A stretch of DNA of 59,507 nucleotides from an uncultured Alphaproteobacteria bacterium (lineage in GTDB: Bacteria; Pseudomonadota; Alphaproteobacteria; Caulobacterales; Hyphomonadaceae). How positions within the stretch are numbered: the first letter of the stretch is position 1; every line of letters begins with the position of its first letter. Positions 1 to 59,507 of the stretch are shown here, piece after piece. The position numbers and the translations under genes are program-made. Where the stretch lies: positions 1-59,507 of the forward strand of contig CAIKWZ010000019.1 of assembly GCA_903831255.1 (NCBI GenBank). The letters are read 5' to 3'. The notes beneath the pieces are model-generated. The model did no database searches. It was given only the letters and a program-made list of their open reading frames with translations, and was not told where the DNA came from.

Positions 1-81
1 CGCCGCAAACTTCATCAGGCCCGGGACAAGAAAATAGAGTCCGAGCAGACATCGTCCGGTGAGGATCATGGCGTTGGACAT
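1..81 (-). CDS. DoxX family membrane protein (5' end only)
   Basis: The first 27 codons of a gene that runs off the left edge, read on the minus strand from an ATG at 81. The peptide begins MSNAMILTGRCLLGLYFL and continues with a PGLMKF motif, the typical first helix of DoxX/DoxD-like small membrane proteins. An AGGAAAG Shine-Dalgarno lies about 5 bases upstream of this ATG; a second in-frame ATG at 69 is possible. The DoxX family has four membrane helices, and its exact role varies (quinone or thiosulfate-linked redox membrane subunits). Only the N-terminus is visible, so the assignment rests on a short but characteristic stretch. Confidence 0.6.
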   Translation of the reverse strand, partial: MSNAMILTGRCLLGLYFLVPGLMKFAA

Positions 82-285
82 GTGGGCTTTCCTGTCAGGT
101 CTGAGGCGGGATCGAGTTGGACGCAGCGCTCTTGAGCTCGCCGCTCGCCAGAGGGCAGGGTCTCTTTACGATCGCGTGAAATCAAGCGAATTCCATTTCG
201 TGCAGCCCTTGGGGGGCGCGCGGCGCGTGCGCGGTGATCACAATTCAGAGTGCGGCGTCCTCGCAGGGGGGGGTAGGGTTCCGTC

Positions 286-1143
286 ATGATCAGAGATGTT
301 CATAGCGAAGTTTGGAGAGCGCTCGCCGCCCTGGCGTGGCTGGTGGGGGCGGCTGTCGCCGGTTTGTGTGCGGTTCGGATTTTGCTCGGCCCGACAACAG
401 ACCTGGCGGGATGGGTTTGGGCTTTGGCGTTTGCAGGCGTCGGGGCCTGGTTCGTGTGGCAGGCCTGGCGGGAATGGACGTCTTCCGAAGCGCTTCGCCG
501 CCTGACGGGCGTTCCGCCGCAGCAGACGCCGGCGCAGGCGGCTGAATTCCCCGGCGCCTGGAAGGGCGGCCCGGTTCCGCTTGAAACGCAGATCGAAAAG
601 CTCAGCGAAGCGGGACTGAGCATGGCCCCGGGGCGAACCATAGATGAGCTTTTGATCTCATACCCTCGCGCGGAATTCGAGGAAGGCGATCCTTATGGGC
701 TCATTCTTTTCATGTACGGCGTTGAAGTGGAGGCTGAGCCCTGGGGTCGCGTGTTCTGTGAGCGCGGGTGGAATTTCGACATGGAGTGCCTCGAGGAGGC
801 TGGCGATTATGTGCGCGCCTTCGAGAGCATTCTTCGGACAACCGGTCATCCTGAGCTGGCGACGGATATGCATGACGATTTTCGTCCTGGCGCGGAAACC
901 TGCGAGATCCGATATTCGATCCGGGGCCGGAAACGGGTGCTGACGGCGAGGATCGACCATGACTGGGCGGACCCCGAGGCCATGGGCGCATTCTTCCGGG
1001 ACATAGAAGGCGAACTTGCGGACGGCCGTCACTTCTGGGCGGCCGACAATGGGCAGTCCTCGGTCCTGTTTTTCCTCACAGACGCTGAGGCGGCCAAGAT
1101 CAACGCACAGCGTGAAGATGTGCTTGTGCGGTTGCACTCCTAG
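286..1143 (+). CDS. Membrane-anchored protein of unknown function
   Basis: A 285-residue protein. Two hydrophobic helices lie close to the N-terminus (about residues 11-34 and 41-60). They are followed by a mostly acidic soluble region of about 220 residues with four cysteines, two of them in a CERGWNFDMEC segment. I do not recognise the soluble domain. A G-rich stretch (AGGGTT) lies just upstream of the ATG. No partner gene is adjacent: the DoxX gene is divergent and the next gene starts 230 bases downstream. The topology suggests an inner-membrane anchor with a cytoplasmic or periplasmic domain, but no function can be given. Confidence 0.7.
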   Translation: MIRDVHSEVWRALAALAWLVGAAVAGLCAVRILLGPTTDLAGWVWALAFAGVGAWFVWQAWREWTSSEALRRLTGVPPQQTPAQAAEFPGAWKGGPVPLETQIEKLSEAGLSMAPGRTIDELLISYPRAEFEEGDPYGLILFMYGVEVEAEPWGRVFCERGWNFDMECLEEAGDYVRAFESILRTTGHPELATDMHDDFRPGAETCEIRYSIRGRKRVLTARIDHDWADPEAMGAFFRDIEGELADGRHFWAADNGQSSVLFFLTDAEAAKINAQREDVLVRLHS

Positions 1144-1298
1144 ACAAGTCGATGCCGATCCGTCTCGCGGACAGTCGAGGCGTTCGTCAAAATGGGTGAA
1201 CCCTGTCGGGTCGAACGATGTGCGCCGTCTCCATGGGCGCTGAGAGGCTGCACAAGCGCCCCGTCCGTCGGGCGATCGGTGAGGGTCAGCCGAGCCGT

Positions 1299-1374
1299 TG
1301 ATTGGATATATACCTTATTTATCCAAGTATATCGGACTATTTCTATACGGGCATAAACTTCTTATATATCGGCT
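1299..1374 (+). promoter_or_regulatory. AT-rich promoter/leader of the AAA+ ATPase gene
   Basis: About 75 bases of strikingly AT-rich sequence in an otherwise GC-rich window, ending directly at the ATG at 1375. It contains the near-direct repeat TATATCGG(A)CTAT at 1328-1340 and 1365-1376, plus TATATAC and GTATATC elements that partly mirror one another. There is no Shine-Dalgarno, so the mRNA may be leaderless or start within a few bases of the ATG. The repeats could be an operator. Seen directly: base composition and repeats. Inferred: promoter function. Confidence 0.5.
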
Positions 1375-2541
1375 ATGGATCCAGTTCGTAATCCCTTCGT
1401 GCCCGGCGCCGGGTCCAAGCCCCCAGAGCTTGCGGGGCGCGATGTGATCCTTAACGAGGCGGCCATCGCCCTCCAGAGGGTCATCAATGGGCGTCACGAC
1501 CGGTCGCAAATTCTTCTTGGCCTGCGCGGGACAGGGAAAACCGTTCTGTTGAACGCCATTGAGACCCTCGCGCAGGCGCATGGCCACATCACGTCGTTCA
1601 TCGAGGCGCCCGAAACGGGTCGCCTCGCTGACCAGCTTTACCCTAAGGTGCATCAGGCGCTGCGTAAGCTTTCCGGTTTTGAAGCTGCGAAAGCCGCAGC
1701 GTATTCCGGTTTGCGCGCCCTCCGGGGCTTTGCCGGGGCGTTTAAGATCAAGATCGGCGATGTGGCGATTTCAGTGGATCCAGAGCCCGGAGTGGCTGAC
1801 AGCGGCAATCTCGAGTTTGACCTCGTCGATTTGTTCCAGGCCGTCGGGCGGGCGGCGCAAGCGGCCGGAAGCGGGTGGAGCCTGTTCATTGACGAACTCC
1901 AGTATCTCAAGGAGCCGGAGCTCGCTGCTCTCATTGTCGCCATTCATCGCTCCAACCAGACGAACTTGCCGATCCTCCTGTTTGGAGCCGGACTGCCGCA
2001 GATCGCCGCCTTAAGCGGCAACGCCAAATCCTATGCCGGACGGCTCTTCAGCTTTCCTCCGATCGGCGCCCTTGACGATGCGTCCGCCCGCGCAGCCATC
2101 CGCCAGCCCATCCAGGAGGAAGGCGAAGACATTGAGGGCGTTGCGCTCGCCGCCATCGTACGGGTCACCCATGGGTTTCCCTATTTTCTTCAGGAATGGG
2201 GATATCAGGCGTGGAACGCGGCCGCGTCTTCCCCGATCGCTGAGGGGGATGTCGCGATGGCCTCCGTCAACGCCTTGAAACGCCTGGACGAGGGCTTTTT
2301 TCGGGTGCGTCTGGATCGGCTGACGCCAAAGGAGCGGGGCTATGTCGTTGCTATGGCCCGATTGGGCTCCGGCCCCTACCGCTCAGCGGATGTCGCCGAC
2401 GCTTTGGGTGAAAGCGTGCAATCACTGGGTCCTCGCCGCGCCTCGATCATCAGCAAGGGAATGATCTATAGCCCTGCGCATGGCGACATCGCTTTCACTG
2501 TGCCGATGTTCGACGATTTTCTGAGACGAACCTTCTCCTGA
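1375..2541 (+). CDS. AAA+ ATPase (AAA_16/Orc1-Cdc6-like) with C-terminal winged helix
   Basis: A 388-residue ATP-binding protein. The N-terminus carries a conserved-looking NPFVPGAGSKPPELAGRD segment. It is followed by a Walker A (GLRGTGKT, residues 49-56), a Walker B (LFIDELQYL, about 170-178) and a sensor-1-like strand (LPILLFGAG). The C-terminal 80 residues look like a winged-helix DNA-binding domain (LTPKERGYVVAMARL, then ADVADALGESVQSLGPRR). The family is widespread, scattered among bacteria and not functionally defined; STAND/Cdc6-like regulators and defence ATPases share this fold. The start at 1375 is supported by the conserved N-terminus although no ribosome-binding site is present. 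It lies next to hipBA in an accessory-looking stretch, which suggests horizontal acquisition. Confidence 0.8.
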   Translation: MDPVRNPFVPGAGSKPPELAGRDVILNEAAIALQRVINGRHDRSQILLGLRGTGKTVLLNAIETLAQAHGHITSFIEAPETGRLADQLYPKVHQALRKLSGFEAAKAAAYSGLRALRGFAGAFKIKIGDVAISVDPEPGVADSGNLEFDLVDLFQAVGRAAQAAGSGWSLFIDELQYLKEPELAALIVAIHRSNQTNLPILLFGAGLPQIAALSGNAKSYAGRLFSFPPIGALDDASARAAIRQPIQEEGEDIEGVALAAIVRVTHGFPYFLQEWGYQAWNAAASSPIAEGDVAMASVNALKRLDEGFFRVRLDRLTPKERGYVVAMARLGSGPYRSADVADALGESVQSLGPRRASIISKGMIYSPAHGDIAFTVPMFDDFLRRTFS

Positions 2542-2603
2542 GTCGACCTGTGATTTGGCCACGACAGGCGTTCCGGATCGCATCGGGGAGATAGGGGGGG
2601 GGG

Positions 2604-2622
2604 CTTCCCACTATTTGGGAAG
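2604..2622. repeat. Inverted repeat downstream of the AAA+ gene
   Basis: Perfect 7-base arms CTTCCCA and TGGGAAG with a 5-base loop, immediately after a run of nine G. There is no T tract on either strand, so it is not a clear intrinsic terminator. It may be a protein-binding site or a weak mRNA-end hairpin. Confidence 0.4.
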
Positions 2623-2718
2623 TAGCTTGTGGGTTCGTCTGGCATGGTCGGGCGATCCCTCGACGCGCCTTGCTCTGAGGGCCTGGATCACAAAAGATCA
2701 AAAATGACACTTTATGAA

Positions 2719-2744
2719 TAAATGAGCATTTAAAGGCTCATTTA
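2719..2744. promoter_or_regulatory. Putative HipB operator upstream of hipBA
   Basis: Perfect 9-base arms TAAATGAGC and GCTCATTTA separated by 8 bases, in AT-rich DNA about 90 bases before hipB. A TTGACA hexamer follows at 2762-2767, with TAAGAT-like bases at 2789-2794, but the spacing is long. HipB proteins autoregulate by binding palindromes upstream of their own operon. The sequence differs from the E. coli hip operator, so the assignment is by position and symmetry only. Confidence 0.45.
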
Positions 2745-2830
2745 CGATTTGTTGTTGAATATTGACATCGTATCCATAACGCTTCATGTAAGATCCCTTA
2801 AAGCGTATTGGGCGACCCAAGAGATCGAAA

Positions 2831-3193
2831 ATGAACCGAAATGAGATTTCAGATCTATCCTCGGTCGAGGCCTCCCTGCGGGTTGTGGGGGACAGGCTGT
2901 CGAGAATACGCCTGAGCCGAAACATGACCCAGGCGAACCTGGCCCGGGAGGCGGGCGCCTCCCTCAGCAGCGTCAAGCGGCTGGAGGCGGGGGAGAATGT
3001 CTCGCTCGACACCTTCATCCGCGTCCTGACGGCGCTCGGCCTGATCGGGCATCTGTCCGCCTTCCTGCCCGACCCCCAGGTCCGGCCCATCGAGCGGGTG
3101 AGGCGGGACGGCCGTGAACGACAGCGGGCGCGCGGCTCCGCGCCCATCGCCAGGGCGACGGATTGGGCCTGGGGTGAGGACGATCCGGCATGA
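2831..3193 (+). CDS. hipB: HipB-type antitoxin, XRE-family helix-turn-helix
   Basis: A 120-residue Cro/CI-type DNA-binding protein. The helix-turn-helix spans about residues 30-75 (MTQANLAREAGASLSSVKRLE). A basic, probably disordered tail follows and ends in WAWGEDDPA. HipB homodimers neutralise HipA by complex formation and repress the operon. The stop codon overlaps the hipA start by ATGA, so the two are translationally coupled. The tail is longer than in E. coli HipB and may contact the toxin, which is inference. A palindromic putative operator lies upstream at 2719-2744. Confidence 0.85.
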   Translation: MNRNEISDLSSVEASLRVVGDRLSRIRLSRNMTQANLAREAGASLSSVKRLEAGENVSLDTFIRVLTALGLIGHLSAFLPDPQVRPIERVRRDGRERQRARGSAPIARATDWAWGEDDPA

Positions 3194-4509
3194 CGGATGC
3201 GACGGTCCGCCTGTGGGGCAAGGCTATTGGCGCGGTAAGCTGGCTGCCGGACCGAAACGTCGGCGTGTTCCAGTATATGCCGGATTTCGCTCAGAGCGGC
3301 ATCGAGCTGGCGCCGGTCATGATGCCCCTTGGCCTCAATCCTTACGAGTTTCCCGGCCTGCCTCGGCCGGCGTTCAAAGGCCTGCCGGGCCTGCTGGCCG
3401 ACTCGCTGCCGGACAAGTTCGGCAATGCGCTGATCGACGCCTGGCTGGTCTCGCAGGGGCGTGCGGCGGACAGTTTCAATCCGGTGGAGCGCCTCTGCTA
3501 CATCGGCGCACGCGGCATGGGCGCGCTCGAATTTCATCCGGCGATCCTGAAAGGCGCGCGCACGTCCAGGCGTCTGGAGATTGATGCGCTCACGCGGCTC
3601 GCCAATCAGGTTCTGAACAATCGGACCCATCTGGCGGGTGTCCTCAGAGGCGACGACGACAGAGACACGCTTCAGGAGATCCTGCGGGTCGGGGTCTCGG
3701 CGGGCGGCGCGCGCGCCAAGGCGATCCTCGCCTGGAATGCGCAGACGAATGAATTCCGTTCAGGCCAGGTCGAGGCTGGCGAAGGCTTCGGCCACTGGCT
3801 TATGAAGTTTGACGGCGTCTCGAACAACAGCGACAGGGAGCTGGCCGATCCTCAGGGGTTCGGGCGGATCGAATATGCCTTTCATCTGCTCGCAATCGCC
3901 GCCGGGGTCGATATGAGCGAGTGCCGTCTCCACGAGGAGGGCGGTCGCGCGCATTTCATGACCCGCCGGTTTGATCGCAGCGCTGCAGGCCATAAGCTGC
4001 ACATGCAGTCGCTGGCGGCGCTTCGCCATTACGATTTCAATTCCGGAGGCGCCTACTCCTACGAGCAGGCGGTAGAGACCGTGAGAATGCTGGGACTGCC
4101 CGCCTGCGACATCGAGCAACAATTCCGCCGGGCTGTCCTCAACGTGCTGATCCGCAACCAGGATGATCACGTCAAGAACATCGCCTTTCTGATGAACCGG
4201 AAGGGAGAGTGGCGCCTCTCCCCCGCCTTCGACGTGGCCTACGCCTACAACCCCGACGGACTGTGGACGAGCCAGCATCAGATGAGCCTGAACGGGAAAC
4301 GGGATCATTTCGAGATGGCTGATCTCTTAGCCTTTGGCGGCTATTGCGGTCTGAAGCCTAAAAAGGCGGAAGGGATTATCCGCGACATGCGCGCAGAGGT
4401 CGATAAATGGCCGGGTTTCGCTGAACAGGCCGGCGTTCCGAAGAGCGAGGCGCTCCTGATACTCGAGGCCATGCGACGGGAGATCGTGATCCCGACCGGA
4501 GGATCATAG
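3190..4509 (+). CDS. hipA: HipA-type serine/threonine kinase toxin
   Basis: 439 residues, normal length for HipA. The N-terminal subdomain (about 1-110) matches the Couple_hipA region, including the PGLLADSLPDKFGNALID stretch. Kinase motifs are intact: SAGGARAKAIL (about residues 170-180), LMKFDG, the catalytic NQDDHVKN (about 323-330) and the metal-binding SPAFDVAY (about 344-351). HipA of E. coli phosphorylates glutamyl-tRNA synthetase and induces persistence; other HipA proteins use other substrates, so the target here is unknown. There is no frameshift or missing catalytic residue, so the toxin looks active. Coupled to hipB by a 4-base overlap. Confidence 0.9.
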   Translation: MTDATVRLWGKAIGAVSWLPDRNVGVFQYMPDFAQSGIELAPVMMPLGLNPYEFPGLPRPAFKGLPGLLADSLPDKFGNALIDAWLVSQGRAADSFNPVERLCYIGARGMGALEFHPAILKGARTSRRLEIDALTRLANQVLNNRTHLAGVLRGDDDRDTLQEILRVGVSAGGARAKAILAWNAQTNEFRSGQVEAGEGFGHWLMKFDGVSNNSDRELADPQGFGRIEYAFHLLAIAAGVDMSECRLHEEGGRAHFMTRRFDRSAAGHKLHMQSLAALRHYDFNSGGAYSYEQAVETVRMLGLPACDIEQQFRRAVLNVLIRNQDDHVKNIAFLMNRKGEWRLSPAFDVAYAYNPDGLWTSQHQMSLNGKRDHFEMADLLAFGGYCGLKPKKAEGIIRDMRAEVDKWPGFAEQAGVPKSEALLILEAMRREIVIPTGGS

Positions 4510-4750
4510 TTAAGGCCCGATCGGGCGGCCTCCAGTGCGCTGAGGGGGCCTCGCCAAAGCGCCTGATCCGCCAAGCCAGGGGCCGCTCCCCGCGCCTCAT
4601 CAATCGGGTTTGCAGGGGAGGTCGCGAGGGTTAAGCTTGGATCGATTGTCGGTTGAGGATCGCACGCTTTACCTTTCAGCTCGGCCCGTCTAGGTCCCAA
4701 CCCCGATGCGCCGTCGGCCCTCCGACTGGCGTTTGAAAGAGATGACGGCC

Positions 4751-5755
4751 ATGTCCGGTTCGAGTTTGTTGGGGGCGACGCCTGCGACGGTCGCCCTCGA
4801 TGCGTCCCTTGAGGCGTATGCGCGGCGCTTTCGCGAGCGGCCGGGACGGGCGAAGCCCTTATCGCCCCAGCTGCGCCGCCTCGAGGCGGAAAGCATCTTC
4901 ATCATGCGAGAAGTCGCCGCCAGCTTTGAGAAGCCGGTGATGCTCTATTCGATCGGCAAGGATTCGAGCGTGATGCTTCATCTGGCGCTGAAGGCCTTCT
5001 GGCCTTCGCCGCCGCCCTTTTCCTTCCTGCATGTGGATACGACCTGGAAGTTTTCCGAGATGATCGTCTTCCGGGACCTGATCATGAAGAAGCTGGGGCT
5101 CAATCTTCTTGTTCACGTGAACGAGGAGGGATTGCGCCGGGGAATCAGCCCTTATGCATCGGGATCGGGACTGCACACTCAGGTGATGAAGACCGAAGGA
5201 TTGCGTCAGGCGCTGGATGCGTACGGCTTCGATGCGGCCTTCGGCGGGGCGAGGCGCGACGAGGAGAAGTCGAGAGCCAAGGAGCGCATCTTCTCCTTTC
5301 GATCCCAGTCGCACGGGTGGGATCCGAAGAACCAGCGCCCCGAGCTCTGGACCCTCTACAACACCCGCAAGGCGCCGGGAGAATCGATCCGCGTCTTTCC
5401 GATCTCGAACTGGACCGAGCTCGATATCTGGTCCTACCTCGCCGAGGAGGAGATCCCGATCGTTCCGCTGTATTTCTCAGCCCAGAGGCCGACGATCGAG
5501 CGCGGGGGCCAGATCTTCATGGTCGACGATGATCGCACGCCCCTGGCGCCGGGAGAGGCGCCGCAAATGCGCGGCGTGCGTTTTCGCACGCTTGGCTGTT
5601 ATCCCCTGACCGCTGCAGTCGAGAGCCCGGCGGCCGACATCGATGCGGTCATCGCGGAGATGCTGACGGCGACGACCTCCGAGCGCTCGGGTCGCCTCAT
5701 CGATCATGACGAGAGCGGATCGATGGAGAAGAAGAAGCGCGAGGGGTATTTCTGA
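4751..5755 (+). CDS. cysD: Sulfate adenylyltransferase subunit 2
   Basis: The catalytic subunit of ATP sulfurylase (sulfate + ATP to adenosine 5'-phosphosulfate), a PP-loop enzyme. The motif [18 protein letters not shown] is seen near residue 65, then HVDTTWKF and the conserved C-terminal GCYPLT and EKKKREGYF. An upstream in-frame ATG at 4706 would add 15 residues. I prefer 4751 because GAAAGAG at 4735-4741 is well placed for it. Even so there is a roughly 30-residue N-terminal extension over the usual 300-302 residues. It overlaps cysNC by one base (TGATG), consistent with the obligate CysD-CysN complex. Confidence 0.93.
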
Positions 5756-7668
5756 TGACCTCGGCCGTCACCGCCCGCCATCTCGCCTCCGCTGAAAAAG
5801 GGCTTCTCCGCTTCATCACCTGCGGGTCGGTGGACGACGGCAAGTCGACCCTGATTGGGCGTCTGCTCTACGATACGCGTCTCATCTTCGAGGATCAGCT
5901 TGCAAGCCTCCAGGTCGAATCGGCGCGCCGGGGCGCGCGCGGCGGCGGCATCGACTTCTCCCTTCTTCTCGACGGCCTCGAGGCGGAACGCGAGCAGGGT
6001 ATCACCATCGATGTGGCCTACCGCTTCTTCGCGACCGGCCGGCGTAAGTTCATCGTCGCCGACACGCCCGGTCATGAGCAGTACACCCGCAACATGGCCA
6101 CCGGCGCCTCGACCGCCGATCTCGCCGTCATTCTCATCGATGCGCGCAAGGGCGTGCTCGTTCAGACGCGGCGCCACACCTTCATCAATCATCTCCTGGG
6201 CGTGCCGCGCATTGTTCTGGCGGTGAACAAGATGGATCTCGTCGGCTACTCTCAGGCCCGCTTCGAGGAGATCGTCGCTGACTATATGGCGATGGCCGCC
6301 GGTCTCGGTTTCAAGAGCGTGACCCCGATCCCTCTTTCGGCCCTTGAGGGGGAGAATGTGATCGCCCCGTCTGCGCTCATGCCCTGGTGGACGGGCGAGA
6401 GCCTTCTGGGTTTTCTCGAGGAAGTTGAGGTCGAGGATGCGCGCCTTGCCTCGGCGATGCGCTTTCCCGTGCAGTGGGTGAACCGGCCCCATCTCGATTT
6501 CCGGGGATTTTCCGGAACCCTCGCCTCGGGCGCCCTCGCGCCCGGAGATCCCGTGGTCGTCGCGCGGTCAGGCAAGACCTCAAAGATCCGCGCCGTCGTG
6601 ACCGCGGACGGGGACCTTGAGCGGGCCGAGGCGGGCGACGCCGTCACGCTGGTCCTCGAGCACGAGATCGACATTTCGCGGGGCGATATTCTGTGCGCTC
6701 CCAGCGCACGACCGACAGTGGCGCGTCAGTTCCTCAGTCATGTGCTCTGGATGCATGAGGAGGAGCTTCAGCTGGGCCGCCCCTATCTTCTGAAGATGGG
6801 CGCGCAGAGCGTGCAGGCGGTTGTCTCGGCGATCCGTCACCGGCTGGACATCAACACCCTGTCGCCGGCGCCGGCCGAGACCCTTGAGCTCAACGGCATG
6901 GGGCTGTGCGAGATCACCACGCTGCAGCCGGTCGCCTTCGATCCCTACCGGGATAATCGTGAGACCGGCGCCTTCATTCTGATCGACCGCTTCACCCATC
7001 AGACGGTCGCCGCCGGGATGGTCGAGGCCTCGCTTCAGAAGGCGACCCATGTCTATTCCCAGGCCATGGATGTGGCCAAGCCCGCCCGCTCCGTTCTCAA
7101 GGGGCACAAGCCGGCCGTGCTCTGGTTTACCGGGCTGTCAGGGGCCGGCAAGTCGACGATCGCCAGTCTGGTCGAGCGTCGACTGTCGCTGATGGGCGCC
7201 CACACCTACTCCCTCGACGGGGACAATATGCGCCAGGGTCTCAACAAGGATCTCGGCTTCTCCGACGCGGATCGCGTGGAGAACATCCGGCGTATTGGCG
7301 AGGTGGCGCGCCTGTTCGTGGACGCAGGTCTGATCGTCACCGCCTCCTTCATCTCCCCCTTCCGGGCCGAGCGCGACATGGTCCGCTCCCTTCTTGAGCC
7401 AGGCGAGTTCATCGAGATTTTTGTCGATACGCCCCTTTCGGTCGCCGAACAGCGCGACCCCAAGGGGCTGTACCGTCGCGCCCGAACCGGCGAGATCGGA
7501 AACTTCACAGGCATTTCCTCGCCCTATGAGCCTCCGGTCGACCCCGAGATCCGCCTCCTGGCAGGCGAGGGCGATCCTGCCGTTCACGCGGCAACCGTGG
7601 TGGAGTACCTGAAAATGGCCGGCGTCCTCGCGCGTGCGGAGGACGCCCCGCTCGACTTCAGCATTTGA
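5755..7668 (+). CDS. cysNC: Bifunctional sulfate adenylyltransferase subunit 1 / adenylylsulfate kinase
   Basis: A 637-residue fusion. The N-terminal two thirds is the CysN GTPase: GSVDDGKST (P-loop, about residues 22-30), [11 protein letters not shown] and NKMD, then beta-barrel domains. It couples GTP hydrolysis to the CysD reaction. The C-terminal about 190 residues are APS kinase: a second P-loop (GLSGAGKST), then [16 protein letters not shown]. The product is PAPS. The fusion is common in proteobacteria, including NodQ-type proteins. No PAPS reductase or sulfite reductase gene follows, so from this window alone the product could feed either assimilation or sulfation. Confidence 0.95.
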
Positions 7669-7675
7669 TCGTCTG

Positions 7676-7691
7676 CGAGGCGCTTGCCTCG
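7676..7691 (+). terminator. Hairpin after cysNC
   Basis: Arms CGAGGC and GCCTCG with a GCTT loop begin 7 bases after the cysNC stop, followed by GTTTC. The stem is short and the T tract poor, so it is a weak intrinsic terminator at best. Confidence 0.4.
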
Positions 7692-7753
7692 TTTCGCTGC
7701 ATGATCTAACCGGGGCCTCCGCCGGAGGATCCGGCTGCCGCGGGACATTCCGG

Positions 7754-8410
7754 ATGCTGAGCCCCGAAGCCGTGATTGTTGCGGGAGCGGCCGGGATGTC
7801 CGCCGCCGGGGCCCTGTTCGCCGCCCTTGCCGCCTCGCGCGCCCGCGCGCTCGCCGACTGGTTTGTTCTTCTGGCGGGCGTAGTGCTCTCTCTCGGCGTG
7901 CTCACACATCTGGCCCCTGAGGCGCTCAGCCTCAGGCCCGACGGATGGGCGTTCATTTGTCTCGGCGCGGCGTTCGGCGGCCTGGCGGAGCTTCTCGTTC
8001 AGAGGCGTAGGGAGAAGATGGCTGATCCTGCGCGTCTCGGCGCCTGGGTCTCTCTGGGCGCCCTGATGCTCCATTCCACTCTCGACGGGGCGGCTTATTC
8101 CGCCTCATTCGGGCATTCCGAAGTGTCCGGCATCGTGGCGGGAACCGGTCTTATCCTTCATGAGGCGCCGGAAGGTGTGGCCGCGATGCTGCTCGCCCTT
8201 CAGACGGGACTGAGATCCTCAATCGCCCCTCTGGCCGCCCTTGCCGCGTCTGCGGCGACAACCCCTCTCGGCTGGGCGCTCGCCCATGGTCTCGGCGAGC
8301 GCGCTCATGGTTCGATGGAGATCATGTTCGCTCTGTCAGCCGGATTGCTGACCTATGTGGGCCTTCGTCTGCTCGTCTCCGGCTGGCGCGCCGTCCGGGC
8401 GCGGACCTGA
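7754..8410 (+). CDS. ZIP-family metal transporter
   Basis: 218 residues with about seven hydrophobic segments. The two metal-binding signatures of the ZIP family are present: HSTLDGAAYSASF and LHEAPEGVAAMLLAL, which supply the His/Asp and His/Glu ligands of helices 4 and 5. ZIP proteins bring divalent metals (Zn, Fe, Mn) into the cytoplasm. The ATG at 7754 starts the first helix directly; the only strong GGAGGA (7724-7729) is too far upstream to be ideal, so the start is somewhat uncertain. It is separated from cysNC by a weak hairpin and is probably an independent unit. The metal cannot be predicted. Confidence 0.85.
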   Translation: MLSPEAVIVAGAAGMSAAGALFAALAASRARALADWFVLLAGVVLSLGVLTHLAPEALSLRPDGWAFICLGAAFGGLAELLVQRRREKMADPARLGAWVSLGALMLHSTLDGAAYSASFGHSEVSGIVAGTGLILHEAPEGVAAMLLALQTGLRSSIAPLAALAASAATTPLGWALAHGLGERAHGSMEIMFALSAGLLTYVGLRLLVSGWRAVRART

Positions 8411-8493
8411 AGTCTCTCGCCTGTCGCAGAACAGGGGAAGGTGCTAGATCGGCGCCGTCGACGATGAAGGCGTCCTGTCGGGAGGATGAGGGT

Positions 8494-9141
8494 ATGGAAG
8501 AGGTCGTTCTCTATGAGTACTGGCGTTCCTCGGCGAGTTATCGGGTCCGCATCGCCCTGAACCTCAAAGGGCTTGCCTGGCGCAGCGTCGACGTGTCCCT
8601 GCTCAAGGGCGACCAGACCCGTCCCGAGCATCTGGCGCGCCATCCCTCCGGTCGGGTGCCGATCCTTGAGATCGACGGGCGCCGGATCGGTCAGTCCATG
8701 GCCATGATCGCCTATCTGGACGAAACGCGTCCCGCCCCGCCGCTTCTGCCTCAGCATCCCGCCGATCGGGCGTATGTGCGCGATCTGACCGATCAGATCA
8801 TCGCCGACATTCATCCCCTCAACAATCTCTCCGTCCTCGATCGTCTCCGCTCCCAGTTCGGCGCCGACGATGAGGCGATCGCCTCCTGGTACCGGCACTG
8901 GATTGTCCGCGGGTTCGGGGTTCTCGAGCAGATGCTGCCGTCCGCAGGCGGAGTGTGCTTCGGGGATGCCGTAACCCTCGCGGACATCGCCCTCGTTCCT
9001 CAGGTCGCCAATTCCCGTCGCTTTCATGTGGATCTGTCGGATTTTCCCAAAATCGCCCGCATCGACGCGGCGCTGCGGGCTCATCCTGCCTTTCAGGCGG
9101 CGTCTCCGGACGCTCATCCCGCAGCCCGGGCGCCAGGGTGA
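8494..9141 (+). CDS. maiA: Maleylacetoacetate isomerase (zeta-class glutathione transferase)
   Basis: 215 residues, normal for the family. The N-terminal thioredoxin fold carries the zeta-type glutathione-binding motif RSSASYRVRIALNLKGL and the QSMAMIAYLDE helix start; the C-terminal half is the helical GST domain. It isomerises maleylacetoacetate to fumarylacetoacetate in tyrosine/homogentisate breakdown, using glutathione. The start at 8494 has GGAGG at 8481-8485, better than the in-frame ATG at 8464. The next gene encodes the following enzyme of the pathway, which strongly supports the call. Homogentisate dioxygenase is not in the window. Confidence 0.9.
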   Translation: MEEVVLYEYWRSSASYRVRIALNLKGLAWRSVDVSLLKGDQTRPEHLARHPSGRVPILEIDGRRIGQSMAMIAYLDETRPAPPLLPQHPADRAYVRDLTDQIIADIHPLNNLSVLDRLRSQFGADDEAIASWYRHWIVRGFGVLEQMLPSAGGVCFGDAVTLADIALVPQVANSRRFHVDLSDFPKIARIDAALRAHPAFQAASPDAHPAARAPG

Positions 9142-9265
9142 GATATCGGATCCTGCGGCATCCTCGATCCTCGCTCTCGCGCCGGCTCTCGGCTACACTT
9201 GAGGGTGTTCCTGTCGCGTGCGCGGATGACCGCGCCGCCCGATCCAGAAAGCCGGAAGTTCCGCG

Positions 9266-10270
9266 ATGAAGCTCGCCTCTCTGAAGCATGGTCGTGACGG
9301 TCGTCTTGTGGTGGTCTCCCGAGACCTGACGCGCTATGTGGACGCCTCCCACATCGCCCCGTCCCTGCAGGCGGCGCTCGACACCTGGAAGCGCTCCGCT
9401 CCGCGTCTGGAGACGCTAGCCAGCGAGGTCGAGCTTGGCTCGGTCCCCACCGAGCGCTTCCGGGAGAAGGACTGCGCCTCTCCGCTACCGCGCGCCTATC
9501 AGTGGGCGGATGCGTCAGCCTACGTCAATCATGTCGACCTCGTGCGGCGGGCGAGGGGCGCTGAGATGCCGCCCGAGTACTGGACAGATCCGCTCATCTA
9601 TCAGGGCGGCTCGGATGTTTTCCTGGGCCCGCGCGATCCCCTGCCGCTGGGCGCGGAAGACTGGGGCTGCGATATGGAGGCGGAAGTCGCGGTCGTCTGC
9701 GGGGATGTCCGCGCCGGCGCCGATCGGGATCAGGCGGCGCGTTCGATCCGTCTTGTCATGCTGGCCAACGATCTGACCTTCCGAAATCTCATTCCCGCCG
9801 AGCTCGCCAAGGGGTTCGGGTTTTTCCAGTCCAAGCCTCCGGGAAGCTTCTCGCCGGTGTGCGTGACCCCGGACGAGCTGGGGGAGGCCTGGGACGGGGC
9901 GCGTCTTCATGGAACGATGCATGTCAACCTCAACGGCCAGCCCTTCGGGCGGGCGCATACGGGGATCGACATGACGTTCGATTTTCCGACCCTGATCGCG
10001 CACGCGGCGCGCACGCGCGCGCTCAGCGCCGGCACAATCGTCGGTTCGGGCACGGTCTCCAATCGGGGACCTGAGGGAAGTCCGGGTCTGCCGGTCTCAA
10101 GGGGCGGTGTTGGCTATTCCTGCATCGCCGAGCAGCGCATGGTGGAGATCCTTCTCGACGGCGCGGCGCGCACATCCTTCCTGAGAGCGGGGGATCGTGT
10201 AGAAATCGAGATGCTTGACGAGCGGGGACGCTCCATTTTCGGACGCATCGATCAGACAGTCGAAGCCTGA
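9266..10270 (+). CDS. fahA: Fumarylacetoacetate hydrolase (fumarylacetoacetase)
   Basis: 334 residues, the bacterial class about 330 long. The FAH fold is visible as GCDMEAEVAVVCGD (metal-binding acidic residues), the MLANDLTFRN stretch, FFQSKPPGSFSPVCVTPDELG, and the GTIVGSGTVSNRG loop near the C-terminus. It hydrolyses fumarylacetoacetate to fumarate and acetoacetate. It sits 124 bases after maiA and 29 bases before the CoA-transferase genes that activate acetoacetate, so the function is well supported by order. A modest GGAAG lies about 8 bases before the ATG. Confidence 0.9.
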   Translation: MKLASLKHGRDGRLVVVSRDLTRYVDASHIAPSLQAALDTWKRSAPRLETLASEVELGSVPTERFREKDCASPLPRAYQWADASAYVNHVDLVRRARGAEMPPEYWTDPLIYQGGSDVFLGPRDPLPLGAEDWGCDMEAEVAVVCGDVRAGADRDQAARSIRLVMLANDLTFRNLIPAELAKGFGFFQSKPPGSFSPVCVTPDELGEAWDGARLHGTMHVNLNGQPFGRAHTGIDMTFDFPTLIAHAARTRALSAGTIVGSGTVSNRGPEGSPGLPVSRGGVGYSCIAEQRMVEILLDGAARTSFLRAGDRVEIEMLDERGRSIFGRIDQTVEA

Positions 10271-10299
10271 GATCGTCTGCTGCGCGCAGGAAAGGGTTG

Positions 10300-11004
10300 A
10301 TGATGGCGAACAAGGTCTATGCGGACGCCCGTTCGGCGCTTGAGGGCGCGCTCTTCGAGGGCATGACGGTGATGTCGGGCGGCTTTGGCCTCTGCGGCAT
10401 TCCCGAGAACCTGATCGCCGAGATCCGCAGGTCCGGGGTCGGGGGCCTGACGGTGATCTCCAACAATGCCGGCGTGGACGGGTTTGGTCTCGGTCTGCTG
10501 CTCCAGTCGCGTCAGGTGAAGAAGATGATCGCCTCCTATGTGGGCGAGAACAAAGAGTTCGAACGGCAGTATCTCTCCGGAGAACTCGAGCTCGAGTTCA
10601 ACCCGCAGGGCACTCTCGCCGAGCGATGCCGCGCCGGAGGGGCGGGCATTCCAGGTTTTTACACCCGCACCGGTGTCGGCACGATCGTCGCCGAAGGTAA
10701 GGAACATCGGGAGTTCGACGGAGAGACCTATATTCTTGAGACCGCGCTGCGCGCCGATCTCTCCATGGTCAAAGCCTGGCGGGGAGACGCTCAGGGCAAT
10801 CTCGTTTTCCGCCGCACGTCGAGAAACTTCAATCCCGACATGGCGACGGCCGGTCGCATCTGTGTGGCCGAGGTCGAGGAGCTGGTTCCGGTCGGGACGC
10901 TGGATCCCGACCACATCCATCTTCCCGGCGTATTCGTGAACCGGATTTTCGAGGGCCGGTTCGAGAAGCGGATCGAGCAGAGGACGGTGCGTCCGCGCGG
11001 TTGA
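10300..11004 (+). CDS. scoA: 3-oxoacid CoA-transferase subunit A
   Basis: 234 residues, the alpha subunit of a succinyl-CoA:acetoacetate (type I) CoA transferase. Motifs include GGFGLCGIPENLI (CoA-binding glycine loop near residue 30), GENKEFERQYLSGELELEF and PGFYTRTGVGT. A TTG triplet stands directly before two consecutive ATG codons; AGGAAAGGG at 10288-10296 supports initiation at 10300 or 10303. With ScoB it converts acetoacetate and succinyl-CoA to acetoacetyl-CoA and succinate. Following fah, its probable role here is using the acetoacetate from tyrosine breakdown. Confidence 0.92.
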   Translation: MMANKVYADARSALEGALFEGMTVMSGGFGLCGIPENLIAEIRRSGVGGLTVISNNAGVDGFGLGLLLQSRQVKKMIASYVGENKEFERQYLSGELELEFNPQGTLAERCRAGGAGIPGFYTRTGVGTIVAEGKEHREFDGETYILETALRADLSMVKAWRGDAQGNLVFRRTSRNFNPDMATAGRICVAEVEELVPVGTLDPDHIHLPGVFVNRIFEGRFEKRIEQRTVRPRG

Positions 11005-11088
11005 GAAATGGGTCGCCGCCGCGGCGGGGATAAGGCGGGACGGATCCGTCGGCGCGGGGTCGTCCGGGCGAGGAATGAGGAGACGGGC

Positions 11089-11715
11089 ATGGCCTGGGAC
11101 AGAGATGCAATGGCGGCGCGGGCCGCACAGGAGCTGCAGGACGGATTTTACGTCAACCTGGGCATCGGGATCCCGACCCTGGTGGCCAACCACATTCCCG
11201 AAGGCGTGGATGTGACCTTGCAATCCGAGAACGGCATGCTCGGCATGGGACCCTTTCCGCTCGAAGGGGAAGAGGATCCCGACCTCATCAACGCGGGCAA
11301 GCAGACCATCACGGAACTGGACCGTACGAGTTATTTCTCATCCTCGACCTCTTTTGCGATGATCCGCGGCGGTCATATCGACCTCGCCATTCTGGGCGCG
11401 ATGGAGGTCTCGGAGACCGGGGATCTCGCCAACTGGATGATACCGGGCCGCCTCGTGAAGGGCATGGGCGGGGCGATGGATCTCGTCGCGGGCGTCAAGC
11501 GCGTCGTGGTGATCATGGACCACACCAATAAGGCCGGAGAGAGCAAGCTCCTGCGGGCGTGCGAGCTGCCGCTGACCGGACGCGGCGTGGTCGATCGCGT
11601 GATCACCAATCTCGGCGTCTTCGATGTCGTCGAGGGTGGTCTGACAGTGGTCGAGCTGGCCCCGGGCGTTTCGATGGATGATGTCCGCGCAGCGACACAG
11701 GCCCGTCTCGTCTGA
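11089..11715 (+). CDS. scoB: 3-oxoacid CoA-transferase subunit B
   Basis: 208 residues, the beta subunit. It carries the catalytic glutamate in the SENGMLGMG motif, the [13 protein letters not shown] glycine loop and the [18 protein letters not shown] region. In this family the glutamate forms a covalent acyl and then CoA thioester. The start at 11089 has a strong GAGGAGA at 11077-11083; an in-frame ATG at 11008 would add 27 arginine-rich residues that do not fit the family. It lies 84 bases after scoA. It converges with the downstream kinase gene with only 16 bases between the stops. Confidence 0.93.
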
Positions 11716-11731
11716 CTTAAGCCGGGCGTCT

Positions 11732-12715
11732 TCAGTACCGTGACAGGCACGTCCCGGCGAGGCTGAGGGAACGCACCCGGAGGGCCTCAAAGCGCTCGGA
11801 GTTGTCGAGTTCGGGGCGATGAGCGAGCCATCCGATGAGGGCGAGCGCGCGCATCAGCCGGAAGAGCGCCAGGAGATCGGTCTCGAGCCGGACAGCGCCG
11901 GCGCTGTCATATCCCTCAAGGAACGCCCTCTCAGCTTCCGGCGCGTCCGCATGGAAGAGGGCGGCGGCGATATCGTAAAGTCGCCAGCCAAAGCCCGCAT
12001 CATCGAAATCGATGACCGCCGGGCCTTCGTCCTGAACGATGACGTTGCCCGGATGCAGATCCGCGTGAATGAGCCCGAAAGTGTCGGGGGTGCGCTCGCA
12101 TGCGGAGAGGCGGCGCATGAGCCTGCGGCCCGCGGCGGCGAGGAGACGCTGGTCGGCGCGCGACAGACGCGGGTGACGCCAGAACCCGCCCCAGCTTGAG
12201 GTTGACGCCAGCAGGGTCTCGACCTCCAGCGAGCGTCTCGAAAACCCCTCTGGCGGACGCCAGGCCCGGGTCTGGTCGTGAAGGCGGGCGGTAAGGGCCC
12301 CAAGGCCGCGCAGCGCCTCGAGGGTCTCGTCGGCCCGCACGGCGCGCTCGATGCGGGTCGAGAGAAGATCGCCGCCGATCCACCGTGTGAGGCCTGCGAG
12401 GCGGGAGGTCTCCTCCCCTGAGCCGACCGCCACAAAGCTGTCCCCATTGCCGGCGGTCATATCCTCCGGGGTTCGGATACCCGCCTCGCGAAGGGCGCGC
12501 GTCCACATGCGCTCGGAGAGGAGTTCGGCGCGGGTATTGTAGCCGGGTCTGTGAAGGCGCAGCGCGTAGGTCTCTTCAGGCGATGTGGTTTCAACACGGA
12601 AGGTCACATTCTCGGAGAGCGAGACGAGCTCGAGGCGCGTTGGTCTTACGCCAAACGCTTCGAGCGCCTCAGCGGCGTGAGGCGTGAAGAGGGCGGCGGC
12701 CTCAGCGCGCTCCAT
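11732..12715 (-). CDS. Aminoglycoside phosphotransferase-fold kinase (hydroxylysine/ethanolamine kinase-like)
   Basis: 327 residues with the choline-kinase/APH fold. Near residue 215 the catalytic HADLHPGNVIV supplies Brenner's HxDxxxxN motif, followed by the metal-binding IDFDDAGFGWRLYDIA. The start codon at 12715 lies inside the end of the aminotransferase gene (14-base overlap), so the two are co-transcribed and coupled. A longer open frame upstream of 12715 only shadows the aminotransferase gene. In animals an APH-fold enzyme phosphorylates 5-hydroxylysine, and a class III PLP enzyme then removes the phosphate and amine. The partner here resembles that phospho-lyase, so hydroxylysine or an ethanolamine-type amino alcohol is the likely substrate. 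This is inference. Confidence 0.75.
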   Translation of the reverse strand: MERAEAAALFTPHAAEALEAFGVRPTRLELVSLSENVTFRVETTSPEETYALRLHRPGYNTRAELLSERMWTRALREAGIRTPEDMTAGNGDSFVAVGSGEETSRLAGLTRWIGGDLLSTRIERAVRADETLEALRGLGALTARLHDQTRAWRPPEGFSRRSLEVETLLASTSSWGGFWRHPRLSRADQRLLAAAGRRLMRRLSACERTPDTFGLIHADLHPGNVIVQDEGPAVIDFDDAGFGWRLYDIAAALFHADAPEAERAFLEGYDSAGAVRLETDLLALFRLMRALALIGWLAHRPELDNSERFEALRVRSLSLAGTCLSRY

Positions 12716-13979
12716 CGCTCTGCGCCAGACTATCGTCAAAGGCCTCGAGGAAGGCGTCGGCATGAGCGTGCGAGAAGGGAAGCGGCGGTCGCAGTTTGAG
12801 GGTTGCGCCCCTGAAGCCCGCATTGTTGGCGAGGAAGCCCCGGTCCTTGAGCCGGTTGACGACGCGCGAGGCGAAGGCCGGATCGGGTCTCCCTTCGGAG
12901 GAGAGGAGTTCGACCCCGATGAACAGGCCGTGTCCAAGAACGGCGCCGACCGGACCACCGAGACGGCTGGAGAGCTGATCCTTGAGATAGGCGCCGACCT
13001 CGGCGGCATTCTCCTTAAGGCGTTCATCCTCGATGATGTCGAGGACGGCGAGGCCGGCGGCGGCCTGGAGAGGGCTTGAGGAGAAGGTGTTGAAATACCG
13101 CGTCCGCGCCCGAAACACTTCTACGAGCGCGCGGCTCGCAGCTGTCGCGGCGAGGGGGACGCCCGCGCCCATCGGCTTGCCTGTCACGACAATGTCCGGG
13201 GTGAACCCCGCGCCCTCATAGCCCCACCAGCGACCGGTGCGGCCATAGCCGGACTGCACCTCGTCGGCGATCACCAGCCCGCCGCGGGCGCGAACCCGGC
13301 CTGCGAGATCGGCGAGATATCCTTCAGGAATAAGCGGCAGGCCTTCATTGGCGAAGATGGGGCAGAGGATGAGGGCGGCGAGGCCGTGGCCGGACGCATC
13401 GAGCGCCTCAAGGCTCGCCTCGAGGCTGAGAAGGCTCGCCTGCGCCTGCGCCTCGAGGCTCAGACCTGCCGACGACGGAGCGTAAGGATCGGGCCAGGCG
13501 AAGGCGCATGCGCCCTCCGCGCTGACCTCGAGCGGCGTGCGTCCGGTGAGGGACCCTACAAGCTCGGTATTGCCGTGATAGGTTCCGTGAGCGCACACGA
13601 TCCCGCGTCGGCCCGTCGCCATGCGCGCCATGCGCAGGGCGATCTCGTTGGCCTCGCTTCCCGAGCAGCTGAAGATGACCGCCTCCATGCCTGACGGATG
13701 AAGGGCTGTCAGACGTTCAGCGAGGCGCACGATGTCTTCATGAAGGTAGCGGGAATGAACGTTGAGCCGTCCCATCTGGCGGGAGACGGCCTCCTGAACT
13801 CGCGGGTGGGCGTGACCGACGCAGGGAACGTTGTTGTACATGTCGACATAAGCGCGTCCGTCGGCGTCGTAGAGCATCACCCCTTCGCCACGCACGATAT
13901 GGAGGGGAGAGGCGTAGAACAGCGCGGTCCCGGCTCCCAGAGCCGCATCGCGTCTGGCTTTCAGTTCCGCGGGCGTCAT
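12702..13979 (-). CDS. Class III PLP enzyme, AGXT2L/PHYKPL-like phospho-lyase
   Basis: 425 residues, a full-length fold-type I PLP enzyme. The N-terminal block VDMYNNVPCVGHAHPRV followed by LNVHSRYLHEDIV is closest, from memory, to eukaryotic ethanolamine-phosphate and phosphohydroxylysine phospho-lyases. IADEVQSGYGRTG contains the PLP-pyridine aspartate, and VTGKPMGAGVPL the Schiff-base lysine (about residue 268). Such enzymes eliminate phosphate and ammonia from a phosphorylated amino alcohol rather than transaminating. The 3' end overlaps the downstream kinase by 14 bases. In many bacteria the two domains are fused in one polypeptide, which fits this arrangement. An ordinary omega-aminotransferase is the alternative. 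Confidence 0.78.
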   Translation of the reverse strand: MTPAELKARRDAALGAGTALFYASPLHIVRGEGVMLYDADGRAYVDMYNNVPCVGHAHPRVQEAVSRQMGRLNVHSRYLHEDIVRLAERLTALHPSGMEAVIFSCSGSEANEIALRMARMATGRRGIVCAHGTYHGNTELVGSLTGRTPLEVSAEGACAFAWPDPYAPSSAGLSLEAQAQASLLSLEASLEALDASGHGLAALILCPIFANEGLPLIPEGYLADLAGRVRARGGLVIADEVQSGYGRTGRWWGYEGAGFTPDIVVTGKPMGAGVPLAATAASRALVEVFRARTRYFNTFSSSPLQAAAGLAVLDIIEDERLKENAAEVGAYLKDQLSSRLGGPVGAVLGHGLFIGVELLSSEGRPDPAFASRVVNRLKDRGFLANNAGFRGATLKLRPPLPFSHAHADAFLEAFDDSLAQSDGAR

Positions 13980-14336
13980 CAGACCTGTCCTTTGGGAAGA
14001 AAGGAGACGAGGTTACCTTGCCCGGGCGCGAAACATCGTCAAGCGTCGCCTCGGTGCGCCCGTGAGCCTGACGCTCAGGCCAGCTTGCTGCGGGCTATCG
14101 CAAACGAAAGGCGCTCAAAGCGACCGATCTCGACATCATCCGTTTGCGCCATGTCATCGAAACCGAGAATGGCCCCGAGCTCGCCTTCCTGGCGCCGGAA
14201 GGCTGCGGCGCCGACCAGAGTGCCGCCCAGTCGGAATATGCCTGCCTTTGAGCCGGACGCAGACGTCCTGAAGCTCCAGGCGCTTATCGTTCCTGGAGCG
14301 GTCTTTTCCTCCGTTCGCACTGAGGGCGGACGAGGG
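13980..14336. other. 357-base gap with a possible coding remnant
   Basis: No intact gene is recognised. On the minus strand an open frame ending at 14075 gives a plausible-looking C-terminal peptide (GGTLVGAAAFRR, then MAQTDDVEIGRFERLSFAI). It has no credible start or Shine-Dalgarno, and the frame degrades upstream. The plus strand also reads open for about 60 codons without a start. The stretch may be a decayed small gene plus the promoter of the aminotransferase operon. Confidence 0.3.
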
Positions 14337-14930
14337 TCAGGCGAAGTCTTCGGCCAGCTCCCGGCGCGAGGCGGGCGAGAGGATCGCCACATGGCCGTAG
14401 TGCTCATGATCGACGCCGGCGAGGACCTGGATGCCGGGGTCGCGGAAGACCTTTTTCTGCTCGGCCGTCAGCGCGAAGCGGACGAAGTGAACGGACGACG
14501 CCTTGCCGTCCTCATTGGTGCGGTCGGTGTCGCCTTCCGGCTTACCCATCACGCGGGCATCCCCGATCTGGAGGAAGAAGCGCTCTTCGACCCCGCCGAG
14601 GCGACCCAGTATGCTGGCGCGACGTCTCGGGTCATCGATCTCGAACATGATCGTCGCCACCAGCTCAGAGCCCTGCGGGATCAGAGGATTGTAAGCGGTG
14701 AGTTCGTCGGCGAGCTGCGCGTCTCCGCCTTTTTCGATGAGCAGCATCTCCTGGACCTGGAACAGCATCGTCTCGAAGGTCTCGAAATAGAAGGTGCATA
14801 CAGGCCCGACCTCGATCCGGCGCAGCTTCTTCATCGGCAGCAGCGCCTTGCGGCGCTCTGCGCGCTCACGGCCGAAGGTGCGCGCGTCGATGATATCCTG
14901 AGGGGTGATGCGGCGAAGCGAGGCGGGCAT
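14337..14930 (-). CDS. DUF3501 family protein
   Basis: 197 residues starting MPASLRRITPQDIIDARTF at 14930. The conserved blocks ERRKALLPMKKLRRIEVGP, TFYFETFETMLFQVQEML, ADELTAYNPLIPQGSELVATIMFEI and the closing VDHEHYGHVAIL are typical of DUF3501. Its biochemical role is unknown to me, but from established gene neighbourhoods it travels with rubrerythrin and a CCG-domain Fe-S protein, exactly as here. It is separated by 37 bases from the Fe-S gene and is presumably the last gene of that operon. It probably works with that Fe-S protein in electron transfer to rubrerythrin, which is inference. Confidence 0.85.
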   Translation of the reverse strand: MPASLRRITPQDIIDARTFGRERAERRKALLPMKKLRRIEVGPVCTFYFETFETMLFQVQEMLLIEKGGDAQLADELTAYNPLIPQGSELVATIMFEIDDPRRRASILGRLGGVEERFFLQIGDARVMGKPEGDTDRTNEDGKASSVHFVRFALTAEQKKVFRDPGIQVLAGVDHEHYGHVAILSPASRRELAEDFA

Positions 14931-14967
14931 GTCGGGAGCTCTCTTCAGCAGGAGGAGGGGGGGAGGA

Positions 14968-16305
14968 TCAGGTAAGACCGCAGGCGGCGGCGAAGATCTC
15001 GATCGGATGCTCGGCGCGCGGAGCGGGGGCCCCGGCGAGATCAAGCTCCTGGGAGATGTGCTTGCACGCCAGCGGGCAGTCGGAGCAGACATGGGCGTTA
15101 GCCGCCTTCTTGGCTGCGTTGACGGCGTTGCGGGCGACCTTGCGGGCGAGCGGGCGCGTGGCCTTCATGACCCCGAAAGTGCCGCCATGGCCTGAGCAGC
15201 GCTCGATCACATCGACGCGCGTGTCGGGAATGAGTTTGAGCATCTCGGCGGACTTCGGTCCGAGGTTTTGCGCCCGGGCGTGGCAGGCAAGATGGGCCGT
15301 GACCCCGCCTTCGACTGGCTGGGGTTGAACCTTGAGGCCTTCTTTCTTGGCGATGTCGACGACGTACTGACAGACATCGCGGGTCGCCGCTGCGAGAACC
15401 TTCACATCCTCATTGTCGGGCAGGATGAGCGGCCACTCGAATTTGAGCATGAGGCCGCAGGAAGCGGTCGGCGCGATGACGTCGTAGCCCTTGTCGACAT
15501 AGGGTCGGAACGCCTTCGCCACCTTGGCGGCCTGACGGGCGACCGACTTGAGATCGCCGTGCTCAAAATACGGCATGCCGCAGCAGGCCGGATAGAGGAT
15601 CTCTGTCTGGACTCCGTTGGCTTCGAGAACCGCCTTGGTCGCCATGCCGGTGGACGGGGCGTTATATTCCACAATGCAGGTCGAGTAGATGACGGCCTTG
15701 CGGGCGGCGGCCGGCGCCGAGGCGTCGCGCACCCGGTCGTCCTGTCGGGCCTGAACGGTGAAGGTCTGCGAATGATACTTCGGCAGCTCCACCTCCCGAT
15801 CGATCCCGGCGAGGGATTCAAGCAGGCCTCGCGAGACCGTGTTGGAGCTTGAGGAGAAGAGGTTGGCGATCGGGGCGACCGGCTGGGCGAGGCGGCCGTT
15901 GCGATCGGTCTGCGCCAGCTGGCGCTCGACCTTCGGCGCACCGTCGCGGCGCGTTTCTGCGGCGCGGTAGCGCAGCATCAGGTGCGGAAAATCCAGATTG
16001 AAATCGTGGGGCGGAACATAGGGGCACTTCGTCATGAAGCACATGTCGCAGAGCGTGCAGGCGTCCACGACCGGCTTATAGTGTTCTTCAGGTTTCAGGC
16101 TGTCGACTTCCCCGGTCGCGCTTTCATCGATCATGTCGAAGAGGCGGGGGAAGCTGTCGCACAGATTGAAGCAGCGCCGGCAGCCGTGACAGATATCGAA
16201 GACCCGCTCCATCTCGGTGTGGATCTGGTCGAAATCGTAAAAGGATTCCTCCTTCCAGGGCAGGGGATGGCGGATGGGGGCTTGAAGGCTGCCTTCGGAC
16301 GACAT
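14968..16305 (-). CDS. CCG-domain heterodisulfide-reductase-like Fe-S protein
   Basis: 445 residues. Two [4Fe-4S] ferredoxin motifs lie near the N-terminus: CHGCRRCFNLC and CTLCDMCFMTKCPY. Cysteine-rich CCG-type modules follow, with PACCGMPYFEHGD, HLACHARAQNLG, ERCSGHGG and CSDCPLACKHI; the second module has CSG instead of CCG. The fold is shared by GlpC, HdrB and LutA, which pass electrons between flavins, quinones and thiols. The start at 16305 (MSSEGSLQAPIRHPLPWKEE) excludes 63 upstream codons that only shadow the rubrerythrin tail and the hairpin. It lies between rubrerythrin and DUF3501 in one operon and is the likely electron donor for peroxide reduction. Confidence 0.85.
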   Translation of the reverse strand: MSSEGSLQAPIRHPLPWKEESFYDFDQIHTEMERVFDICHGCRRCFNLCDSFPRLFDMIDESATGEVDSLKPEEHYKPVVDACTLCDMCFMTKCPYVPPHDFNLDFPHLMLRYRAAETRRDGAPKVERQLAQTDRNGRLAQPVAPIANLFSSSSNTVSRGLLESLAGIDREVELPKYHSQTFTVQARQDDRVRDASAPAAARKAVIYSTCIVEYNAPSTGMATKAVLEANGVQTEILYPACCGMPYFEHGDLKSVARQAAKVAKAFRPYVDKGYDVIAPTASCGLMLKFEWPLILPDNEDVKVLAAATRDVCQYVVDIAKKEGLKVQPQPVEGGVTAHLACHARAQNLGPKSAEMLKLIPDTRVDVIERCSGHGGTFGVMKATRPLARKVARNAVNAAKKAANAHVCSDCPLACKHISQELDLAGAPAPRAEHPIEIFAAACGLT

Positions 16306-16346
16306 CGCCGGTCTCCGTCTGGATGGATCGGTGTGGGAAAGTAGCG

Positions 16347-16373
16347 CCGGAGGAGGCTCGAGGCCTCCTCCGG
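16347..16373 (-). terminator. Strong GC hairpin between rubrerythrin and the Fe-S gene
   Basis: Perfect 11-base arms CCGGAGGAGGC and GCCTCCTCCGG with a 5-base loop, 14 bases after the rubrerythrin stop. It lacks a T tract on the minus strand. It may be a leaky terminator or an mRNA-stabilising hairpin that makes rubrerythrin more abundant than the downstream Fe-S and DUF3501 proteins. Confidence 0.5.
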
Positions 16374-16387
16374 TCGCGGGGTGTCGA

Positions 16388-16807
16388 TCAGGCGCCCAGC
16401 GTATCGAGCGTGCGCTGGAACTTGCCGGCGTGGGACTTCTCAGCTTTCGCGAGCGTCTCGAACCAGTCGGCGATCTCGTCGAAGCCTTCTTCACGCGCCG
16501 TGCGAGCCATGCCCGGGTACATGTCGGTGTACTCGTGCGTCTCGCCAGCGATAGCCGCCTTCAAGTTGTCGGCGGTCGATCCGATCGGCTTGCCGGTAGC
16601 GGGGTCGCCGACCGCTTCCAGGAATTCCAGGTGGCCGTGGGCGTGGCCGGTTTCGCCTTCGGCCGTGGAGCGGAACACCGCAGCGGCGTCATTATAGCCT
16701 TCGATGTCGGCTTTCTGGGCGAAGTAGAGGTAGCGGCGGTTCGCCTGGCTCTCGCCGGCGAAGGCTTCCTTCAGATTCTCGACGGTCTTGCTGTTCTTGA
16801 GTTCCAT
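16388..16807 (-). CDS. Rubrerythrin, short form without rubredoxin domain
   Basis: 139 residues of four-helix ferritin-like diiron protein. The ligand motifs are ESQANRRYLYFAQKAD (helix A), EGETGHAHGHLEFL (helix B), AGETHEYTDMYPGMARTAREEG (helix C) and KAEKSHAGKF (helix D). There is no C-terminal rubredoxin CxxC module, so an external donor is needed; the adjacent Fe-S gene is the obvious candidate. Rubrerythrins reduce hydrogen peroxide in the cytoplasm. The start at 16807 has AAGGAG on the minus strand 8-9 bases upstream; an ATG 7 codons earlier lacks this. An Irr-box-like site lies about 100 bases upstream. Confidence 0.92.
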   Translation of the reverse strand: MELKNSKTVENLKEAFAGESQANRRYLYFAQKADIEGYNDAAAVFRSTAEGETGHAHGHLEFLEAVGDPATGKPIGSTADNLKAAIAGETHEYTDMYPGMARTAREEGFDEIADWFETLAKAEKSHAGKFQRTLDTLGA

Positions 16808-16907
16808 AAGAGCTCTCCTTGTGGCCAAGCGGTCCGGCGGAAACGAATGCTTCCACCGGGCGTGCCCGTTGACTTAGCAAGGTCTCCGACGATTTCAAGA
16901 ATTATTT

Positions 16908-16920
16908 TAGAACAATTCTA
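16908..16920. promoter_or_regulatory. Irr-box-like operator upstream of rubrerythrin
   Basis: TAGAA CAA TTCTA, a perfect 5-3-5 inverted repeat in an AT-rich patch between irr and the rubrerythrin gene. It matches the core of the iron-control element bound by Irr in alphaproteobacteria (TTAGAA N3 TTCTAA, from memory) except for one outer base. The gene just upstream encodes an Irr-like protein. Binding and sign of regulation are inferred. Confidence 0.55.
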
Positions 16921-16932
16921 CACTGGGCTGAG

Positions 16933-17355
16933 TCAGCCGGCTGTGCTGCCGATGGATACGGGTGTTCCGCTCATTCGGATCACGACCTCCACGGCTCTGA
17001 CCCTGGCGCCTTCGGGCGCCGCCGGCAGGCCTTCGATCCTCAGGCTGTCGCCAGGAACATCGAGCAGGTCGCCGCTGGTTTCGTAAAACAGGTGATGATG
17101 GTCTGAGACATTGGTGTCGAAATACGTCCTGTCCGTATCCAGGATGATTCGCTTGAGGATGCCTGCGGCGACGAACTGGTTGAGCGTATTGTAGACGGTG
17201 GCGAGGGAGACCTTGATCCCTGCCTTACGCGCCATGTCGGCGACGTCGTCCGCTGTGACGTGCCGGTCCACGCCGTCGAACAGAAGGCCTCCGATCGCAA
17301 TCCTCTTGGGGGTTGCGCGAAGGCCGGCGGTCTGAAGCTGAGTGAGCAGGGGCAT
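16933..17355 (-). CDS. irr: Irr-type Fur-family transcriptional regulator
   Basis: 140 residues. The winged helix reads LRATPKRIAIGGLLFDG, then KAGIKVSLATVYNTLNQFVAAGI; the dimerisation domain has TYFDTNVSDHHHLFYE, whose HHH cluster is characteristic of Irr. There are no C-terminal CxxC zinc pairs, as in Irr and unlike classical Fur or PerR. Irr senses haem/iron status and controls iron and haem genes in rhizobia and relatives; some homologues respond to peroxide. It precedes rubrerythrin on the same strand, and Irr-box-like sequences flank it on both sides, suggesting autoregulation and control of the rubrerythrin operon. Confidence 0.85.
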   Translation of the reverse strand: MPLLTQLQTAGLRATPKRIAIGGLLFDGVDRHVTADDVADMARKAGIKVSLATVYNTLNQFVAAGILKRIILDTDRTYFDTNVSDHHHLFYETSGDLLDVPGDSLRIEGLPAAPEGARVRAVEVVIRMSGTPVSIGSTAG

Positions 17356-17365
17356 GGGACGAACT

Positions 17366-17400
17366 CATTCTAGACGCCCCTTATATTAGAATGAATTTAA
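17366..17400. promoter_or_regulatory. Candidate Irr autoregulatory region
   Basis: CATTCTA (17366-17372) and TAGAATG (17387-17393) form an inverted repeat with a 14-base spacer just upstream of irr. The second arm also begins TTAGAATGAATTTAA, which resembles a full Irr box with two mismatches. This AT-rich patch lies between irr and the divergent CoA transferase gene. Confidence 0.4.
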
Positions 17401-17585
17401 CTCGCGTCAACGGCGGCAGTGCGCGTCAGCCTCCCGAGCTCGGGGAGACGGGCGGGGGCGAGGGCCTCGGGAGCGCCGCCAGCGGCTTTTTCGATGAAGG
17501 GTCTCTTGCCTTGTCGCCGACGCGGCCCGTAAGCAGAAACCCCAAGGGCGGCCATGCGTCCGGCCCCGTGCAAGGGAGATGCGCC

Positions 17586-18782
17586 GTGACCCAGCCTGCC
17601 GCCGGCCCGTTGTCGGGTGTGACCATTCTTGACCTGTCCACCGTGGTCCTGGGCCCCTACGCCACCCAGCTGCTCGGCGATATGGGCGCGGAGGTGATCA
17701 AGGTCGAGACCGGCGCCGGGGACATCATGCGTCATGCGGGGCCCGCGCCCGCCCCGGGCATGGGCGCGATCTATATGGGCCTCAACCGCAACAAGAAGTC
17801 TGTCGTTCTCGATCTCAAGAGCGCCTCGGGCATGGAGGCGATGCGCCGTCTTGCAGCCCGCTCGCAGGTCTTTTTCACCAACGTCCGGATGGACGGCCTC
17901 AGGCGCATGGGCCTCGCCTATGAAGATGTCAGAGCCCTTCGCGAGGACGTCGTTTATGTCCACTGCGCCGGATACAGCGCCAAGGGACCTTATGCGGGAA
18001 AGCCTGCCTATGATGATCTCATCCAGGCCGGTTCCGGCGTCGCCGACCTCTTCGCCATCCGGGAAGGCGGGCCGCCGCGCTACATGCCCGCCCTCATGGC
18101 CGACAAGGTCTCAGGCCTTCACGCCGCCTATGCGACCCTCGCCGGCCTCTTCGCGCTGGCGCGGACAGGTGAGGGACAGTTCATCGAGGCGCCCATGCTT
18201 GAAAGCTTCACCGCTTTCAACATGGTCGAGAACCTGTATGGCCGCACATTCATTCCGCCTCTGGCCCAGATGGCCTACACCCGGTCTGTCAGCGCCAGCC
18301 GGATGCCTTATCCGACCCGGGACGGCTATATCGGCATCATGCCCTATTCGGACACGCAATGGGTCACCTTCTTTGAGCTTGGTGGTCGCCCCGAGATCAT
18401 GACCGAGGATCCCCGGTTTTCGACCTATGCGGCGCGCACCCAGAACATTGCGGCGCTCTATCAGCTGGTGGCGGAGGTGGCCGCGACCCGCACCACCGGA
18501 GAGTGGCTTGAGCTTCTCGCCAAGGCCGATATTCCCTCCATGCGCTGCAACACCCTCGAGGACGTCCTCGACGACCCGCACCTTCGCGCGACCGGCTTCC
18601 TTCACGAACGCCAGCATCCGGTGGTCGGGCCGTATGTCGCCATGGAGCACCCGGTGCGCTTCACCGGAACGCCCGCCGATATCCGTCTGGAGCCCCCGAC
18701 CCTGGGGCAGCATACGCGCGAAGTGCTCGAAGCTCTGGGGTTCGCCGGGGACGAGCTCGAGGCCATGCTCTCCGCGTCCTGA
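17586..18782 (+). CDS. CaiB/BaiF (class III) CoA transferase
   Basis: 398 residues from a GTG at 17586, preceded by AAGGGAG about 8 bases upstream. The N-terminus is typical: LSGVTILDLSTVVLGPYATQLLGDMGAEVIKVE, with the family's GPYAT loop, followed by NRNKKSVVLDLK. The catalytic aspartate is likely in the PAYDDLIQAGSGVADL segment, and HPVRFTGTPADI closes the fold. These enzymes move CoA between carboxylic acids by a ternary mechanism. The substrate cannot be deduced. An in-frame extension back to 17391 lacks family sequence. It is divergent from irr and convergent with a small unknown gene. Confidence 0.88.
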   Translation: MTQPAAGPLSGVTILDLSTVVLGPYATQLLGDMGAEVIKVETGAGDIMRHAGPAPAPGMGAIYMGLNRNKKSVVLDLKSASGMEAMRRLAARSQVFFTNVRMDGLRRMGLAYEDVRALREDVVYVHCAGYSAKGPYAGKPAYDDLIQAGSGVADLFAIREGGPPRYMPALMADKVSGLHAAYATLAGLFALARTGEGQFIEAPMLESFTAFNMVENLYGRTFIPPLAQMAYTRSVSASRMPYPTRDGYIGIMPYSDTQWVTFFELGGRPEIMTEDPRFSTYAARTQNIAALYQLVAEVAATRTTGEWLELLAKADIPSMRCNTLEDVLDDPHLRATGFLHERQHPVVGPYVAMEHPVRFTGTPADIRLEPPTLGQHTREVLEALGFAGDELEAMLSAS

Positions 18783-18786
18783 GCCT

Positions 18787-19020
18787 TCAGGCGACCCGGC
18801 GGATGAGGGTGAAGGCGCGTCGGGGGCGCTCAGCTTGGGCGGTCTCGGAAATCTCGTGGAAGGTGGTCCGCGTCTCGAGGCCGAAGGTATCGAGGGCGTT
18901 CATGGCGGCCTCGAGATCTCCAAGGGCGAGACGCCAGACCGGCACGCCCTCGATGCGTTCATCGGGGTCTTCCCCGACCAGAGCGCAGTAGCGGCGCGCC
19001 AGCTGCTCATAGGCGTTCAT
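18787..19020 (-). CDS. Small protein of unknown function
   Basis: A 77-residue open frame whose stop lies 4 bases beyond the CoA transferase stop, on the opposite strand. The composition is natural (NAYEQLARRYCALVGEDPDE, then LALGDLEAAMNALDTFGLE), with no signal peptide or membrane helix, and the third-position GC bias fits coding. I do not recognise the family. It could be a small cytoplasmic helical protein. Confidence 0.55.
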   Translation of the reverse strand: MNAYEQLARRYCALVGEDPDERIEGVPVWRLALGDLEAAMNALDTFGLETRTTFHEISETAQAERPRRAFTLIRRVA

Positions 19021-19126
19021 CGGCGTGACCCTTCAACCCCATGGACACACAATGCCTGAGACTCGCGTGTCTTCCGTGAGTTTTTGGTTAACGCGGTCGC
19101 TTTGCAGGGAGGGCGTTTAAAAGCAA

Positions 19127-19152
19127 ACGCCGGCCCCGAGAGGGGCCGGCGT
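19127..19152 (-). terminator. Intrinsic terminator of the first TonB receptor gene
   Basis: Perfect 11-base arms (ACGCCGGCCCC and GGGGCCGGCGT) around a 4-base loop, followed on the minus strand by TTTGCTTTTAAAC. It lies 61 bases after the receptor stop codon. It is nearly identical to the hairpin behind the second receptor. Confidence 0.85.
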
Positions 19153-19212
19153 CGCAGGATCGTTCGGCGAGGAGGAGAGGGGAGCCTGAGCGACCCTCTC
19201 CGCCGCCTTGCA

Positions 19213-21963
19213 TCAGAAGCGAAGCTGCAGTTCGACCCCGTAGGTGCGGGGCGGACGCAGGGTTTCGGACGAAGCATAGCAGGATTCCGCGCGGATCGCG
19301 CCCGGCGTTGGCGTCGTCGCCACGGAGGTGTCGCAGCGCTGCGGCGCCACGTTTTTCTTCGTGCCTTCGATCAGGCCCGAACCGAAGCTGTCATACACGA
19401 TCTCGTCGAAGAGATTGCGGACGAAGCCGATGATCTGGATGTTGCCATCCGAGTTGGTCCAGGTGAGGCGCGCATCCGTCTGATCCCAGGCCGGGATCTC
19501 CGAATACGGACGGTTGAAGATCGAAGAATAAGCCACATCCTGCCAGAAATAGCTGGCGGACGCATCGATCGTAGCGCCGTCCTCGAGGTCCCACGTGTAG
19601 GTGCCGTTGAGGGCGAGCTTGTTCTTCGGGCTGAACGGCAGGAGGTTGCCCGCCAGAGACTGACCCTGCAGGCCGTTCGAGGCAGCCGCGCCGAGCTTTT
19701 TCGCCAGAGGATCAAGCGCGAAGGGGTCAAGCGAGTGGATGAGCGAGGGCGATTCCTTGATCTCCGGGTTCGTCCAGCCATAGTTGAACAGAACGCGGAA
19801 ATTGTCGGTAGGCCGCCAGATCGTCTCGAGCTCGAAGCCCGAGGTCTGGGTCTTCGGCAGGTTGACGTAGGCCGTGTAGGGAAGCGGACGAACCGCGCCC
19901 GGCGTCGTGGGCTCTTCCGGGTTGACCAGGTTGGAGACCTGATAACCAGCGTAATCGTAGAGGAACGCCACCACGTTCGTCGTCAGATTGAGCGTCGGCC
20001 ACTCGCGCTTGAGACCGAGTTCGAACGCATCCACGATCTCCTGGTCAGTGTAAGGCGTCGGCAGGAGAACGCCGAAGACTTCAGCCGCGCCGAGACCGCC
20101 GGGCTTATAGCCGCGATTGTACTTTCCGTAGATCAGCGTGTCGGTGTCCGGCGTCCAGTCGATGCCGACGACCCCGGTCACTTCTTCCCAGGACGCGTAC
20201 AGATCGCGATAGCCATTGCCGGTCACGGCGTCATAGTAGATGCCGAGCGGGTTGGTGACGGTGGCGTTAATGACGCCCTTGCCCACCTTGCCGGTCGCCG
20301 GGTCGACGCCGCCAAGGTTGCGGGTCACGTCGATCCGAGCCGGAAGCAGGGCTGCTGCGGGGCCGAAGAGCGGAGCGAGAGCTGCCTGCAGGACGTAGTG
20401 GTTGACGATGCGCGCGTATTCGCGGCCGTCAGAGATGTCCTTAGACCAGCGAAGGCCTCCGGTGACTTTCCACTGATCGTTGAACTCATAGTCGGTCTGC
20501 AGGAACACGCCATAGGCGTTGTTCACGGCCTGGTTGTTGGTGTGGAACACCAGCGAAGCGCCCGGAATGGGCGAGCCGGAATAAGAGCTGCGTCCCGTGC
20601 CCGAGGGCAGGATCGCCAGCGGGTTGGTGAAGCGTCCAGCGAGAAGATCGCCCAGAGCGAGGACCGAGCCGCCTGGATTGGCGAGCTGGGAAACGAAGAC
20701 CGTCTGGTTGTAATTTTCCTGGTACTGATAGGCCCCCATGACCCACTGGAAGGGGCCATCGCCCGTCGAGATCAGGTTGATCTCGTTGGAGAACCAGGTG
20801 CGGTTCTCGTTATAGTCCGACACGCGCTCAAGGTTGATTGTGCGGGCTCCGAGCTTCGCCGACTTGATCGGCGAACCGTCATGGTCCTGCTGGAGGTTGT
20901 AGTTGTAGGAGACGTAACCGCCGAGATACTTGATGTCGAATTCGTCGGCATGCCAGACGGCTTCGATCACGGCTTCTTCTGTCGGACGCAGATGCGCGAC
21001 GTTGGTGAAGTCGGTGTTGAACTTGTAGCGGTCGGTGATGGTCGGGTTGGTGACCTGATTTCCGACCTGAACGCGGGTCGGATCGAGCAGGCCGTAGAAC
21101 GCGTTCGGAGCGATGTCCGAGGTCGCAGCAAAGAAGCGTGTGTCATAGATCGCCGTGTTGCCGGCGCTGGTGCGCGCGCCGGGCGAGCCCACGCGGCTCC
21201 ACTGAAGGCGTGCAAGGCGCGTCCACCATTCAAAGCGGTCGCCGATCTCGCCTTCGAGCTGGCCTTCGAAATAATAGCCGTCATTGCGACCGGCTTCCGA
21301 TTCAAGACCGGATGCGTTGGTCAGGTAGCCTTCCTGCTGCAGGGTGCGTGAGGCGGCGAGGCTGTAACGCAGCGTGTCGGTGATCGGGCCCGAGAAGCGC
21401 GTCTCGACCTTGCTGCTGTCGAAATTGCCATAACCGATGTTGAACTGGCCTTCGAAATCCGACGAGGGGCGCTTGGAGAGCACGTTGAGCGCGCCGCCGA
21501 TCGAGTCGCGACCGTAGAGCGTGCCCTGCGGTCCGCGCACAACCTCGACGCGGTCGACGAAGATTGGCTCGCGGCTGGCCGGGATGGCGGAGGAGAAGTA
21601 GACGCCGTCGACATAGTTCGAGATACCCGAGCGGATACCGAAGTTGTTCGAGGTCCTCGTGACGCCGCGCATGCCGAGGCGGTCGTTGGAGGTCGAATAG
21701 CTGAGGCCGGGGGCGAAGTTGGTGTAGTCCTGGACCGTCGTGAGACCGATCTCGTCGCGCAGCTCGTCGGTGATAGCGGTCACGGCGACCGCGATATCCT
21801 GAACGGTTTCCTCGCGCTTCGAGGCGGTCACGACCACCACGTCGCGGCTCATGCGGTCGCCTTCCTGAGGCGCTGCTGCGGCCGGGGCCTGCTGAGCGAG
21901 GGCCGGCATGGCCATTCCGAGAGCCATCAGGCTCACTAGTGTAAGACGGTTCTTGGGCGCCAT
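19213..21963 (-). CDS. TonB-dependent outer-membrane receptor (copy 1)
   Basis: 916 residues from ATG 21963 (MAPKNRLTLVSLMALGMAMPALAQQ, a Sec signal cut after ALA). The plug domain shows VVVVTASKREETVQDIAVAVTAI and VEVVRGPQGTLYGRDSIGGALN; the remainder is a 22-strand barrel ending in aromatic ELQLRF. GGGAGG precedes the ATG. This subclass is expanded in Caulobacter/Sphingomonas-type bacteria and takes up oligosaccharides, chelates or aromatic compounds; the substrate is unknown. It is paralogous and tandem to the receptor at 22314-25124: the signal peptide, plug and first barrel strands are nearly the same, while loops and the barrel centre diverge. Confidence 0.93.
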   Translation of the reverse strand: MAPKNRLTLVSLMALGMAMPALAQQAPAAAAPQEGDRMSRDVVVVTASKREETVQDIAVAVTAITDELRDEIGLTTVQDYTNFAPGLSYSTSNDRLGMRGVTRTSNNFGIRSGISNYVDGVYFSSAIPASREPIFVDRVEVVRGPQGTLYGRDSIGGALNVLSKRPSSDFEGQFNIGYGNFDSSKVETRFSGPITDTLRYSLAASRTLQQEGYLTNASGLESEAGRNDGYYFEGQLEGEIGDRFEWWTRLARLQWSRVGSPGARTSAGNTAIYDTRFFAATSDIAPNAFYGLLDPTRVQVGNQVTNPTITDRYKFNTDFTNVAHLRPTEEAVIEAVWHADEFDIKYLGGYVSYNYNLQQDHDGSPIKSAKLGARTINLERVSDYNENRTWFSNEINLISTGDGPFQWVMGAYQYQENYNQTVFVSQLANPGGSVLALGDLLAGRFTNPLAILPSGTGRSSYSGSPIPGASLVFHTNNQAVNNAYGVFLQTDYEFNDQWKVTGGLRWSKDISDGREYARIVNHYVLQAALAPLFGPAAALLPARIDVTRNLGGVDPATGKVGKGVINATVTNPLGIYYDAVTGNGYRDLYASWEEVTGVVGIDWTPDTDTLIYGKYNRGYKPGGLGAAEVFGVLLPTPYTDQEIVDAFELGLKREWPTLNLTTNVVAFLYDYAGYQVSNLVNPEEPTTPGAVRPLPYTAYVNLPKTQTSGFELETIWRPTDNFRVLFNYGWTNPEIKESPSLIHSLDPFALDPLAKKLGAAASNGLQGQSLAGNLLPFSPKNKLALNGTYTWDLEDGATIDASASYFWQDVAYSSIFNRPYSEIPAWDQTDARLTWTNSDGNIQIIGFVRNLFDEIVYDSFGSGLIEGTKKNVAPQRCDTSVATTPTPGAIRAESCYASSETLRPPRTYGVELQLRF

Positions 21964-22313
21964 CAGACGCAACCTCCCTATGAAACGATCCTCTCCGTCG
22001 ACGCGTTGTCTCTGCATGGAGCTCAGCGCCGCAGCCGGTGGGCAAACACCCGCGCGATGGGACTACACGCATCTGGATCCCGTTCGCAACGTCAACCTTC
22101 GTTTAGGGGAGTTTCCCGATGCGGAAACCTTCAAGGCGAGACCAAAAGGTCACGCGGCCGTGAAAAGTGTGCCTTTTAGGTATCATGTCCTGGCCCTCTT
22201 CGTCCCTCATACGAGGGGGCGCCGTAGCGGCATGCCGAGACAAAAACGCCGGCCCCTTGAGGGGCCGGCGCATGTTGAGGCGTACCGGACCGGCCGGAAG
22301 ACCGGCCAGCGGG
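21964..22313. other. Spacer between the tandem receptor genes
   Basis: 350 bases without a gene. It holds the terminator of the upstream receptor (22247-22270), then presumably the promoter and leader of the downstream receptor, with GGGAGG next to its ATG. I see no obvious operator. A terminator plus a long spacer implies that the two receptors are transcribed separately. Confidence 0.5.
22247..22270 (-). terminator. Intrinsic terminator of the second TonB receptor gene
   Basis: Perfect 10-base arms (CGCCGGCCCC and GGGGCCGGCG) with a 4-base loop, followed on the minus strand by TTTTTG. It lies 43 bases after the stop codon of the receptor at 22314-25124. Confidence 0.9.
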
Positions 22314-25124
22314 TTAGAACTTGTACTGAAGCTCGACCCCGTAGGTGCGGGGCGGACGGTAGCTTTCAGAGATCGTCAGGCAGTCCTGCGCCAGCACGCC
22401 GGTCGGGTTGACCGCATGGCTGACCGTCGTTGCGGCAGACGATCCGCACATCTGGAGCGGCACGTCGCGCGTGTTGCCGATCCGGCGTCCGCCGCCGCGG
22501 CCGTCAAAGATCACATCGTCAAAGAGGTTCCGGACGAACCCGATGAGTGTGATGTTCTGATCGGCGTTGGTCCATGTCACCCGTGCGTCGGTCTGCACCC
22601 AGGACGGGATCTTCGTCGCCCAGCGGTTGAACACGGAGCTGTAGGCGACGTCCTGCCAGGAGGAGGAGGCCGTGAAGTTGAGCTCTGCGCCGTCTTCCAT
22701 ATCGACGGTGTAGGTCCCAACCAGGGCGGCCTTATTCTTCGGGTTGAACGGCAGCATGTTGCCGTTCAGGTTCTGGCCGGCGATGCAGGCGGTGGCGCTG
22801 CTGCCGCAAGGTCCGTTCGTTCGGGAGATCACGTTCGCTGCGGGATCGCGGCCGAACGGGTCGAGCGCGTGCACGAGAGCGGGCGTGTCTCCGATCTCCG
22901 GGTTGGCGTAGCCGTAGTTGAACAGGATCCGCAGGGCGTCCGTCGGTCGCCAGATCGTTTCAAGTTCAAACCCGGTCGTCACCGTCGACGGCAGGTTGAT
23001 GTAAGAGACATAGGTCGGCGGCCGCACGCCGGAGGCGTTGATGTCCGGCACGATCGTGTTGGAGACCTGATAGCCCTGATAGTCGTAGTAGAACGCCACC
23101 GCGTTGGTCGTGAGGTTGGCCGCCGGCCACTCCCGCTTGAGGCCCAGTTCGAAGGCGTCGACAAGTTCCTTGTCCGTGTAGGGCGTCGCCGTGAGGTTGC
23201 AGTTCGTGTCCGCACAGCCAAGACCGCCGGGCTTGTAGCCCCGGTTGTACTTCGCATAGACGAGGGTGTCGGTATCCGGCGTCCAGTCGACGCCCAGAAC
23301 GCCTGTGACCTCGTTCCACGAGGCGGCGAGCTGGCGGCGGGCGATGCCCGTCACCGGGTCGAGGTAGATGCCGTACCGGCTCTTGTCGAGCCCGCCGCAA
23401 CCCGCCGCGCTGTTCGCCGTCGTCACATTGGTGTTGACAATGCCGAGGCCCGCGAAGCCGCAGGGATTGCTCGCCGTGACCGTCGTCGGATCGGGCCCGC
23501 CGAAGAAGGCCGAGGTCCCGTCGACCCGCGGAGCGCCCAGAGCGTAATGCGAGATATATCGCACCTGATCGGCGCCGTTCATCACGTCCTTCGACCAGCG
23601 GATGCCGCCGGTGATCTTCCAGGCGTCATTGATCTGATAATCGCCCTGGAAGAAGGCGCCGTAGGCGTGGTTCAGGCCCTGGTTGTTGGAGAAGTACCAG
23701 AGATCTCCGCCCTGCGGCGACCCTGAGCTCGCATTACGGCCCGTGAAATCGGGAAGATCGACCGTGGGGGTGTAGGTCGGGAAGCGCAGAACCGTTCCGC
23801 CAATGCCCGGATGCGAGGAGACATAGATCGGCTGGGTGTAGTTTTCCTGGTATTGATAGATGCCGGTCGCCCACTGGAAGGGACCCGATCCGGTCGAGAT
23901 CAGGTTGATCTCGTTCGAGAACCAGGCGCGGTTCTCGTTATAGTCCGTGATGCGGCCGACGGAGATGTTATTGCCAGCCGGCACGCCGCCGAGAGCGAAG
24001 GGCAGCTTGAATGCGCTGACCGGTCCGCCGTCATTGTCGATCTGAAGATTGTAGTGATACCAGACATAACCGCCCAGATATTTCAGGTCGAAATTGTCGA
24101 AGCTGTAGACCGCCTCAAGCGCGCCTTCCGTTGTGGGGAAGAGGTCGGTGAACTGCGTGAAGTCGGCGTTGAACTGGAGTTGGGTGTTCGCGCCGATATT
24201 GGGGTTCGTGGTCTGCGTGCCGGCCTGCGTAAGTCCCGAGGCGACGCCGCTGAAGCCGTAGAAGCTGTTGATGTTGGCCGAGCCGCCCGGGAACAGGCGG
24301 GTGTCGTAAGGGGAGGAATCCCCGGCGCCGGTCCGGCCGCCGGGAGACCCGACGCGGTGCCAGCTCAGCGAGCCAAGGCGGGCCCACCAGCTGAACCGGT
24401 CGCCGATATCGCCTTCGAGCTGACCTTCGATATACGTGTCGTCGCGGCGGTTCGCCTCTGTTTCAAGGCCGGCCACGTTGGTGAGGAAACCCTCCCCGCG
24501 GAAGAAGCGGTTGCCCGCCAGCGAGAAGCGGATGTCGTCCGTAATCGGGCCGGAGATCCGGGCCTCGAGCTTGCGCTCGTCGAAATTGGCGAAGCCGATA
24601 TGCACCTCGCCTTCGAACTCGTTCGAAGGTCTCTTGGAGATAACGTTGAGCGCGCCGCCGATGGAGTCGCGTCCATAGAGCGTGCCCTGCGGTCCGCGCA
24701 CGACCTCGACGCGGTCGACGAAGATGGTTTCGCGGCTGGCGGGAATGGCGGAGGAGAAGTAAACGCCGTCGACATAGTTCGAGATACCCGAACGGATACC
24801 GAAGTTGTTCGAGGTCCTCGTGACCCCGCGCATGCCGAGACGGTCGTTCGCGGTCGAATAGCTGAGGCCCGGTGCGAAGTTGGTGTAGTCCTGCACCGTC
24901 GACAGACCGATCTCGTCGCGAAGCTCCGAGGAGATGGCCGTCACGGCCACGGCGATGTCCTGAACGGTCTCCTCCCGCTTGGAGGCCGTCACGACGACGA
25001 CATCATTGCTTGAGCGGTCGGCCTTGGCCGCCGGTTCTGCCGGCGGCGTTTGCTGCGCCAGCGCCGGCATGGCCATGCTAAGGGCCATAAGACTGACGAC
25101 GGTAAAACGGTTTTTGGGCGCCAT
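22314..25124 (-). CDS. TonB-dependent outer-membrane receptor (copy 2)
   Basis: 936 residues from ATG 25124, with signal MAPKNRFTVVSLMALSMAMP and an AxA cut site. The plug is almost residue-for-residue that of copy 1 (KREETVQDIAVAVTAI, RTSNNFGIRSGISNYVDG). The barrel ends in ELQYKF. Compared with copy 1 it has extra cysteine-containing loops (for example CADTNCNLTATPYTD and NGPCGSSATACIAG), so it probably binds a related but different ligand. It imports a substrate across the outer membrane using TonB/ExbBD energy; no TonB gene is in the window. It is transcribed from its own promoter upstream of 25124. Confidence 0.93.
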   Translation of the reverse strand: MAPKNRFTVVSLMALSMAMPALAQQTPPAEPAAKADRSSNDVVVVTASKREETVQDIAVAVTAISSELRDEIGLSTVQDYTNFAPGLSYSTANDRLGMRGVTRTSNNFGIRSGISNYVDGVYFSSAIPASRETIFVDRVEVVRGPQGTLYGRDSIGGALNVISKRPSNEFEGEVHIGFANFDERKLEARISGPITDDIRFSLAGNRFFRGEGFLTNVAGLETEANRRDDTYIEGQLEGDIGDRFSWWARLGSLSWHRVGSPGGRTGAGDSSPYDTRLFPGGSANINSFYGFSGVASGLTQAGTQTTNPNIGANTQLQFNADFTQFTDLFPTTEGALEAVYSFDNFDLKYLGGYVWYHYNLQIDNDGGPVSAFKLPFALGGVPAGNNISVGRITDYNENRAWFSNEINLISTGSGPFQWATGIYQYQENYTQPIYVSSHPGIGGTVLRFPTYTPTVDLPDFTGRNASSGSPQGGDLWYFSNNQGLNHAYGAFFQGDYQINDAWKITGGIRWSKDVMNGADQVRYISHYALGAPRVDGTSAFFGGPDPTTVTASNPCGFAGLGIVNTNVTTANSAAGCGGLDKSRYGIYLDPVTGIARRQLAASWNEVTGVLGVDWTPDTDTLVYAKYNRGYKPGGLGCADTNCNLTATPYTDKELVDAFELGLKREWPAANLTTNAVAFYYDYQGYQVSNTIVPDINASGVRPPTYVSYINLPSTVTTGFELETIWRPTDALRILFNYGYANPEIGDTPALVHALDPFGRDPAANVISRTNGPCGSSATACIAGQNLNGNMLPFNPKNKAALVGTYTVDMEDGAELNFTASSSWQDVAYSSVFNRWATKIPSWVQTDARVTWTNADQNITLIGFVRNLFDDVIFDGRGGGRRIGNTRDVPLQMCGSSAATTVSHAVNPTGVLAQDCLTISESYRPPRTYGVELQYKF

Positions 25125-25424
25125 TGGACGCGGTCTCCCTCTAAGACGTTGACTTCCCCATGTGACGGGCGCCGGAAGGATGAGCCCGTCTCTATCAATC
25201 GGCGGATGTTGTCTCCGCCTTACGTGAGATGAGGCTGACTCCCGGGATGTCTGCGGTCAAGCGACGCAGGGCCGCTTCTGCGGCAAATCAGCCGGAAAAC
25301 GACAAAAAAGTCACATCTGCGTGACCTAAGGTGAGGCTGACGCGGGTCCGGCGGGAGCTGGATTTGGGTTTCCCTTGCGTCATAAATCGCCTGCGCCGAG
25401 CGGCTGAGTCGCTGGCCCGCCTCC
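25125..25424. other. Spacer between hrpB and receptor copy 2
   Basis: 300 bases with no recognisable gene. It contains the hrpB terminator-like hairpin at 25304-25325 and should contain the promoter of receptor copy 2. No tRNA or riboswitch was seen. Confidence 0.4.
25304..25325 (-). terminator. Terminator-like hairpin after hrpB
   Basis: On the minus strand GTCAC and GTGAC arms (extendable to seven pairs with one wobble) enclose GCAGAT and are followed by a run of six T. It lies about 100 bases beyond the hrpB stop. The stem is short but the T tract is good. Confidence 0.45.
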
Positions 25425-27869
25425 TCAGGAACGGGGCTTCGCGCGGCTGGTCGGAAGCGCTGCGGCGGGATTTTCGGGCCAGTCATGTTTGGGATAGCGC
25501 CCGCGCATGTCCTTCCTCATGTCGGCATACCCGCCTGTCCAGAACCCGGGCAGGTCCCGTGTGAGCGCAACCGGCCTCATCGCGGGCGAGAGGAGGGCGA
25601 GGGTCAGGCGGACACGGCCGTCCGCCACTGTCGGGTGCTCCCCGGGCCCGAAGGCCTCCTGGACCTTGCACTCGGCCCGCGGACCTCCCTCGGCGGCGTA
25701 GTCGACCGCGATCCGGCGCCCGGCCGGGGTCGTCCAAAGGCTCGGCGCCAGACGGTCGAGTTCCCGCGCCAGGGGCCAGTCCAGGAGCGTCATCGCCGCC
25801 TGCGCCAGGGCGGGGCTTTCAATATCCCTGAGCGAACGCGTCGTCTCGAGAAGGGGCGCAAGCCAGTCCTCCAGCCGCTCGGTGAGGGTTTTTGGAAAAT
25901 CCTCCGGCCAAGGGTCCCCGAACGTCGCCCTCAGAAAGGCGAGGCGGGCGATAAGGCGGGCGAGGTCCTCTCCCGCGGGCAGGAGACTGAGGCCGCCCTC
26001 GCGTACGGCGTTGAGCAGCGCCCCGGCGACCAGTCGTCGGGGCGGCTGGGGCAAGGGGGTCTCCTCCAGCACGATCCCCCCGAGCCGACGGATCCGTCGC
26101 GCCCGCACGCTCATCGTCGCCGGATCATAAATCGCCTCCTCTGACTGGCTGGCCCCGCCGGCAAGAAGGGCGTCCGCCTCGCTGATCCGGGCGGCGAGCG
26201 TGATCCTGAGTTCGGCCCCCGATCCGGTCAGATCCGCCGCGACCAGCCAGCGTTCGCGCGCCATGGGATCGGTCTCATCGAGGCGCCCGCCCCGGCCGCC
26301 CGCAAGCAGGAAGCGGCCGGTTGCGCCGGGGCGGCTCATGGCGATGCGCTCGGGAAACCCAAGGCCGAGCACATAGCCGGCCGCCTCGTCTCCGGTCTCC
26401 GGGTCAGCCTGCGGCCCGCCCCAGCGCCGGGCGAGATCGCGCATCGCCCGCGCCCGGTCGCCCGTATCCCGGCGGAAGCGGTTGAGCCGCTCTCCAAGAT
26501 CGCTCGAGCGTCCCCCCAGATCGCGTTCGCTGAGGAGGGCTGCGATCTCCCCGGCGAGACGTCCGAGACCCTTCTCACGCGCCCGCATGACCATGAGGCC
26601 CAGCCGGGGCGGCAGGGCAAGTTCGCTCACTTTCGCGCCCAGAGGCGTGGGCTCGCCCTCGGGCGTGAGCGCGCCGGCGAGGGTCAGCCTCTCCCCCGCC
26701 AGCCGCCACGGGGTCTCCCGGGGCGGGTTGAGCCATTTCAGGTCCTGAACCGATCGGGCCCCCCAGCGCGCCGCATCCAGACGCAGCCCCGTCAGGTCGG
26801 CATTGTCGATTTCAGGAGACGGCGCCGGCGCGAACCCCCGCATCTCCGCCTCCCGCCACAACCGGTAGCACACCCCTGGCGCGGTGCGGCCGGCGCGTCC
26901 GCGTCGCTGATCGGCGTTCGCGACCGAGATCCGCACCGTCTCCAGTCGCGTCGCGCCGGTCGCAACGTCATGTCGGGGAACGCGCGCGAGCCCGCCATCC
27001 ACCACCACCCGCACCCCTTCGATCGTGAGGGCGCTTTCGGCAAGATCGGTCGCAAGCACCACCTTTCGCCGGCCGGGCGATGGCGGCGCGATGGCGGCGC
27101 TCTGATCGGCCGGAGAGAGGCTTCCATGAAGCGGAACCACATCGATGGGGCCCGCCAGATCGCTCAGCGCATCAGAAGTGCGCGCGATCTCGGCCATCCC
27201 CGGAAGGAAGGCGAGGATGGATCCCTCCTGTTCTCGAAGGGCGCGTCGGATGACGAGGGCGACGTCGGTCTCGATGCGCCCGCGCGGATCACGTTCGACA
27301 TAGAGGGTCTCGACGGGATAGGCCCGCCCGGCGCTGGACACCACCTCGGCGCCGAACGTCGCCGGGGTGAGATTGGGCGGCAGCGTCGCCGACATCACCA
27401 GGATCCTCAGGTCTTCGCGAAGGACGCTCTGCGCATCCAGCGCGAAGGCGAGACCCGCCTCCGCCTCAAGCGAGCGCTCATGAAACTCGTCGAAGATCAC
27501 CGCCGACACGCCCTCGAGACCGGGGTCCGAAAGGATCATGCGTGTAAACACCCCTTCGGTCAGAACCTCGATGCGTGCGCGCGCAGAGGTGCGGACATCG
27601 AGGCGCGTGCGAAGGCCGATCCTCTCCCCCACGCGTTCCCCAAGGCTCGCGGCCAGGCGTTCTGCAGCCGCCCTCGCCGCGATCCGGCGTGGCTCGAGGA
27701 GGAGGATCCGCCCCGTCGCCGCCCAGGGCTGGGTCATCAGGGCGAGAGGCGTACGTGTGGTTTTTCCCGCACCCGGCGGCGCCTCGATGATGAGGCGCCG
27801 GGCCGTCTCAAGGCGCTTCAGGATCTCCGGCAGAACGTCGTCGATCGGCAGGTCGAATTCAGCGGTCAT
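25425..27869 (-). CDS. hrpB: ATP-dependent RNA helicase HrpB
   Basis: About 814 residues, usual size. DEAH-box helicase motifs are clear: APPGAGKT (about residues 30-37), DEFHERSLEAE (about 125), SATL, GRAGRTAPGVCYRLW, and the HrpB-specific C-terminal region. The start is ambiguous: ATGs at 27869 and 27881 are both in frame and neither has a good Shine-Dalgarno. I chose 27869 because the family begins with a short stretch before DDVLPEIL. HrpB is a cytoplasmic helicase of poorly defined role, distinct from ribosome-related HrpA. It appears monocistronic. Confidence 0.93.
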   Translation of the reverse strand: MTAEFDLPIDDVLPEILKRLETARRLIIEAPPGAGKTTRTPLALMTQPWAATGRILLLEPRRIAARAAAERLAASLGERVGERIGLRTRLDVRTSARARIEVLTEGVFTRMILSDPGLEGVSAVIFDEFHERSLEAEAGLAFALDAQSVLREDLRILVMSATLPPNLTPATFGAEVVSSAGRAYPVETLYVERDPRGRIETDVALVIRRALREQEGSILAFLPGMAEIARTSDALSDLAGPIDVVPLHGSLSPADQSAAIAPPSPGRRKVVLATDLAESALTIEGVRVVVDGGLARVPRHDVATGATRLETVRISVANADQRRGRAGRTAPGVCYRLWREAEMRGFAPAPSPEIDNADLTGLRLDAARWGARSVQDLKWLNPPRETPWRLAGERLTLAGALTPEGEPTPLGAKVSELALPPRLGLMVMRAREKGLGRLAGEIAALLSERDLGGRSSDLGERLNRFRRDTGDRARAMRDLARRWGGPQADPETGDEAAGYVLGLGFPERIAMSRPGATGRFLLAGGRGGRLDETDPMARERWLVAADLTGSGAELRITLAARISEADALLAGGASQSEEAIYDPATMSVRARRIRRLGGIVLEETPLPQPPRRLVAGALLNAVREGGLSLLPAGEDLARLIARLAFLRATFGDPWPEDFPKTLTERLEDWLAPLLETTRSLRDIESPALAQAAMTLLDWPLARELDRLAPSLWTTPAGRRIAVDYAAEGGPRAECKVQEAFGPGEHPTVADGRVRLTLALLSPAMRPVALTRDLPGFWTGGYADMRKDMRGRYPKHDWPENPAAALPTSRAKPRS

Positions 27870-28009
27870 AGGCCCAGCCATAGGCGCTCGCCGGCGGCTA
27901 CCGCAAGATCTCACGCCTGTTGATATCCAGTCTGTTGCTCAGTCTCGCTCCGGATTAGGATGTCGGGACCACGCAGAAGCCTGAGCCGCTGGCGCCGGGG
28001 AGGTTCGAT

Positions 28010-28462
28010 ATGATCACAGATCCGGATGCCCCGATGCGGACGGGTGGTTGTCATTGCGGGGCTGTCCGGTTCGAGGTCGATCTGGTCGACGGCCTGCATA
28101 CAGCGCGCCGATGCGACTGCTCCTTTTGCCGGATGCGCGGCGCTGTGGCGGTATCAGGCAGACCCGGAGGCCTCAGGATCCTGTCAGGCGCGGACCAGCT
28201 GACCTGCTATCGCTTCAACACCGGCGCGGCGCGTCACTTTTTTTGTTCATGCTGCGGGATTTACACCCATCATGAGCGCCGGTCGCGTCCAGGCGAGTAT
28301 GGGGTGAACCTTGCCTGTCTCGACGGGCTGAGCCCGTTCGATCTCCTCTCGGTCGATGTTCTCGACGGTGTCCGTCACCCCATGGATCTGCCGCCGGGCG
28401 AGGGGCCGCGGATCGCCGGACGGCTGGTCTTTATTCTGACCGATCCGGTGACGCCCGACTGA
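28010..28462 (+). CDS. GFA family zinc-binding protein
   Basis: 150 residues of the glutathione-dependent formaldehyde-activating (GFA/CENP-V) fold. Zinc cysteines occur in GGCHCGAVRFEV, CDCSFCRMRGAV and CSCCGIYTHHERR, the order expected for the two zinc sites. GGGGAGG lies about 9 bases before the ATG. GFA itself was proposed to speed S-hydroxymethylglutathione formation, but most small homologues have no proven activity, so only family membership is claimed. It is divergent from hrpB and appears to stand alone. Confidence 0.88.
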   Translation: MITDPDAPMRTGGCHCGAVRFEVDLVDGLHTARRCDCSFCRMRGAVAVSGRPGGLRILSGADQLTCYRFNTGAARHFFCSCCGIYTHHERRSRPGEYGVNLACLDGLSPFDLLSVDVLDGVRHPMDLPPGEGPRIAGRLVFILTDPVTPD

Positions 28463-28513
28463 CGGCAGTCCCCAAAGGCGCGAGGAAGCCCGCGCGCGGC
28501 GCCCTGAGCTCAG

Positions 28514-29464
28514 TTATCCGTAACGCGCTCCCATGGCGCGCACCGTCTCGTGGAACTCGGCCATGGTCTCGGCGATGATCTCGGCAACCGGCTTGACGCC
28601 CGAGATGCGGCCGGCGACCTGCCCGGTCAGGGCGATCGAGGATTCCATGTCGCCACCGAAGTAAAGATCCTTCGCCGATCCGAACTCGGTCGTGATCGGC
28701 GGGCCGGAATAATCCGGCCCGAGCTCCCTCTCGAGGCGCTCCGTCTTGCGGGTTCTGAGTGCGCGCAGCGCCGGCCTCGAGAACTGGTTGAGGAAAAGCG
28801 TGTCGGTTTCCTCCGCATCGATGATGGCCTGCTTCCAGTTCATGTGAACCGGGCTCTCGGCGGCCGAGACCATGCGGGTGCCCATCTGCACCCCCTCGGC
28901 CCCAAGGGCGAAGGCGGCCGCCATTGTGCGCCCGCAGGTGATCCCGCCGGCGCCCACGATCGGGACATTGACCCGTTCGGCCACCAGAGGAAGGAGCACC
29001 ATCGTCATGACGGGCTGGGGATTCTTGAACCCGCCTCCCTCTCCGCCCTCGACGATCAGGCCGTCCACGCCCGCCTCGATGGCCTTGAGGGCGGCCTTGA
29101 GGGTAGGAACCACATGGTAGACCGTGAGGCCCGCTGCTTTGAGAACACCGCAGAACTTGGCGGGATCGCCTGCGCTGGTGCTGACGAAGCGCACGCCCTG
29201 ATCGATCACGAAATTGGCGATGCCGGGATCCCTTACAAAGGCCTGGGCGATGTTCACGCCGAAGGGCTTGTCGGTCAGAGTGCGCATCCGGGCGATTTCG
29301 CCCTTGATCGTATCAAGCTCTCCCGAAGAGGTTTCGATGATCCCCATGCCGCCGGCGTTCGAGACGGCGGAGGCCAGGGGCGCGCGGGCAATCCATCCCA
29401 TCGGCGCCTGAATGATCGGATACTCCACCCCAAGGGCTTCGGTGACGCGATTGCGGACGGCCAT
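28514..29464 (-). CDS. Nitronate monooxygenase (2-nitropropane dioxygenase family)
   Basis: 316 residues from ATG 29464 with AAGGAGA well placed. The TIM-barrel FMN enzyme is identified by VEYPIIQAPMGWIARAPLASAVSNAGGMGI at the N-terminus, the EGGEGGGFKNPQP loop and VGAGGITCGRTMAAAFALGAEGVQMGTRM, the phosphate-binding region for FMN. The family oxidises alkyl nitronates (for example propionate 3-nitronate) to aldehydes or ketones and nitrite. An in-frame ATG 13 codons upstream lacks a ribosome-binding site. Some relatives are enoyl-ACP reductases (FabK-like), but the motifs fit the monooxygenase group better. Confidence 0.85.
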   Translation of the reverse strand: MAVRNRVTEALGVEYPIIQAPMGWIARAPLASAVSNAGGMGIIETSSGELDTIKGEIARMRTLTDKPFGVNIAQAFVRDPGIANFVIDQGVRFVSTSAGDPAKFCGVLKAAGLTVYHVVPTLKAALKAIEAGVDGLIVEGGEGGGFKNPQPVMTMVLLPLVAERVNVPIVGAGGITCGRTMAAAFALGAEGVQMGTRMVSAAESPVHMNWKQAIIDAEETDTLFLNQFSRPALRALRTRKTERLERELGPDYSGPPITTEFGSAKDLYFGGDMESSIALTGQVAGRISGVKPVAEIIAETMAEFHETVRAMGARYG

Positions 29465-29646
29465 GATCGTTTGTCTCCTTCGAAACGTCAGTCGGTCTCT
29501 CATGCTCCCCCCTCAGCCGGCAAGGGCTTCGGACGCAGGCGGGACCGGATCATTGAACAAGAGCGCGACAGGCCCCTGGCCGTGCTGCTAGGGTCGACCT
29601 TCGCCCCATCAGGAGGGCGAGGTCGATTTTGGTATGGGAGCACGTC

Positions 29647-29955
29647 ATGTTTGCAGTCAGGTTGGCAGGCGTAGCCCTGGCCCTCGGACTTCTGGCCTCG
29701 ATCCTCTGGGCGTCCTTTGCAGGCGCCATTTTTGAGGAGGGCGGGGCCATTCTGGCGCTCCCCTGGGGGATCGTGACTTTTCTGGATCTCTATGCGGGAT
29801 TTCTGTTCGCAGCGCTGGTCATGCTTGTGTGCGAGCCGCGCCGTCCCCTCGGGGCAGTCCTGGCGATCAGCGTGTTTGTTCTGGGGAACGTTGTGACCCT
29901 CCTCTGGCTGGCGGTCAGGGCGCCGCTCTTCCTCCGCCGTCTGCGGGGCGAGTGA
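29647..29955 (+). CDS. Small three-helix membrane protein of unknown function
   Basis: 102 residues, nearly all hydrophobic: helices at about residues 2-22, 40-64 and 70-92, with a conserved-looking PWGIVTFLDLYAGFLFAALVML segment between the first two. The ATG at 29647 has GGGAG at 29635-29639; an upstream in-frame TTG at 29629 is less likely. I cannot name the family. It is probably an inner-membrane protein transcribed alone. Confidence 0.65.
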   Translation: MFAVRLAGVALALGLLASILWASFAGAIFEEGGAILALPWGIVTFLDLYAGFLFAALVMLVCEPRRPLGAVLAISVFVLGNVVTLLWLAVRAPLFLRRLRGE

Positions 29956-30043
29956 AGACCTGACGTCTGGCTGGGGTGTCGGGTCCGTCAACGCGCGGAG
30001 CCGGCCGCCTTCGGCCTCTCAACGAGCGGGCGTTCATGACGCC

Positions 30044-30676
30044 TCAGGCCTGATCCGGTCCGCTGACCTTGAGCATCTTGCGCACGCTGTCAGCCGACCA
30101 GTTGCGCCCTGTCGCCGTGGGGACGCCCCGTTCATTGAGGGTCCTGGCGATCGCTGCGAAGGTCTGGCCGGACTGTCTGAGCGGCAGGATGTCCGATAGC
30201 GCGCGCCGGATGCGTTCGGCTTTCCCCTCCCGCCATTCGTCTGTCCGTCGCCTCCAGTCGGAGAAGTGAAGACCTGGATCGAATATCTGGCCGTCGATCA
30301 GGATCTCGTCGGGGAAAAGTGTTTCGACGCGGACATGGCGGGCCGTCCACCAGCCGTTGAGCACGGAGTGGTCGCGCCATCTCGAGACGGCTGAAAAGTC
30401 CACGATCAGCAGACGCGCATCATGCGCTCGGCAGACCTCCGCCACCTTGTCCAGAGCCGGCAGGATGTATTCGCTTCCCCTGTCCGGCTCGATCTCGAGA
30501 AAGACCTCTTCAGCGATCAGACGATAGCCTTCCTCCTTCGCGTATCGACGGATCCGCTCGCACTGATAGCGGATCGTCAGGCTCGACCGGGCCGCCGCCT
30601 CGATCCCGTCGGGAAGTCGGGTGAACCCGGCCCAGGGCGCAGGAAGCGTCCAGTAAAAGCCGACCGCATGGATCAT
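30044..30676 (-). CDS. Serine-recombinase-like protein without catalytic serine region
   Basis: 210 residues. The N-terminal half keeps the resolvase-like pattern: SSLTIRYQCERIRRYAKEEGYRLIAEEVF, DRGSEYILPALDKVAEVC, RLLIVDFSAVSRWRDH. The usual YxRxS start with the nucleophilic serine is replaced by VGFYWTLPAPWAGFTRLP, so strand exchange is not expected. The C-terminal part (SGQTFAAIARTLNERGVPTATGRNWSADSVRKML) is the recombinase DNA-binding helix region. It may act as a DNA-binding regulator. It is transcribed divergently from the phosphatase/ADP-ribosylglycohydrolase fusion, with 106 bases between the starts. Confidence 0.65.
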   Translation of the reverse strand: MIHAVGFYWTLPAPWAGFTRLPDGIEAAARSSLTIRYQCERIRRYAKEEGYRLIAEEVFLEIEPDRGSEYILPALDKVAEVCRAHDARLLIVDFSAVSRWRDHSVLNGWWTARHVRVETLFPDEILIDGQIFDPGLHFSDWRRRTDEWREGKAERIRRALSDILPLRQSGQTFAAIARTLNERGVPTATGRNWSADSVRKMLKVSGPDQA

Positions 30677-30782
30677 GGGAGGGTCCTTCGGAAGCCGATC
30701 CGGCAGACGGAAAATCCCGAGGGATCAGACGAAGGCCGAACTTGCGATTATCCAGATCGTCGAACATGCGGAGACGCGATCG

Positions 30783-32699
30783 ATGACCTTACCCCATACC
30801 AGATCCGATGAGACGCTCAATCGTCTTCACGGGATCATTCGGGAGGCAGGGGCCATGATCCGCGCAGAGTTTCACAGGGGGGACGGGCCGCGACGGCGGG
30901 GCGCCTCGGCGCTGATCGACCTAGAGGTCGAAAGAGTGCTGAGGCGTCGTCTTCTGGATCTCTGTCCGGGAGGCTGGCTTGGCGAGGAGACCGGCGTCGC
31001 GAAGGGGCCGGGGGACCATCTCTGGGTGGTTGATCCTCATGATGGGACGCACGACTTTCTCTCCGGCCATCGCGGGTCTTCGATATCCGTCGCGCTTCTC
31101 TGTGAGGGCGAACCCATTCTCTCTGTGGTTTATGCGCCTCTTTATCCCGACGACGACGGAGACATGATTTCATGGAGGCGGGGCGCGCCCATCCGGCGCA
31201 ATGGCCGTCCGATCGAAGTCGATCCGCAGGCCGCAGAGGGGGTTCTGGCGATGAGCCTCGAGGCCAGGGAACGGGCCGCTGAGGATGGACGATATCTCGA
31301 GAGGATGCGGATCCGCGCCCTTCCGAGCCCGGCCTACCGGCTCGCCCTTGCCGCTGCCGGAGAAGTGGAGGCGGGCGTCAGTCTCACCTCCGCTCTCTCT
31401 GCCTGGGACCTCGCGGCAGGCGCGGCGCTTCTAGCGGCCTCGGGCCGCACGCTTGTCGATCTCCAGGGGCGCCGGATCGGTCCGTGCGAGGGCGCCGACG
31501 GCTGTATCGGCGCGGCTCCCGCGCTGGCGGAAAGGCTCGTTCACGTGCTCGGTAGCGCCTCGGCGGGACGTCGGCGCCGATCAGAATCGGTGCGAACCGG
31601 TCCCTTCGCAGCGGATGCCCGGCGGCTCGATCGGGCTCAGGGATGCCTTCTTGGTCAGCTGGCGGGAGATGCGCTGGGATCCATGGTCGAGTTCATGTCC
31701 GCTTCAGAAATCCTGAGGCGTCATCCTTCCGGTATTCGTCGCCTCGCCGACGGAGGCGTCTGGTCGCTGATCGCCGGTCAGCCCACGGACGACAGCGAGA
31801 TGGCGCTCGCACTGGCGCGTTCCCTTTCCGATCAGGGCGCCTGGGACCGGGCGCAGGTCTCGGCGGCCTATCTGCGCTGGCGGACCTCTGGTCCGTTCGA
31901 TGTCGGATCGACCACAGCCAGAGGTCTGGCCGCCCTTGCCGGCAAGGGATCCCCGGATGAGGACAGTCAGTCGAACGGCGCCCTGATGCGGGTCAGTCCG
32001 ATCGGTGTTTTCGCGCACGCAGATCCGGGTCTCGCAGCGGATCTGGCGGCTGAGGATGCGCGCCTCACTCATCCCCATCCGGTCTGTCAGGCGGCGAACC
32101 GGGCGTTTGCGGCCGCGATCGCGGTCGGGGTCTCGGGAGCGGACGCAAGGGAGATGCTCGAGACCGCTCTGGCGGTCGCCGGCGACGGCGAGGGTGCCGA
32201 GACCGTACGTCGACGGCTCCGCGCATCGCGGCGCGACGCGCCCGCCGATCTCGGCGCATCCATGGGCTGGACCCCTCCGGCGCTGCAGAATGCCTTTCAT
32301 CAGCTCCTGCGCGGGGTGTCGCTCGAGGAGGCGGTGGTCGACACTGTCGGCATGGGTGGAGACACGGACACCAATGGCGCGATCTGCGGAGCGCTCATCG
32401 GCGCCCTGCAGGGTCGTGAGAGCATCCCCCTTCAATGGCGAAACCGGATTTTGACCTGTCGGCCGGTTCGCGCCCCCAACGTCACTCATCCAAGGCCTCG
32501 CGAGTACTGGCCGGACGATGCCCTTGAGCTCGCCGGGGATTTGCTGACCGCTCGCATGAGGGGCGGCGGAGGCGCGCCCGTAATGCGCGAACCCGGCGCC
32601 CTCGGGTCGGGGGAGCGATCCGGTCGGGGAATGGACAAAGCCGGCCCGGGCGTGTCCAGACGGAGCGATGGCTTGTCAGGACAGACAAAGGAGGGATGA
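30783..32699 (+). CDS. Inositol monophosphatase / ADP-ribosylglycohydrolase fusion
   Basis: 638 residues with two catalytic domains. Residues about 1-250 are a Mg-dependent inositol-monophosphatase-type fold: LGEETG, VVDPHDGTHDFLSG and SAWDLAAGAALLAASG supply all usual metal ligands. After an arginine-rich linker, residues about 285-590 are an ADP-ribosylglycohydrolase: GCLLGQLAGDALGSMVEF, PTDDSEMALALA, NGALMRVSPIGVF and GMGGDTDTNGAICGALIGA. The tail is probably disordered. ARH enzymes remove ADP-ribose from proteins or small molecules; phosphatases of the first type act on inositol phosphates, PAP or sugar phosphates. A joint role in clearing phosphorylated ADP-ribose species is inference. 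GGAG precedes ATG 30783. Confidence 0.88.
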   Translation: MTLPHTRSDETLNRLHGIIREAGAMIRAEFHRGDGPRRRGASALIDLEVERVLRRRLLDLCPGGWLGEETGVAKGPGDHLWVVDPHDGTHDFLSGHRGSSISVALLCEGEPILSVVYAPLYPDDDGDMISWRRGAPIRRNGRPIEVDPQAAEGVLAMSLEARERAAEDGRYLERMRIRALPSPAYRLALAAAGEVEAGVSLTSALSAWDLAAGAALLAASGRTLVDLQGRRIGPCEGADGCIGAAPALAERLVHVLGSASAGRRRRSESVRTGPFAADARRLDRAQGCLLGQLAGDALGSMVEFMSASEILRRHPSGIRRLADGGVWSLIAGQPTDDSEMALALARSLSDQGAWDRAQVSAAYLRWRTSGPFDVGSTTARGLAALAGKGSPDEDSQSNGALMRVSPIGVFAHADPGLAADLAAEDARLTHPHPVCQAANRAFAAAIAVGVSGADAREMLETALAVAGDGEGAETVRRRLRASRRDAPADLGASMGWTPPALQNAFHQLLRGVSLEEAVVDTVGMGGDTDTNGAICGALIGALQGRESIPLQWRNRILTCRPVRAPNVTHPRPREYWPDDALELAGDLLTARMRGGGGAPVMREPGALGSGERSGRGMDKAGPGVSRRSDGLSGQTKEG

Positions 32700-32701
32700 A
32701 C

Positions 32702-33133
32702 ATGGGCCCAGTGCCGAAGGCGGACGCTTATGGCGCCGTCCTGATCAACGCATCGGGGGAGGTTCTCTTGCGGGAGCCCTCCGGGCATTTCGGAGGCTAT
32801 GTCTGGACCTTCGCCAAGGGGAGATCCGATCCGGGCGAGACCCCGGCTCAGACCGCGCTCCGAGAGGTTCGGGAGGAGACCGGGTATGACGCCGAGATCC
32901 TCGCCGTCATTCCGACCGCGTTTCCGGGAACGACGACCGTCACCGCCTTCTTTCTGGCCGCCCCAATCGGAGAGCCGGGCGCATTCAGTCGCGAGACCGC
33001 ATCGATCAGATGGGTAAGCTTTGAGGCGGCGGCTGGTCTCATCGCTTTGACCAAAACGAGTTATGGCCGCCAGCGCGACCTCGATATCCTCAAGGCGGCG
33101 CGGGTCCTTCACGCGACCCTCGACAGAGGCTGA
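32702..33133 (+). CDS. Nudix hydrolase
   Basis: 143 residues with a perfect Nudix box between about residues 40 and 62 (GRSDPGETPAQTALREVREE, then TGY). Start 32702 is preferred over 32696 because AAAGGAGGG ends at 32695, about 6 bases upstream. It lies only two bases after the fusion gene, so the two must be co-transcribed. Nudix enzymes cleave nucleoside diphosphates linked to another group. Next to an ADP-ribosylglycohydrolase, ADP-ribose is an attractive substrate (giving AMP and ribose 5-phosphate), but the box alone does not establish this. Confidence 0.9.
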   Translation: MGPVPKADAYGAVLINASGEVLLREPSGHFGGYVWTFAKGRSDPGETPAQTALREVREETGYDAEILAVIPTAFPGTTTVTAFFLAAPIGEPGAFSRETASIRWVSFEAAAGLIALTKTSYGRQRDLDILKAARVLHATLDRG

Positions 33134-33153
33134 GAGTTCGGGGCCGGGGCGTC

Positions 33154-33732
33154 CTAGCCGAATGCGTGATGATCGAACAGCACCCGAATGCCGATCGCGA
33201 TGAGGATGACGCCTCCCGCCGCTTCAGCCCGCGAGCCCAGAGAATCGCCCGAGAGGCGTCCGATGAACACGCCCGCCGCCGAGGCTATGAAAGTGATGCC
33301 TCCGATCGCCGCGACGCTGACAAGGATCGGCGCGCCAAGCGCCGGCAGGGTGAAACCGGCGGCGGCTGCATCGATGCTGACCGCGACGGCGAGCGCGAAC
33401 AGAGCCCATCCTGTTGCAGAACGCTCCCCGCGCTCAGGCTCCTCTCCGGGCGGATCATGGCTTAGTCCCTCCCAGATCATCTTGGCGCCGACGACGCTCA
33501 GCAGGCCGAACGCAATCCAGTGATCGACACGTTCGATGGTCGAGGCGAACAGCATGCCGAGCGACCATCCCACAAGAGGCGCCAGCGCCTGGGCGAGACC
33601 AAAGGCGCCTCCGATCATCAGCGCCTCCCGCCAGGGTTTCCGCGAGGCGACCGCTCCCTGGCACAGCGAGACGGCGAAGGCGTCAGCCGCCAGAGCGAGG
33701 GACAGAAACACAATGGACAGAACAATGCTCAT
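33154..33732 (-). CDS. mntP: Manganese efflux pump MntP
   Basis: 192 residues, six predicted helices. The two conserved aspartate motifs of the internal repeat are visible: LAADAFAVSLCQGA in helix 1 and AVSIDAAAAGF in helix 4. MntP exports Mn(II) from the cytoplasm and protects against manganese stress. Its ATG overlaps the stop of the RNA methyltransferase gene by 4 bases (ATGA), so it is expressed from that gene's promoter. I see no manganese riboswitch or MntR site here. Confidence 0.92.
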   Translation of the reverse strand: MSIVLSIVFLSLALAADAFAVSLCQGAVASRKPWREALMIGGAFGLAQALAPLVGWSLGMLFASTIERVDHWIAFGLLSVVGAKMIWEGLSHDPPGEEPERGERSATGWALFALAVAVSIDAAAAGFTLPALGAPILVSVAAIGGITFIASAAGVFIGRLSGDSLGSRAEAAGGVILIAIGIRVLFDHHAFG

Positions 33733-35039
33733 GGACGGCCTTTGCGCGATCGACCGGGCGACCGCCGGGAGAGACAGGCGACGATCTCGATATGATGGGA
33801 ATAGGTGAACTGATCAATCGGGACGACCCGGTCGATCCGGTAGCCGCCGGCGGTGAGGATGGCGAGGTCCCGGGCGAAGGTCTGCGCATCGCACGAGACG
33901 GATACGATGCGTCCCGGGCCTCCCTCAGCCAGACGCCTCGCCTGCGCTTCGGCGCCGGCCCTCGGCGGGTCCATCACGACGCCGTCATAGGCTGCCAGAT
34001 CGCTGGCGGTGAGGGGGCGGGTGAAGAGGTCGCGGCGTTCAGTGGTCACCGGCTTGAGCCCGGCGGCGCTTCGCGCCGCAGCTGTGAGCGCCTTGAGGGC
34101 GTCGGCCTGGCTTTCGATCGCATGAACCCGCGTTCCGGCGGCGGCGAGGGGCAGGCTGAACGTCCCTGAGCCAGCGAACAGATCGGCCACATGTCGCGCG
34201 CCTGAGAGGGCCTCGAGAACAAGCGAGATCATCTCGCCTTCCGATGCGGACGTCGCCTGAAGGAAGCCGCCCGGCGGGGGCGTCAGGAAGACGCCTCCCA
34301 CCTTGATCGCGGGAGGGGCTCGTTCGAGTATGATCTCTCCCTCGACCGACAGCCGCGCGATGCGGGGGTCGCCTGCCCGGGCGACAAGCGCGGCGCGCTC
34401 ATCTGCGGGCAGGTCGCGCCCGAGTCCGGTAAGGGCGACATCGTATCCGGTCAGCGTCTCGATGACGGTCAGGGTGAGGCCGCCCTTGCGAGGCGCGCAC
34501 ACGCGCGCGAGGGCTTCGAGCACTGGAAGAAAGGCGGCAAGGCCAGGCGTGATGACGGTGCAGCCGGTGATCGCTTCGATCCGCCAGCTCTTGCGCCCGT
34601 GAAAGCCGAAGCGCACCGCCCCGTCCTGTCTTGCCGCGGCAAAGGCGGCGCGTCGGCGGGTTCCGGGTCCGGCGCTTCGCGGCGCCTCGACCTCCGGATG
34701 AAGTCCCGCCGAGGCGAGCGCCCGAACCACGAGTGAGCGTTTGAACTCGAGATAGTCGGGCGTGGCGAGATGCTGCAGAGAGCATCCCCCGCAGGTCTGG
34801 AAGTTGGGACAGGCCGGCGAGACCCGAAGGGCGGAGGCCGTCAGCACGTCGAGAATGCGCGCGCGGTCTCCCTCAAGCTCTGCAAGGACCCGGTCTCCGG
34901 GAAGGCCGAACGGGACAAAAATGCGTCGCCCGTCGATCTCAGCGAGGCCGTCGCCCCTGGCCCCGAGCTGGAGGACGTCAAGGACAACGCGCTCGCGCCC
35001 CTCGCTCTCGGGTCTGTTTGGCGGATGGTCGGCGGTCAT
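33729..35039 (-). CDS. 23S rRNA (uracil-5)-type methyltransferase, RlmC/RlmD family
   Basis: 436 residues. An N-terminal TRAM domain (VVLDVLQLGARGDGLAEIDGRRIFVPFGLPGD) precedes an Fe-S cluster motif CPNFQTCGGCSLQHL and the Rossmann methyltransferase domain, with DLFAGSGTFSLPLA (SAM binding), DPPRAGAEAQ and the catalytic cysteine region VSVSCDAQTFARD. The TRAM plus Fe-S architecture fits RlmC/RlmD rather than TrmA; the exact target uridine cannot be assigned. It forms an operon with mntP downstream and is divergent from the molybdate transporter genes. Confidence 0.88.
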   Translation of the reverse strand: MTADHPPNRPESEGRERVVLDVLQLGARGDGLAEIDGRRIFVPFGLPGDRVLAELEGDRARILDVLTASALRVSPACPNFQTCGGCSLQHLATPDYLEFKRSLVVRALASAGLHPEVEAPRSAGPGTRRRAAFAAARQDGAVRFGFHGRKSWRIEAITGCTVITPGLAAFLPVLEALARVCAPRKGGLTLTVIETLTGYDVALTGLGRDLPADERAALVARAGDPRIARLSVEGEIILERAPPAIKVGGVFLTPPPGGFLQATSASEGEMISLVLEALSGARHVADLFAGSGTFSLPLAAAGTRVHAIESQADALKALTAAARSAAGLKPVTTERRDLFTRPLTASDLAAYDGVVMDPPRAGAEAQARRLAEGGPGRIVSVSCDAQTFARDLAILTAGGYRIDRVVPIDQFTYSHHIEIVACLSRRSPGRSRKGRP

Positions 35040-35094
35040 GGGCCCGCTTCAAGCAGGTTCCCTCTCCCTGCGCCAGAGGGGAGCGGACTGGACC

Positions 35095-35122
35095 AGCGTT
35101 ATGTTTCCCGGCATATAACGCT
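35095..35122. promoter_or_regulatory. ModE-like operator upstream of modBCA
   Basis: Perfect 8-base arms AGCGTTAT and ATAACGCT separated by 12 bases, 37 bases before the modB start. E. coli ModE binds palindromes with CGTTATAT/ATATAACG-type halves (from memory). The right half contains CATATAACG, which could also serve as a -10 element, so operator and promoter would overlap. No modE gene lies in the window. Confidence 0.6.
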
Positions 35123-35159
35123 TCACAGAGACAAGAAACGGCGTGGCGGTGAGGCGGGC

Positions 35160-35846
35160 GTGCTGACGAACGAGGAGTGGTCGATCCTGCTCGTGAGCCT
35201 TGGTGTGGCCGGCCGCGCGACCCTGGCCTCCCTTCCGCTGGCGATCGCGGCGGCCTACGCGCTGTCGAGGCCGAACCTGCCGGGACGGAGCATTCTGAAC
35301 GCGGCCGTCCATCTGCCTCTGGTTCTCCCGCCGGTTCTCGTCGGCTTCCTCCTTCTGCTGGTGTTTGGTCGCCGGGGGCCGGTTGGCGGATTTCTGGAGG
35401 AGGCCTTCGGGATCCAGCTGGCCTTCTCCTCGGCCGGCGCGGCCCTCGCGACAGCCGTGATGAGTTTCCCGCTCCAGGTGCGGGCGCTGCGTCTGTCGTT
35501 CGAGGCGACCGACCCGGCGCTGTTTCAGGCCGCAGCCGTCCTCGGAGCGGGACCCTGGGATCGGTTTTTCTCCCTCGCCCTGCCTCTCGCCGCGCCGGGA
35601 ATTCTCGCCGGCGCCGTTACGGCCTTTGCGGCGGGTCTGGGAGAGTTCGGGGCCGTGATCACCTTCGCCTCGAGCATTCCCGGCGAGACGCAGACGCTTC
35701 CCCTCGCGATCTACGCCGCCCTTCAGACCCCCGGTGGTGAAAGCGCCGCTCTGAGGCTTGCGGGCATTTCGATGGTCGCGGCCGTCTCTGGTCTTGCTCT
35801 GGCGGAGATCCTTCAGACCCTCGCGCGTCGGAGGCTGGGCGGATGA
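35160..35846 (+). CDS. modB: Molybdate ABC transporter permease
   Basis: 228 residues from a GTG at 35160 preceded by GAGG. About five to six membrane helices; the cytoplasmic EAA loop appears as EATDPALFQAAAVLGAGPWDRFFSLALPLAAPGI. GLGEFGAVITFASSIPGETQTLPLAIY is typical of ModB. Longer open frames extend upstream to 34770 but cross the operator and the divergent methyltransferase gene, so they are rejected. It overlaps modC by ATGA. It imports molybdate with ModC and ModA. Confidence 0.93.
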   Translation: MLTNEEWSILLVSLGVAGRATLASLPLAIAAAYALSRPNLPGRSILNAAVHLPLVLPPVLVGFLLLLVFGRRGPVGGFLEEAFGIQLAFSSAGAALATAVMSFPLQVRALRLSFEATDPALFQAAAVLGAGPWDRFFSLALPLAAPGILAGAVTAFAAGLGEFGAVITFASSIPGETQTLPLAIYAALQTPGGESAALRLAGISMVAAVSGLALAEILQTLARRRLGG

Positions 35847-36871
35847 GCCCGTATTCCTCTTCCGGTCTCGAGGTACGTGATCTCAGTGTGACCCGTGGGG
35901 CGTTCACGCTTGAGGTGGATTTCGCCCTTCCGCCAGCCGGGGTGACGGTCCTGTTCGGCCCGTCGGGAGCCGGAAAGTCGCTTCTCCTGTCGGCCATCGC
36001 CGGCCTCACCCCGCTGCGATCGGGAGGGGTGCGCCTCGATGGTCGCTGGCTTGAGGGACCGGACGCCCCGGTCCGCGCGGCGGCTCACGAGCGTCGCATT
36101 GGTCTTGTGTTCCAGGAGGCGCGGCTTTTCCCCCATCTCTCCGTCCGGGATAATCTCCGGTATGCGCAGGCCCGCGCGGGCGTGTCGGCTGCGCCCATGG
36201 GGTTTGATGAAGTCGTCGCCGAGTTCGGCCTTGGGGATCTGCTCGGGCGGTCCGTCCGGGGCCTGTCAGGCGGAGAAAAAAGCCGCATCGCCATCGCCCG
36301 GGCTTTGCTTGCGGCCCCGCGCTGGCTTCTGCTCGACGAGCCTTTCGCCGCACTCGACGGCCGTCGTCGCCGGGAGCGTCTCGTGCATCTGCGGGACCTT
36401 TCGGCGCGGGCGGATCTGCCGATGATCGTCGTCACCCATCTGGTGGAGGATGTCGTGGACCTCGCCGATCATGTTGTGGCGCTTCGCGCCGGGCGATGCG
36501 TGATATCCGGAGATGTCGCCGGGGCGATGGCTGGCGAGGACTTTCTCTCTCTTCTGGAGGACCGCGATGTCGGGGCCCGTATCGACCGGCCGTCCGTTCG
36601 GAGCGGCGGGACGCAGGCGCGTGGAGGGGCGGTCTGGGTCCGCGCCGACACAGTCATTCTCGCCTCCAGCGCGCCGTCGGGACTTTCCGCACGCCATGTC
36701 TGGGCAGGACGAGTGCGCTCGATGCGGCGTGAGGCGGAAGGCTCGTGTCTGGTCCGGCTGGAGACCGAAGCGGGGGATTTGCTCTCGCGGATCACGCAGG
36801 AGGCGGCTGAGGAGCTCAGCCTGTCGCCCGGAGGCGCCGTCTGGGCGGTGGTGAAGACGCATGCGTTCTGA
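35843..36871 (+). CDS. modC: Molybdate ABC transporter ATP-binding protein
   Basis: 342 residues. ABC motifs: Walker A GPSGAGKS (39-46), Q-loop VFQEARLFPHLSV, signature LSGGEKSRIAIARALL and Walker B LLLDEPFAALDG. The C-terminal about 100 residues form a TOBE/Mop domain (LSARHVWAGRVRSMRRE), which binds molybdate in ModC-type ATPases and distinguishes it from other ABC subunits. It overlaps modB by 4 bases and modA by 11 bases, indicating tight translational coupling. Confidence 0.94.
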   Translation: MSPYSSSGLEVRDLSVTRGAFTLEVDFALPPAGVTVLFGPSGAGKSLLLSAIAGLTPLRSGGVRLDGRWLEGPDAPVRAAAHERRIGLVFQEARLFPHLSVRDNLRYAQARAGVSAAPMGFDEVVAEFGLGDLLGRSVRGLSGGEKSRIAIARALLAAPRWLLLDEPFAALDGRRRRERLVHLRDLSARADLPMIVVTHLVEDVVDLADHVVALRAGRCVISGDVAGAMAGEDFLSLLEDRDVGARIDRPSVRSGGTQARGGAVWVRADTVILASSAPSGLSARHVWAGRVRSMRREAEGSCLVRLETEAGDLLSRITQEAAEELSLSPGGAVWAVVKTHAF

Positions 36872-37673
36872 AAAGCTCGACCGAACGATTGGCTCGTCAG
36901 GGCTTGCGAGGAGCGGTTTGGCCAGCCTTGCTCTCCTGCTTGTCTCCGCCTGCGAGGCGCCCTCGACGTCCGAAGGCGTGCGCATTTTCGCCGCTTCAAG
37001 CCTTCAGGGCGTTCTGGAGCGGGTCGTGCAGAGGGCCTGCCCTGGCCAGACGCCAGCCTACAGCTTCGCCTCCAGCGCCGAGCTCGCACGGCAGATCGAA
37101 CAGGGCGCCCGGGCGGACCTCTTCTGGAGCGCCGATGGAGAGTGGATGGACTATCTCGCAGACCGGTCTCTGGTTGACAGCGCGCAGAGGATTGAGTTTC
37201 CGGGAAACGCTCTGGTCCTGATCGCTCCGGCTGATCGTCCCTTGAATCTGGAGCTGTCGCCGGGAGCTGATCTGGTCCCGGCGCTCAAAGGCGGGCGTCT
37301 CGCGCTCGCCGATCCGGACAGCGTTCCGGCTGGCCGTTACGCGCGCGAAGCGCTGACTTATCTGGGAGCCTGGGACGCGCTCGCCTCCACGGCGGCCCGG
37401 GCCCCCAATGTCCGCGCCGCTCTGCGCTTTGTGGAGACGGGGGAGGCGGCCGCCGGCGTGGTCTATGCGACCGACGCCCGCGCTGCAGGCGGCAGGATCG
37501 CGCTCGTCGGTCAGTTTCCGGCCGAGGCTCATCGTCCGATTCGCTACGCCCTGGCTCCGATCCGCAGCTCCGCCGCGGGCGGGGAGCTGGCGCGCTGCCT
37601 CACCTCTCCGCAGGCCCGACTGGAGCTTGAGAGCGCCGGCTTCGACGTAACGGAGACTGTAGTCAGTCGATGA
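36861..37673 (+). CDS. modA: Molybdate-binding periplasmic lipoprotein
   Basis: 270 residues. The signal ends in a lipobox LVSAC (Cys 31), so the protein is anchored in a membrane facing the periplasm. ModA-like features are FAASSLQGVLE, FASSAELARQIEQGARADLFWSADGEWMD, ADPDSVPAGRYAREAL and GVVYATDARA, where serine, tyrosine and aspartate side chains typically coordinate oxyanion. Its position last in the operon (modB-modC-modA) is unusual, since modABC is the common order. A hairpin follows at 37711-37731. Confidence 0.92.
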   Translation: MRSEKLDRTIGSSGLARSGLASLALLLVSACEAPSTSEGVRIFAASSLQGVLERVVQRACPGQTPAYSFASSAELARQIEQGARADLFWSADGEWMDYLADRSLVDSAQRIEFPGNALVLIAPADRPLNLELSPGADLVPALKGGRLALADPDSVPAGRYAREALTYLGAWDALASTAARAPNVRAALRFVETGEAAAGVVYATDARAAGGRIALVGQFPAEAHRPIRYALAPIRSSAAGGELARCLTSPQARLELESAGFDVTETVVSR

Positions 37674-37710
37674 GCCGGTTTTGGAGGCGTCCTCGCTGGA
37701 AATTTACCCG

Positions 37711-37731
37711 AGGGCGCCCTTAGGGCGCCCT
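37711..37731 (+). terminator. Palindromic hairpin after modA
   Basis: Two copies of the self-complementary decamer AGGGCGCCCT separated by one T, 37 bases after the modA stop. They can pair as a strong stem. A T-rich tail is short (TGTTGCCGTTT). It is the likely end of the mod operon. Confidence 0.6.
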
Positions 37732-37792
37732 GTTGCCGTTTGCGGAAAGCGTGCGCAGTTTGTCGCATCATGACTGGTTGTGGAGCCTGATG

Positions 37793-39847
37793 ATGAAACT
37801 TCGTCTCCTTTCGAAAGCCTCCGCCGGCGTTCTCTCGGCAGGGCTGGTGCTGGCCGTCTCGGCCCTTGCCCTGGCCGCCAACGGCGCGCCGTCCCGGACC
37901 GAGCCCGGTCCGGTCAGCGGCGACAGGGTCGATAACTTCATGCTCGCCGATCAGTTCGGCGTCGGGCACGAGCTCTTCTATCACGCCGCCCAGCCTGCGA
38001 TCGTGATCGTCACGACGGCCATCGGCGATCCGGCATCCTTCCGCGCGATCGAGGAAGTCTCGAGACTGCGCGAGAGCTACGCAGCGAAGGGAGTGGAGTT
38101 CTTCTTCCTCAACTCAAAGCTCGGCGACGACCGGTTCGAGATCGAGAAGGCGTTCGCGTCCGTTCAGATCCCGGTTCTCTCTGACGATTTGCAGCTCGTC
38201 GGCCGCTCCATGGGCGTGACCTCGACCGCCGAGGCCTTCGTGATCAACCCGAAGACCTGGACCGTCGCCTATCACGGACCGGTGGACGCCTCCTTCGCAA
38301 AGAAGAAGGTCAAGGGCGCAAGTCTCCAGGCGGCTCTCGACGCCGTGCTCGCCGGCCGTCAGGTTCAGGCCACTGACATCGCCGTGAAGGGGGAGACCCT
38401 TGCTTTCCCGGATCGCGCCAAAGTCGCTCAGTTCTCGAAGATCTCGTATTCGACCGAGGTGGCCCCCATTCTCGCGGAGAAGTGCGTCGTCTGTCACACC
38501 GAGGGCGGGCTCGCTCCCTTCGCCATGAACAACTACACGACGGTGAAGGGCTTCGCGCCCATGATCCGTGAATCCATTCGCACCAAGCGCATGCCTCCCT
38601 TCCACGCTGACCCGCACTGGGGAAGTTGGGAGAATGACATGAACCTCACCGACAGCCAGGTGAAGACGATTGTGAACTGGGTTGAGGCGGGCGCCCCGCG
38701 CGGCGAGGGTCCCGATCCGCTCCCGTCCGCCGCTAAGCCGGCCCCTGAGTGGCCTCTCGGCGAGCCCGACCTGATCGTGAAGATCCCGGGATATGATGTT
38801 CCTGCGACAGGGCTGGTGGACTATCAGGACTGGTCGATCCCCACGGGTCTGACCGAAGGCAAATGGCTGAAGGCCACCTCCTGGCGCGCCGGCGCCGTGC
38901 CGACGGTTCACCACGTGCTGGCGGGCTGGATGCCTGAGGTGCGCGCGGACGGGCGAGGGTTCAGCTGGAACACCTCGCTGGGCGGTTATGGCCCGGGCGG
39001 GGAATCCAACCTCTCGCCGGACGCCACCGGCACCTACATCCCGCCGGGCGGATCCTTCTCCTTCCAGATGCACTACACTCCGGTCGGGAAGCCGATGAGA
39101 GATGACACCCGCGTCGGTCTCTATTTCCACAAGGACGATCCCAAATACATCCTCCGTCAGGCGAGCGTCACCGACTTCTCGCTGGAGATCCCCGCCGGCG
39201 CCGCTCGTCACAAGGAGCGCGCCTATCTCGAGTTTCCGCATGACGCCCTGATCTACGGCACGCAGCCCCACTGCCATTCGCGCTGCTACGCCACGAAGCT
39301 GACCATCCGCTATCCGGACGGCGCTGAGAAGGTTCTCCTGACCCAGCCTCGCTACGACTTCGGATGGCAGAGGGAGTACATTTTCGAGGACCTTCTCGAA
39401 GTTCCGGCCGGCTCGAAACTGATCGCGGATTATGTCTTCGACAACTCCGACGCCAACAAGTCCAATCCGGACCCGAGCAAGGACGTGACCTTCGGCGAGC
39501 AGACCTCCGAAGAAATGCTGTTCACCTTCGTTCGCTACCGCTGGAAGGACGAGACCTCGACGACGCGCAAGGACGATTATCAGCGCAATCTCCAGAACAA
39601 CATCATGTTCGGCGCTCTCGATGACAACATCGACGGCAAGCTCGAGGTTGCCGAGTTCCGGAATTCTCCGCGCTTTGCGCCCTTCAAGCAGTTCCTGCCG
39701 ATGGTCGATAAGAACAAGGACGGCGGCCTGGACAAGGTTGAACTCGCCTCCGCCATGGAGATGATGCAGAAGATGCGTCGTCCCGGAGCGGCTGCGGCGC
39801 CGGCGCCGGATAAGGGCACGGCGGCCATGACCGGCGAGAGCCGGTGA
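37793..39847 (+). CDS. Secreted redoxin / cytochrome c / copper monooxygenase-like / EF-hand protein
   Basis: 684 residues from ATG 37793 (GGAG 7 bases upstream; an adjacent ATG at 37790 is also possible). In order: Sec signal peptide; thioredoxin-like domain (about 30-190) without a CxxC, so redox-silent as a thioredoxin; a haem c motif CVVCH (231-235) with a later MPPFHADPHWG as possible axial methionine; a copper type II ascorbate-dependent monooxygenase-like domain with HH (about 372), QMHYTP (about 426) and HCH (about 497); and two canonical EF-hand loops, DDNIDGKLEVAE and DKNKDGGLDKVE (about 610-650). The architecture suggests a periplasmic copper oxygenase or oxidase with a built-in haem. 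Substrate unknown. Confidence 0.8.
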   Translation: MKLRLLSKASAGVLSAGLVLAVSALALAANGAPSRTEPGPVSGDRVDNFMLADQFGVGHELFYHAAQPAIVIVTTAIGDPASFRAIEEVSRLRESYAAKGVEFFFLNSKLGDDRFEIEKAFASVQIPVLSDDLQLVGRSMGVTSTAEAFVINPKTWTVAYHGPVDASFAKKKVKGASLQAALDAVLAGRQVQATDIAVKGETLAFPDRAKVAQFSKISYSTEVAPILAEKCVVCHTEGGLAPFAMNNYTTVKGFAPMIRESIRTKRMPPFHADPHWGSWENDMNLTDSQVKTIVNWVEAGAPRGEGPDPLPSAAKPAPEWPLGEPDLIVKIPGYDVPATGLVDYQDWSIPTGLTEGKWLKATSWRAGAVPTVHHVLAGWMPEVRADGRGFSWNTSLGGYGPGGESNLSPDATGTYIPPGGSFSFQMHYTPVGKPMRDDTRVGLYFHKDDPKYILRQASVTDFSLEIPAGAARHKERAYLEFPHDALIYGTQPHCHSRCYATKLTIRYPDGAEKVLLTQPRYDFGWQREYIFEDLLEVPAGSKLIADYVFDNSDANKSNPDPSKDVTFGEQTSEEMLFTFVRYRWKDETSTTRKDDYQRNLQNNIMFGALDDNIDGKLEVAEFRNSPRFAPFKQFLPMVDKNKDGGLDKVELASAMEMMQKMRRPGAAAAPAPDKGTAAMTGESR

Positions 39848-39887
39848 TCGGTTCCTGAACAGAAATCGGACCTGACGAACAGACAAG

Positions 39888-39915
39888 CGCCCGCCCGGTT
39901 TCGGGCGGGCGTTTT
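39888..39915 (+). terminator. Intrinsic terminator of the copper-monooxygenase-like gene
   Basis: Perfect 10-base arms CGCCCGCCCG and CGGGCGGGCG with a GTTT loop, followed by TTTT at 39912-39915. It lies 41 bases after the stop codon, between convergent genes. Confidence 0.92.
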
Positions 39916-39947
39916 CTGTTGCAAGCGCCCGGGAGCGGGCGCGACGT

Positions 39948-42071
39948 TCAGACGGACAGGGGATCGTGAAGCAGAGCCTCTCCCGCCATGGCGGGATCCG
40001 AGATTGAAGGCCGCCCGGTTTCAATTCGTCCGGCGAAGCGCCGGAGGAAAGACGGCGTCTCGCCGGATGATACGGCCAGATCATACCATCCGCCGGTCTC
40101 CGCGAGACGCCAGGTTCGTCGCGCGCTCCGTCCGGGTTCGAGAACGAGGCGGACCGATCGATGCTGGCCTTTGTAGGCGAGCGGATCAATCACGAGACGG
40201 AGCGGGCGCTCAGTCGGGTTTGAGAGCATGAGGGTGAGGCTGCGTCTGTCGCGCGAGGTCTCGACATCGATCGACGGTCCGCTCTCGCCCGTCTGCCGGA
40301 TGCGCCGATGAAACCCGTTGGGGCCGAGGATAAAGAGATCGTGCTTCTCTCCGCTCCAGTCCCCATCCAGACGAGCGCCCGGGACGACTGTGTAGCGTCG
40401 CGGCGTCTTTAGGGGATTGAGCTGATCATAGACATGGAACACAGCCCCCGCGCGTCCCTCATTGGTAAAGGCGAGACGAAGGCCGGAGGGGATGCGCGTC
40501 TCTTGGACGTCGAGCCGATAGGGCAGCGGCCTCGAGGGGCGCACGCCCGCCTCCTGACGCGGAGCAGTGGGGCCTGAAGGGATAGGAGGCCGTGTGCGCT
40601 TGGGCAGCTGTCCCGCCCGTTCGGCGGTCTGGAGCGTCTCAGGCAGGTCGCCTCGAAACGAGGCGTCGTTCGGGGTGGCGAAGTCGAAGGCGCCCGTGAG
40701 GTCGCCGCAAACCGACCGCCGCCAGGCCGAGATATTGGGCTCGGGCACGCCGAAGCGGGTCTCGAGAAACCGGATGACGGACGTGTGGTCGAACACCTCG
40801 GAATTCACCCACCCGCCCCGGCTCCAGGGCGAGATCACATACATCGGCACGCGCGGACCGAGGCCGTAGGGCTTGCCCATCAGCGCATCGCGGTCCGCCG
40901 AGGCCTCCGAGGGGGCCCTCACGAGATGATACTCCCCCGTCGTATCGATCGAGGAGGCGCCGACCGGCCCCTCCGTCCCCATGGACGGGGGCGCGGGCGG
41001 CGGGACATGATCGAAGAAGCCGTCATTCTCGTCGAACATCACGAACAGGACGGTCTTCGCCCAGACCTTCGGATCGGATGTCAGCGCATCGAGCACGCGG
41101 GCCGTGTAATCTGCGCCCTGCGCGGGCGAGGACGGCATCGGATGCTCGGAGTCTTTGGCGGGCGCGATGATGTAGGAGACCGACGGCAGCGCGCCGGCGA
41201 GGACATCCTCCTTCAAGCCGTCGAGCAGACGCGTCGTGTGAGCGAGCTCGGCGAGCCTGGGGTCAGACCCAGGCGCTTTCGCGAAACTGTCCCGGAAGGC
41301 CTGGAAGCCGGCGAGAGGATTGTCTTCGAAATTGTCGGCCATGTCCTGATAGATGCGCCAGGAGACCCCCGCCGCCAGCAGGCGCTCGACATAGCTGGTC
41401 CATGTATAGCCCTCTTTCGCGCCCCCCCTGGTCGCGAAGTTGTCATGCGAGTTGGAGATGCCAGGTCCTCCGAAGCGACCGGAGGGGTCGTTGGTTCCGG
41501 TCCAGAGGAAGAGGCGGTTAGGGTTCGTGCCCCCCTGAAATGAGCAGTGATAGGCGTCGCAGACCGTGAAGGCGTCGGCGAGAGCGTACTGGAAGGGCAG
41601 GTCTGAGCGCTCGTAATATCCCATCGAGTGAGCTGTCTTATGATGAGGCCACCGGCTCATGCGTCCGTCGTCCCAGGCGAACTGGGCGTCCGCCCATACG
41701 TGGGGCGTGCCCTCGACGCGCATATGGGCGAAGGTCTCATCGGTCTTCAGCGCAAAGGGCGCAATGCAGGCCTCGGGCGTAACCGCCCCTGGGGTCGGCT
41801 GCAGCCAGCAGGTGGTCCCTCGACCCATGTCTCCGTTTGAGGGGATGACGAAGCGGTCCGCAAAGCCCCTGACCCCGTTCATCGCTCCGAAATAATGGTC
41901 GAAGGATCGGTTCTCCTGCATCAGGATCACCACGTGCTCGACATCCGTGATGTCGCCCTTACGGACATCGGCGGGAATGGCGCGGGCGCGGGCGATCGCC
42001 GGCGGGAGGGCGAGGCTGGCGGCCCCGCCGGCGGCGGCGATCATCATGGCGCGGCGGCTGAGCTGGGTCAT
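39948..42071 (-). CDS. Tat-exported phospholipase C, phosphocholine-specific type
   Basis: 707 residues from ATG 42071. The N-terminus TQLSRRAMMIAAAGGAASLAL is a twin-arginine signal. The phosphoesterase core begins HVVILMQENRSFDHYFGAMNGVRGF, the hallmark of acid phosphatase/phospholipase C (PlcH/PlcN) proteins, and continues with FDENDGFFDHVPPP and the YVISPWSRGGWVNSEVFDHTSVIRFLE metal region. C-terminal beta domains (about 490-700) are those of DUF756-type PLC modules. It hydrolyses phosphatidylcholine-type phospholipids in or beyond the periplasm. GAGGAT precedes the ATG. The upstream 105 codons that stay open are not signal-like. Confidence 0.9.
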   Translation of the reverse strand: MTQLSRRAMMIAAAGGAASLALPPAIARARAIPADVRKGDITDVEHVVILMQENRSFDHYFGAMNGVRGFADRFVIPSNGDMGRGTTCWLQPTPGAVTPEACIAPFALKTDETFAHMRVEGTPHVWADAQFAWDDGRMSRWPHHKTAHSMGYYERSDLPFQYALADAFTVCDAYHCSFQGGTNPNRLFLWTGTNDPSGRFGGPGISNSHDNFATRGGAKEGYTWTSYVERLLAAGVSWRIYQDMADNFEDNPLAGFQAFRDSFAKAPGSDPRLAELAHTTRLLDGLKEDVLAGALPSVSYIIAPAKDSEHPMPSSPAQGADYTARVLDALTSDPKVWAKTVLFVMFDENDGFFDHVPPPAPPSMGTEGPVGASSIDTTGEYHLVRAPSEASADRDALMGKPYGLGPRVPMYVISPWSRGGWVNSEVFDHTSVIRFLETRFGVPEPNISAWRRSVCGDLTGAFDFATPNDASFRGDLPETLQTAERAGQLPKRTRPPIPSGPTAPRQEAGVRPSRPLPYRLDVQETRIPSGLRLAFTNEGRAGAVFHVYDQLNPLKTPRRYTVVPGARLDGDWSGEKHDLFILGPNGFHRRIRQTGESGPSIDVETSRDRRSLTLMLSNPTERPLRLVIDPLAYKGQHRSVRLVLEPGRSARRTWRLAETGGWYDLAVSSGETPSFLRRFAGRIETGRPSISDPAMAGEALLHDPLSV

Positions 42072-42268
42072 GAGCGGAGATCCTCGTCGATCAGGGGTCA
42101 TCAGGCCACACTTCGCCGGAAACGCCAAGGCGAGGCGCCCGGTCGCCGGGACGGTTACGCTCCTTGCGTGACACTCCGACGACATGGCGACTGATCCCGA
42201 ACAAGTGCGCCGGCTGCAGAGGGTGCGACATGACACCCCCCGTCGTCTCAATCTGGAGGAGCGCTCCA

Positions 42269-42787
42269 ATGCTGAAACGCAGTATCGTTTGTGTTGTCGC
42301 GGCTCTGAACCTGGTCGCCTGCATTCACGTCGAAGCGTCTCGACCGAATGGACCTTCGCCGGGAGCTTCGGCGGCCCACGCCGCACACCGCTCTGGAGCC
42401 TCGCCTGCCGGAATGGCGAGCATGGGGGGCGATAAACCGATGGCTATGGCCTCCGGCGAGGCGATGGTGTGCCCGATGGGGCGTCTCGCCCCGGCAGGCG
42501 GTCGCGAGACGATGGCGGCGCGACTTGCTCTCTCCCCGGATCAGGACGCCGCGTTCAGCGAGTTCATGACGGCGCTCGAGGGCTTCCGTCTTATGCGGCA
42601 TGAGAGCATGGCCGCATCCCCGCCCGTGACAACGAGCCTTCCGGAGCGGCTGCTCGCGCACGAGATGATGATGGAGGCCCATCTTCTGCGTCTCAGGGCC
42701 TTCAGGCGCTCAGGCGAGGCCTTCTATGAACGTCTGACCCCCGATCAGCGATCAAAGGCGGAAGCGCTTCTCTGCCAAGGCAGATAG
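42269..42787 (+). CDS. Spy/CpxP-like periplasmic lipoprotein
   Basis: 172 residues from ATG 42269 with GGAGGA at 42255-42260. The signal ends in a LVAC lipobox (about Cys 18). A low-complexity His/Met-rich segment (AAHAAHRSGASPAGMASMGGDKPMAMASGEAM) may bind metal. The helical C-terminus has LTxxQ-like repeats (ALSPDQDAAFSEF and LTPDQRSKAEALL) typical of Spy/CpxP/metal-sensor proteins. It could be a periplasmic chaperone or copper-related sensor; the His/Met content and the neighbouring copper-enzyme gene make metal binding plausible but unproven. Confidence 0.65.
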   Translation: MLKRSIVCVVAALNLVACIHVEASRPNGPSPGASAAHAAHRSGASPAGMASMGGDKPMAMASGEAMVCPMGRLAPAGGRETMAARLALSPDQDAAFSEFMTALEGFRLMRHESMAASPPVTTSLPERLLAHEMMMEAHLLRLRAFRRSGEAFYERLTPDQRSKAEALLCQGR

Positions 42788-42869
42788 CGAGCCGCAGGTG
42801 CGTCTTCGCCTTTATCGTCACATTTAGGGAGCTGGACGGAGCGCTATCGCTCCCGAATTCAACCCGCGG

Positions 42870-43229
42870 TCAGCAATCATACTCGGTTCCGGTGAGCTGG
42901 ACCGAGGGCGATGTGTAGAAGAAGTCGCTGACCTCCCCGCCGCCCAGATAGACCGGTGTCTTGAGGCCCGAATTGTAGAGGATGACAAACTCGCGGCTCT
43001 CATCGGTCATATTGACGATTCTGACGTAGAATTGGTTGTTGGCGATGCCGAAGTCTGTCCGGAACGGGCAGCCCTCCTGCTCTCCGCCCATATCCGAGAC
43101 GTGCTTGTCTTCCCAATAGATGCCCTGTTCCATCTCCATGGCGTCATTGAGATACATCAGACTGGTCCCAAGCTCCGCGCATCCCGTCGTCAGCAGGGCG
43201 GCTGCAAGGATGGCGCTGCGAATGAGCAT
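42870..43229 (-). CDS. Small lipoprotein of unknown function
   Basis: 119 residues. The signal MLIRSAILAAALLTTGC gives a clean lipobox (LTTGC, Cys 17). The mature part is acidic and predicted beta-rich (NNQFYVRIVNMTDESREFVILYNSG) with two more cysteines, at CPFRTDF and the C-terminus, that could form a disulfide. No family recognised. It is separated from the AtuA operon by 135 bases and probably has its own promoter. Confidence 0.65.
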   Translation of the reverse strand: MLIRSAILAAALLTTGCAELGTSLMYLNDAMEMEQGIYWEDKHVSDMGGEQEGCPFRTDFGIANNQFYVRIVNMTDESREFVILYNSGLKTPVYLGGGEVSDFFYTSPSVQLTGTEYDC

Positions 43230-43364
43230 GGGAACGTCTCCATTGAGAGAGGCCGCAGCGGATCAGACAAGATCCCCACAGAAAACGGATGGGTATCCTG
43301 CAGATCAGACTTGCGCCAGCGTTATTGTCGCCGGGCCTCTGAGCGGGCCCTTCGACACAGGTCT

Positions 43365-45179
43365 TCAGGCCGCGGGCGCCAAAGATGCGGGCAGCAGGAT
43401 CGGAATATCGAGCAGTTGCTGAGCCTTGGCCTTGGCCAGAGCATCCAGGCGGAGGCTCGAGAACTGGCCTCCGCCCAGGGCTTCCATGAAGTGCAGATTG
43501 ACCGCCGACAGTCCTGGGAGGTCGTAGAGAATGACCCTCGGAGCCTTCGCCCCTTCGAATTCATGGGCGAACCACGCCTTCATACGCTCTTCCGAAAGCC
43601 CCTCCCGGATCCATGGCAGGAAGGCGGGATCCCGGGCGATGACCCCGATATTGAACGCATCGCCCTTATCCCCGGATCTTGCCCAGGCGAGGGCGATGAG
43701 CGGTCGCTCCACCATGTCTCCCGACGCGGGCGCGCAGGACGGGGGCGAGGGCCTGATTACCGTCTCCGGATCAAAGACTTCGGTGAGCGAAGCCGCCTCC
43801 TGAAGGAACGTGTCCTCTCCCAGGGAAATCCTTGCCGGACACTCCTGACGATCGAGGAGAACCGAAAACACGCGTGAGACGGGCGTGATGGTGGGAGGTC
43901 CCCCAAACCAGCCCGTCGTGCCCACGCTCATGGATGTCGTGGGCGAATTGAACTCCCGCATCATCAGTTTGAGGGCGTCGGCGTCGACATGTTCCGCTCC
44001 GATCCGGGCGACGACCTCTCGGCTCGCCTGCGCCTCGGGCCGCGCGTGAGCGCCGTAACTCGCCTCCGCGCCCAGAATTTCAATTCTGTGATCTCTCAGG
44101 GGCGGAAGGTTCCGGTCCCTCAGCATCTCTGACAGGCGTTCGATGAGCGCACGCGCCTGTCGCGCCGCCTTCTGCGCCGCCTCGCGCCCCACCACCGGCA
44201 TGGCGCCTATAAAGCGATAGCCGTCTCCCCATGTCAGACAGACCTTGTAGCGTCCGCTTGGAGGATAGCCCCGCGCGCCGGACACCCGGACGCGTTCCGG
44301 CCCGGCTTCGGAGACCTCGACCTGCGTGAAGTCGCAGACGACATCCGGCAGCGCATAGCCCTGCGGATCTCCCACCTCATAGAGAATCTGTTCGGCGACG
44401 GCGGCCGGCGAGACCAGTCCCCCCGTTCCGGGAGGTTTCTCGACGAAGAACGTTCCATCCGGCAGGCATTCGACGACGGGATAGCCGATATGGGTCCAGT
44501 CGGGCACGTCTTCCCAGTCGGTGAAGAGGCCTCCGGTCGCCTGGGCGCCGCATTCGATGACATGCCCTGCCAGCGATCCCGCAGAGAGAAGATCATAGGC
44601 GTCCGCTCCCCAGCCGAACTCATGCATCAGGGGCCCGAGCGTGAGGGCGCTGTCGACCACCCGACCTGTGATGACCATGTCAGCCCCCGCCGCCAGGGCT
44701 GCAGCGATCGGCGCCGCCCCGAAATAGGCGTTGGCCGTGAACACCGCCTCTGGAGAAGGCATCTCCGCGCCCGTGAACATTTCACGCAGGCCGCGCGACT
44801 TCAGGTCCGGAAGGCGCTCAGAAAGATCGTCTCCCTCGACGATGGCGATCCGGAATGACAGTCCCGCCGCGCGCGCATGCGCCATCATACGCTCGCGGCA
44901 GGCCCGCGGGTTGAGACCCCCGGCGTTGGTGACGACCTTGACGCCCTGCGCCTTGAACTCGCGGAGATTGTCCTTCCACACCCAGTCGGTGAAATCGCGC
45001 GCATACCCCTGATCCGGACGCGCAGCCCGAAGCTGACCGAGCGAGGACATCGTCGCCTCGGCGAGATAGTCGAGGATCATGTAGTCGAGCCGACCGCCCT
45101 TGAGCAGCTGCGGGGCCGCCAGCGAGCTGTCGCCAAGGAAGCCGCCGGCCCCGCCGATCCGAACCGAAGATTTCGTCAT
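43365..45179 (-). CDS. AtuA-family protein (DUF1446, acyclic terpene utilisation-like)
   Basis: 604 residues. The N-terminal about 450 residues are DUF1446: SVRIGGAGGFLGDSSLAAPQLLKGGRLDYMILDYLAEATMS, VKVVTNAGGLNPRACRERM and ADMVITGRVVDSALTLGPL. The C-terminal about 110 residues (LIALAWARSGDKGDAFNIGVIARDP onward) are the small domain often found fused or next to AtuA. In Pseudomonas, atuA belongs to citronellol/geraniol catabolism, but the biochemical function of AtuA is not established. It is the last of three same-strand genes (MFS, Coq4, AtuA) spaced by 33 and 45 bases. The pathway here is unknown. Confidence 0.85.
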   Translation of the reverse strand: MTKSSVRIGGAGGFLGDSSLAAPQLLKGGRLDYMILDYLAEATMSSLGQLRAARPDQGYARDFTDWVWKDNLREFKAQGVKVVTNAGGLNPRACRERMMAHARAAGLSFRIAIVEGDDLSERLPDLKSRGLREMFTGAEMPSPEAVFTANAYFGAAPIAAALAAGADMVITGRVVDSALTLGPLMHEFGWGADAYDLLSAGSLAGHVIECGAQATGGLFTDWEDVPDWTHIGYPVVECLPDGTFFVEKPPGTGGLVSPAAVAEQILYEVGDPQGYALPDVVCDFTQVEVSEAGPERVRVSGARGYPPSGRYKVCLTWGDGYRFIGAMPVVGREAAQKAARQARALIERLSEMLRDRNLPPLRDHRIEILGAEASYGAHARPEAQASREVVARIGAEHVDADALKLMMREFNSPTTSMSVGTTGWFGGPPTITPVSRVFSVLLDRQECPARISLGEDTFLQEAASLTEVFDPETVIRPSPPSCAPASGDMVERPLIALAWARSGDKGDAFNIGVIARDPAFLPWIREGLSEERMKAWFAHEFEGAKAPRVILYDLPGLSAVNLHFMEALGGGQFSSLRLDALAKAKAQQLLDIPILLPASLAPAA

Positions 45180-45224
45180 GCAGAATGTCCTTGTCGGTCC
45201 GATCGCCTGGCGGGGCGAGATCGA

Positions 45225-46175
45225 TCAGGCGGCCTGCGCCTGCAGCTGTTCGAACAGGTCCGCCGGGAAAGGCGAGGCGTAGGGCGTCACGCCAAGACGC
45301 TGGCGCACCGCATCGGCCGAGAGGTCCCACAAGGACGGCCAGTCGGCGCCGAGGAGCTGCGGCGTGTTGCGGGCGTGACGCCAGGCCGTCAGGATGACGT
45401 CGAAAAGCAGCGGGATACCCTCGGGGCGCACGAGCGAGGCCTTGGCGGTCACGACAGCGAGGAACTGGGCGGAGTAATTGTGCCCGAACTGCCCAAGCTG
45501 AAACCCGGAGATCGCGACCTCATGAAGGGACGTCGTGCGATATCCCCCGATGATATGCCACAGATCATGGCATTGCAGGATCCTGACATTGAGATAGTCG
45601 AGCGGAGGCGTCAGCCTGGCGAGACCCAGAGCGTCCCGGTCGAGCACCTCGAGATCAAACCCGTTCTTCACGATCAGCTCGTGAAACTCCCATCCCAGCG
45701 AGCCTTCCGGGCAGCGCGCCAGATCTTCGATGCGGAAGCGTTCCGGCCATCCCTGCGCAGCGGCCTCGCGCACGCCGTTGAATTGGAGGCTGGCGGCGAT
45801 CGCTCTGGTCTCGAACCCGGCGTCGAGCCGTCCTCCGAGCGCCGCGGTCCGCATCGTAAAGCCTCCGGCGTCAGTCGGAGTGTCATCCTCAAGGAAGTCC
45901 CAGAAATCCTTCCACAGCTGGGCCGGCGCTTCGAGCACGCCGGCTTGCGAGGCGTCTTCAGGGGTGGCGACCTGATCGATCCATCCGGCGGCCGCCGCAT
46001 CATAGACCGAGGCAATGACGCCCGGATCGATGAACCCGGCCCGGGCGAACAGGGCGGCCAGATCGCGGGCGGCCGAGACGTCTCCGCCGCGGGCGGCCTT
46101 CGCCAGCGCTCCCGGGCTCGCCGCGCCGCTGCTGGCAAGCGCCTCGAAACGGGATCGTACGCTCATCTCGATCAT
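45225..46175 (-). CDS. Coq4-family protein
   Basis: 316 residues. The Coq4 zinc motif HDxxHx11E is intact at about residue 202 (CHDLWHIIGGYRTTSLHE). It is followed by FQLGQFGHNYSAQFLAVV and a helix with ILTAWRHARNTP. The N-terminal about 80 residues extend beyond the Coq4 core and are helical. Coq4 organises ubiquinone biosynthesis and in recent work is linked to C1 oxidative decarboxylation of the quinone ring. Here it sits between an MFS transporter and an AtuA-like protein, away from ubi genes, so it may act on another substrate. AGGGAG precedes the ATG at 46175. Confidence 0.82.
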   Translation of the reverse strand: MIEMSVRSRFEALASSGAASPGALAKAARGGDVSAARDLAALFARAGFIDPGVIASVYDAAAAGWIDQVATPEDASQAGVLEAPAQLWKDFWDFLEDDTPTDAGGFTMRTAALGGRLDAGFETRAIAASLQFNGVREAAAQGWPERFRIEDLARCPEGSLGWEFHELIVKNGFDLEVLDRDALGLARLTPPLDYLNVRILQCHDLWHIIGGYRTTSLHEVAISGFQLGQFGHNYSAQFLAVVTAKASLVRPEGIPLLFDVILTAWRHARNTPQLLGADWPSLWDLSADAVRQRLGVTPYASPFPADLFEQLQAQAA

Positions 46176-46208
46176 GGGAAACTCCCTGTCCGCAGTCTGT
46201 TCCGGAGC

Positions 46209-47708
46209 CTAGGCCCGGTCCCGGCCCGGTTCAAGATCGCCTGATCCCCTGCGCGAAGCGAGGAGATCCAGATTGGACTGATGGCTCTGACGGGTGAGGG
46301 TGTAGCCCAGCAGGACGAGGGGCGTCGCCAGCCTGAGAAGAAGGATAAGGGGGATGTAGGCCGTCCCCAGCCGCATCAGGGCGTCCTCTCCGACATCCGA
46401 GGGCTGGGCGCCGACCGGGAAGCCGGCGAAGTTCAGCACCTGAGCGGCAGCCATCACCCCAAGCCCCGTGACCAGCTTGGCGATGAAGGTGTTGGCGGAG
46501 AAGAAAAGCCCTTCCGATCTGCGGCCCGTTCGCGTTTCGGAATCCTCGGCGATGTCCGCCATCATCGAGACGACAAGCACCTGAAGGCACACCACCAGAC
46601 AGACGTCGATCTGCCCGAACGCGAACACGACCCAGAACGTCGTTTCGTCGTTTCCGCCGGTAAGGACCCCGGACAGGCGCAGGGCGATCGGGATCGGCGA
46701 TATGAGCGCTGAGAGGACGCCCAGAGCGACGGCGGCGTTTCGCTTGCCCAGTTTCCTCGTCGCCATCGGTGCAAGCGCGGCGCCGAGGAAGGCGGAGAAA
46801 AAGATCGCCAGGGTCAGAAGCGCGATGCGCTCGGAGGAAAAACCCCAGAAATAAGTCGAGAAATAGACGGAAAGGGACGAGGCAAGCCCGGCGCCGACAG
46901 CCGCGATGATCGCCGCGAGCAGAAGCGCGACGAAAGACCGGTTGGCGAGGGTCTCGCGGATGTCCTTCGCAATGGACCCGAGCGATGCCCGCGGCCCGAC
47001 CTCCGGGCGGATCAGCCGCGGGATCTGCCCGTGGGTCCCGAGAGCGGAGGCCAGCATGGCCACGGCCATCAGCGCTCCGGCGACGATCCCATAAACACTG
47101 TAGGCGTCCCGATTGAACTGTCCGTTCGGGATCGCTTCGGTCACGAAGGCTGGAAAAAGAAAGAAGAACATCATCACCGTCATGGCGTTCCCGCCGGTCC
47201 AGCCGAAGAAACTGCGGTAGGACAGGAGCGAGCTGCGTTCGTCGTAGTCAGAGGTCAGTTCCGGAGCGAGCGCAGCGCTTGGGGTCTCGAAAAAGGTGAT
47301 GAAGGTTCGCGTCAGAATGGCGAGGACGAGCACGTAGAAGAATAGGGCCGTTTCGCTCCATCCGGCGGGCGGAATCCAGAGCAGCGTGAACCAGAGCGCC
47401 GTCGGGGCGATGGCGAAATACATGAACGGATGGCGTCGTCCCCAGCGTGACCGGAACCGATCCGACCAGTATCCGACGATCGGGTCGGAGACCGCATCCA
47501 GGATCAGCGCCAGAGTGAGAGCCAGCCCAACGAGGCGGGCGTCGACGCCGATCACCTGACTGTAGAAGATGAGGAGGAAGTAGCTGAACCCGGCATCCTT
47601 GACCCCGAACGCAGCCGAGCCGGCGCCGTAGGCCGTCTTGAGGCCGAAGGGCAGGCGCGGCTTTTTCGGCCCGGGCGTGGTGTCGGCCGATGCGGGGGTC
47701 TCCGTCAT
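46209..47708 (-). CDS. MFS transporter of the GPH (melibiose/glycoside) family
   Basis: 499 residues from ATG 47708, with 12 predicted helices. The N-terminal YGAGSAAFGVKDAGFSYFLLIFYSQVIGV and DPIVGYWSDRFRSRWGRRHPFMY (loop 2-3 signature) place it in the glycoside-pentoside-hexuronide:cation symporter group. SMMADIAEDSETRTGRRSEGLFF is the conserved helix 10-11 loop. It moves a sugar- or terpene-like solute with a cation. It is the first gene of the MFS-Coq4-AtuA operon, so its substrate is probably that pathway's compound. An upstream ATG adds 20 residues without a better ribosome-binding site. Confidence 0.85.
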   Translation of the reverse strand: MTETPASADTTPGPKKPRLPFGLKTAYGAGSAAFGVKDAGFSYFLLIFYSQVIGVDARLVGLALTLALILDAVSDPIVGYWSDRFRSRWGRRHPFMYFAIAPTALWFTLLWIPPAGWSETALFFYVLVLAILTRTFITFFETPSAALAPELTSDYDERSSLLSYRSFFGWTGGNAMTVMMFFFLFPAFVTEAIPNGQFNRDAYSVYGIVAGALMAVAMLASALGTHGQIPRLIRPEVGPRASLGSIAKDIRETLANRSFVALLLAAIIAAVGAGLASSLSVYFSTYFWGFSSERIALLTLAIFFSAFLGAALAPMATRKLGKRNAAVALGVLSALISPIPIALRLSGVLTGGNDETTFWVVFAFGQIDVCLVVCLQVLVVSMMADIAEDSETRTGRRSEGLFFSANTFIAKLVTGLGVMAAAQVLNFAGFPVGAQPSDVGEDALMRLGTAYIPLILLLRLATPLVLLGYTLTRQSHQSNLDLLASRRGSGDLEPGRDRA

Positions 47709-48041
47709 CGATGGGCCCTTTCCTTGGGGTCTGGCAGGCAGTTGAGGGGAGGCGGGGAGATTTCGCAAGGGCCCATGATCGGCGAAAGGAGGGGGCTGTC
47801 CGAACCGGCAGGCGCGGCCGGCGGGTCTCGATCCCTGCGGTCCGTCCCGGGGCGGTTGGCCGGGCCTGCGTCGCCCGCCCCGGTCGGGGCTTACATCTTG
47901 CCGGGAAATATCGTTATCTCAGTCCTCGACACGAAGCGTGGTTCGCTGCGCTTTTCGCCATGAGCGGACATGACGCCGGAACTCAGGGGATGAGACCTGA
48001 CCGGCTTCGTGTCCATGATCGTAAAGCAAGACGGAGCCGAC
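47709..48041. other. Divergent intergenic region (MFS operon / enoyl-CoA hydratase)
   Basis: 333 bases between two divergent starts. I find no convincing gene. An AT-richer patch around 47900-47930 (GGGAAATATCGTTATCTCAG) is the likeliest promoter. No clear operator palindrome was recognised. Confidence 0.35.
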
Positions 48042-48851
48042 ATGAGCCAGCATCTGATCGAGACGTTTGAAGACGGCGTCGCCACCCTGACCCTGAACCG
48101 TCCGGAGGCGCGCAACGCCCTCACCGGAGAGATGCTCGCCGCCATGACCGCGGCGGCTCAGAGACTGGCGCTCGATCCGGCAGTTCGCGTGGTGGTGGTC
48201 ACCGGAGCGGGCGGCGCCTTCTGCGCCGGCGGAGACGTCAAAGGCTTTGCGGCCGACACGGGCCGCGGACCGGATGGCGCCGCGGGTCCAAGCTTCGAAC
48301 AGCGGCATCAGGGTTTGCGTAGCGGAATGGAGCTGAGCCGCATCCTTCACGAGATGCCGAAGCCGACCCTTGCCGTCATCCCGGGGCCCGCCGCCGGCGC
48401 CGGTCTGTCCATTGCGCTCGCATGCGACATGCGGATCGCCTCGGCCGAGGCCAAGCTTACAACGGCCTTCTCGAAGATCGGTGTCTCCGGCGATTACGGC
48501 GGGAGCTATTTCCTGACCCATCTCGTGGGCGCCGCCAAGGCGAGAGAACTCTACTTCACCGCGGACGTCATCACGGGCGCAGAGGCGGCGGAGCTCGGCA
48601 TCGTGAACCGGGCTGTCCCGGCCGCCGAACTTCCTCAGGCGGCCGCAGCGCTCACGGCCAGACTTGCGGCGATGCCCACGATCGCTCTCGGCTACATCAA
48701 GCGCAATCTTAACATCGCGGCCCACGGCCCCCTGTCGGATGTCCTCGATGCGGAGGCGGTGCACATGGTTCGCACCATGATGACGGAGGATCACAAGGCC
48801 GCCTCGGTGGCCTTCGTCGAGAAGCGTCCGCCCGTGTTCAAGGGTCGCTAA
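48042..48851 (+). CDS. Enoyl-CoA hydratase/isomerase family protein
   Basis: 269 residues of the crotonase fold. Conserved motifs: LTLNRPEARNALTGEML, VVVTGAGGAFCAGGDVKGFA (first oxyanion-hole region), and GPAAGAGLSIALACDMRIASAEAKLTTAFSKIGVSGDYGGSYFLTHLVG. The usual second catalytic glutamate position in GDYGGS is aspartate-containing, so it may be an isomerase or a hydratase variant. The start at 48042 has GGAG about 6 bases upstream. It is divergent from the MFS-Coq4-AtuA operon and could belong to the same catabolic route, which is inference. Confidence 0.88.
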   Translation: MSQHLIETFEDGVATLTLNRPEARNALTGEMLAAMTAAAQRLALDPAVRVVVVTGAGGAFCAGGDVKGFAADTGRGPDGAAGPSFEQRHQGLRSGMELSRILHEMPKPTLAVIPGPAAGAGLSIALACDMRIASAEAKLTTAFSKIGVSGDYGGSYFLTHLVGAAKARELYFTADVITGAEAAELGIVNRAVPAAELPQAAAALTARLAAMPTIALGYIKRNLNIAAHGPLSDVLDAEAVHMVRTMMTEDHKAASVAFVEKRPPVFKGR

Positions 48852-48981
48852 GTTTCCCGTCGCGCCTCGCGTACCGATCCCGGATCATCGGTTTGAGAGA
48901 CCGGAGGGCGCAGGGGGAGCGCCGTTTCGGGTGCGCGCGTCACGCGAGCGCCGCACGAGAGTTGGGACTGCAGGAGTGGCC

Positions 48982-49545
48982 ATGGGGCTCTTTGAATTCT
49001 ACACGGTGCTGCTCTCCATCGTGATCTCGATCGGCCTCGCCTCACTTCTGGGAACGGCCATGCGTCTCATCCAGGACGCGGACCGTGTGACCTTCAGCGC
49101 AACCCATGCGCTGTGGGCGGTGGCGATCTTCCTGCAGCAGCTCGGCTTCTGGCTGAAAAGCTGGGACTATCACGCTCTCACCGATCTCACGCCGGTCATC
49201 TTCTTCACGCCTCTCGCCCTCGCCATTCTGGCCTATGCGTGTTCGGCATTGGTGACGCCTCACATTCCCGAACATGGACCGATCGATCTGAAAGCCTTTC
49301 ACGCCCGTCAGTCCCCCAGATACGCTGTGGCGATGGCGGCGTATCTTCTGATGGCGATCGTTCAGGCGATCATGATGGATCCGATGACCGCAGACCTTCA
49401 GATCGACGCTCTGGTGATGGGCCTGATGGCGACTGTGATCCTGGTTTCGGTGCGATGGCCGCGCATCGCCTGGCTCCAGGTCCTGACGCCGTGTCTTATC
49501 ATGCTGGCGCAGGTGCGCTTCATTATCGACCGTCTTCTCGCCTGA
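48982..49545 (+). CDS. Integral membrane protein of unknown function
   Basis: 187 residues. Six hydrophobic helices are visible: EFYTVLLSIVISIGLASLLG, ALWAVAIFLQQLGFWLK, PVIFFTPLALAILAYACSAL, YAVAMAAYLLMAIVQAI, LVMGLMATVILVSVRW and WLQVLTPCLIMLAQVRFI. AGGAG sits 6 bases before the ATG at 48982. I cannot name the family; it could be a small sensor or channel-like protein. Confidence 0.7.
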   Translation: MGLFEFYTVLLSIVISIGLASLLGTAMRLIQDADRVTFSATHALWAVAIFLQQLGFWLKSWDYHALTDLTPVIFFTPLALAILAYACSALVTPHIPEHGPIDLKAFHARQSPRYAVAMAAYLLMAIVQAIMMDPMTADLQIDALVMGLMATVILVSVRWPRIAWLQVLTPCLIMLAQVRFIIDRLLA

Positions 49546-49851
49546 GGCGCAGGCAGGATCCCTGGTCCGTCTGAAGCCTTATGATGGGTGATGTGAGCCG
49601 ATCGCCCTGGGAGGGGTCTGAGGCGTTCAGGCGGGTGCGTTCCTCTCGCAGAAGGGGGTCGGGACGACATGCCTTCATTCGTCGTCAGGGGGTCATCAGC
49701 TTGCAAGGCCCGCCTGCCTGCCCGTCGAGCCTGTTGCGTCGAGCGGACGCGAGAGCAGGCTGGCGATCCTCCATGCCCTGAGTTAGGCTTGCCTTTAGCC
49801 GGCGACAAAGACCGGTGAGTGGGAACGTTCATACGAGGGGAGACGAACGAG
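49546..49851. other. 306-base region without a recognised gene
   Basis: Open frames of up to about 66 codons exist but have no plausible start signal or family. An imperfect inverted repeat GACGAC/GTCGTC is seen around 49666-49690. The MAPEG promoter and its GGGGAG Shine-Dalgarno should lie near 49780-49845. Confidence 0.35.
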
Positions 49852-50247
49852 ATGACGACTGAACTGACAATGCTGGTTTATGCAGCCAGCCTGTTGATCG
49901 TGCTTATCGGCATACAGGCGTCCGTCGGCGTGCGGGCGATGGGATTTAAAACGGCGGCCGGGCCGAGGGACGAGACGCCGCCTCCCACCGCCTTTCAGGC
50001 GCGTACCAAGCGAGTGGTGGATAATCACCGCGAAGGTCTGACCGTCTTCGCGCCGATTGTGCTTGCGGCCGCTGTCGCCGGCGTGTCGAATGAATGGACG
50101 GTCCTCGGCGCTCAGCTGTTCTTCTATTCCCGCGTGGCCCACGCGGTTATCTATCTGGCCGGCCTGCCCATGGTGAGGCCCCTCGCTTACTTTATTGGTC
50201 TTGCGGGAACGATCATGGTTCTTCTGGCCGCTCTTGGCGTGATCTGA
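49852..50247 (+). CDS. MAPEG family membrane protein
   Basis: 131 residues, four helices. The signature of the membrane-associated eicosanoid/glutathione metabolism family is seen as RTKRVVDNHREGLTVFAPIVLAAAVAG (glutathione-binding RxxxNxxE-like pattern), followed by LFFYSRVAHAVIYLAGLPMVRPLAYFIG. Bacterial MAPEG proteins can have glutathione transferase or peroxidase activity, mostly untested. The start at 49852 is chosen because GGGGAG precedes it; an ATG 11 codons upstream lacks one. Confidence 0.9.
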   Translation: MTTELTMLVYAASLLIVLIGIQASVGVRAMGFKTAAGPRDETPPPTAFQARTKRVVDNHREGLTVFAPIVLAAAVAGVSNEWTVLGAQLFFYSRVAHAVIYLAGLPMVRPLAYFIGLAGTIMVLLAALGVI

Positions 50248-50341
50248 GGCGAAATCATCTCCCGGTCATGAGCCTCGCCTTGGCGCAGGCCTCATGGCCG
50301 GGACCGCGCTGCGCCGCAGTCAAACTTTCTGGGATGGGGAT

Positions 50342-51616
50342 ATGAGCGGATCGAGCAGGAGAGATCGCGACCTTCGGGAGCGCGCTCGAGAGGTTATCCC
50401 GGGAGGGATGTACGGTCACATGTCGACCGCCCTGCTGCCTCCGGAATATCCGCAGTTCTTTTCCCGGGCCGCGGGCGCGCGGATCTGGGATGCGGATGGC
50501 AACCCTTATATCGACTATATGTGCGCATTCGGCCCCTGCCTTTTTGGATATGGGCACGCGCCGGTCGAAGAGGCGGTTCGCGGGCAGTTGGCCCTCGGCG
50601 ATATCATGACCGGGCCCTCGGAGATTATGGTCGATCTTGCCGAAGCCTTCGTCAGCATGATCAGCCACGCGCAATGGGCGATGTTCTGCAAGAACGGGAC
50701 GGACGCGACCACCATGGCGCTCGTGGTCGCCCGCGCTGCGACCGGCCGCAGCGTGATTCTTTGTGCGCGAGGATCCTACCACGGATCTGCGCCCTGGTGC
50801 ACGCCGCGGCCTGCAGGCGTGCTGCCGAGCGACCGGGCCGGCGTGACCTATTTCGAGTATGGGGATGCGGAAAGTCTGGAGGCGGCCTTCCGCGCGCATG
50901 CCGGCGATGTGGCGGGCGTATTCGCGACGCCCTTCCGGCACGAGACCTTCGCCGATCAGAGTCTTCCCTCCCGGGAGTACGCGCTCGCCGCAAGGCGATT
51001 GTGCGATGAATATGGCGCGCTTCTGATCGTAGACGATGTGCGCGCGGGTTTCCGCCTGGCGCGCGATTGCAGCTGGTCCGCCCTCGGGGTCCAGCCGGAC
51101 CTCAGCGCCTGGGGCAAGTGCATCGCGAACGGCCATCCGATCTCCGCCCTGCTGGGGTCGAACTCCGCCCGCGCCGGCGCGGAGCGTGTCTTCGTGACGG
51201 GATCTTTCTGGTTTTCCGCAGCGCCTATGGCCGCAGCTCTCGCGGCCCTCAGAGAGATCCGGGAAAGCTCCTATCTGGAAGACCTGATCGAGGCGGGAGA
51301 GGGTCTCAGAAAAGGCCTCGGAGCGCTTTGCGCCGCGCATGATTTTGGCGTCCGTCAGACCGGTCCGGCTCAGATGCCTCAGGTTATCTTTGAAGACGAC
51401 CCTGACTTCCGTCTGGGCTATGCGTTCGCCGCCGAATGCGTCAAACGCGGCGTCTATGTGCACCCCTACCATAACATGTTCCTGTCCTCGGCTCACAAAC
51501 CCGAGGATGTCGCCCTGACCCTCGAGGCGATGGATTGGGCGCTTTCGGGGGTGCGGGCGCGTCGATCGGACCTCCAGCCTCACCCAGGCGTGGCGGCCAG
51601 GCTGGGGCTTCGCTGA
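50342..51616 (+). CDS. Class III aminotransferase, glutamate-1-semialdehyde aminomutase-like
   Basis: 424 residues from ATG 50342. It begins ERAREVIPGGMYGHMS, reminiscent of glutamate-1-semialdehyde aminomutase (FxxAxxxIPGG). FCKNGTDATTMALVVARAATGR binds PLP phosphate, LLIVDDVRAGFRLARD holds the PLP aspartate, and LSAWGKCIANGHPISALLG the Schiff-base lysine (about residue 259). True HemL has DEVMTGFR; here it is DDVRAGFR, and the neighbourhood is not haem-related, so it is more likely an aminotransferase of secondary metabolism or amine catabolism. The substrate is unknown. Confidence 0.83.
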   Translation: MSGSSRRDRDLRERAREVIPGGMYGHMSTALLPPEYPQFFSRAAGARIWDADGNPYIDYMCAFGPCLFGYGHAPVEEAVRGQLALGDIMTGPSEIMVDLAEAFVSMISHAQWAMFCKNGTDATTMALVVARAATGRSVILCARGSYHGSAPWCTPRPAGVLPSDRAGVTYFEYGDAESLEAAFRAHAGDVAGVFATPFRHETFADQSLPSREYALAARRLCDEYGALLIVDDVRAGFRLARDCSWSALGVQPDLSAWGKCIANGHPISALLGSNSARAGAERVFVTGSFWFSAAPMAAALAALREIRESSYLEDLIEAGEGLRKGLGALCAAHDFGVRQTGPAQMPQVIFEDDPDFRLGYAFAAECVKRGVYVHPYHNMFLSSAHKPEDVALTLEAMDWALSGVRARRSDLQPHPGVAARLGLR

Positions 51617-51709
51617 TCGGGCGGCCCCTGAAACCACGCACTTGTGACCGGCGAGACGGCCACGGCGGGCGCTGCGTCGAGACCTGCGCCATTGATCCGC
51701 CGGGAGGTT

Positions 51710-51725
51710 GACCCTAAGTAGGGTC
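51710..51725. promoter_or_regulatory. Perfect palindrome upstream of the secreted protein gene
   Basis: Arms GACCCTA and TAGGGTC around AG, 46 bases before the TTG start at 51772. It is a typical size and symmetry for a repressor or activator site. Copies of GGTCCGC recur at 51730-51770. No regulator is adjacent. Confidence 0.45.
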
Positions 51726-51771
51726 CAAAGGTCCGCCGCTGTCGTGCGGTCCGCGAAACCGGAGGTCCGCC

Positions 51772-52842
51772 TTGCGTCGATCCCTTATTCTGGCTCTGGG
51801 AGCCGCCCTTGTCACTTTGCCGGCCATGGTCTCCGTTCAGGCGGATGCTTGGGCGCAGGCCGCTCCCGCCCCTTATAAGGCGCCCCGTCTGGCGATCGGT
51901 CAGCCGGATATCGGGGGATACTGGAGCAATTCGACCCTGACGCCGATGACCCGTCCGGCCGCCGTTCGTGATCGCCTCGTCTACACCGAAGAAGAGGTCA
52001 AGAAGCTGGAGGGCGCCGTTCAGATCGAGATCGAGGAAGGCAATCAGCCGACCGATCCTGACGCTCCGGCTGAGTATCGCAACCCCACCAGCGTCAACCG
52101 CCCGGAATTCACCGCCGCCGGCGGCGCTGTGGGCGGTTATAACCGTGGCTGGCTTGACCCCGGCAATCTCGTCATGCGGGTCAATGGCGAGCCGCGCACC
52201 TCAATCATCACCACCGCCAACGGGCTGGCACCTCCGCGCAAGCCTCAGCCTGCGGCGCCTGCGGCGGCCCGGGGCGGCGGCGATTCTTACGACAGCTACG
52301 AGACGCGCTCCCTCGGCGAGCGCTGCATTATCGGGTTCGGCCGCAATGCGGGTCCGCCCATGTTCCCGAACGGTTTCTACAACAACAACTACCACATCGT
52401 TCAGTCGCCTGATGCGGTGATGATCGAGGTGGAGATGAACCACGACGCCCGCATCATCCGTCTCAACAGCAAGCATCGCACCGACAATGTTCGGCCGTAT
52501 TTCGGCGATGCGATCGGCTGGTGGGAGGGCGATACTCTGGTCGTTGAGACCACGCACATTCCGCGAAGCCAGGCCTTCATGGGATCGTGGGAGAACCTCA
52601 AGGTGACCGAGCGCTTCACCCGCGTGGCGGATGACCGTCTTCACTATCGCTTCTCTGTTGAGGATCCGACCGTCTGGAATGAGGCCTGGGGCGGCGAATA
52701 CGAGTTCTCGCCTCTGAACGGTCAGATCTACGAGTATGCCTGCCATGAGGGCAATTACGCACTCCCTGGCATTCTGATGGGCGCGCGCGTCCAGGAGGCC
52801 AGAGAGGTCAGCGCCAAGGCGTCGGCCAAGGCTAAGCCCTGA
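51772..52842 (+). CDS. Secreted protein of unknown function with TTG start
   Basis: 356 residues. The start is a TTG at 51772 with a near-perfect GGAGGT at 51761-51766, 5 bases upstream; no ATG fits before the signal peptide RRSLILALGAALVTLPAMVS (cut near AWAQA). The mature protein is rich in short beta motifs: IGQPDIGGYWSNSTLTPM, GERCIIGFGRNAGPPMFPNGFYNNNYHIVQ, DAIGWWEGDTLVVETTHI and a YEYACHEGNYALPGIL end. I recognise this as a type common in sphingomonad/caulobacter genomes but have no function for it. It ends in a strong terminator. Confidence 0.75.
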   Translation: MRRSLILALGAALVTLPAMVSVQADAWAQAAPAPYKAPRLAIGQPDIGGYWSNSTLTPMTRPAAVRDRLVYTEEEVKKLEGAVQIEIEEGNQPTDPDAPAEYRNPTSVNRPEFTAAGGAVGGYNRGWLDPGNLVMRVNGEPRTSIITTANGLAPPRKPQPAAPAAARGGGDSYDSYETRSLGERCIIGFGRNAGPPMFPNGFYNNNYHIVQSPDAVMIEVEMNHDARIIRLNSKHRTDNVRPYFGDAIGWWEGDTLVVETTHIPRSQAFMGSWENLKVTERFTRVADDRLHYRFSVEDPTVWNEAWGGEYEFSPLNGQIYEYACHEGNYALPGILMGARVQEAREVSAKASAKAKP

Positions 52843-52878
52843 GATAGGGACGGGGTCTGAACGTCAGGCTCTGAAAGC

Positions 52879-52913
52879 AGGCCGGAAAGGGAAACCTTTC
52901 CGGCCTCTCTTTT
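52879..52913 (+). terminator. Intrinsic terminator
   Basis: Perfect 12-base arms AGGCCGGAAAGG and CCTTTCCGGCCT with a GAAA loop (52879-52906), followed by CTCTTTT. It serves the secreted-protein gene and lies directly against the end of the convergent esterase gene. Confidence 0.93.
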
Positions 52914-53965
52914 CATGGGCGGCCGAGCGCTCGGGCGAGTGCGGCCAGGCGCGCCTGTCGGAAACGTCGTGAAACGCCCGCCTCGGGCGCGAGAACGTCG
53001 AAACCGTGATAGGCGCCGGGAACGACCAGCAGTTCGGCGGCGACGCCGGCTGCGGTCAGTCGGCGGGCGTATTCGATGTCCTCCTCGAGGAAGAGGTCGA
53101 GGCCGCCGACGCCGATGAACGCCGGCGGCAGTCCGCTGAGGTCTTCGATGCGCGCTGGAACCGCCCCTTCGGGCGGACGATCGCCCCCGGCCGTCTGTCC
53201 GAGAAGCGCGCTCCAGCCGAACCGGTTCGAGGCGGCGTTCCATCGCACGCGCCCGGTATGAGCCGCAGCGACCCGTGAGCTGCCGGTCCGATCGTCGAGC
53301 ATCGGATAGGTCAGCAGCTGAAAGGCGATCTGATACTCGCCGCGCTTGCGGGCGGCGATGGCGAGCATGGCGGCATGTCCCCCGCCGGCGCTCTCTCCCC
53401 CGATCAGGATCCGATCGGTATCCACCCTCAGTCGGTTCGCCTCCCGATTGAGCCAGCGCAGCGCCGCATAATTGTCTTCAAGCGAGCCCGGAAACGCTGT
53501 CTCCGGCGCCAGACGGTATCCGACCGAGGCCACCACGCACCCCAGCTCCGAGGCGACTGTCTGAAGGAAGGCCGGGTTTCGACCGGCCGCCCCCGCCACG
53601 AACCCTCCGCCGTGCATGTGCAGGAAGACCGGCCTGCGATCATCGTCTCCGCCGGGATCGATCAGCTGAACAAGAACCTCAGGAGCGCCGGGAGGCCCGG
53701 GGATCATGACCCTCTGCAGCTGGGGCGCCGGCGGCGGCAGTGGTCCCGGGGTCGGCCGCGCCCGAACTGAGGCGAGAGTCTCGGCGGTGATGGGTTCGTC
53801 GGGAAGGTTCGCAACCGCGGCCAGAAGCTCAGGGTCGATTCCTTCCAGTCTCGTATCTGCGGGCATGGATGGGGCTCCCGGAGCCTGTTGAGCGGATGCG
53901 ATGGGCGCGGCCGCTGCGGCCGCCAGAAGGCCCAGACTGAGCCGTCTGCGAGTGGGCTGGGGCAT
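52913..53965 (-). CDS. Alpha/beta hydrolase (hormone-sensitive-lipase-type esterase), exported
   Basis: 350 residues. A twin-arginine-like start TRRRLSLGLLAAAAAAPIASAQ indicates export. HSL-family motifs follow: HMHGGGFVAGAAG (oxyanion hole), GGESAGGGHAAM (nucleophile elbow, serine near residue 194), a catalytic aspartate in GGLDLFLEEDIEYA and histidine in AYHGFD. It hydrolyses short-chain esters or a lactone. The gene is convergent with the secreted unknown protein and has no close partner upstream, so the natural substrate is not indicated. Confidence 0.87.
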   Translation of the reverse strand: MPQPTRRRLSLGLLAAAAAAPIASAQQAPGAPSMPADTRLEGIDPELLAAVANLPDEPITAETLASVRARPTPGPLPPPAPQLQRVMIPGPPGAPEVLVQLIDPGGDDDRRPVFLHMHGGGFVAGAAGRNPAFLQTVASELGCVVASVGYRLAPETAFPGSLEDNYAALRWLNREANRLRVDTDRILIGGESAGGGHAAMLAIAARKRGEYQIAFQLLTYPMLDDRTGSSRVAAAHTGRVRWNAASNRFGWSALLGQTAGGDRPPEGAVPARIEDLSGLPPAFIGVGGLDLFLEEDIEYARRLTAAGVAAELLVVPGAYHGFDVLAPEAGVSRRFRQARLAALARALGRP

Positions 53966-54113
53966 GCGTCAGTCTCCATCCTGGCGCCTGCGGAACGGGC
54001 GCGTCGGCTTAAGGCCGGCTGGGCGTTGGGATGATATTTCACCCTTTTGTGGGGAGAGGAAAGATCGGGAGGCGTTTCCTTACGGCAGGCGCCGCGCTAG
54101 GAGAGGCGTGGAC

Positions 54114-54986
54114 ATGCGCCCGGTCGGGGTGCGCGTGCGAACGGGAGCCGTCTCAGTGTCGGACCGCCGGAGCCGTCTTCGTGACGCTGTTCTCGAGCTG
54201 GCGGCTCGTCGCACGCTGTTGATGGGCATCGTCAATCTGACGCCGGATTCGTTTTCGGATGGTGGACGGGTTGAGGGGGCTGAAGCGGCTCTTCAGGCGG
54301 CCCTCGACCTGGCGCGGGAAGGCGCCGACATCATTGATCTCGGAGGAGAATCGACGCGCCCCGGAGCCCCGCCCGTATCGCAGGATGAGGAGCTCGCCCG
54401 TGTTATTGAACCGGTCCGTCTGATCTGCGAGACCCTGGATCATCCGGTCTCGATCGATACCTATAAAGCGGCTGTCGCCCGGAAGGCGGCGGCTCTCGGC
54501 GCCGTGATCATCAACGACATCTGGGGCGCGACGCGAGACGAGGACATGATGCGCGCGGCCGCCGAGACGAGATCGGCCATCTGCGTCACGTACAACCGGG
54601 GCGTCGCTGATCCGACCCTCTCCGTTCTCGACGACATGCGCGCCTTCTTCGATGAGGCCCTGGCGCGATCGCTCGCCGCCGGCGTCCCTCGACAGCATGT
54701 GATCCTCGATCCGGGTCTTGGCTTCGGCAAGACCTATGAACAGAACTACGTCCTCATGGCTCGTCTCGACGTTCTGCTCGATTACCGCCTGCCCGTGCTG
54801 GTGGGCGCCTCGCGTAAGTCGTTCGTTGGCCGGCGTCTGGATCGTCCGGTCGACCAGCGTCTGGCGGGGTCTCTCGCCTGCGGGCTTTTGTCGGCCATGA
54901 ACGGAGCATCGATACTCCGGGTGCATGATGTCGCCGCCCATCGCGATGCGCTCGACATCGCCCGGGCGTTCAGGGAGGCCGGATGA
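54114..54986 (+). CDS. folP: Dihydropteroate synthase
   Basis: 290 residues from ATG 54114 (AGGAGAGG 7 bases upstream; a GTG at 54108 is possible). Conserved blocks: TLLMGIVNLTPDSFSDGG, IDLGGESTRPGAPPVS, SIDTYKAAVARKA, ILDPGLGFGKTYEQN and GASRKSFVGR. It condenses 6-hydroxymethyl-7,8-dihydropterin diphosphate with p-aminobenzoate. A 30-residue N-terminal extension precedes the barrel. It is the first gene of a three-gene folate operon and overlaps folB by ATGA. Confidence 0.94.
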   Translation: MRPVGVRVRTGAVSVSDRRSRLRDAVLELAARRTLLMGIVNLTPDSFSDGGRVEGAEAALQAALDLAREGADIIDLGGESTRPGAPPVSQDEELARVIEPVRLICETLDHPVSIDTYKAAVARKAAALGAVIINDIWGATRDEDMMRAAAETRSAICVTYNRGVADPTLSVLDDMRAFFDEALARSLAAGVPRQHVILDPGLGFGKTYEQNYVLMARLDVLLDYRLPVLVGASRKSFVGRRLDRPVDQRLAGSLACGLLSAMNGASILRVHDVAAHRDALDIARAFREAG

Positions 54987-55348
54987 CTGACCGTGTGTTC
55001 GTGACCAATCTGTGCATTCACGGCTTTCACGGCGTCGCAAAAGCCGAGAAGTCGCTGGGGCAGAAATTCTATGTCGACATCGATTGCTGGGTGGAGAGAG
55101 CCGATCCGGACAGCGACCATATGGACGATACCGTCTGCTATGGCTCTCTGTGCGATATCGCCGAACAGTTGTCGGCCCGGACGACGTTCAATCTGATCGA
55201 GACCTTCGCGCATCGCATCGCGGGTGAGGTTCTCGACCGGTTTCCGGCGGTGTCGGCGATCCGGGTGAGGATCCGCAAGCCTTCAGCGCCCATTCGCCAT
55301 GCCGTCGATCATGTTGGGGTCGAGATCGAGCAGCGGCGGAATGGCTGA
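54983..55348 (+). CDS. folB: Dihydroneopterin aldolase
   Basis: 121 residues, full length. It begins TDRVFVTNLCIHGFHGVAKAEKSLGQKFYVDI, with the substrate-binding glutamate. The C-terminus has VRIRKPSAPIRHAVDHVGVEI with the catalytic lysine. It makes 6-hydroxymethyl-7,8-dihydropterin from dihydroneopterin. It overlaps folP by 4 bases and folK by 8 bases, indicating a coupled operon. Confidence 0.93.
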   Translation: MTDRVFVTNLCIHGFHGVAKAEKSLGQKFYVDIDCWVERADPDSDHMDDTVCYGSLCDIAEQLSARTTFNLIETFAHRIAGEVLDRFPAVSAIRVRIRKPSAPIRHAVDHVGVEIEQRRNG

Positions 55349-55931
55349 GGTCGGCCTTGGTCTCGGCGCCAATCTCGGCGATCGCGGCGCAGCGATCATC
55401 TCCGCGCTTCAGGCTCTGGACGCGATGGCGTCCGTGCGGCTGACGGCTCTGTCAGGAGTTTACCGTAGCGCTCCGTGGGGGATAACGGACCAGCCGGATT
55501 TTCTGAATATGGCCGCCCTCATTGAGACCGACCTTCCGCCTCTCGAGGCGCTGCGAACGGTCAAGGCGCTTGAACTCGCTTCCGGTCGGAGGGTGCGTGA
55601 GCGCTGGGGCCCCCGCGAGATCGATATCGACCTTCTTTTCTATGATGATCTGGAGCTCGCCTCTGGTGAGCTCATCCTGCCCCATCCCGGTCTCTTCCAG
55701 CGCCGTTTCGTGCTCGCGCCTCTGGTCGAGATAAGTCCCGATCGTCTGATCCGCGGGCGGACGCCCCTGCAGGGTCTTTTGGAACTCCCCGGGGAGGATA
55801 AAGGCGACGTCGTCCTCGATCTCCTGGAAACTCATCATCTTGCTCTCGCCTTTCCGGGCCGCGCCGCCCCCACGAGAGCAGGCGATCGCCAGTCGACGCG
55901 TCCGACGGCGTGGGACGGGTCGGAGCCTTAG
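55341..55931 (+). CDS. folK: Hydroxymethyldihydropterin pyrophosphokinase (HPPK)
   Basis: 196 residues from ATG 55341 inside the folB 3' end. HPPK motifs: GLGANLGDRGAAIISAL, APWGITDQPDFLNMAALIET, RERWGPREIDIDLLFYDD (metal-binding DxD) and LPHPGLFQRRFVLAPLVEI. A C-terminal tail of about 40 residues is not part of the fold. It transfers pyrophosphate from ATP to the pterin, supplying FolP. An ATG at 55299 would overlap folB further and adds no family sequence. Confidence 0.93.
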   Translation: MAEVGLGLGANLGDRGAAIISALQALDAMASVRLTALSGVYRSAPWGITDQPDFLNMAALIETDLPPLEALRTVKALELASGRRVRERWGPREIDIDLLFYDDLELASGELILPHPGLFQRRFVLAPLVEISPDRLIRGRTPLQGLLELPGEDKGDVVLDLLETHHLALAFPGRAAPTRAGDRQSTRPTAWDGSEP

Positions 55932-55957
55932 TCGGTTCCCTGCTGTGCGGGCGAGGT

Positions 55958-56551
55958 CTAACCCCGCGCCCTTGAATAGACCGTCCGGCCACAGATCGCA
56001 CCGTCCGGCAGCGGAGCCAGCATGACCCCTGAGGCGGTCTCCTCGCCCTCGAAGGCAGTGATCGTAAGGCCTGTCATCACCAGCTCGCCTCCAGCGGTCT
56101 CATGGAGAGCGAGGCTCGAGGGCCCGTCGGGGGCGCAGATCAGAGGCGTCCCCGCACTTGCCCCGATCCGCAGGAAGAGCGGCGATGTCCCCGCCGGGGC
56201 GCCGATGGCTGAGGCAAGAGGCCCATCCGCCGCCTGCGCGGTCAGATCGAAGGGCGTGTGGTTCGCTTCGGTCAGTTCGAGATACTGCTCCGGCCCCGCT
56301 TCAAGGCGCACGGTCGCCACAGGGTCCATGCCCTCAGCAGCCGCGGCCTCGTCAACCCGGCGCGTAAAGGTCAGCGGCGGCGCTTCGGCGGGCGTCGTCG
56401 CGATCAGGGCGACCGATCCCGTGCCCGTGAGAAGGCTGTCGAGGGATGCCGGGGCGGGCGAAGTCTCTGCAACCGGTCCTGCTGATGGCGTCTGCGGCTC
56501 GCACGCCATGAACAGGACGAGAGCCGCCGTCGTCAGGATAGTGCGTTTCAT
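55958..56551 (-). CDS. Lipoprotein of unknown function
   Basis: 197 residues from ATG 56551. The signal MKRTILTTAALVLFMAC ends in an FMAC lipobox (Cys 17), followed by a proline/serine-rich linker. The rest is a small alpha/beta protein with CAPDGPSSLALHETAGGELVMTGLTITAF and two cysteines that could pair. No known domain recognised. It converges with the folate operon (26 bases between the stops). Upstream codons before 56551 overlap the neighbouring membrane-protein gene and are not used. Confidence 0.7.
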   Translation of the reverse strand: MKRTILTTAALVLFMACEPQTPSAGPVAETSPAPASLDSLLTGTGSVALIATTPAEAPPLTFTRRVDEAAAAEGMDPVATVRLEAGPEQYLELTEANHTPFDLTAQAADGPLASAIGAPAGTSPLFLRIGASAGTPLICAPDGPSSLALHETAGGELVMTGLTITAFEGEETASGVMLAPLPDGAICGRTVYSRARG

Positions 56552-56612
56552 CCGGGGCGTCCTTCGTTTGTCGGGCCGGAGGACAGCTCGACTCATTTGT
56601 CCTGTGAAACGG

Positions 56613-57446
56613 TCAGAGACGGACAAGCGGCTGACCGGCGAGGGCCTGAAGAAAGAGACCCGTCACGACCAGAACGCTGAGCGCCGCTCCGCCGATCACG
56701 ATCGACCGGGCCTGACCCGGCGCGAGGCGATCGGCGATCAGGCCGAGCAGCGGAACCGCCTGCATGGTGTGGGTCGCGAAGAAATGCGGCACGCGCAGAT
56801 CCCCGCCGGTTGCCGACCATCCGACCAGAGGCAGCCCGTTCGCGTCCGAGCGGACCCCGCCCACCCAGTGGCCGGGCCCGTCGATGGCGCCGGAGGACAT
56901 CAGGCCTGCGATCACGAGGGTCATGATCGAACCCAGAGTGAGACCCAGGCCGACCCCGAGGCGTGTGCCCGGGCCGGTGGTGTCCGATGCGCGACGCCAG
57001 ACCATGACGCCCCAGATGAAGGAGCAGATCACCAGCGAGACGGCGCCGACGCCCATAATGCTGTACATGATCGATTCAACGGGGGTCTCGGTATTGAAGT
57101 GCGAGGCCCGACCCCGGGCGGACTGGATAACAAGATAGAGCACTTCCGTGAGAGCGAAGAACGCTGTCGTCAGCGCGAGGCCGCGGCTGAGGCGGCCGTC
57201 CCTGCGCTCAGACGGCAGCGTGCGCAGGACAAGAACCATCGTGACGAGGTGCACGATCAGGGAAGCTTCGAACTTCAGCGGTTTGTCCCACACGCTCACC
57301 TCATTGAGCATCCGGGGATCGAGACCCTGCGCCAGGGCCGAAGGGATCATCAGTGCGGCCATCGAGGCCGCCGTCATCAGCAGAAGCTCGGCCGGATCGG
57401 CGCGGCGTCGGGCGATCGGGGTTGAGAGAGATGGCGCTGGGGTCAT
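56613..57446 (-). CDS. Multi-helix membrane protein, partner of the ABA4-like protein
   Basis: 277 residues with six to seven membrane helices (for example AELLLMTAASMAALMIPSAL, ASLIVHLVTMVLVL, GLALTTAFFALTEVLYLVI, GVGAVSLVICSFIWGVMVW, GSIMTLVIAGLM and SIVIGGAALSVLVVTGLFLQ). A conserved-looking RVPHFFATHTMQAVPLLGLIADR contains two histidines that could bind metal or haem. Its ATG overlaps the end of the ABA4-like gene by ATGA, so the two proteins probably act together. I do not recognise the family by name. Confidence 0.72.
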   Translation of the reverse strand: MTPAPSLSTPIARRRADPAELLLMTAASMAALMIPSALAQGLDPRMLNEVSVWDKPLKFEASLIVHLVTMVLVLRTLPSERRDGRLSRGLALTTAFFALTEVLYLVIQSARGRASHFNTETPVESIMYSIMGVGAVSLVICSFIWGVMVWRRASDTTGPGTRLGVGLGLTLGSIMTLVIAGLMSSGAIDGPGHWVGGVRSDANGLPLVGWSATGGDLRVPHFFATHTMQAVPLLGLIADRLAPGQARSIVIGGAALSVLVVTGLFLQALAGQPLVRL

Positions 57447-57886
57447 TGGCCGGCCTCCGCGGCTGCGGGCTTGCGGAACCGAGGCACGGCCTCCATCGAG
57501 GCATAGATGAGATACCCGACCGGACCGAACATGAAGGTTCCCAGAAGGATAGGGGCCTGCATCAGGCGGGACATGCCGCGCGCATCGGCGCGTTCAGCGA
57601 TCCAGACGCCCACCAGAAGATCGAAGGCGAGATAATGGACCCATCCGGCGAGGAGGCCGGGGCGGCTCGAGAACAGGGCGGCGACCTGGTCGAGGGACCC
57701 GAACCCTCCGCCCTCGACGGTGAAAAAGGACGTGAACACCAGTGTGGCGTAGAGGGCTGATAGGGCGAAAATCACCCCAAACCGCAGCGCAGCGATGATC
57801 CAGCGCCACCGGGGAAGAGCGATGAGGACGAGCCAGGACGCCGCCGCAGCCGAGCTCGCCAAACTGAAGGTCTGATCAAGATCCAT
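57443..57886 (-). CDS. ABA4-like membrane protein (DUF4281)
   Basis: 147 residues, four helices. The family pattern WVHYLAFDLLVGVWIAERADARGM, followed by LMQAPILLGTFMFGPVGYLIYASM, matches ABA4/DUF4281. Plant ABA4 is needed for neoxanthin formation, and bacterial homologues are uncharacterised. It heads a two-gene unit with the multi-helix membrane protein by a 4-base overlap. A carotenoid or other isoprenoid membrane role is suggested only by homology to the plant protein. Confidence 0.82.
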   Translation of the reverse strand: MDLDQTFSLASSAAAASWLVLIALPRWRWIIAALRFGVIFALSALYATLVFTSFFTVEGGGFGSLDQVAALFSSRPGLLAGWVHYLAFDLLVGVWIAERADARGMSRLMQAPILLGTFMFGPVGYLIYASMEAVPRFRKPAAAEAGQ

Positions 57887-58056
57887 GTCCGAGGGCCCCC
57901 TCGTTTGCCTGGATCCTTATCTCACAAAGTCCCTGTCCTGTCATCGCGCGGGGCTGAGCGTCTCCCGTCGGATGACCTTCCGAGAATGGGGCTGGACGAA
58001 AGTCGATACGGGGAGAACACTTCGCGAGATCGTAAGGATGGTTCAGGAGACCTGAC

Positions 58057-59507
58057 GTGACAGGATGGAGATCTCGAGACGAAGGCTTTGCTGTTCGTCT
58101 CGGAAGGCTGGCTCTCTGGGCGGGTATCACCCTCTTCGGCCTCGTCGGACCCGTCATGGCCTCGCCCGCCGATCGTCTCGTCCCGGCGCCGCTTGAGGCG
58201 ACGCTCTCTGGCGAGCGGACCCCGGGTCGCGACCGGTTCGTTGTCTATCCGCCCAGTCGCTCGGGGCCTGTGATGAAGGCGTCGGTCGCCCGTTTTGAGA
58301 CGCGCATGAAAAAGGCTTTTGCGCTCGGCGATGCAGGGCGGGCGATATCGGTTCGTATCGAGTGCGCCTGCGCGCCCGGATCAGGGTTCGGTCTTGGGGA
58401 GGATGAAGGCTACGAGGTGTCGATCACGCGCTCGCGCGTGCGGATCCGCGCGACAACTGAGGTGGGGGTGATGAGGGCGTTGGCGACCCTGTTTCAGCTC
58501 GCGCAGCGGGACGAAGCGGGTCTGTCCTGGCCGCTTGGAGACATCAGGGACGAGCCGCGTTTCGCATGGCGCGGACTGATGATTGATGTCGCACGGCATT
58601 TTCAGCCGATCGACGCCTTGCAACGACAGATCGACGCCATGGAGCTCACGAAGCTCAACGTTCTCCATCTGCACCTGAGCGATTCCGAGGCGTTTCGCGT
58701 CGAGAGCCGGCTTTATCCGCGCCTTCACGAGGTGGGATCCTTCGGCCAGTTCTATTCGCAGGCCGACATCCGTCGCCTTGTCGATTATGCCAGAGAAAGG
58801 GGCGTGAGGATCATTCCGGAGTTCGATCTGCCAGGCCACAGCCTTGCGATGATTTACGCTTATCCCATGCTGGCGAGCGCTCCGGTTCCTGATCCGCCCT
58901 GGAGTCTTCCTGTCCGCCGGAACGCGGTGATCGATCCGACCCGGGAAGAGGTATACGCCCTTCTGGATGACCTGATCGGAGAGATGACGGCTCTTTTTCC
59001 CGATCCTCATTTCCACACCGGCGCTGATGAAGTGAACGGGATTGAGTGGAGCGCCAGCGCCCCGATCGCAGCCTTCATGAAGCAGAAGGGGTTCGAAACT
59101 CCCGAAGACCTGCAGGCGTATTTCAGCGGCCGCATGCATGGAATCGTCTCGCGACATGGAAAGACGATGATCGGCTGGGATGAAATCCTCGCCCCCGATC
59201 TTCCGAAGGATGTGCTTGTTCAGAGCTGGACCAGCTCCAAGATGACGGGACTGGCGGCGCGCGCCGGCCACAAGGTGGTCGTCTCGGCAGGCTACTATCT
59301 CGACTGGCTGACACCCTCCTCCTTTCTTCACGTTCGCGACCCTCTGGATCTCACGGCTCAGGGCGTCACGCCGGAGGGATTTGCACGTGTCAGGGGATCG
59401 CCCCTCGAGCGCCTGATCAGCGAGCGGTTCGTCATCGACCCGAGCCTGCGTCTCAGCCCTGAGGAAGAAGCGCGTATTCTTGGGGGTGAAGCAGCGATGT
59501 GGACGGA
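58057..59507 (+). CDS. GH20 beta-N-acetylhexosaminidase, secreted (3' end cut by window)
   Basis: At least 483 residues; the frame is open to the window edge. The start is a GTG at 58057 with AGGAGA 6 bases upstream, following an in-frame TAA at 58033. A signal-like helix (RLALWAGITLFGLVGPVMA) comes first, then the GH20b N-terminal domain. The catalytic barrel starts at FAWRGLMIDVARHFQPID; HLHLSDSEAFRVES, IIPEFDLPGHS and the catalytic aspartate-glutamate pair in FHTGADEVNG (about residue 323) follow, with GGEAAMWT at the very edge. It removes terminal GlcNAc/GalNAc from chitin oligomers or glycans, outside the cytoplasm. Confidence 0.9.
   Translation, partial: MTGWRSRDEGFAVRLGRLALWAGITLFGLVGPVMASPADRLVPAPLEATLSGERTPGRDRFVVYPPSRSGPVMKASVARFETRMKKAFALGDAGRAISVRIECACAPGSGFGLGEDEGYEVSITRSRVRIRATTEVGVMRALATLFQLAQRDEAGLSWPLGDIRDEPRFAWRGLMIDVARHFQPIDALQRQIDAMELTKLNVLHLHLSDSEAFRVESRLYPRLHEVGSFGQFYSQADIRRLVDYARERGVRIIPEFDLPGHSLAMIYAYPMLASAPVPDPPWSLPVRRNAVIDPTREEVYALLDDLIGEMTALFPDPHFHTGADEVNGIEWSASAPIAAFMKQKGFETPEDLQAYFSGRMHGIVSRHGKTMIGWDEILAPDLPKDVLVQSWTSSKMTGLAARAGHKVVVSAGYYLDWLTPSSFLHVRDPLDLTAQGVTPEGFARVRGSPLERLISERFVIDPSLRLSPEEEARILGGEAAMWT

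What the first reader, a model, noticed from the sequence alone, without database searches (positions are those of the whole stretch)
30044..33133. Candidate ADP-ribose processing module: phosphatase-ARH fusion, Nudix hydrolase, divergent recombinase-like protein
One polypeptide joins an intact inositol-monophosphatase-type domain (GEETG, DPHDGT, WDLAAG) to an intact ADP-ribosylglycohydrolase (GDALG, PTDDSE, GGDTDT). A Nudix hydrolase starts two bases later. Established knowledge: ARH enzymes release ADP-ribose, Nudix enzymes can cleave it, and this phosphatase class removes phosphate from nucleotides such as PAP. Inference: the operon may clear a phosphorylated ADP-ribose derivative or reverse an ADP-ribosylation signal, with the divergent recombinase-like protein as regulator. 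This is the strongest candidate for an undescribed system in the window.
Basis: partly seen in the sequence, partly recalled or inferred. Interest (0 to 1): 0.72.

Follow-up and report, generated by a model that had tools for sequence, protein, structure and literature searches.

The report
Mobile ADP-ribose removal module, recombinase-derived regulator
A small mobile gene cluster makes a two-part enzyme predicted to strip ADP-ribose from molecules and remove a phosphate, and it appears to be switched by a former DNA recombinase that has lost its cutting residue; it may help bacteria undo modifications made by viruses.

Summary
One ORF joins an intact IMPase-type phosphatase to an intact ADP-ribosylglycohydrolase (ARH). 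A Nudix gene follows; a recombinase-like gene (REC) diverges.

The fusion is widespread: 80 of 81 homologues examined show both motif sets. In 63 distant loci it has no REC, and no Nudix gene next door (some flanks are short).

In Alphaproteobacteria it forms a rare mobile pair with REC. Nudix is optional (6 of 20 REC-bearing open fusions); an 86-aa protein replaces it in 7 of 20.

New here: REC has lost the serine-recombinase catalytic motifs. A conserved DNA element, CGGAAAATCCCGA, lies beside it at 25 of 26 REC loci and has no match in the 63 distant loci. The same REC and element also stand before ARH genes with another phosphatase: a DSP/PTP fusion, or a calcineurin-like neighbour.

This exchange fits the "ARG-centric" systems that Iyer et al. 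2022 predicted to reverse viral ADP-ribosylation. I read the window as a new variant of that predicted kind. The REC–element–ARH–phosphatase architecture is well supported; DNA binding, substrate and anti-viral role are inferred.

The parts
30044..30676 (-). REC: recombinase-derived candidate regulator, 210 aa; resolvase-like N-terminal domain without the catalytic motifs, C-terminal recombinase helix-turn-helix region
30708..30721 (+). Candidate operator CGGAAAATCCCGAG in the divergent intergenic region
   Evidence: core present at 18 of 18 REC-bearing loci tested, one site each, same orientation; no match in 719 kb of the 63 distant loci; only exact 14-base copy in the own genome
30783..32699 (+). 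FUS: phosphatase-ARH fusion protein, 638 aa
30807..31571 (+). IMPase-type phosphatase domain (model residues 9-263); GEE, DPHDGT, WDLAAG
31614..32567 (+). ADP-ribosylglycohydrolase domain (model residues 278-595); GDALG, PTDDSE, PFDVG, GGDTDT
32702..33133 (+). Nudix hydrolase with intact Nudix box (alternative start 32696); optional accessory gene
   Evidence: PF00293; Nudix box and neighbour counts
27915..33153 (.). Inserted block (GFA-like, NMO, small membrane gene, REC, FUS, Nudix) between hrpB and mntP; in the 9 congeners whose mntP locus was read, hrpB lies beside mntP (in one, L113, with a piece like the small membrane gene between)

Best explanation
The module is a mobile, inducible ADP-ribose-removal unit. 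REC is a serine recombinase that has lost its cutting chemistry and kept its DNA-binding part. It probably binds CGGAAAATCCCGA between the two divergent genes and controls both itself and the fusion gene (anatomy shown, binding inferred). When the cell's molecules are ADP-ribosylated by something foreign, such as a phage or a rival's transferase, the ARH half removes the ADP-ribose and the phosphatase half takes a phosphate off that product or a derivative of it, for example the 2'-phosphate of NADP-derived phospho-ADP-ribose or a product of Nudix cleavage (inferred). The Nudix protein, where present, splits the ADP-ribose further (inferred). REC may be released by one of these small molecules (speculative).
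For: Linkage: REC-first searches (5 plasmid records, 2 viral contigs, 5 of 374 genomes of the family of L022's species) and fusion-first searches give 26 distinct REC loci: 23 with an open ARH gene divergent to REC, 2 with a broken fusion, 1 with none. Element: 25 of 26; no match in the 63 distant loci, nor at L029, a fusion of the same clade without REC. Exchange of the phosphatase behind one regulator: IMPase fusion (20 of the 23 open loci), DSP/PTP fusion (L139, PF22784), neighbouring calcineurin-like gene (L138), uracil-DNA-glycosylase-like neighbour and no phosphatase seen (L137), which suggests that phosphatase and ARH act in one pathway. Catalytic residues of both halves are near-invariant in 36 diverse sequences. 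76 of 81 fusions have H, N or Q in DPxDGT where 20 of 20 such motifs at paralogous phosphatase loci of the own genome and congeners have I, V or L, which points to a different substrate. Mobility: on plasmids; 2 of 15 genomes of the genus have it, 9 others show the site without it; 1 of 385 genomes of the class. Precedent for an IMPase-fold enzyme acting on NADP: MJ0917 (PMC8553519, passages). Precedent for the system type: PMC9503650 section 3.8.
Confidence: 0.45

Rival explanations
1. House-cleaning or salvage: the fusion is a phosphatase plus N-glycosidase that takes apart a free, damaged or phosphorylated nucleotide (ADP-ribose phosphate, NADP fragments), with Nudix feeding it; no conflict is involved.
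For: The fusion is found across phyla as a single gene; an IMPase-fold NADP phosphatase exists; the phosphatase is joined to the ARH, as if in one catabolic route.
Against: Rare and patchy: 2 of 398 genomes in the order, 1 of 385 in the class; plasmid-borne copies; exchange of phosphatase and accessory genes behind one regulator.
Confidence: 0.25
2. Orphan immunity protein: the ARH half neutralises ADP-ribosyltransferase toxins of competing bacteria, like Tri1.
Against: None of the 14 window proteins scanned matches a transferase family; NCBIfam Tri1 score 82 against a cut-off of 490.
Confidence: 0.13
3. Unrelated enzymes glued by chance: a sugar or inositol phosphatase and an ARH-fold enzyme with different substrates, REC being a leftover of mobility.
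For: No biochemistry; the solved phosphatases listed as nearest are inositol monophosphatases.
Against: Fusion and both active sites kept over great distances; conserved element and purifying selection on REC.
Confidence: 0.12
4. REC is a working recombinase and the conserved element is its crossover site.
For: Serine-recombinase fold; the element has an imperfect inverted repeat CGGA-N13-TCCG, and in two loci a dyad GCGGAAA-N9-TTTCCGC.
Against: GxYWTxP instead of YxRVS in 25 of 25 and no DRLxR in 25 of 25 sequences, unlike two real recombinases from loci L032 and L138.
Confidence: 0.04

Closest known systems
ARG-centric host systems predicted to counter viral ADP-ribosylation (Iyer et al. 2022, PMC9503650; section 3.8 read in full, other parts as passages; a computational prediction)
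   Same: ARH coupled to a phosphatase in one polypeptide or next door; no transferase among the window genes scanned; Nudix or WYL proteins nearby in some loci; core with exchangeable modules
   Different: Phosphatase is IMPase-type (the section names rhodanese-phosphatase, calcineurin-like, HD and HAD types); the candidate regulator is a recombinase-derived protein with a conserved DNA element instead of a Nudix-HTH or WYL-HTH factor; no DNA-binding domain found in the window's Nudix protein
DraG / dinitrogenase reductase-activating glycohydrolase
   Same: ARH fold, metal-site motifs; an Asp (invariant in 36 of 36) that aligns with DraG D97 by my count from the alignment and the numbering
   Different: N-terminal phosphatase; NCBIfam DraG score 158 against cut-off 337. 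A DraT search of the own genome gave nothing, but its control rang nowhere, so it is uninformative
Tri1 ADP-ribosylarginine hydrolase immunity protein
   Different: no partner toxin gene among the window genes scanned; the extra domain here is a phosphatase
IMPase / CysQ / HisN phosphatases, including the NADP phosphatase-NAD kinase fusion MJ0917
   Same: fold and metal-binding motifs; precedent for an IMPase-fold domain fused to a NAD(P) enzyme
   Different: H/N/Q instead of I/V/L in DPxDGT; fused to ARH
Small serine recombinases / resolvases
   Same: N-terminal fold and C-terminal recombinase region
   Different: catalytic motifs lost; tied to an ARH gene

Membership tests
ARG-centric systems (Iyer et al. 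2022) | ARH domain as core | tested here: met
   PF03747 E 4e-65
ARG-centric systems (Iyer et al. 2022) | no genomically coupled transferase or sirtuin | tested here: met
   no such Pfam match among the 14 window proteins scanned, between 22314 and 39847. Elsewhere a SIR2-family gene lies at the edge of L137, beyond an IS91 transposase and an integrase
ARG-centric systems (Iyer et al. 2022) | phosphatase coupled to the ARH (a little over 55% of their neighbourhoods) | tested here: met
   IMPase fused; DSP/PTP fused in L139, calcineurin-like next door in L138
ARG-centric systems (Iyer et al. 2022) | Nudix-HTH or WYL-HTH transcription factor (over 42% of their systems) | tested here: not met
   Window Nudix is 145 aa with only NUDIX-family matches; the candidate factor is REC. 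WYL genes lie near related loci L114, L115, L137. Not a feature of every system in the paper, so I call the window a variant, not a plain member
ARG-centric systems (Iyer et al. 2022) | rapid sequence evolution | tested here: inconclusive
   dN/dS 0.24 for the fusion against 0.03-0.09 in hrpB, NMO, the membrane gene, MntP, RlmD, but 0.16 and 0.28 in ModC and ModA
ARH family (PF03747) | metal-site motifs TDDxE and GDxD | tested here: met
   D336, D337, E339, D527, D529 in 36 of 36, T528 in 35 of 36
ARH family (PF03747) | ADP-ribosyl hydrolase activity | not testable with these tools
   no assay
IMPase superfamily (PF00459) | GEE, DPxDGT, WDxAAG metal site | tested here: met
   E69, D84, G88, T89 in 36 of 36; E68, D87, D209 in 35 of 36
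Serine recombinases | resolvase-like fold | tested here: met
Serine recombinases | catalytic Ser and Arg residues | tested here: not met
   GxYWTxP in 25 of 25 and DRLxR in 0 of 25; two real recombinases keep YxRVS and DRLAR. Which residues are catalytic is recalled
Toxin-immunity pairs (Tri1 type) | adjacent transferase toxin | tested here: not met
   no transferase match among 14 scanned window proteins; a divergent toxin without Pfam match is not excluded

The most novel reading that the evidence does not exclude
REC is the founder of a new class of transcription sensors, serine recombinases that lost catalysis, whose invariant pocket (GxYWTxP, TxRYQ, PDR) senses ADP-ribose or a phosphorylated derivative. 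With one near-universal operator it has been plugged in front of unrelated ARH-phosphatase combinations as a portable alarm for foreign ADP-ribosylation. The IMPase half is a dedicated 2'-phospho-ADP-ribose phosphatase that lets the ARH clear NADP-derived modifications.
Probability: 0.15. Interest if true: 0.8.

Novelty: new variant of a known kind. Interest (0 to 1): 0.55.

Why it matters
If right, bacteria carry regulated, exchangeable kits that reverse foreign ADP-ribosylation, a counter-measure so far predicted (PMC9503650). The conserved element gives a direct handle: a gel-shift and a reporter would show what switches the kit on, and the fusion enzyme gives a defined protein on which to find the phosphatase substrate. 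It would also add a regulator evolved from a recombinase.

Tried and rejected
Nudix as core partner: rejected. It is found at 6 of 20 REC-bearing open fusions (directly next at window, L027, L023, L036 and L114; about 1.1 kb away behind another ORF in L035; degenerate box in L036) and next to 0 of 63 distant fusions; one Nudix box lies 2.1 kb away on the other strand in L094. Five of the 63 have under 600 bp downstream, six under 900 bp upstream.

Defence-island membership: not established. 78 neighbour proteins against PADLOC gave mad3 models in 3 members and Wadjet and other models in one member each, the Wadjet genes probably those of L028 by their order and size. The tool shows only 25 of 34 PADLOC and 25 of 89 Pfam families. 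Of the 108 neighbours listed I gave 78, leaving out L027's genes, the Nudix genes, edge-cut genes and a few others. PADLOC matches of the module's own proteins were weak (REC to Csx19, 19 bits; Nudix to PDC-S07, 29 bits).

Transferase searches: PF01129 in 41 genomes and PF07357 in the own genome found nothing, but their controls rang nowhere, so they show nothing.

REC profile against PDB sequences: no meaningful match. REC in phage records: no match. The C-terminal part of the longer Nudix relatives: no Pfam match, PDB sequences best E 0.96. The 86-aa protein: no Pfam match.

Literature: 'ADP-ribosylglycohydrolase' with 'inositol monophosphatase' 0 papers; with 'serine recombinase' 0 papers. 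Searches gave listings; I opened PMC9503650, PMC8883491 and PMC8553519 only. The library holds open-licence PMC papers, so a description elsewhere is possible.
Full report

How common is the fusion. A scan of a collection with one genome per species gave 366 related stretches, the best 80 kept, from Alphaproteobacteria to records labelled Chloroflexota, Acidobacteria, Myxococcota and Hydrogenedentes. By motif search 80 of 81 (window plus 80 loci) show both the phosphatase and the ARH motifs; L099 lacked the ARH patterns in my search although tblastn aligns it across both halves. In alignment A2 (36 sequences) the metal-binding residues of both halves are invariant or changed in one sequence (the phosphatase site of L090 is degenerate). 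The residue x in DPxDGT is H, N or Q in 76 of 81 fusions (L 3, D 1, S 1), but I, V or L in 20 of 20 such motifs at paralogous phosphatase loci of the own genome and congeners. That marks a subfamily and suggests its own substrate. In the same order 2 of 398 genomes, in the class 1 of 385, carry it at E <= 1e-60. None of the 26 phage records with a match covers 80% of the query; 4 of 142 plasmid records do.

The window copy arrived by insertion. Two of 15 genomes of the genus have the full fusion. Eleven of the 15 gave an mntP hit. In the 9 besides G000 and G004, mntP lies beside hrpB, with rlmD on the other side in the 7 whose locus reached it. In the window a block with a GFA-like gene, NMO, a small membrane gene, REC, the fusion and Nudix sits between hrpB and mntP; L027, the close relative, shows the same order (GFA-like gene not checked there). 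One congener (L113) has a piece similar to the small membrane gene at that site, so that gene may be older; six other congeners have an NMO relative, at 69-72% identity. Synonymous divergence of the module between window and L027 (0.55-0.65) is close to that of seven flanking genes (0.40-0.60) and dN/dS is 0.13-0.24, so the module was probably inherited and kept since their split.

The core is REC + element + ARH + phosphatase. Among the loci closest to the window (window, L022-L038, and L114 from a Rhodobacter plasmid), REC is divergent to the fusion in 18 of 19; L029 lacks it although its fusion falls inside the REC-bearing clade (20 tips, support 1.0; 84-tip FastTree, L003 and L100 left out). 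A diverged REC, in two reading frames, stands beside the fusion on an Azospirillum plasmid (L116); that fusion lies outside the clade. No REC was found in the 63 distant loci L039-L101, six of which have under 900 bp upstream. I then searched with REC itself: plasmids gave 5 records, viral contigs 2 loci (L135, which repeats L023; and L136), and 374 genomes of the family of L022's species gave 5, of which two repeat L022 and L026. In all, 26 distinct REC loci: 23 have an open ARH gene divergent to REC, 2 a broken fusion (L136, L149), 1 none (L150, behind an Hsp70-like gene by eye). Nineteen of the 26 were found through the fusion, which biases that count. The REC-first searches alone returned 12 distinct loci (L022, L023, L026, L114, L116, L136-L139, L148-L150): 9 with an open ARH gene, 2 with a broken fusion, 1 with none.

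A conserved DNA element. Between REC and the ARH gene lies CGGAAAATCCCGA: across 18 loci 12 of its 13 columns print at 1.5 bits or more and the other at 1.35. A weaker stretch (TCCG, 0.50-1.69 bits) follows 13 columns after CGGA; columns 5 to 12 before the element's first G are at 0.01-0.38 bits. It is found once per locus, in one orientation, 72-82 bp before the fusion's start in 15 of 18 (62, 86 and 101 bp in L034, L031 and L032; several start codons are my estimates). There is no other match in the 208 kb of loci L022-L038 and none in 719 kb of the distant loci. A shorter pattern matched one unrelated locus, L007, among 125. In the own genome the only exact 14-base copy is this one, but with up to 2 mismatches there are 51 matches against 21 for the reversed control, so weaker sites elsewhere are possible. 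L116, L136, L137, L138, L139, L148 and L149 also have it (L116 with C as last base); I found none at L150: 25 of 26. Since REC identities to the window fall to 30-38% at L137-L139, neutral sequence would long have changed; I take the element as REC's operator, which is an inference.

The phosphatase is exchanged behind the same regulator. In 20 of the 23 open loci the ARH is fused to the IMPase-type domain. In Cereibacter (L139) REC and the element head an ARH fused to a DSP/PTP-type phosphatase (PF22784, 7.1e-13); in Paracoccus marcusii (L138) an ARH with a calcineurin-like gene next; in P. zhejiangensis (L137) an ARH with a uracil-DNA-glycosylase-like gene next and a WYL gene on the other side of REC. 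The third position also varies: Nudix at 6 of 20 REC-bearing open fusions (window, L027, L023, L035, L036 with a degenerate box, L114) and an 86-aa protein, fused or separate, at 7 of 20, never both; a weak match to the latter also follows the broken fusion of L149.

Comparison. Section 3.8 of Iyer et al. 2022 (PMC9503650, this section read in full) predicts ARH-centred host systems without a coupled transferase, with a phosphatase fused or adjacent, a Nudix or WYL regulator, and exchangeable modules, acting against viral ADP-ribosylation. The present module fits the template but has a phosphatase type and a regulator that the paper's main text does not name (figures and supplements not seen). 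Hence 'new variant of a known kind', with the caution that the kind itself is a prediction. From PMC8553519 I saw passages only: the IMPase-like part of MJ0917 has NADP phosphatase activity. From PMC8883491 I saw passages only: ARH1 reverses arginine ADP-ribosylation and, in vitro, the RNAylation made by phage T4 ModB, which makes reversal of phage modification chemically reasonable.

Limits. No activity, binding or phenotype is tested. Neighbourhood data cover the best 80 of 366 stretches, with a home-made gene caller whose calls in G+C-rich contigs include antisense errors. REC-bearing neighbourhoods are mixed, and only some hold restriction-type or Wadjet genes.

Noticed in passing
L022, L024, L025, L031 (fused to the fusion's C-terminus); L028 7785-8045, L033, L038 (separate, L038 a 50-residue match): An 86-aa protein without Pfam match (KLDGFIExAVxAA...G) takes the place that Nudix has in the window.
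   Followed up: partly
L023 3069-4382, L035 8501-9646, L036 7682-8965; L114 8359-9105: Nudix relatives carry up to about 290 further residues with no Pfam match; in L114 the same part (54% identity to that of L023, 242 residues) is a separate gene behind the Nudix gene.
   Followed up: partly
L150 6642-7319: A lone REC relative behind an Hsp70-like gene, with neither ARH nor the DNA element found.
   Followed up: no
14 loci, mostly of the Rhodopila/Acetobacteraceae group, e.g. L044 7788-8420: A conserved gene of about 210 aa follows the fusion directly, overlapping or within a few bases.
   Followed up: no
L117 4998-5786 and other Pseudomonas plasmid records: Proteins annotated as inositol monophosphatase resemble residues 12-186 or less of the fusion at about 37-45% identity; the one looked at (L117, 262 aa) has no ARH part.
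   Followed up: no
L136 (IMG/VR contig): REC beside a fusion cut short and near an integrase-like ORF (by eye): decay of the module on a possible mobile element.
   Followed up: no
L030 8121-8645 and L137 3251-3877: A uracil-DNA-glycosylase-superfamily gene lies downstream of the ARH gene in two otherwise different REC loci.
   Followed up: no
own genome, element with up to 2 mismatches: 51 near-matches of the 14-base element against 21 for the reversed control; not examined for position relative to genes.
   Followed up: no
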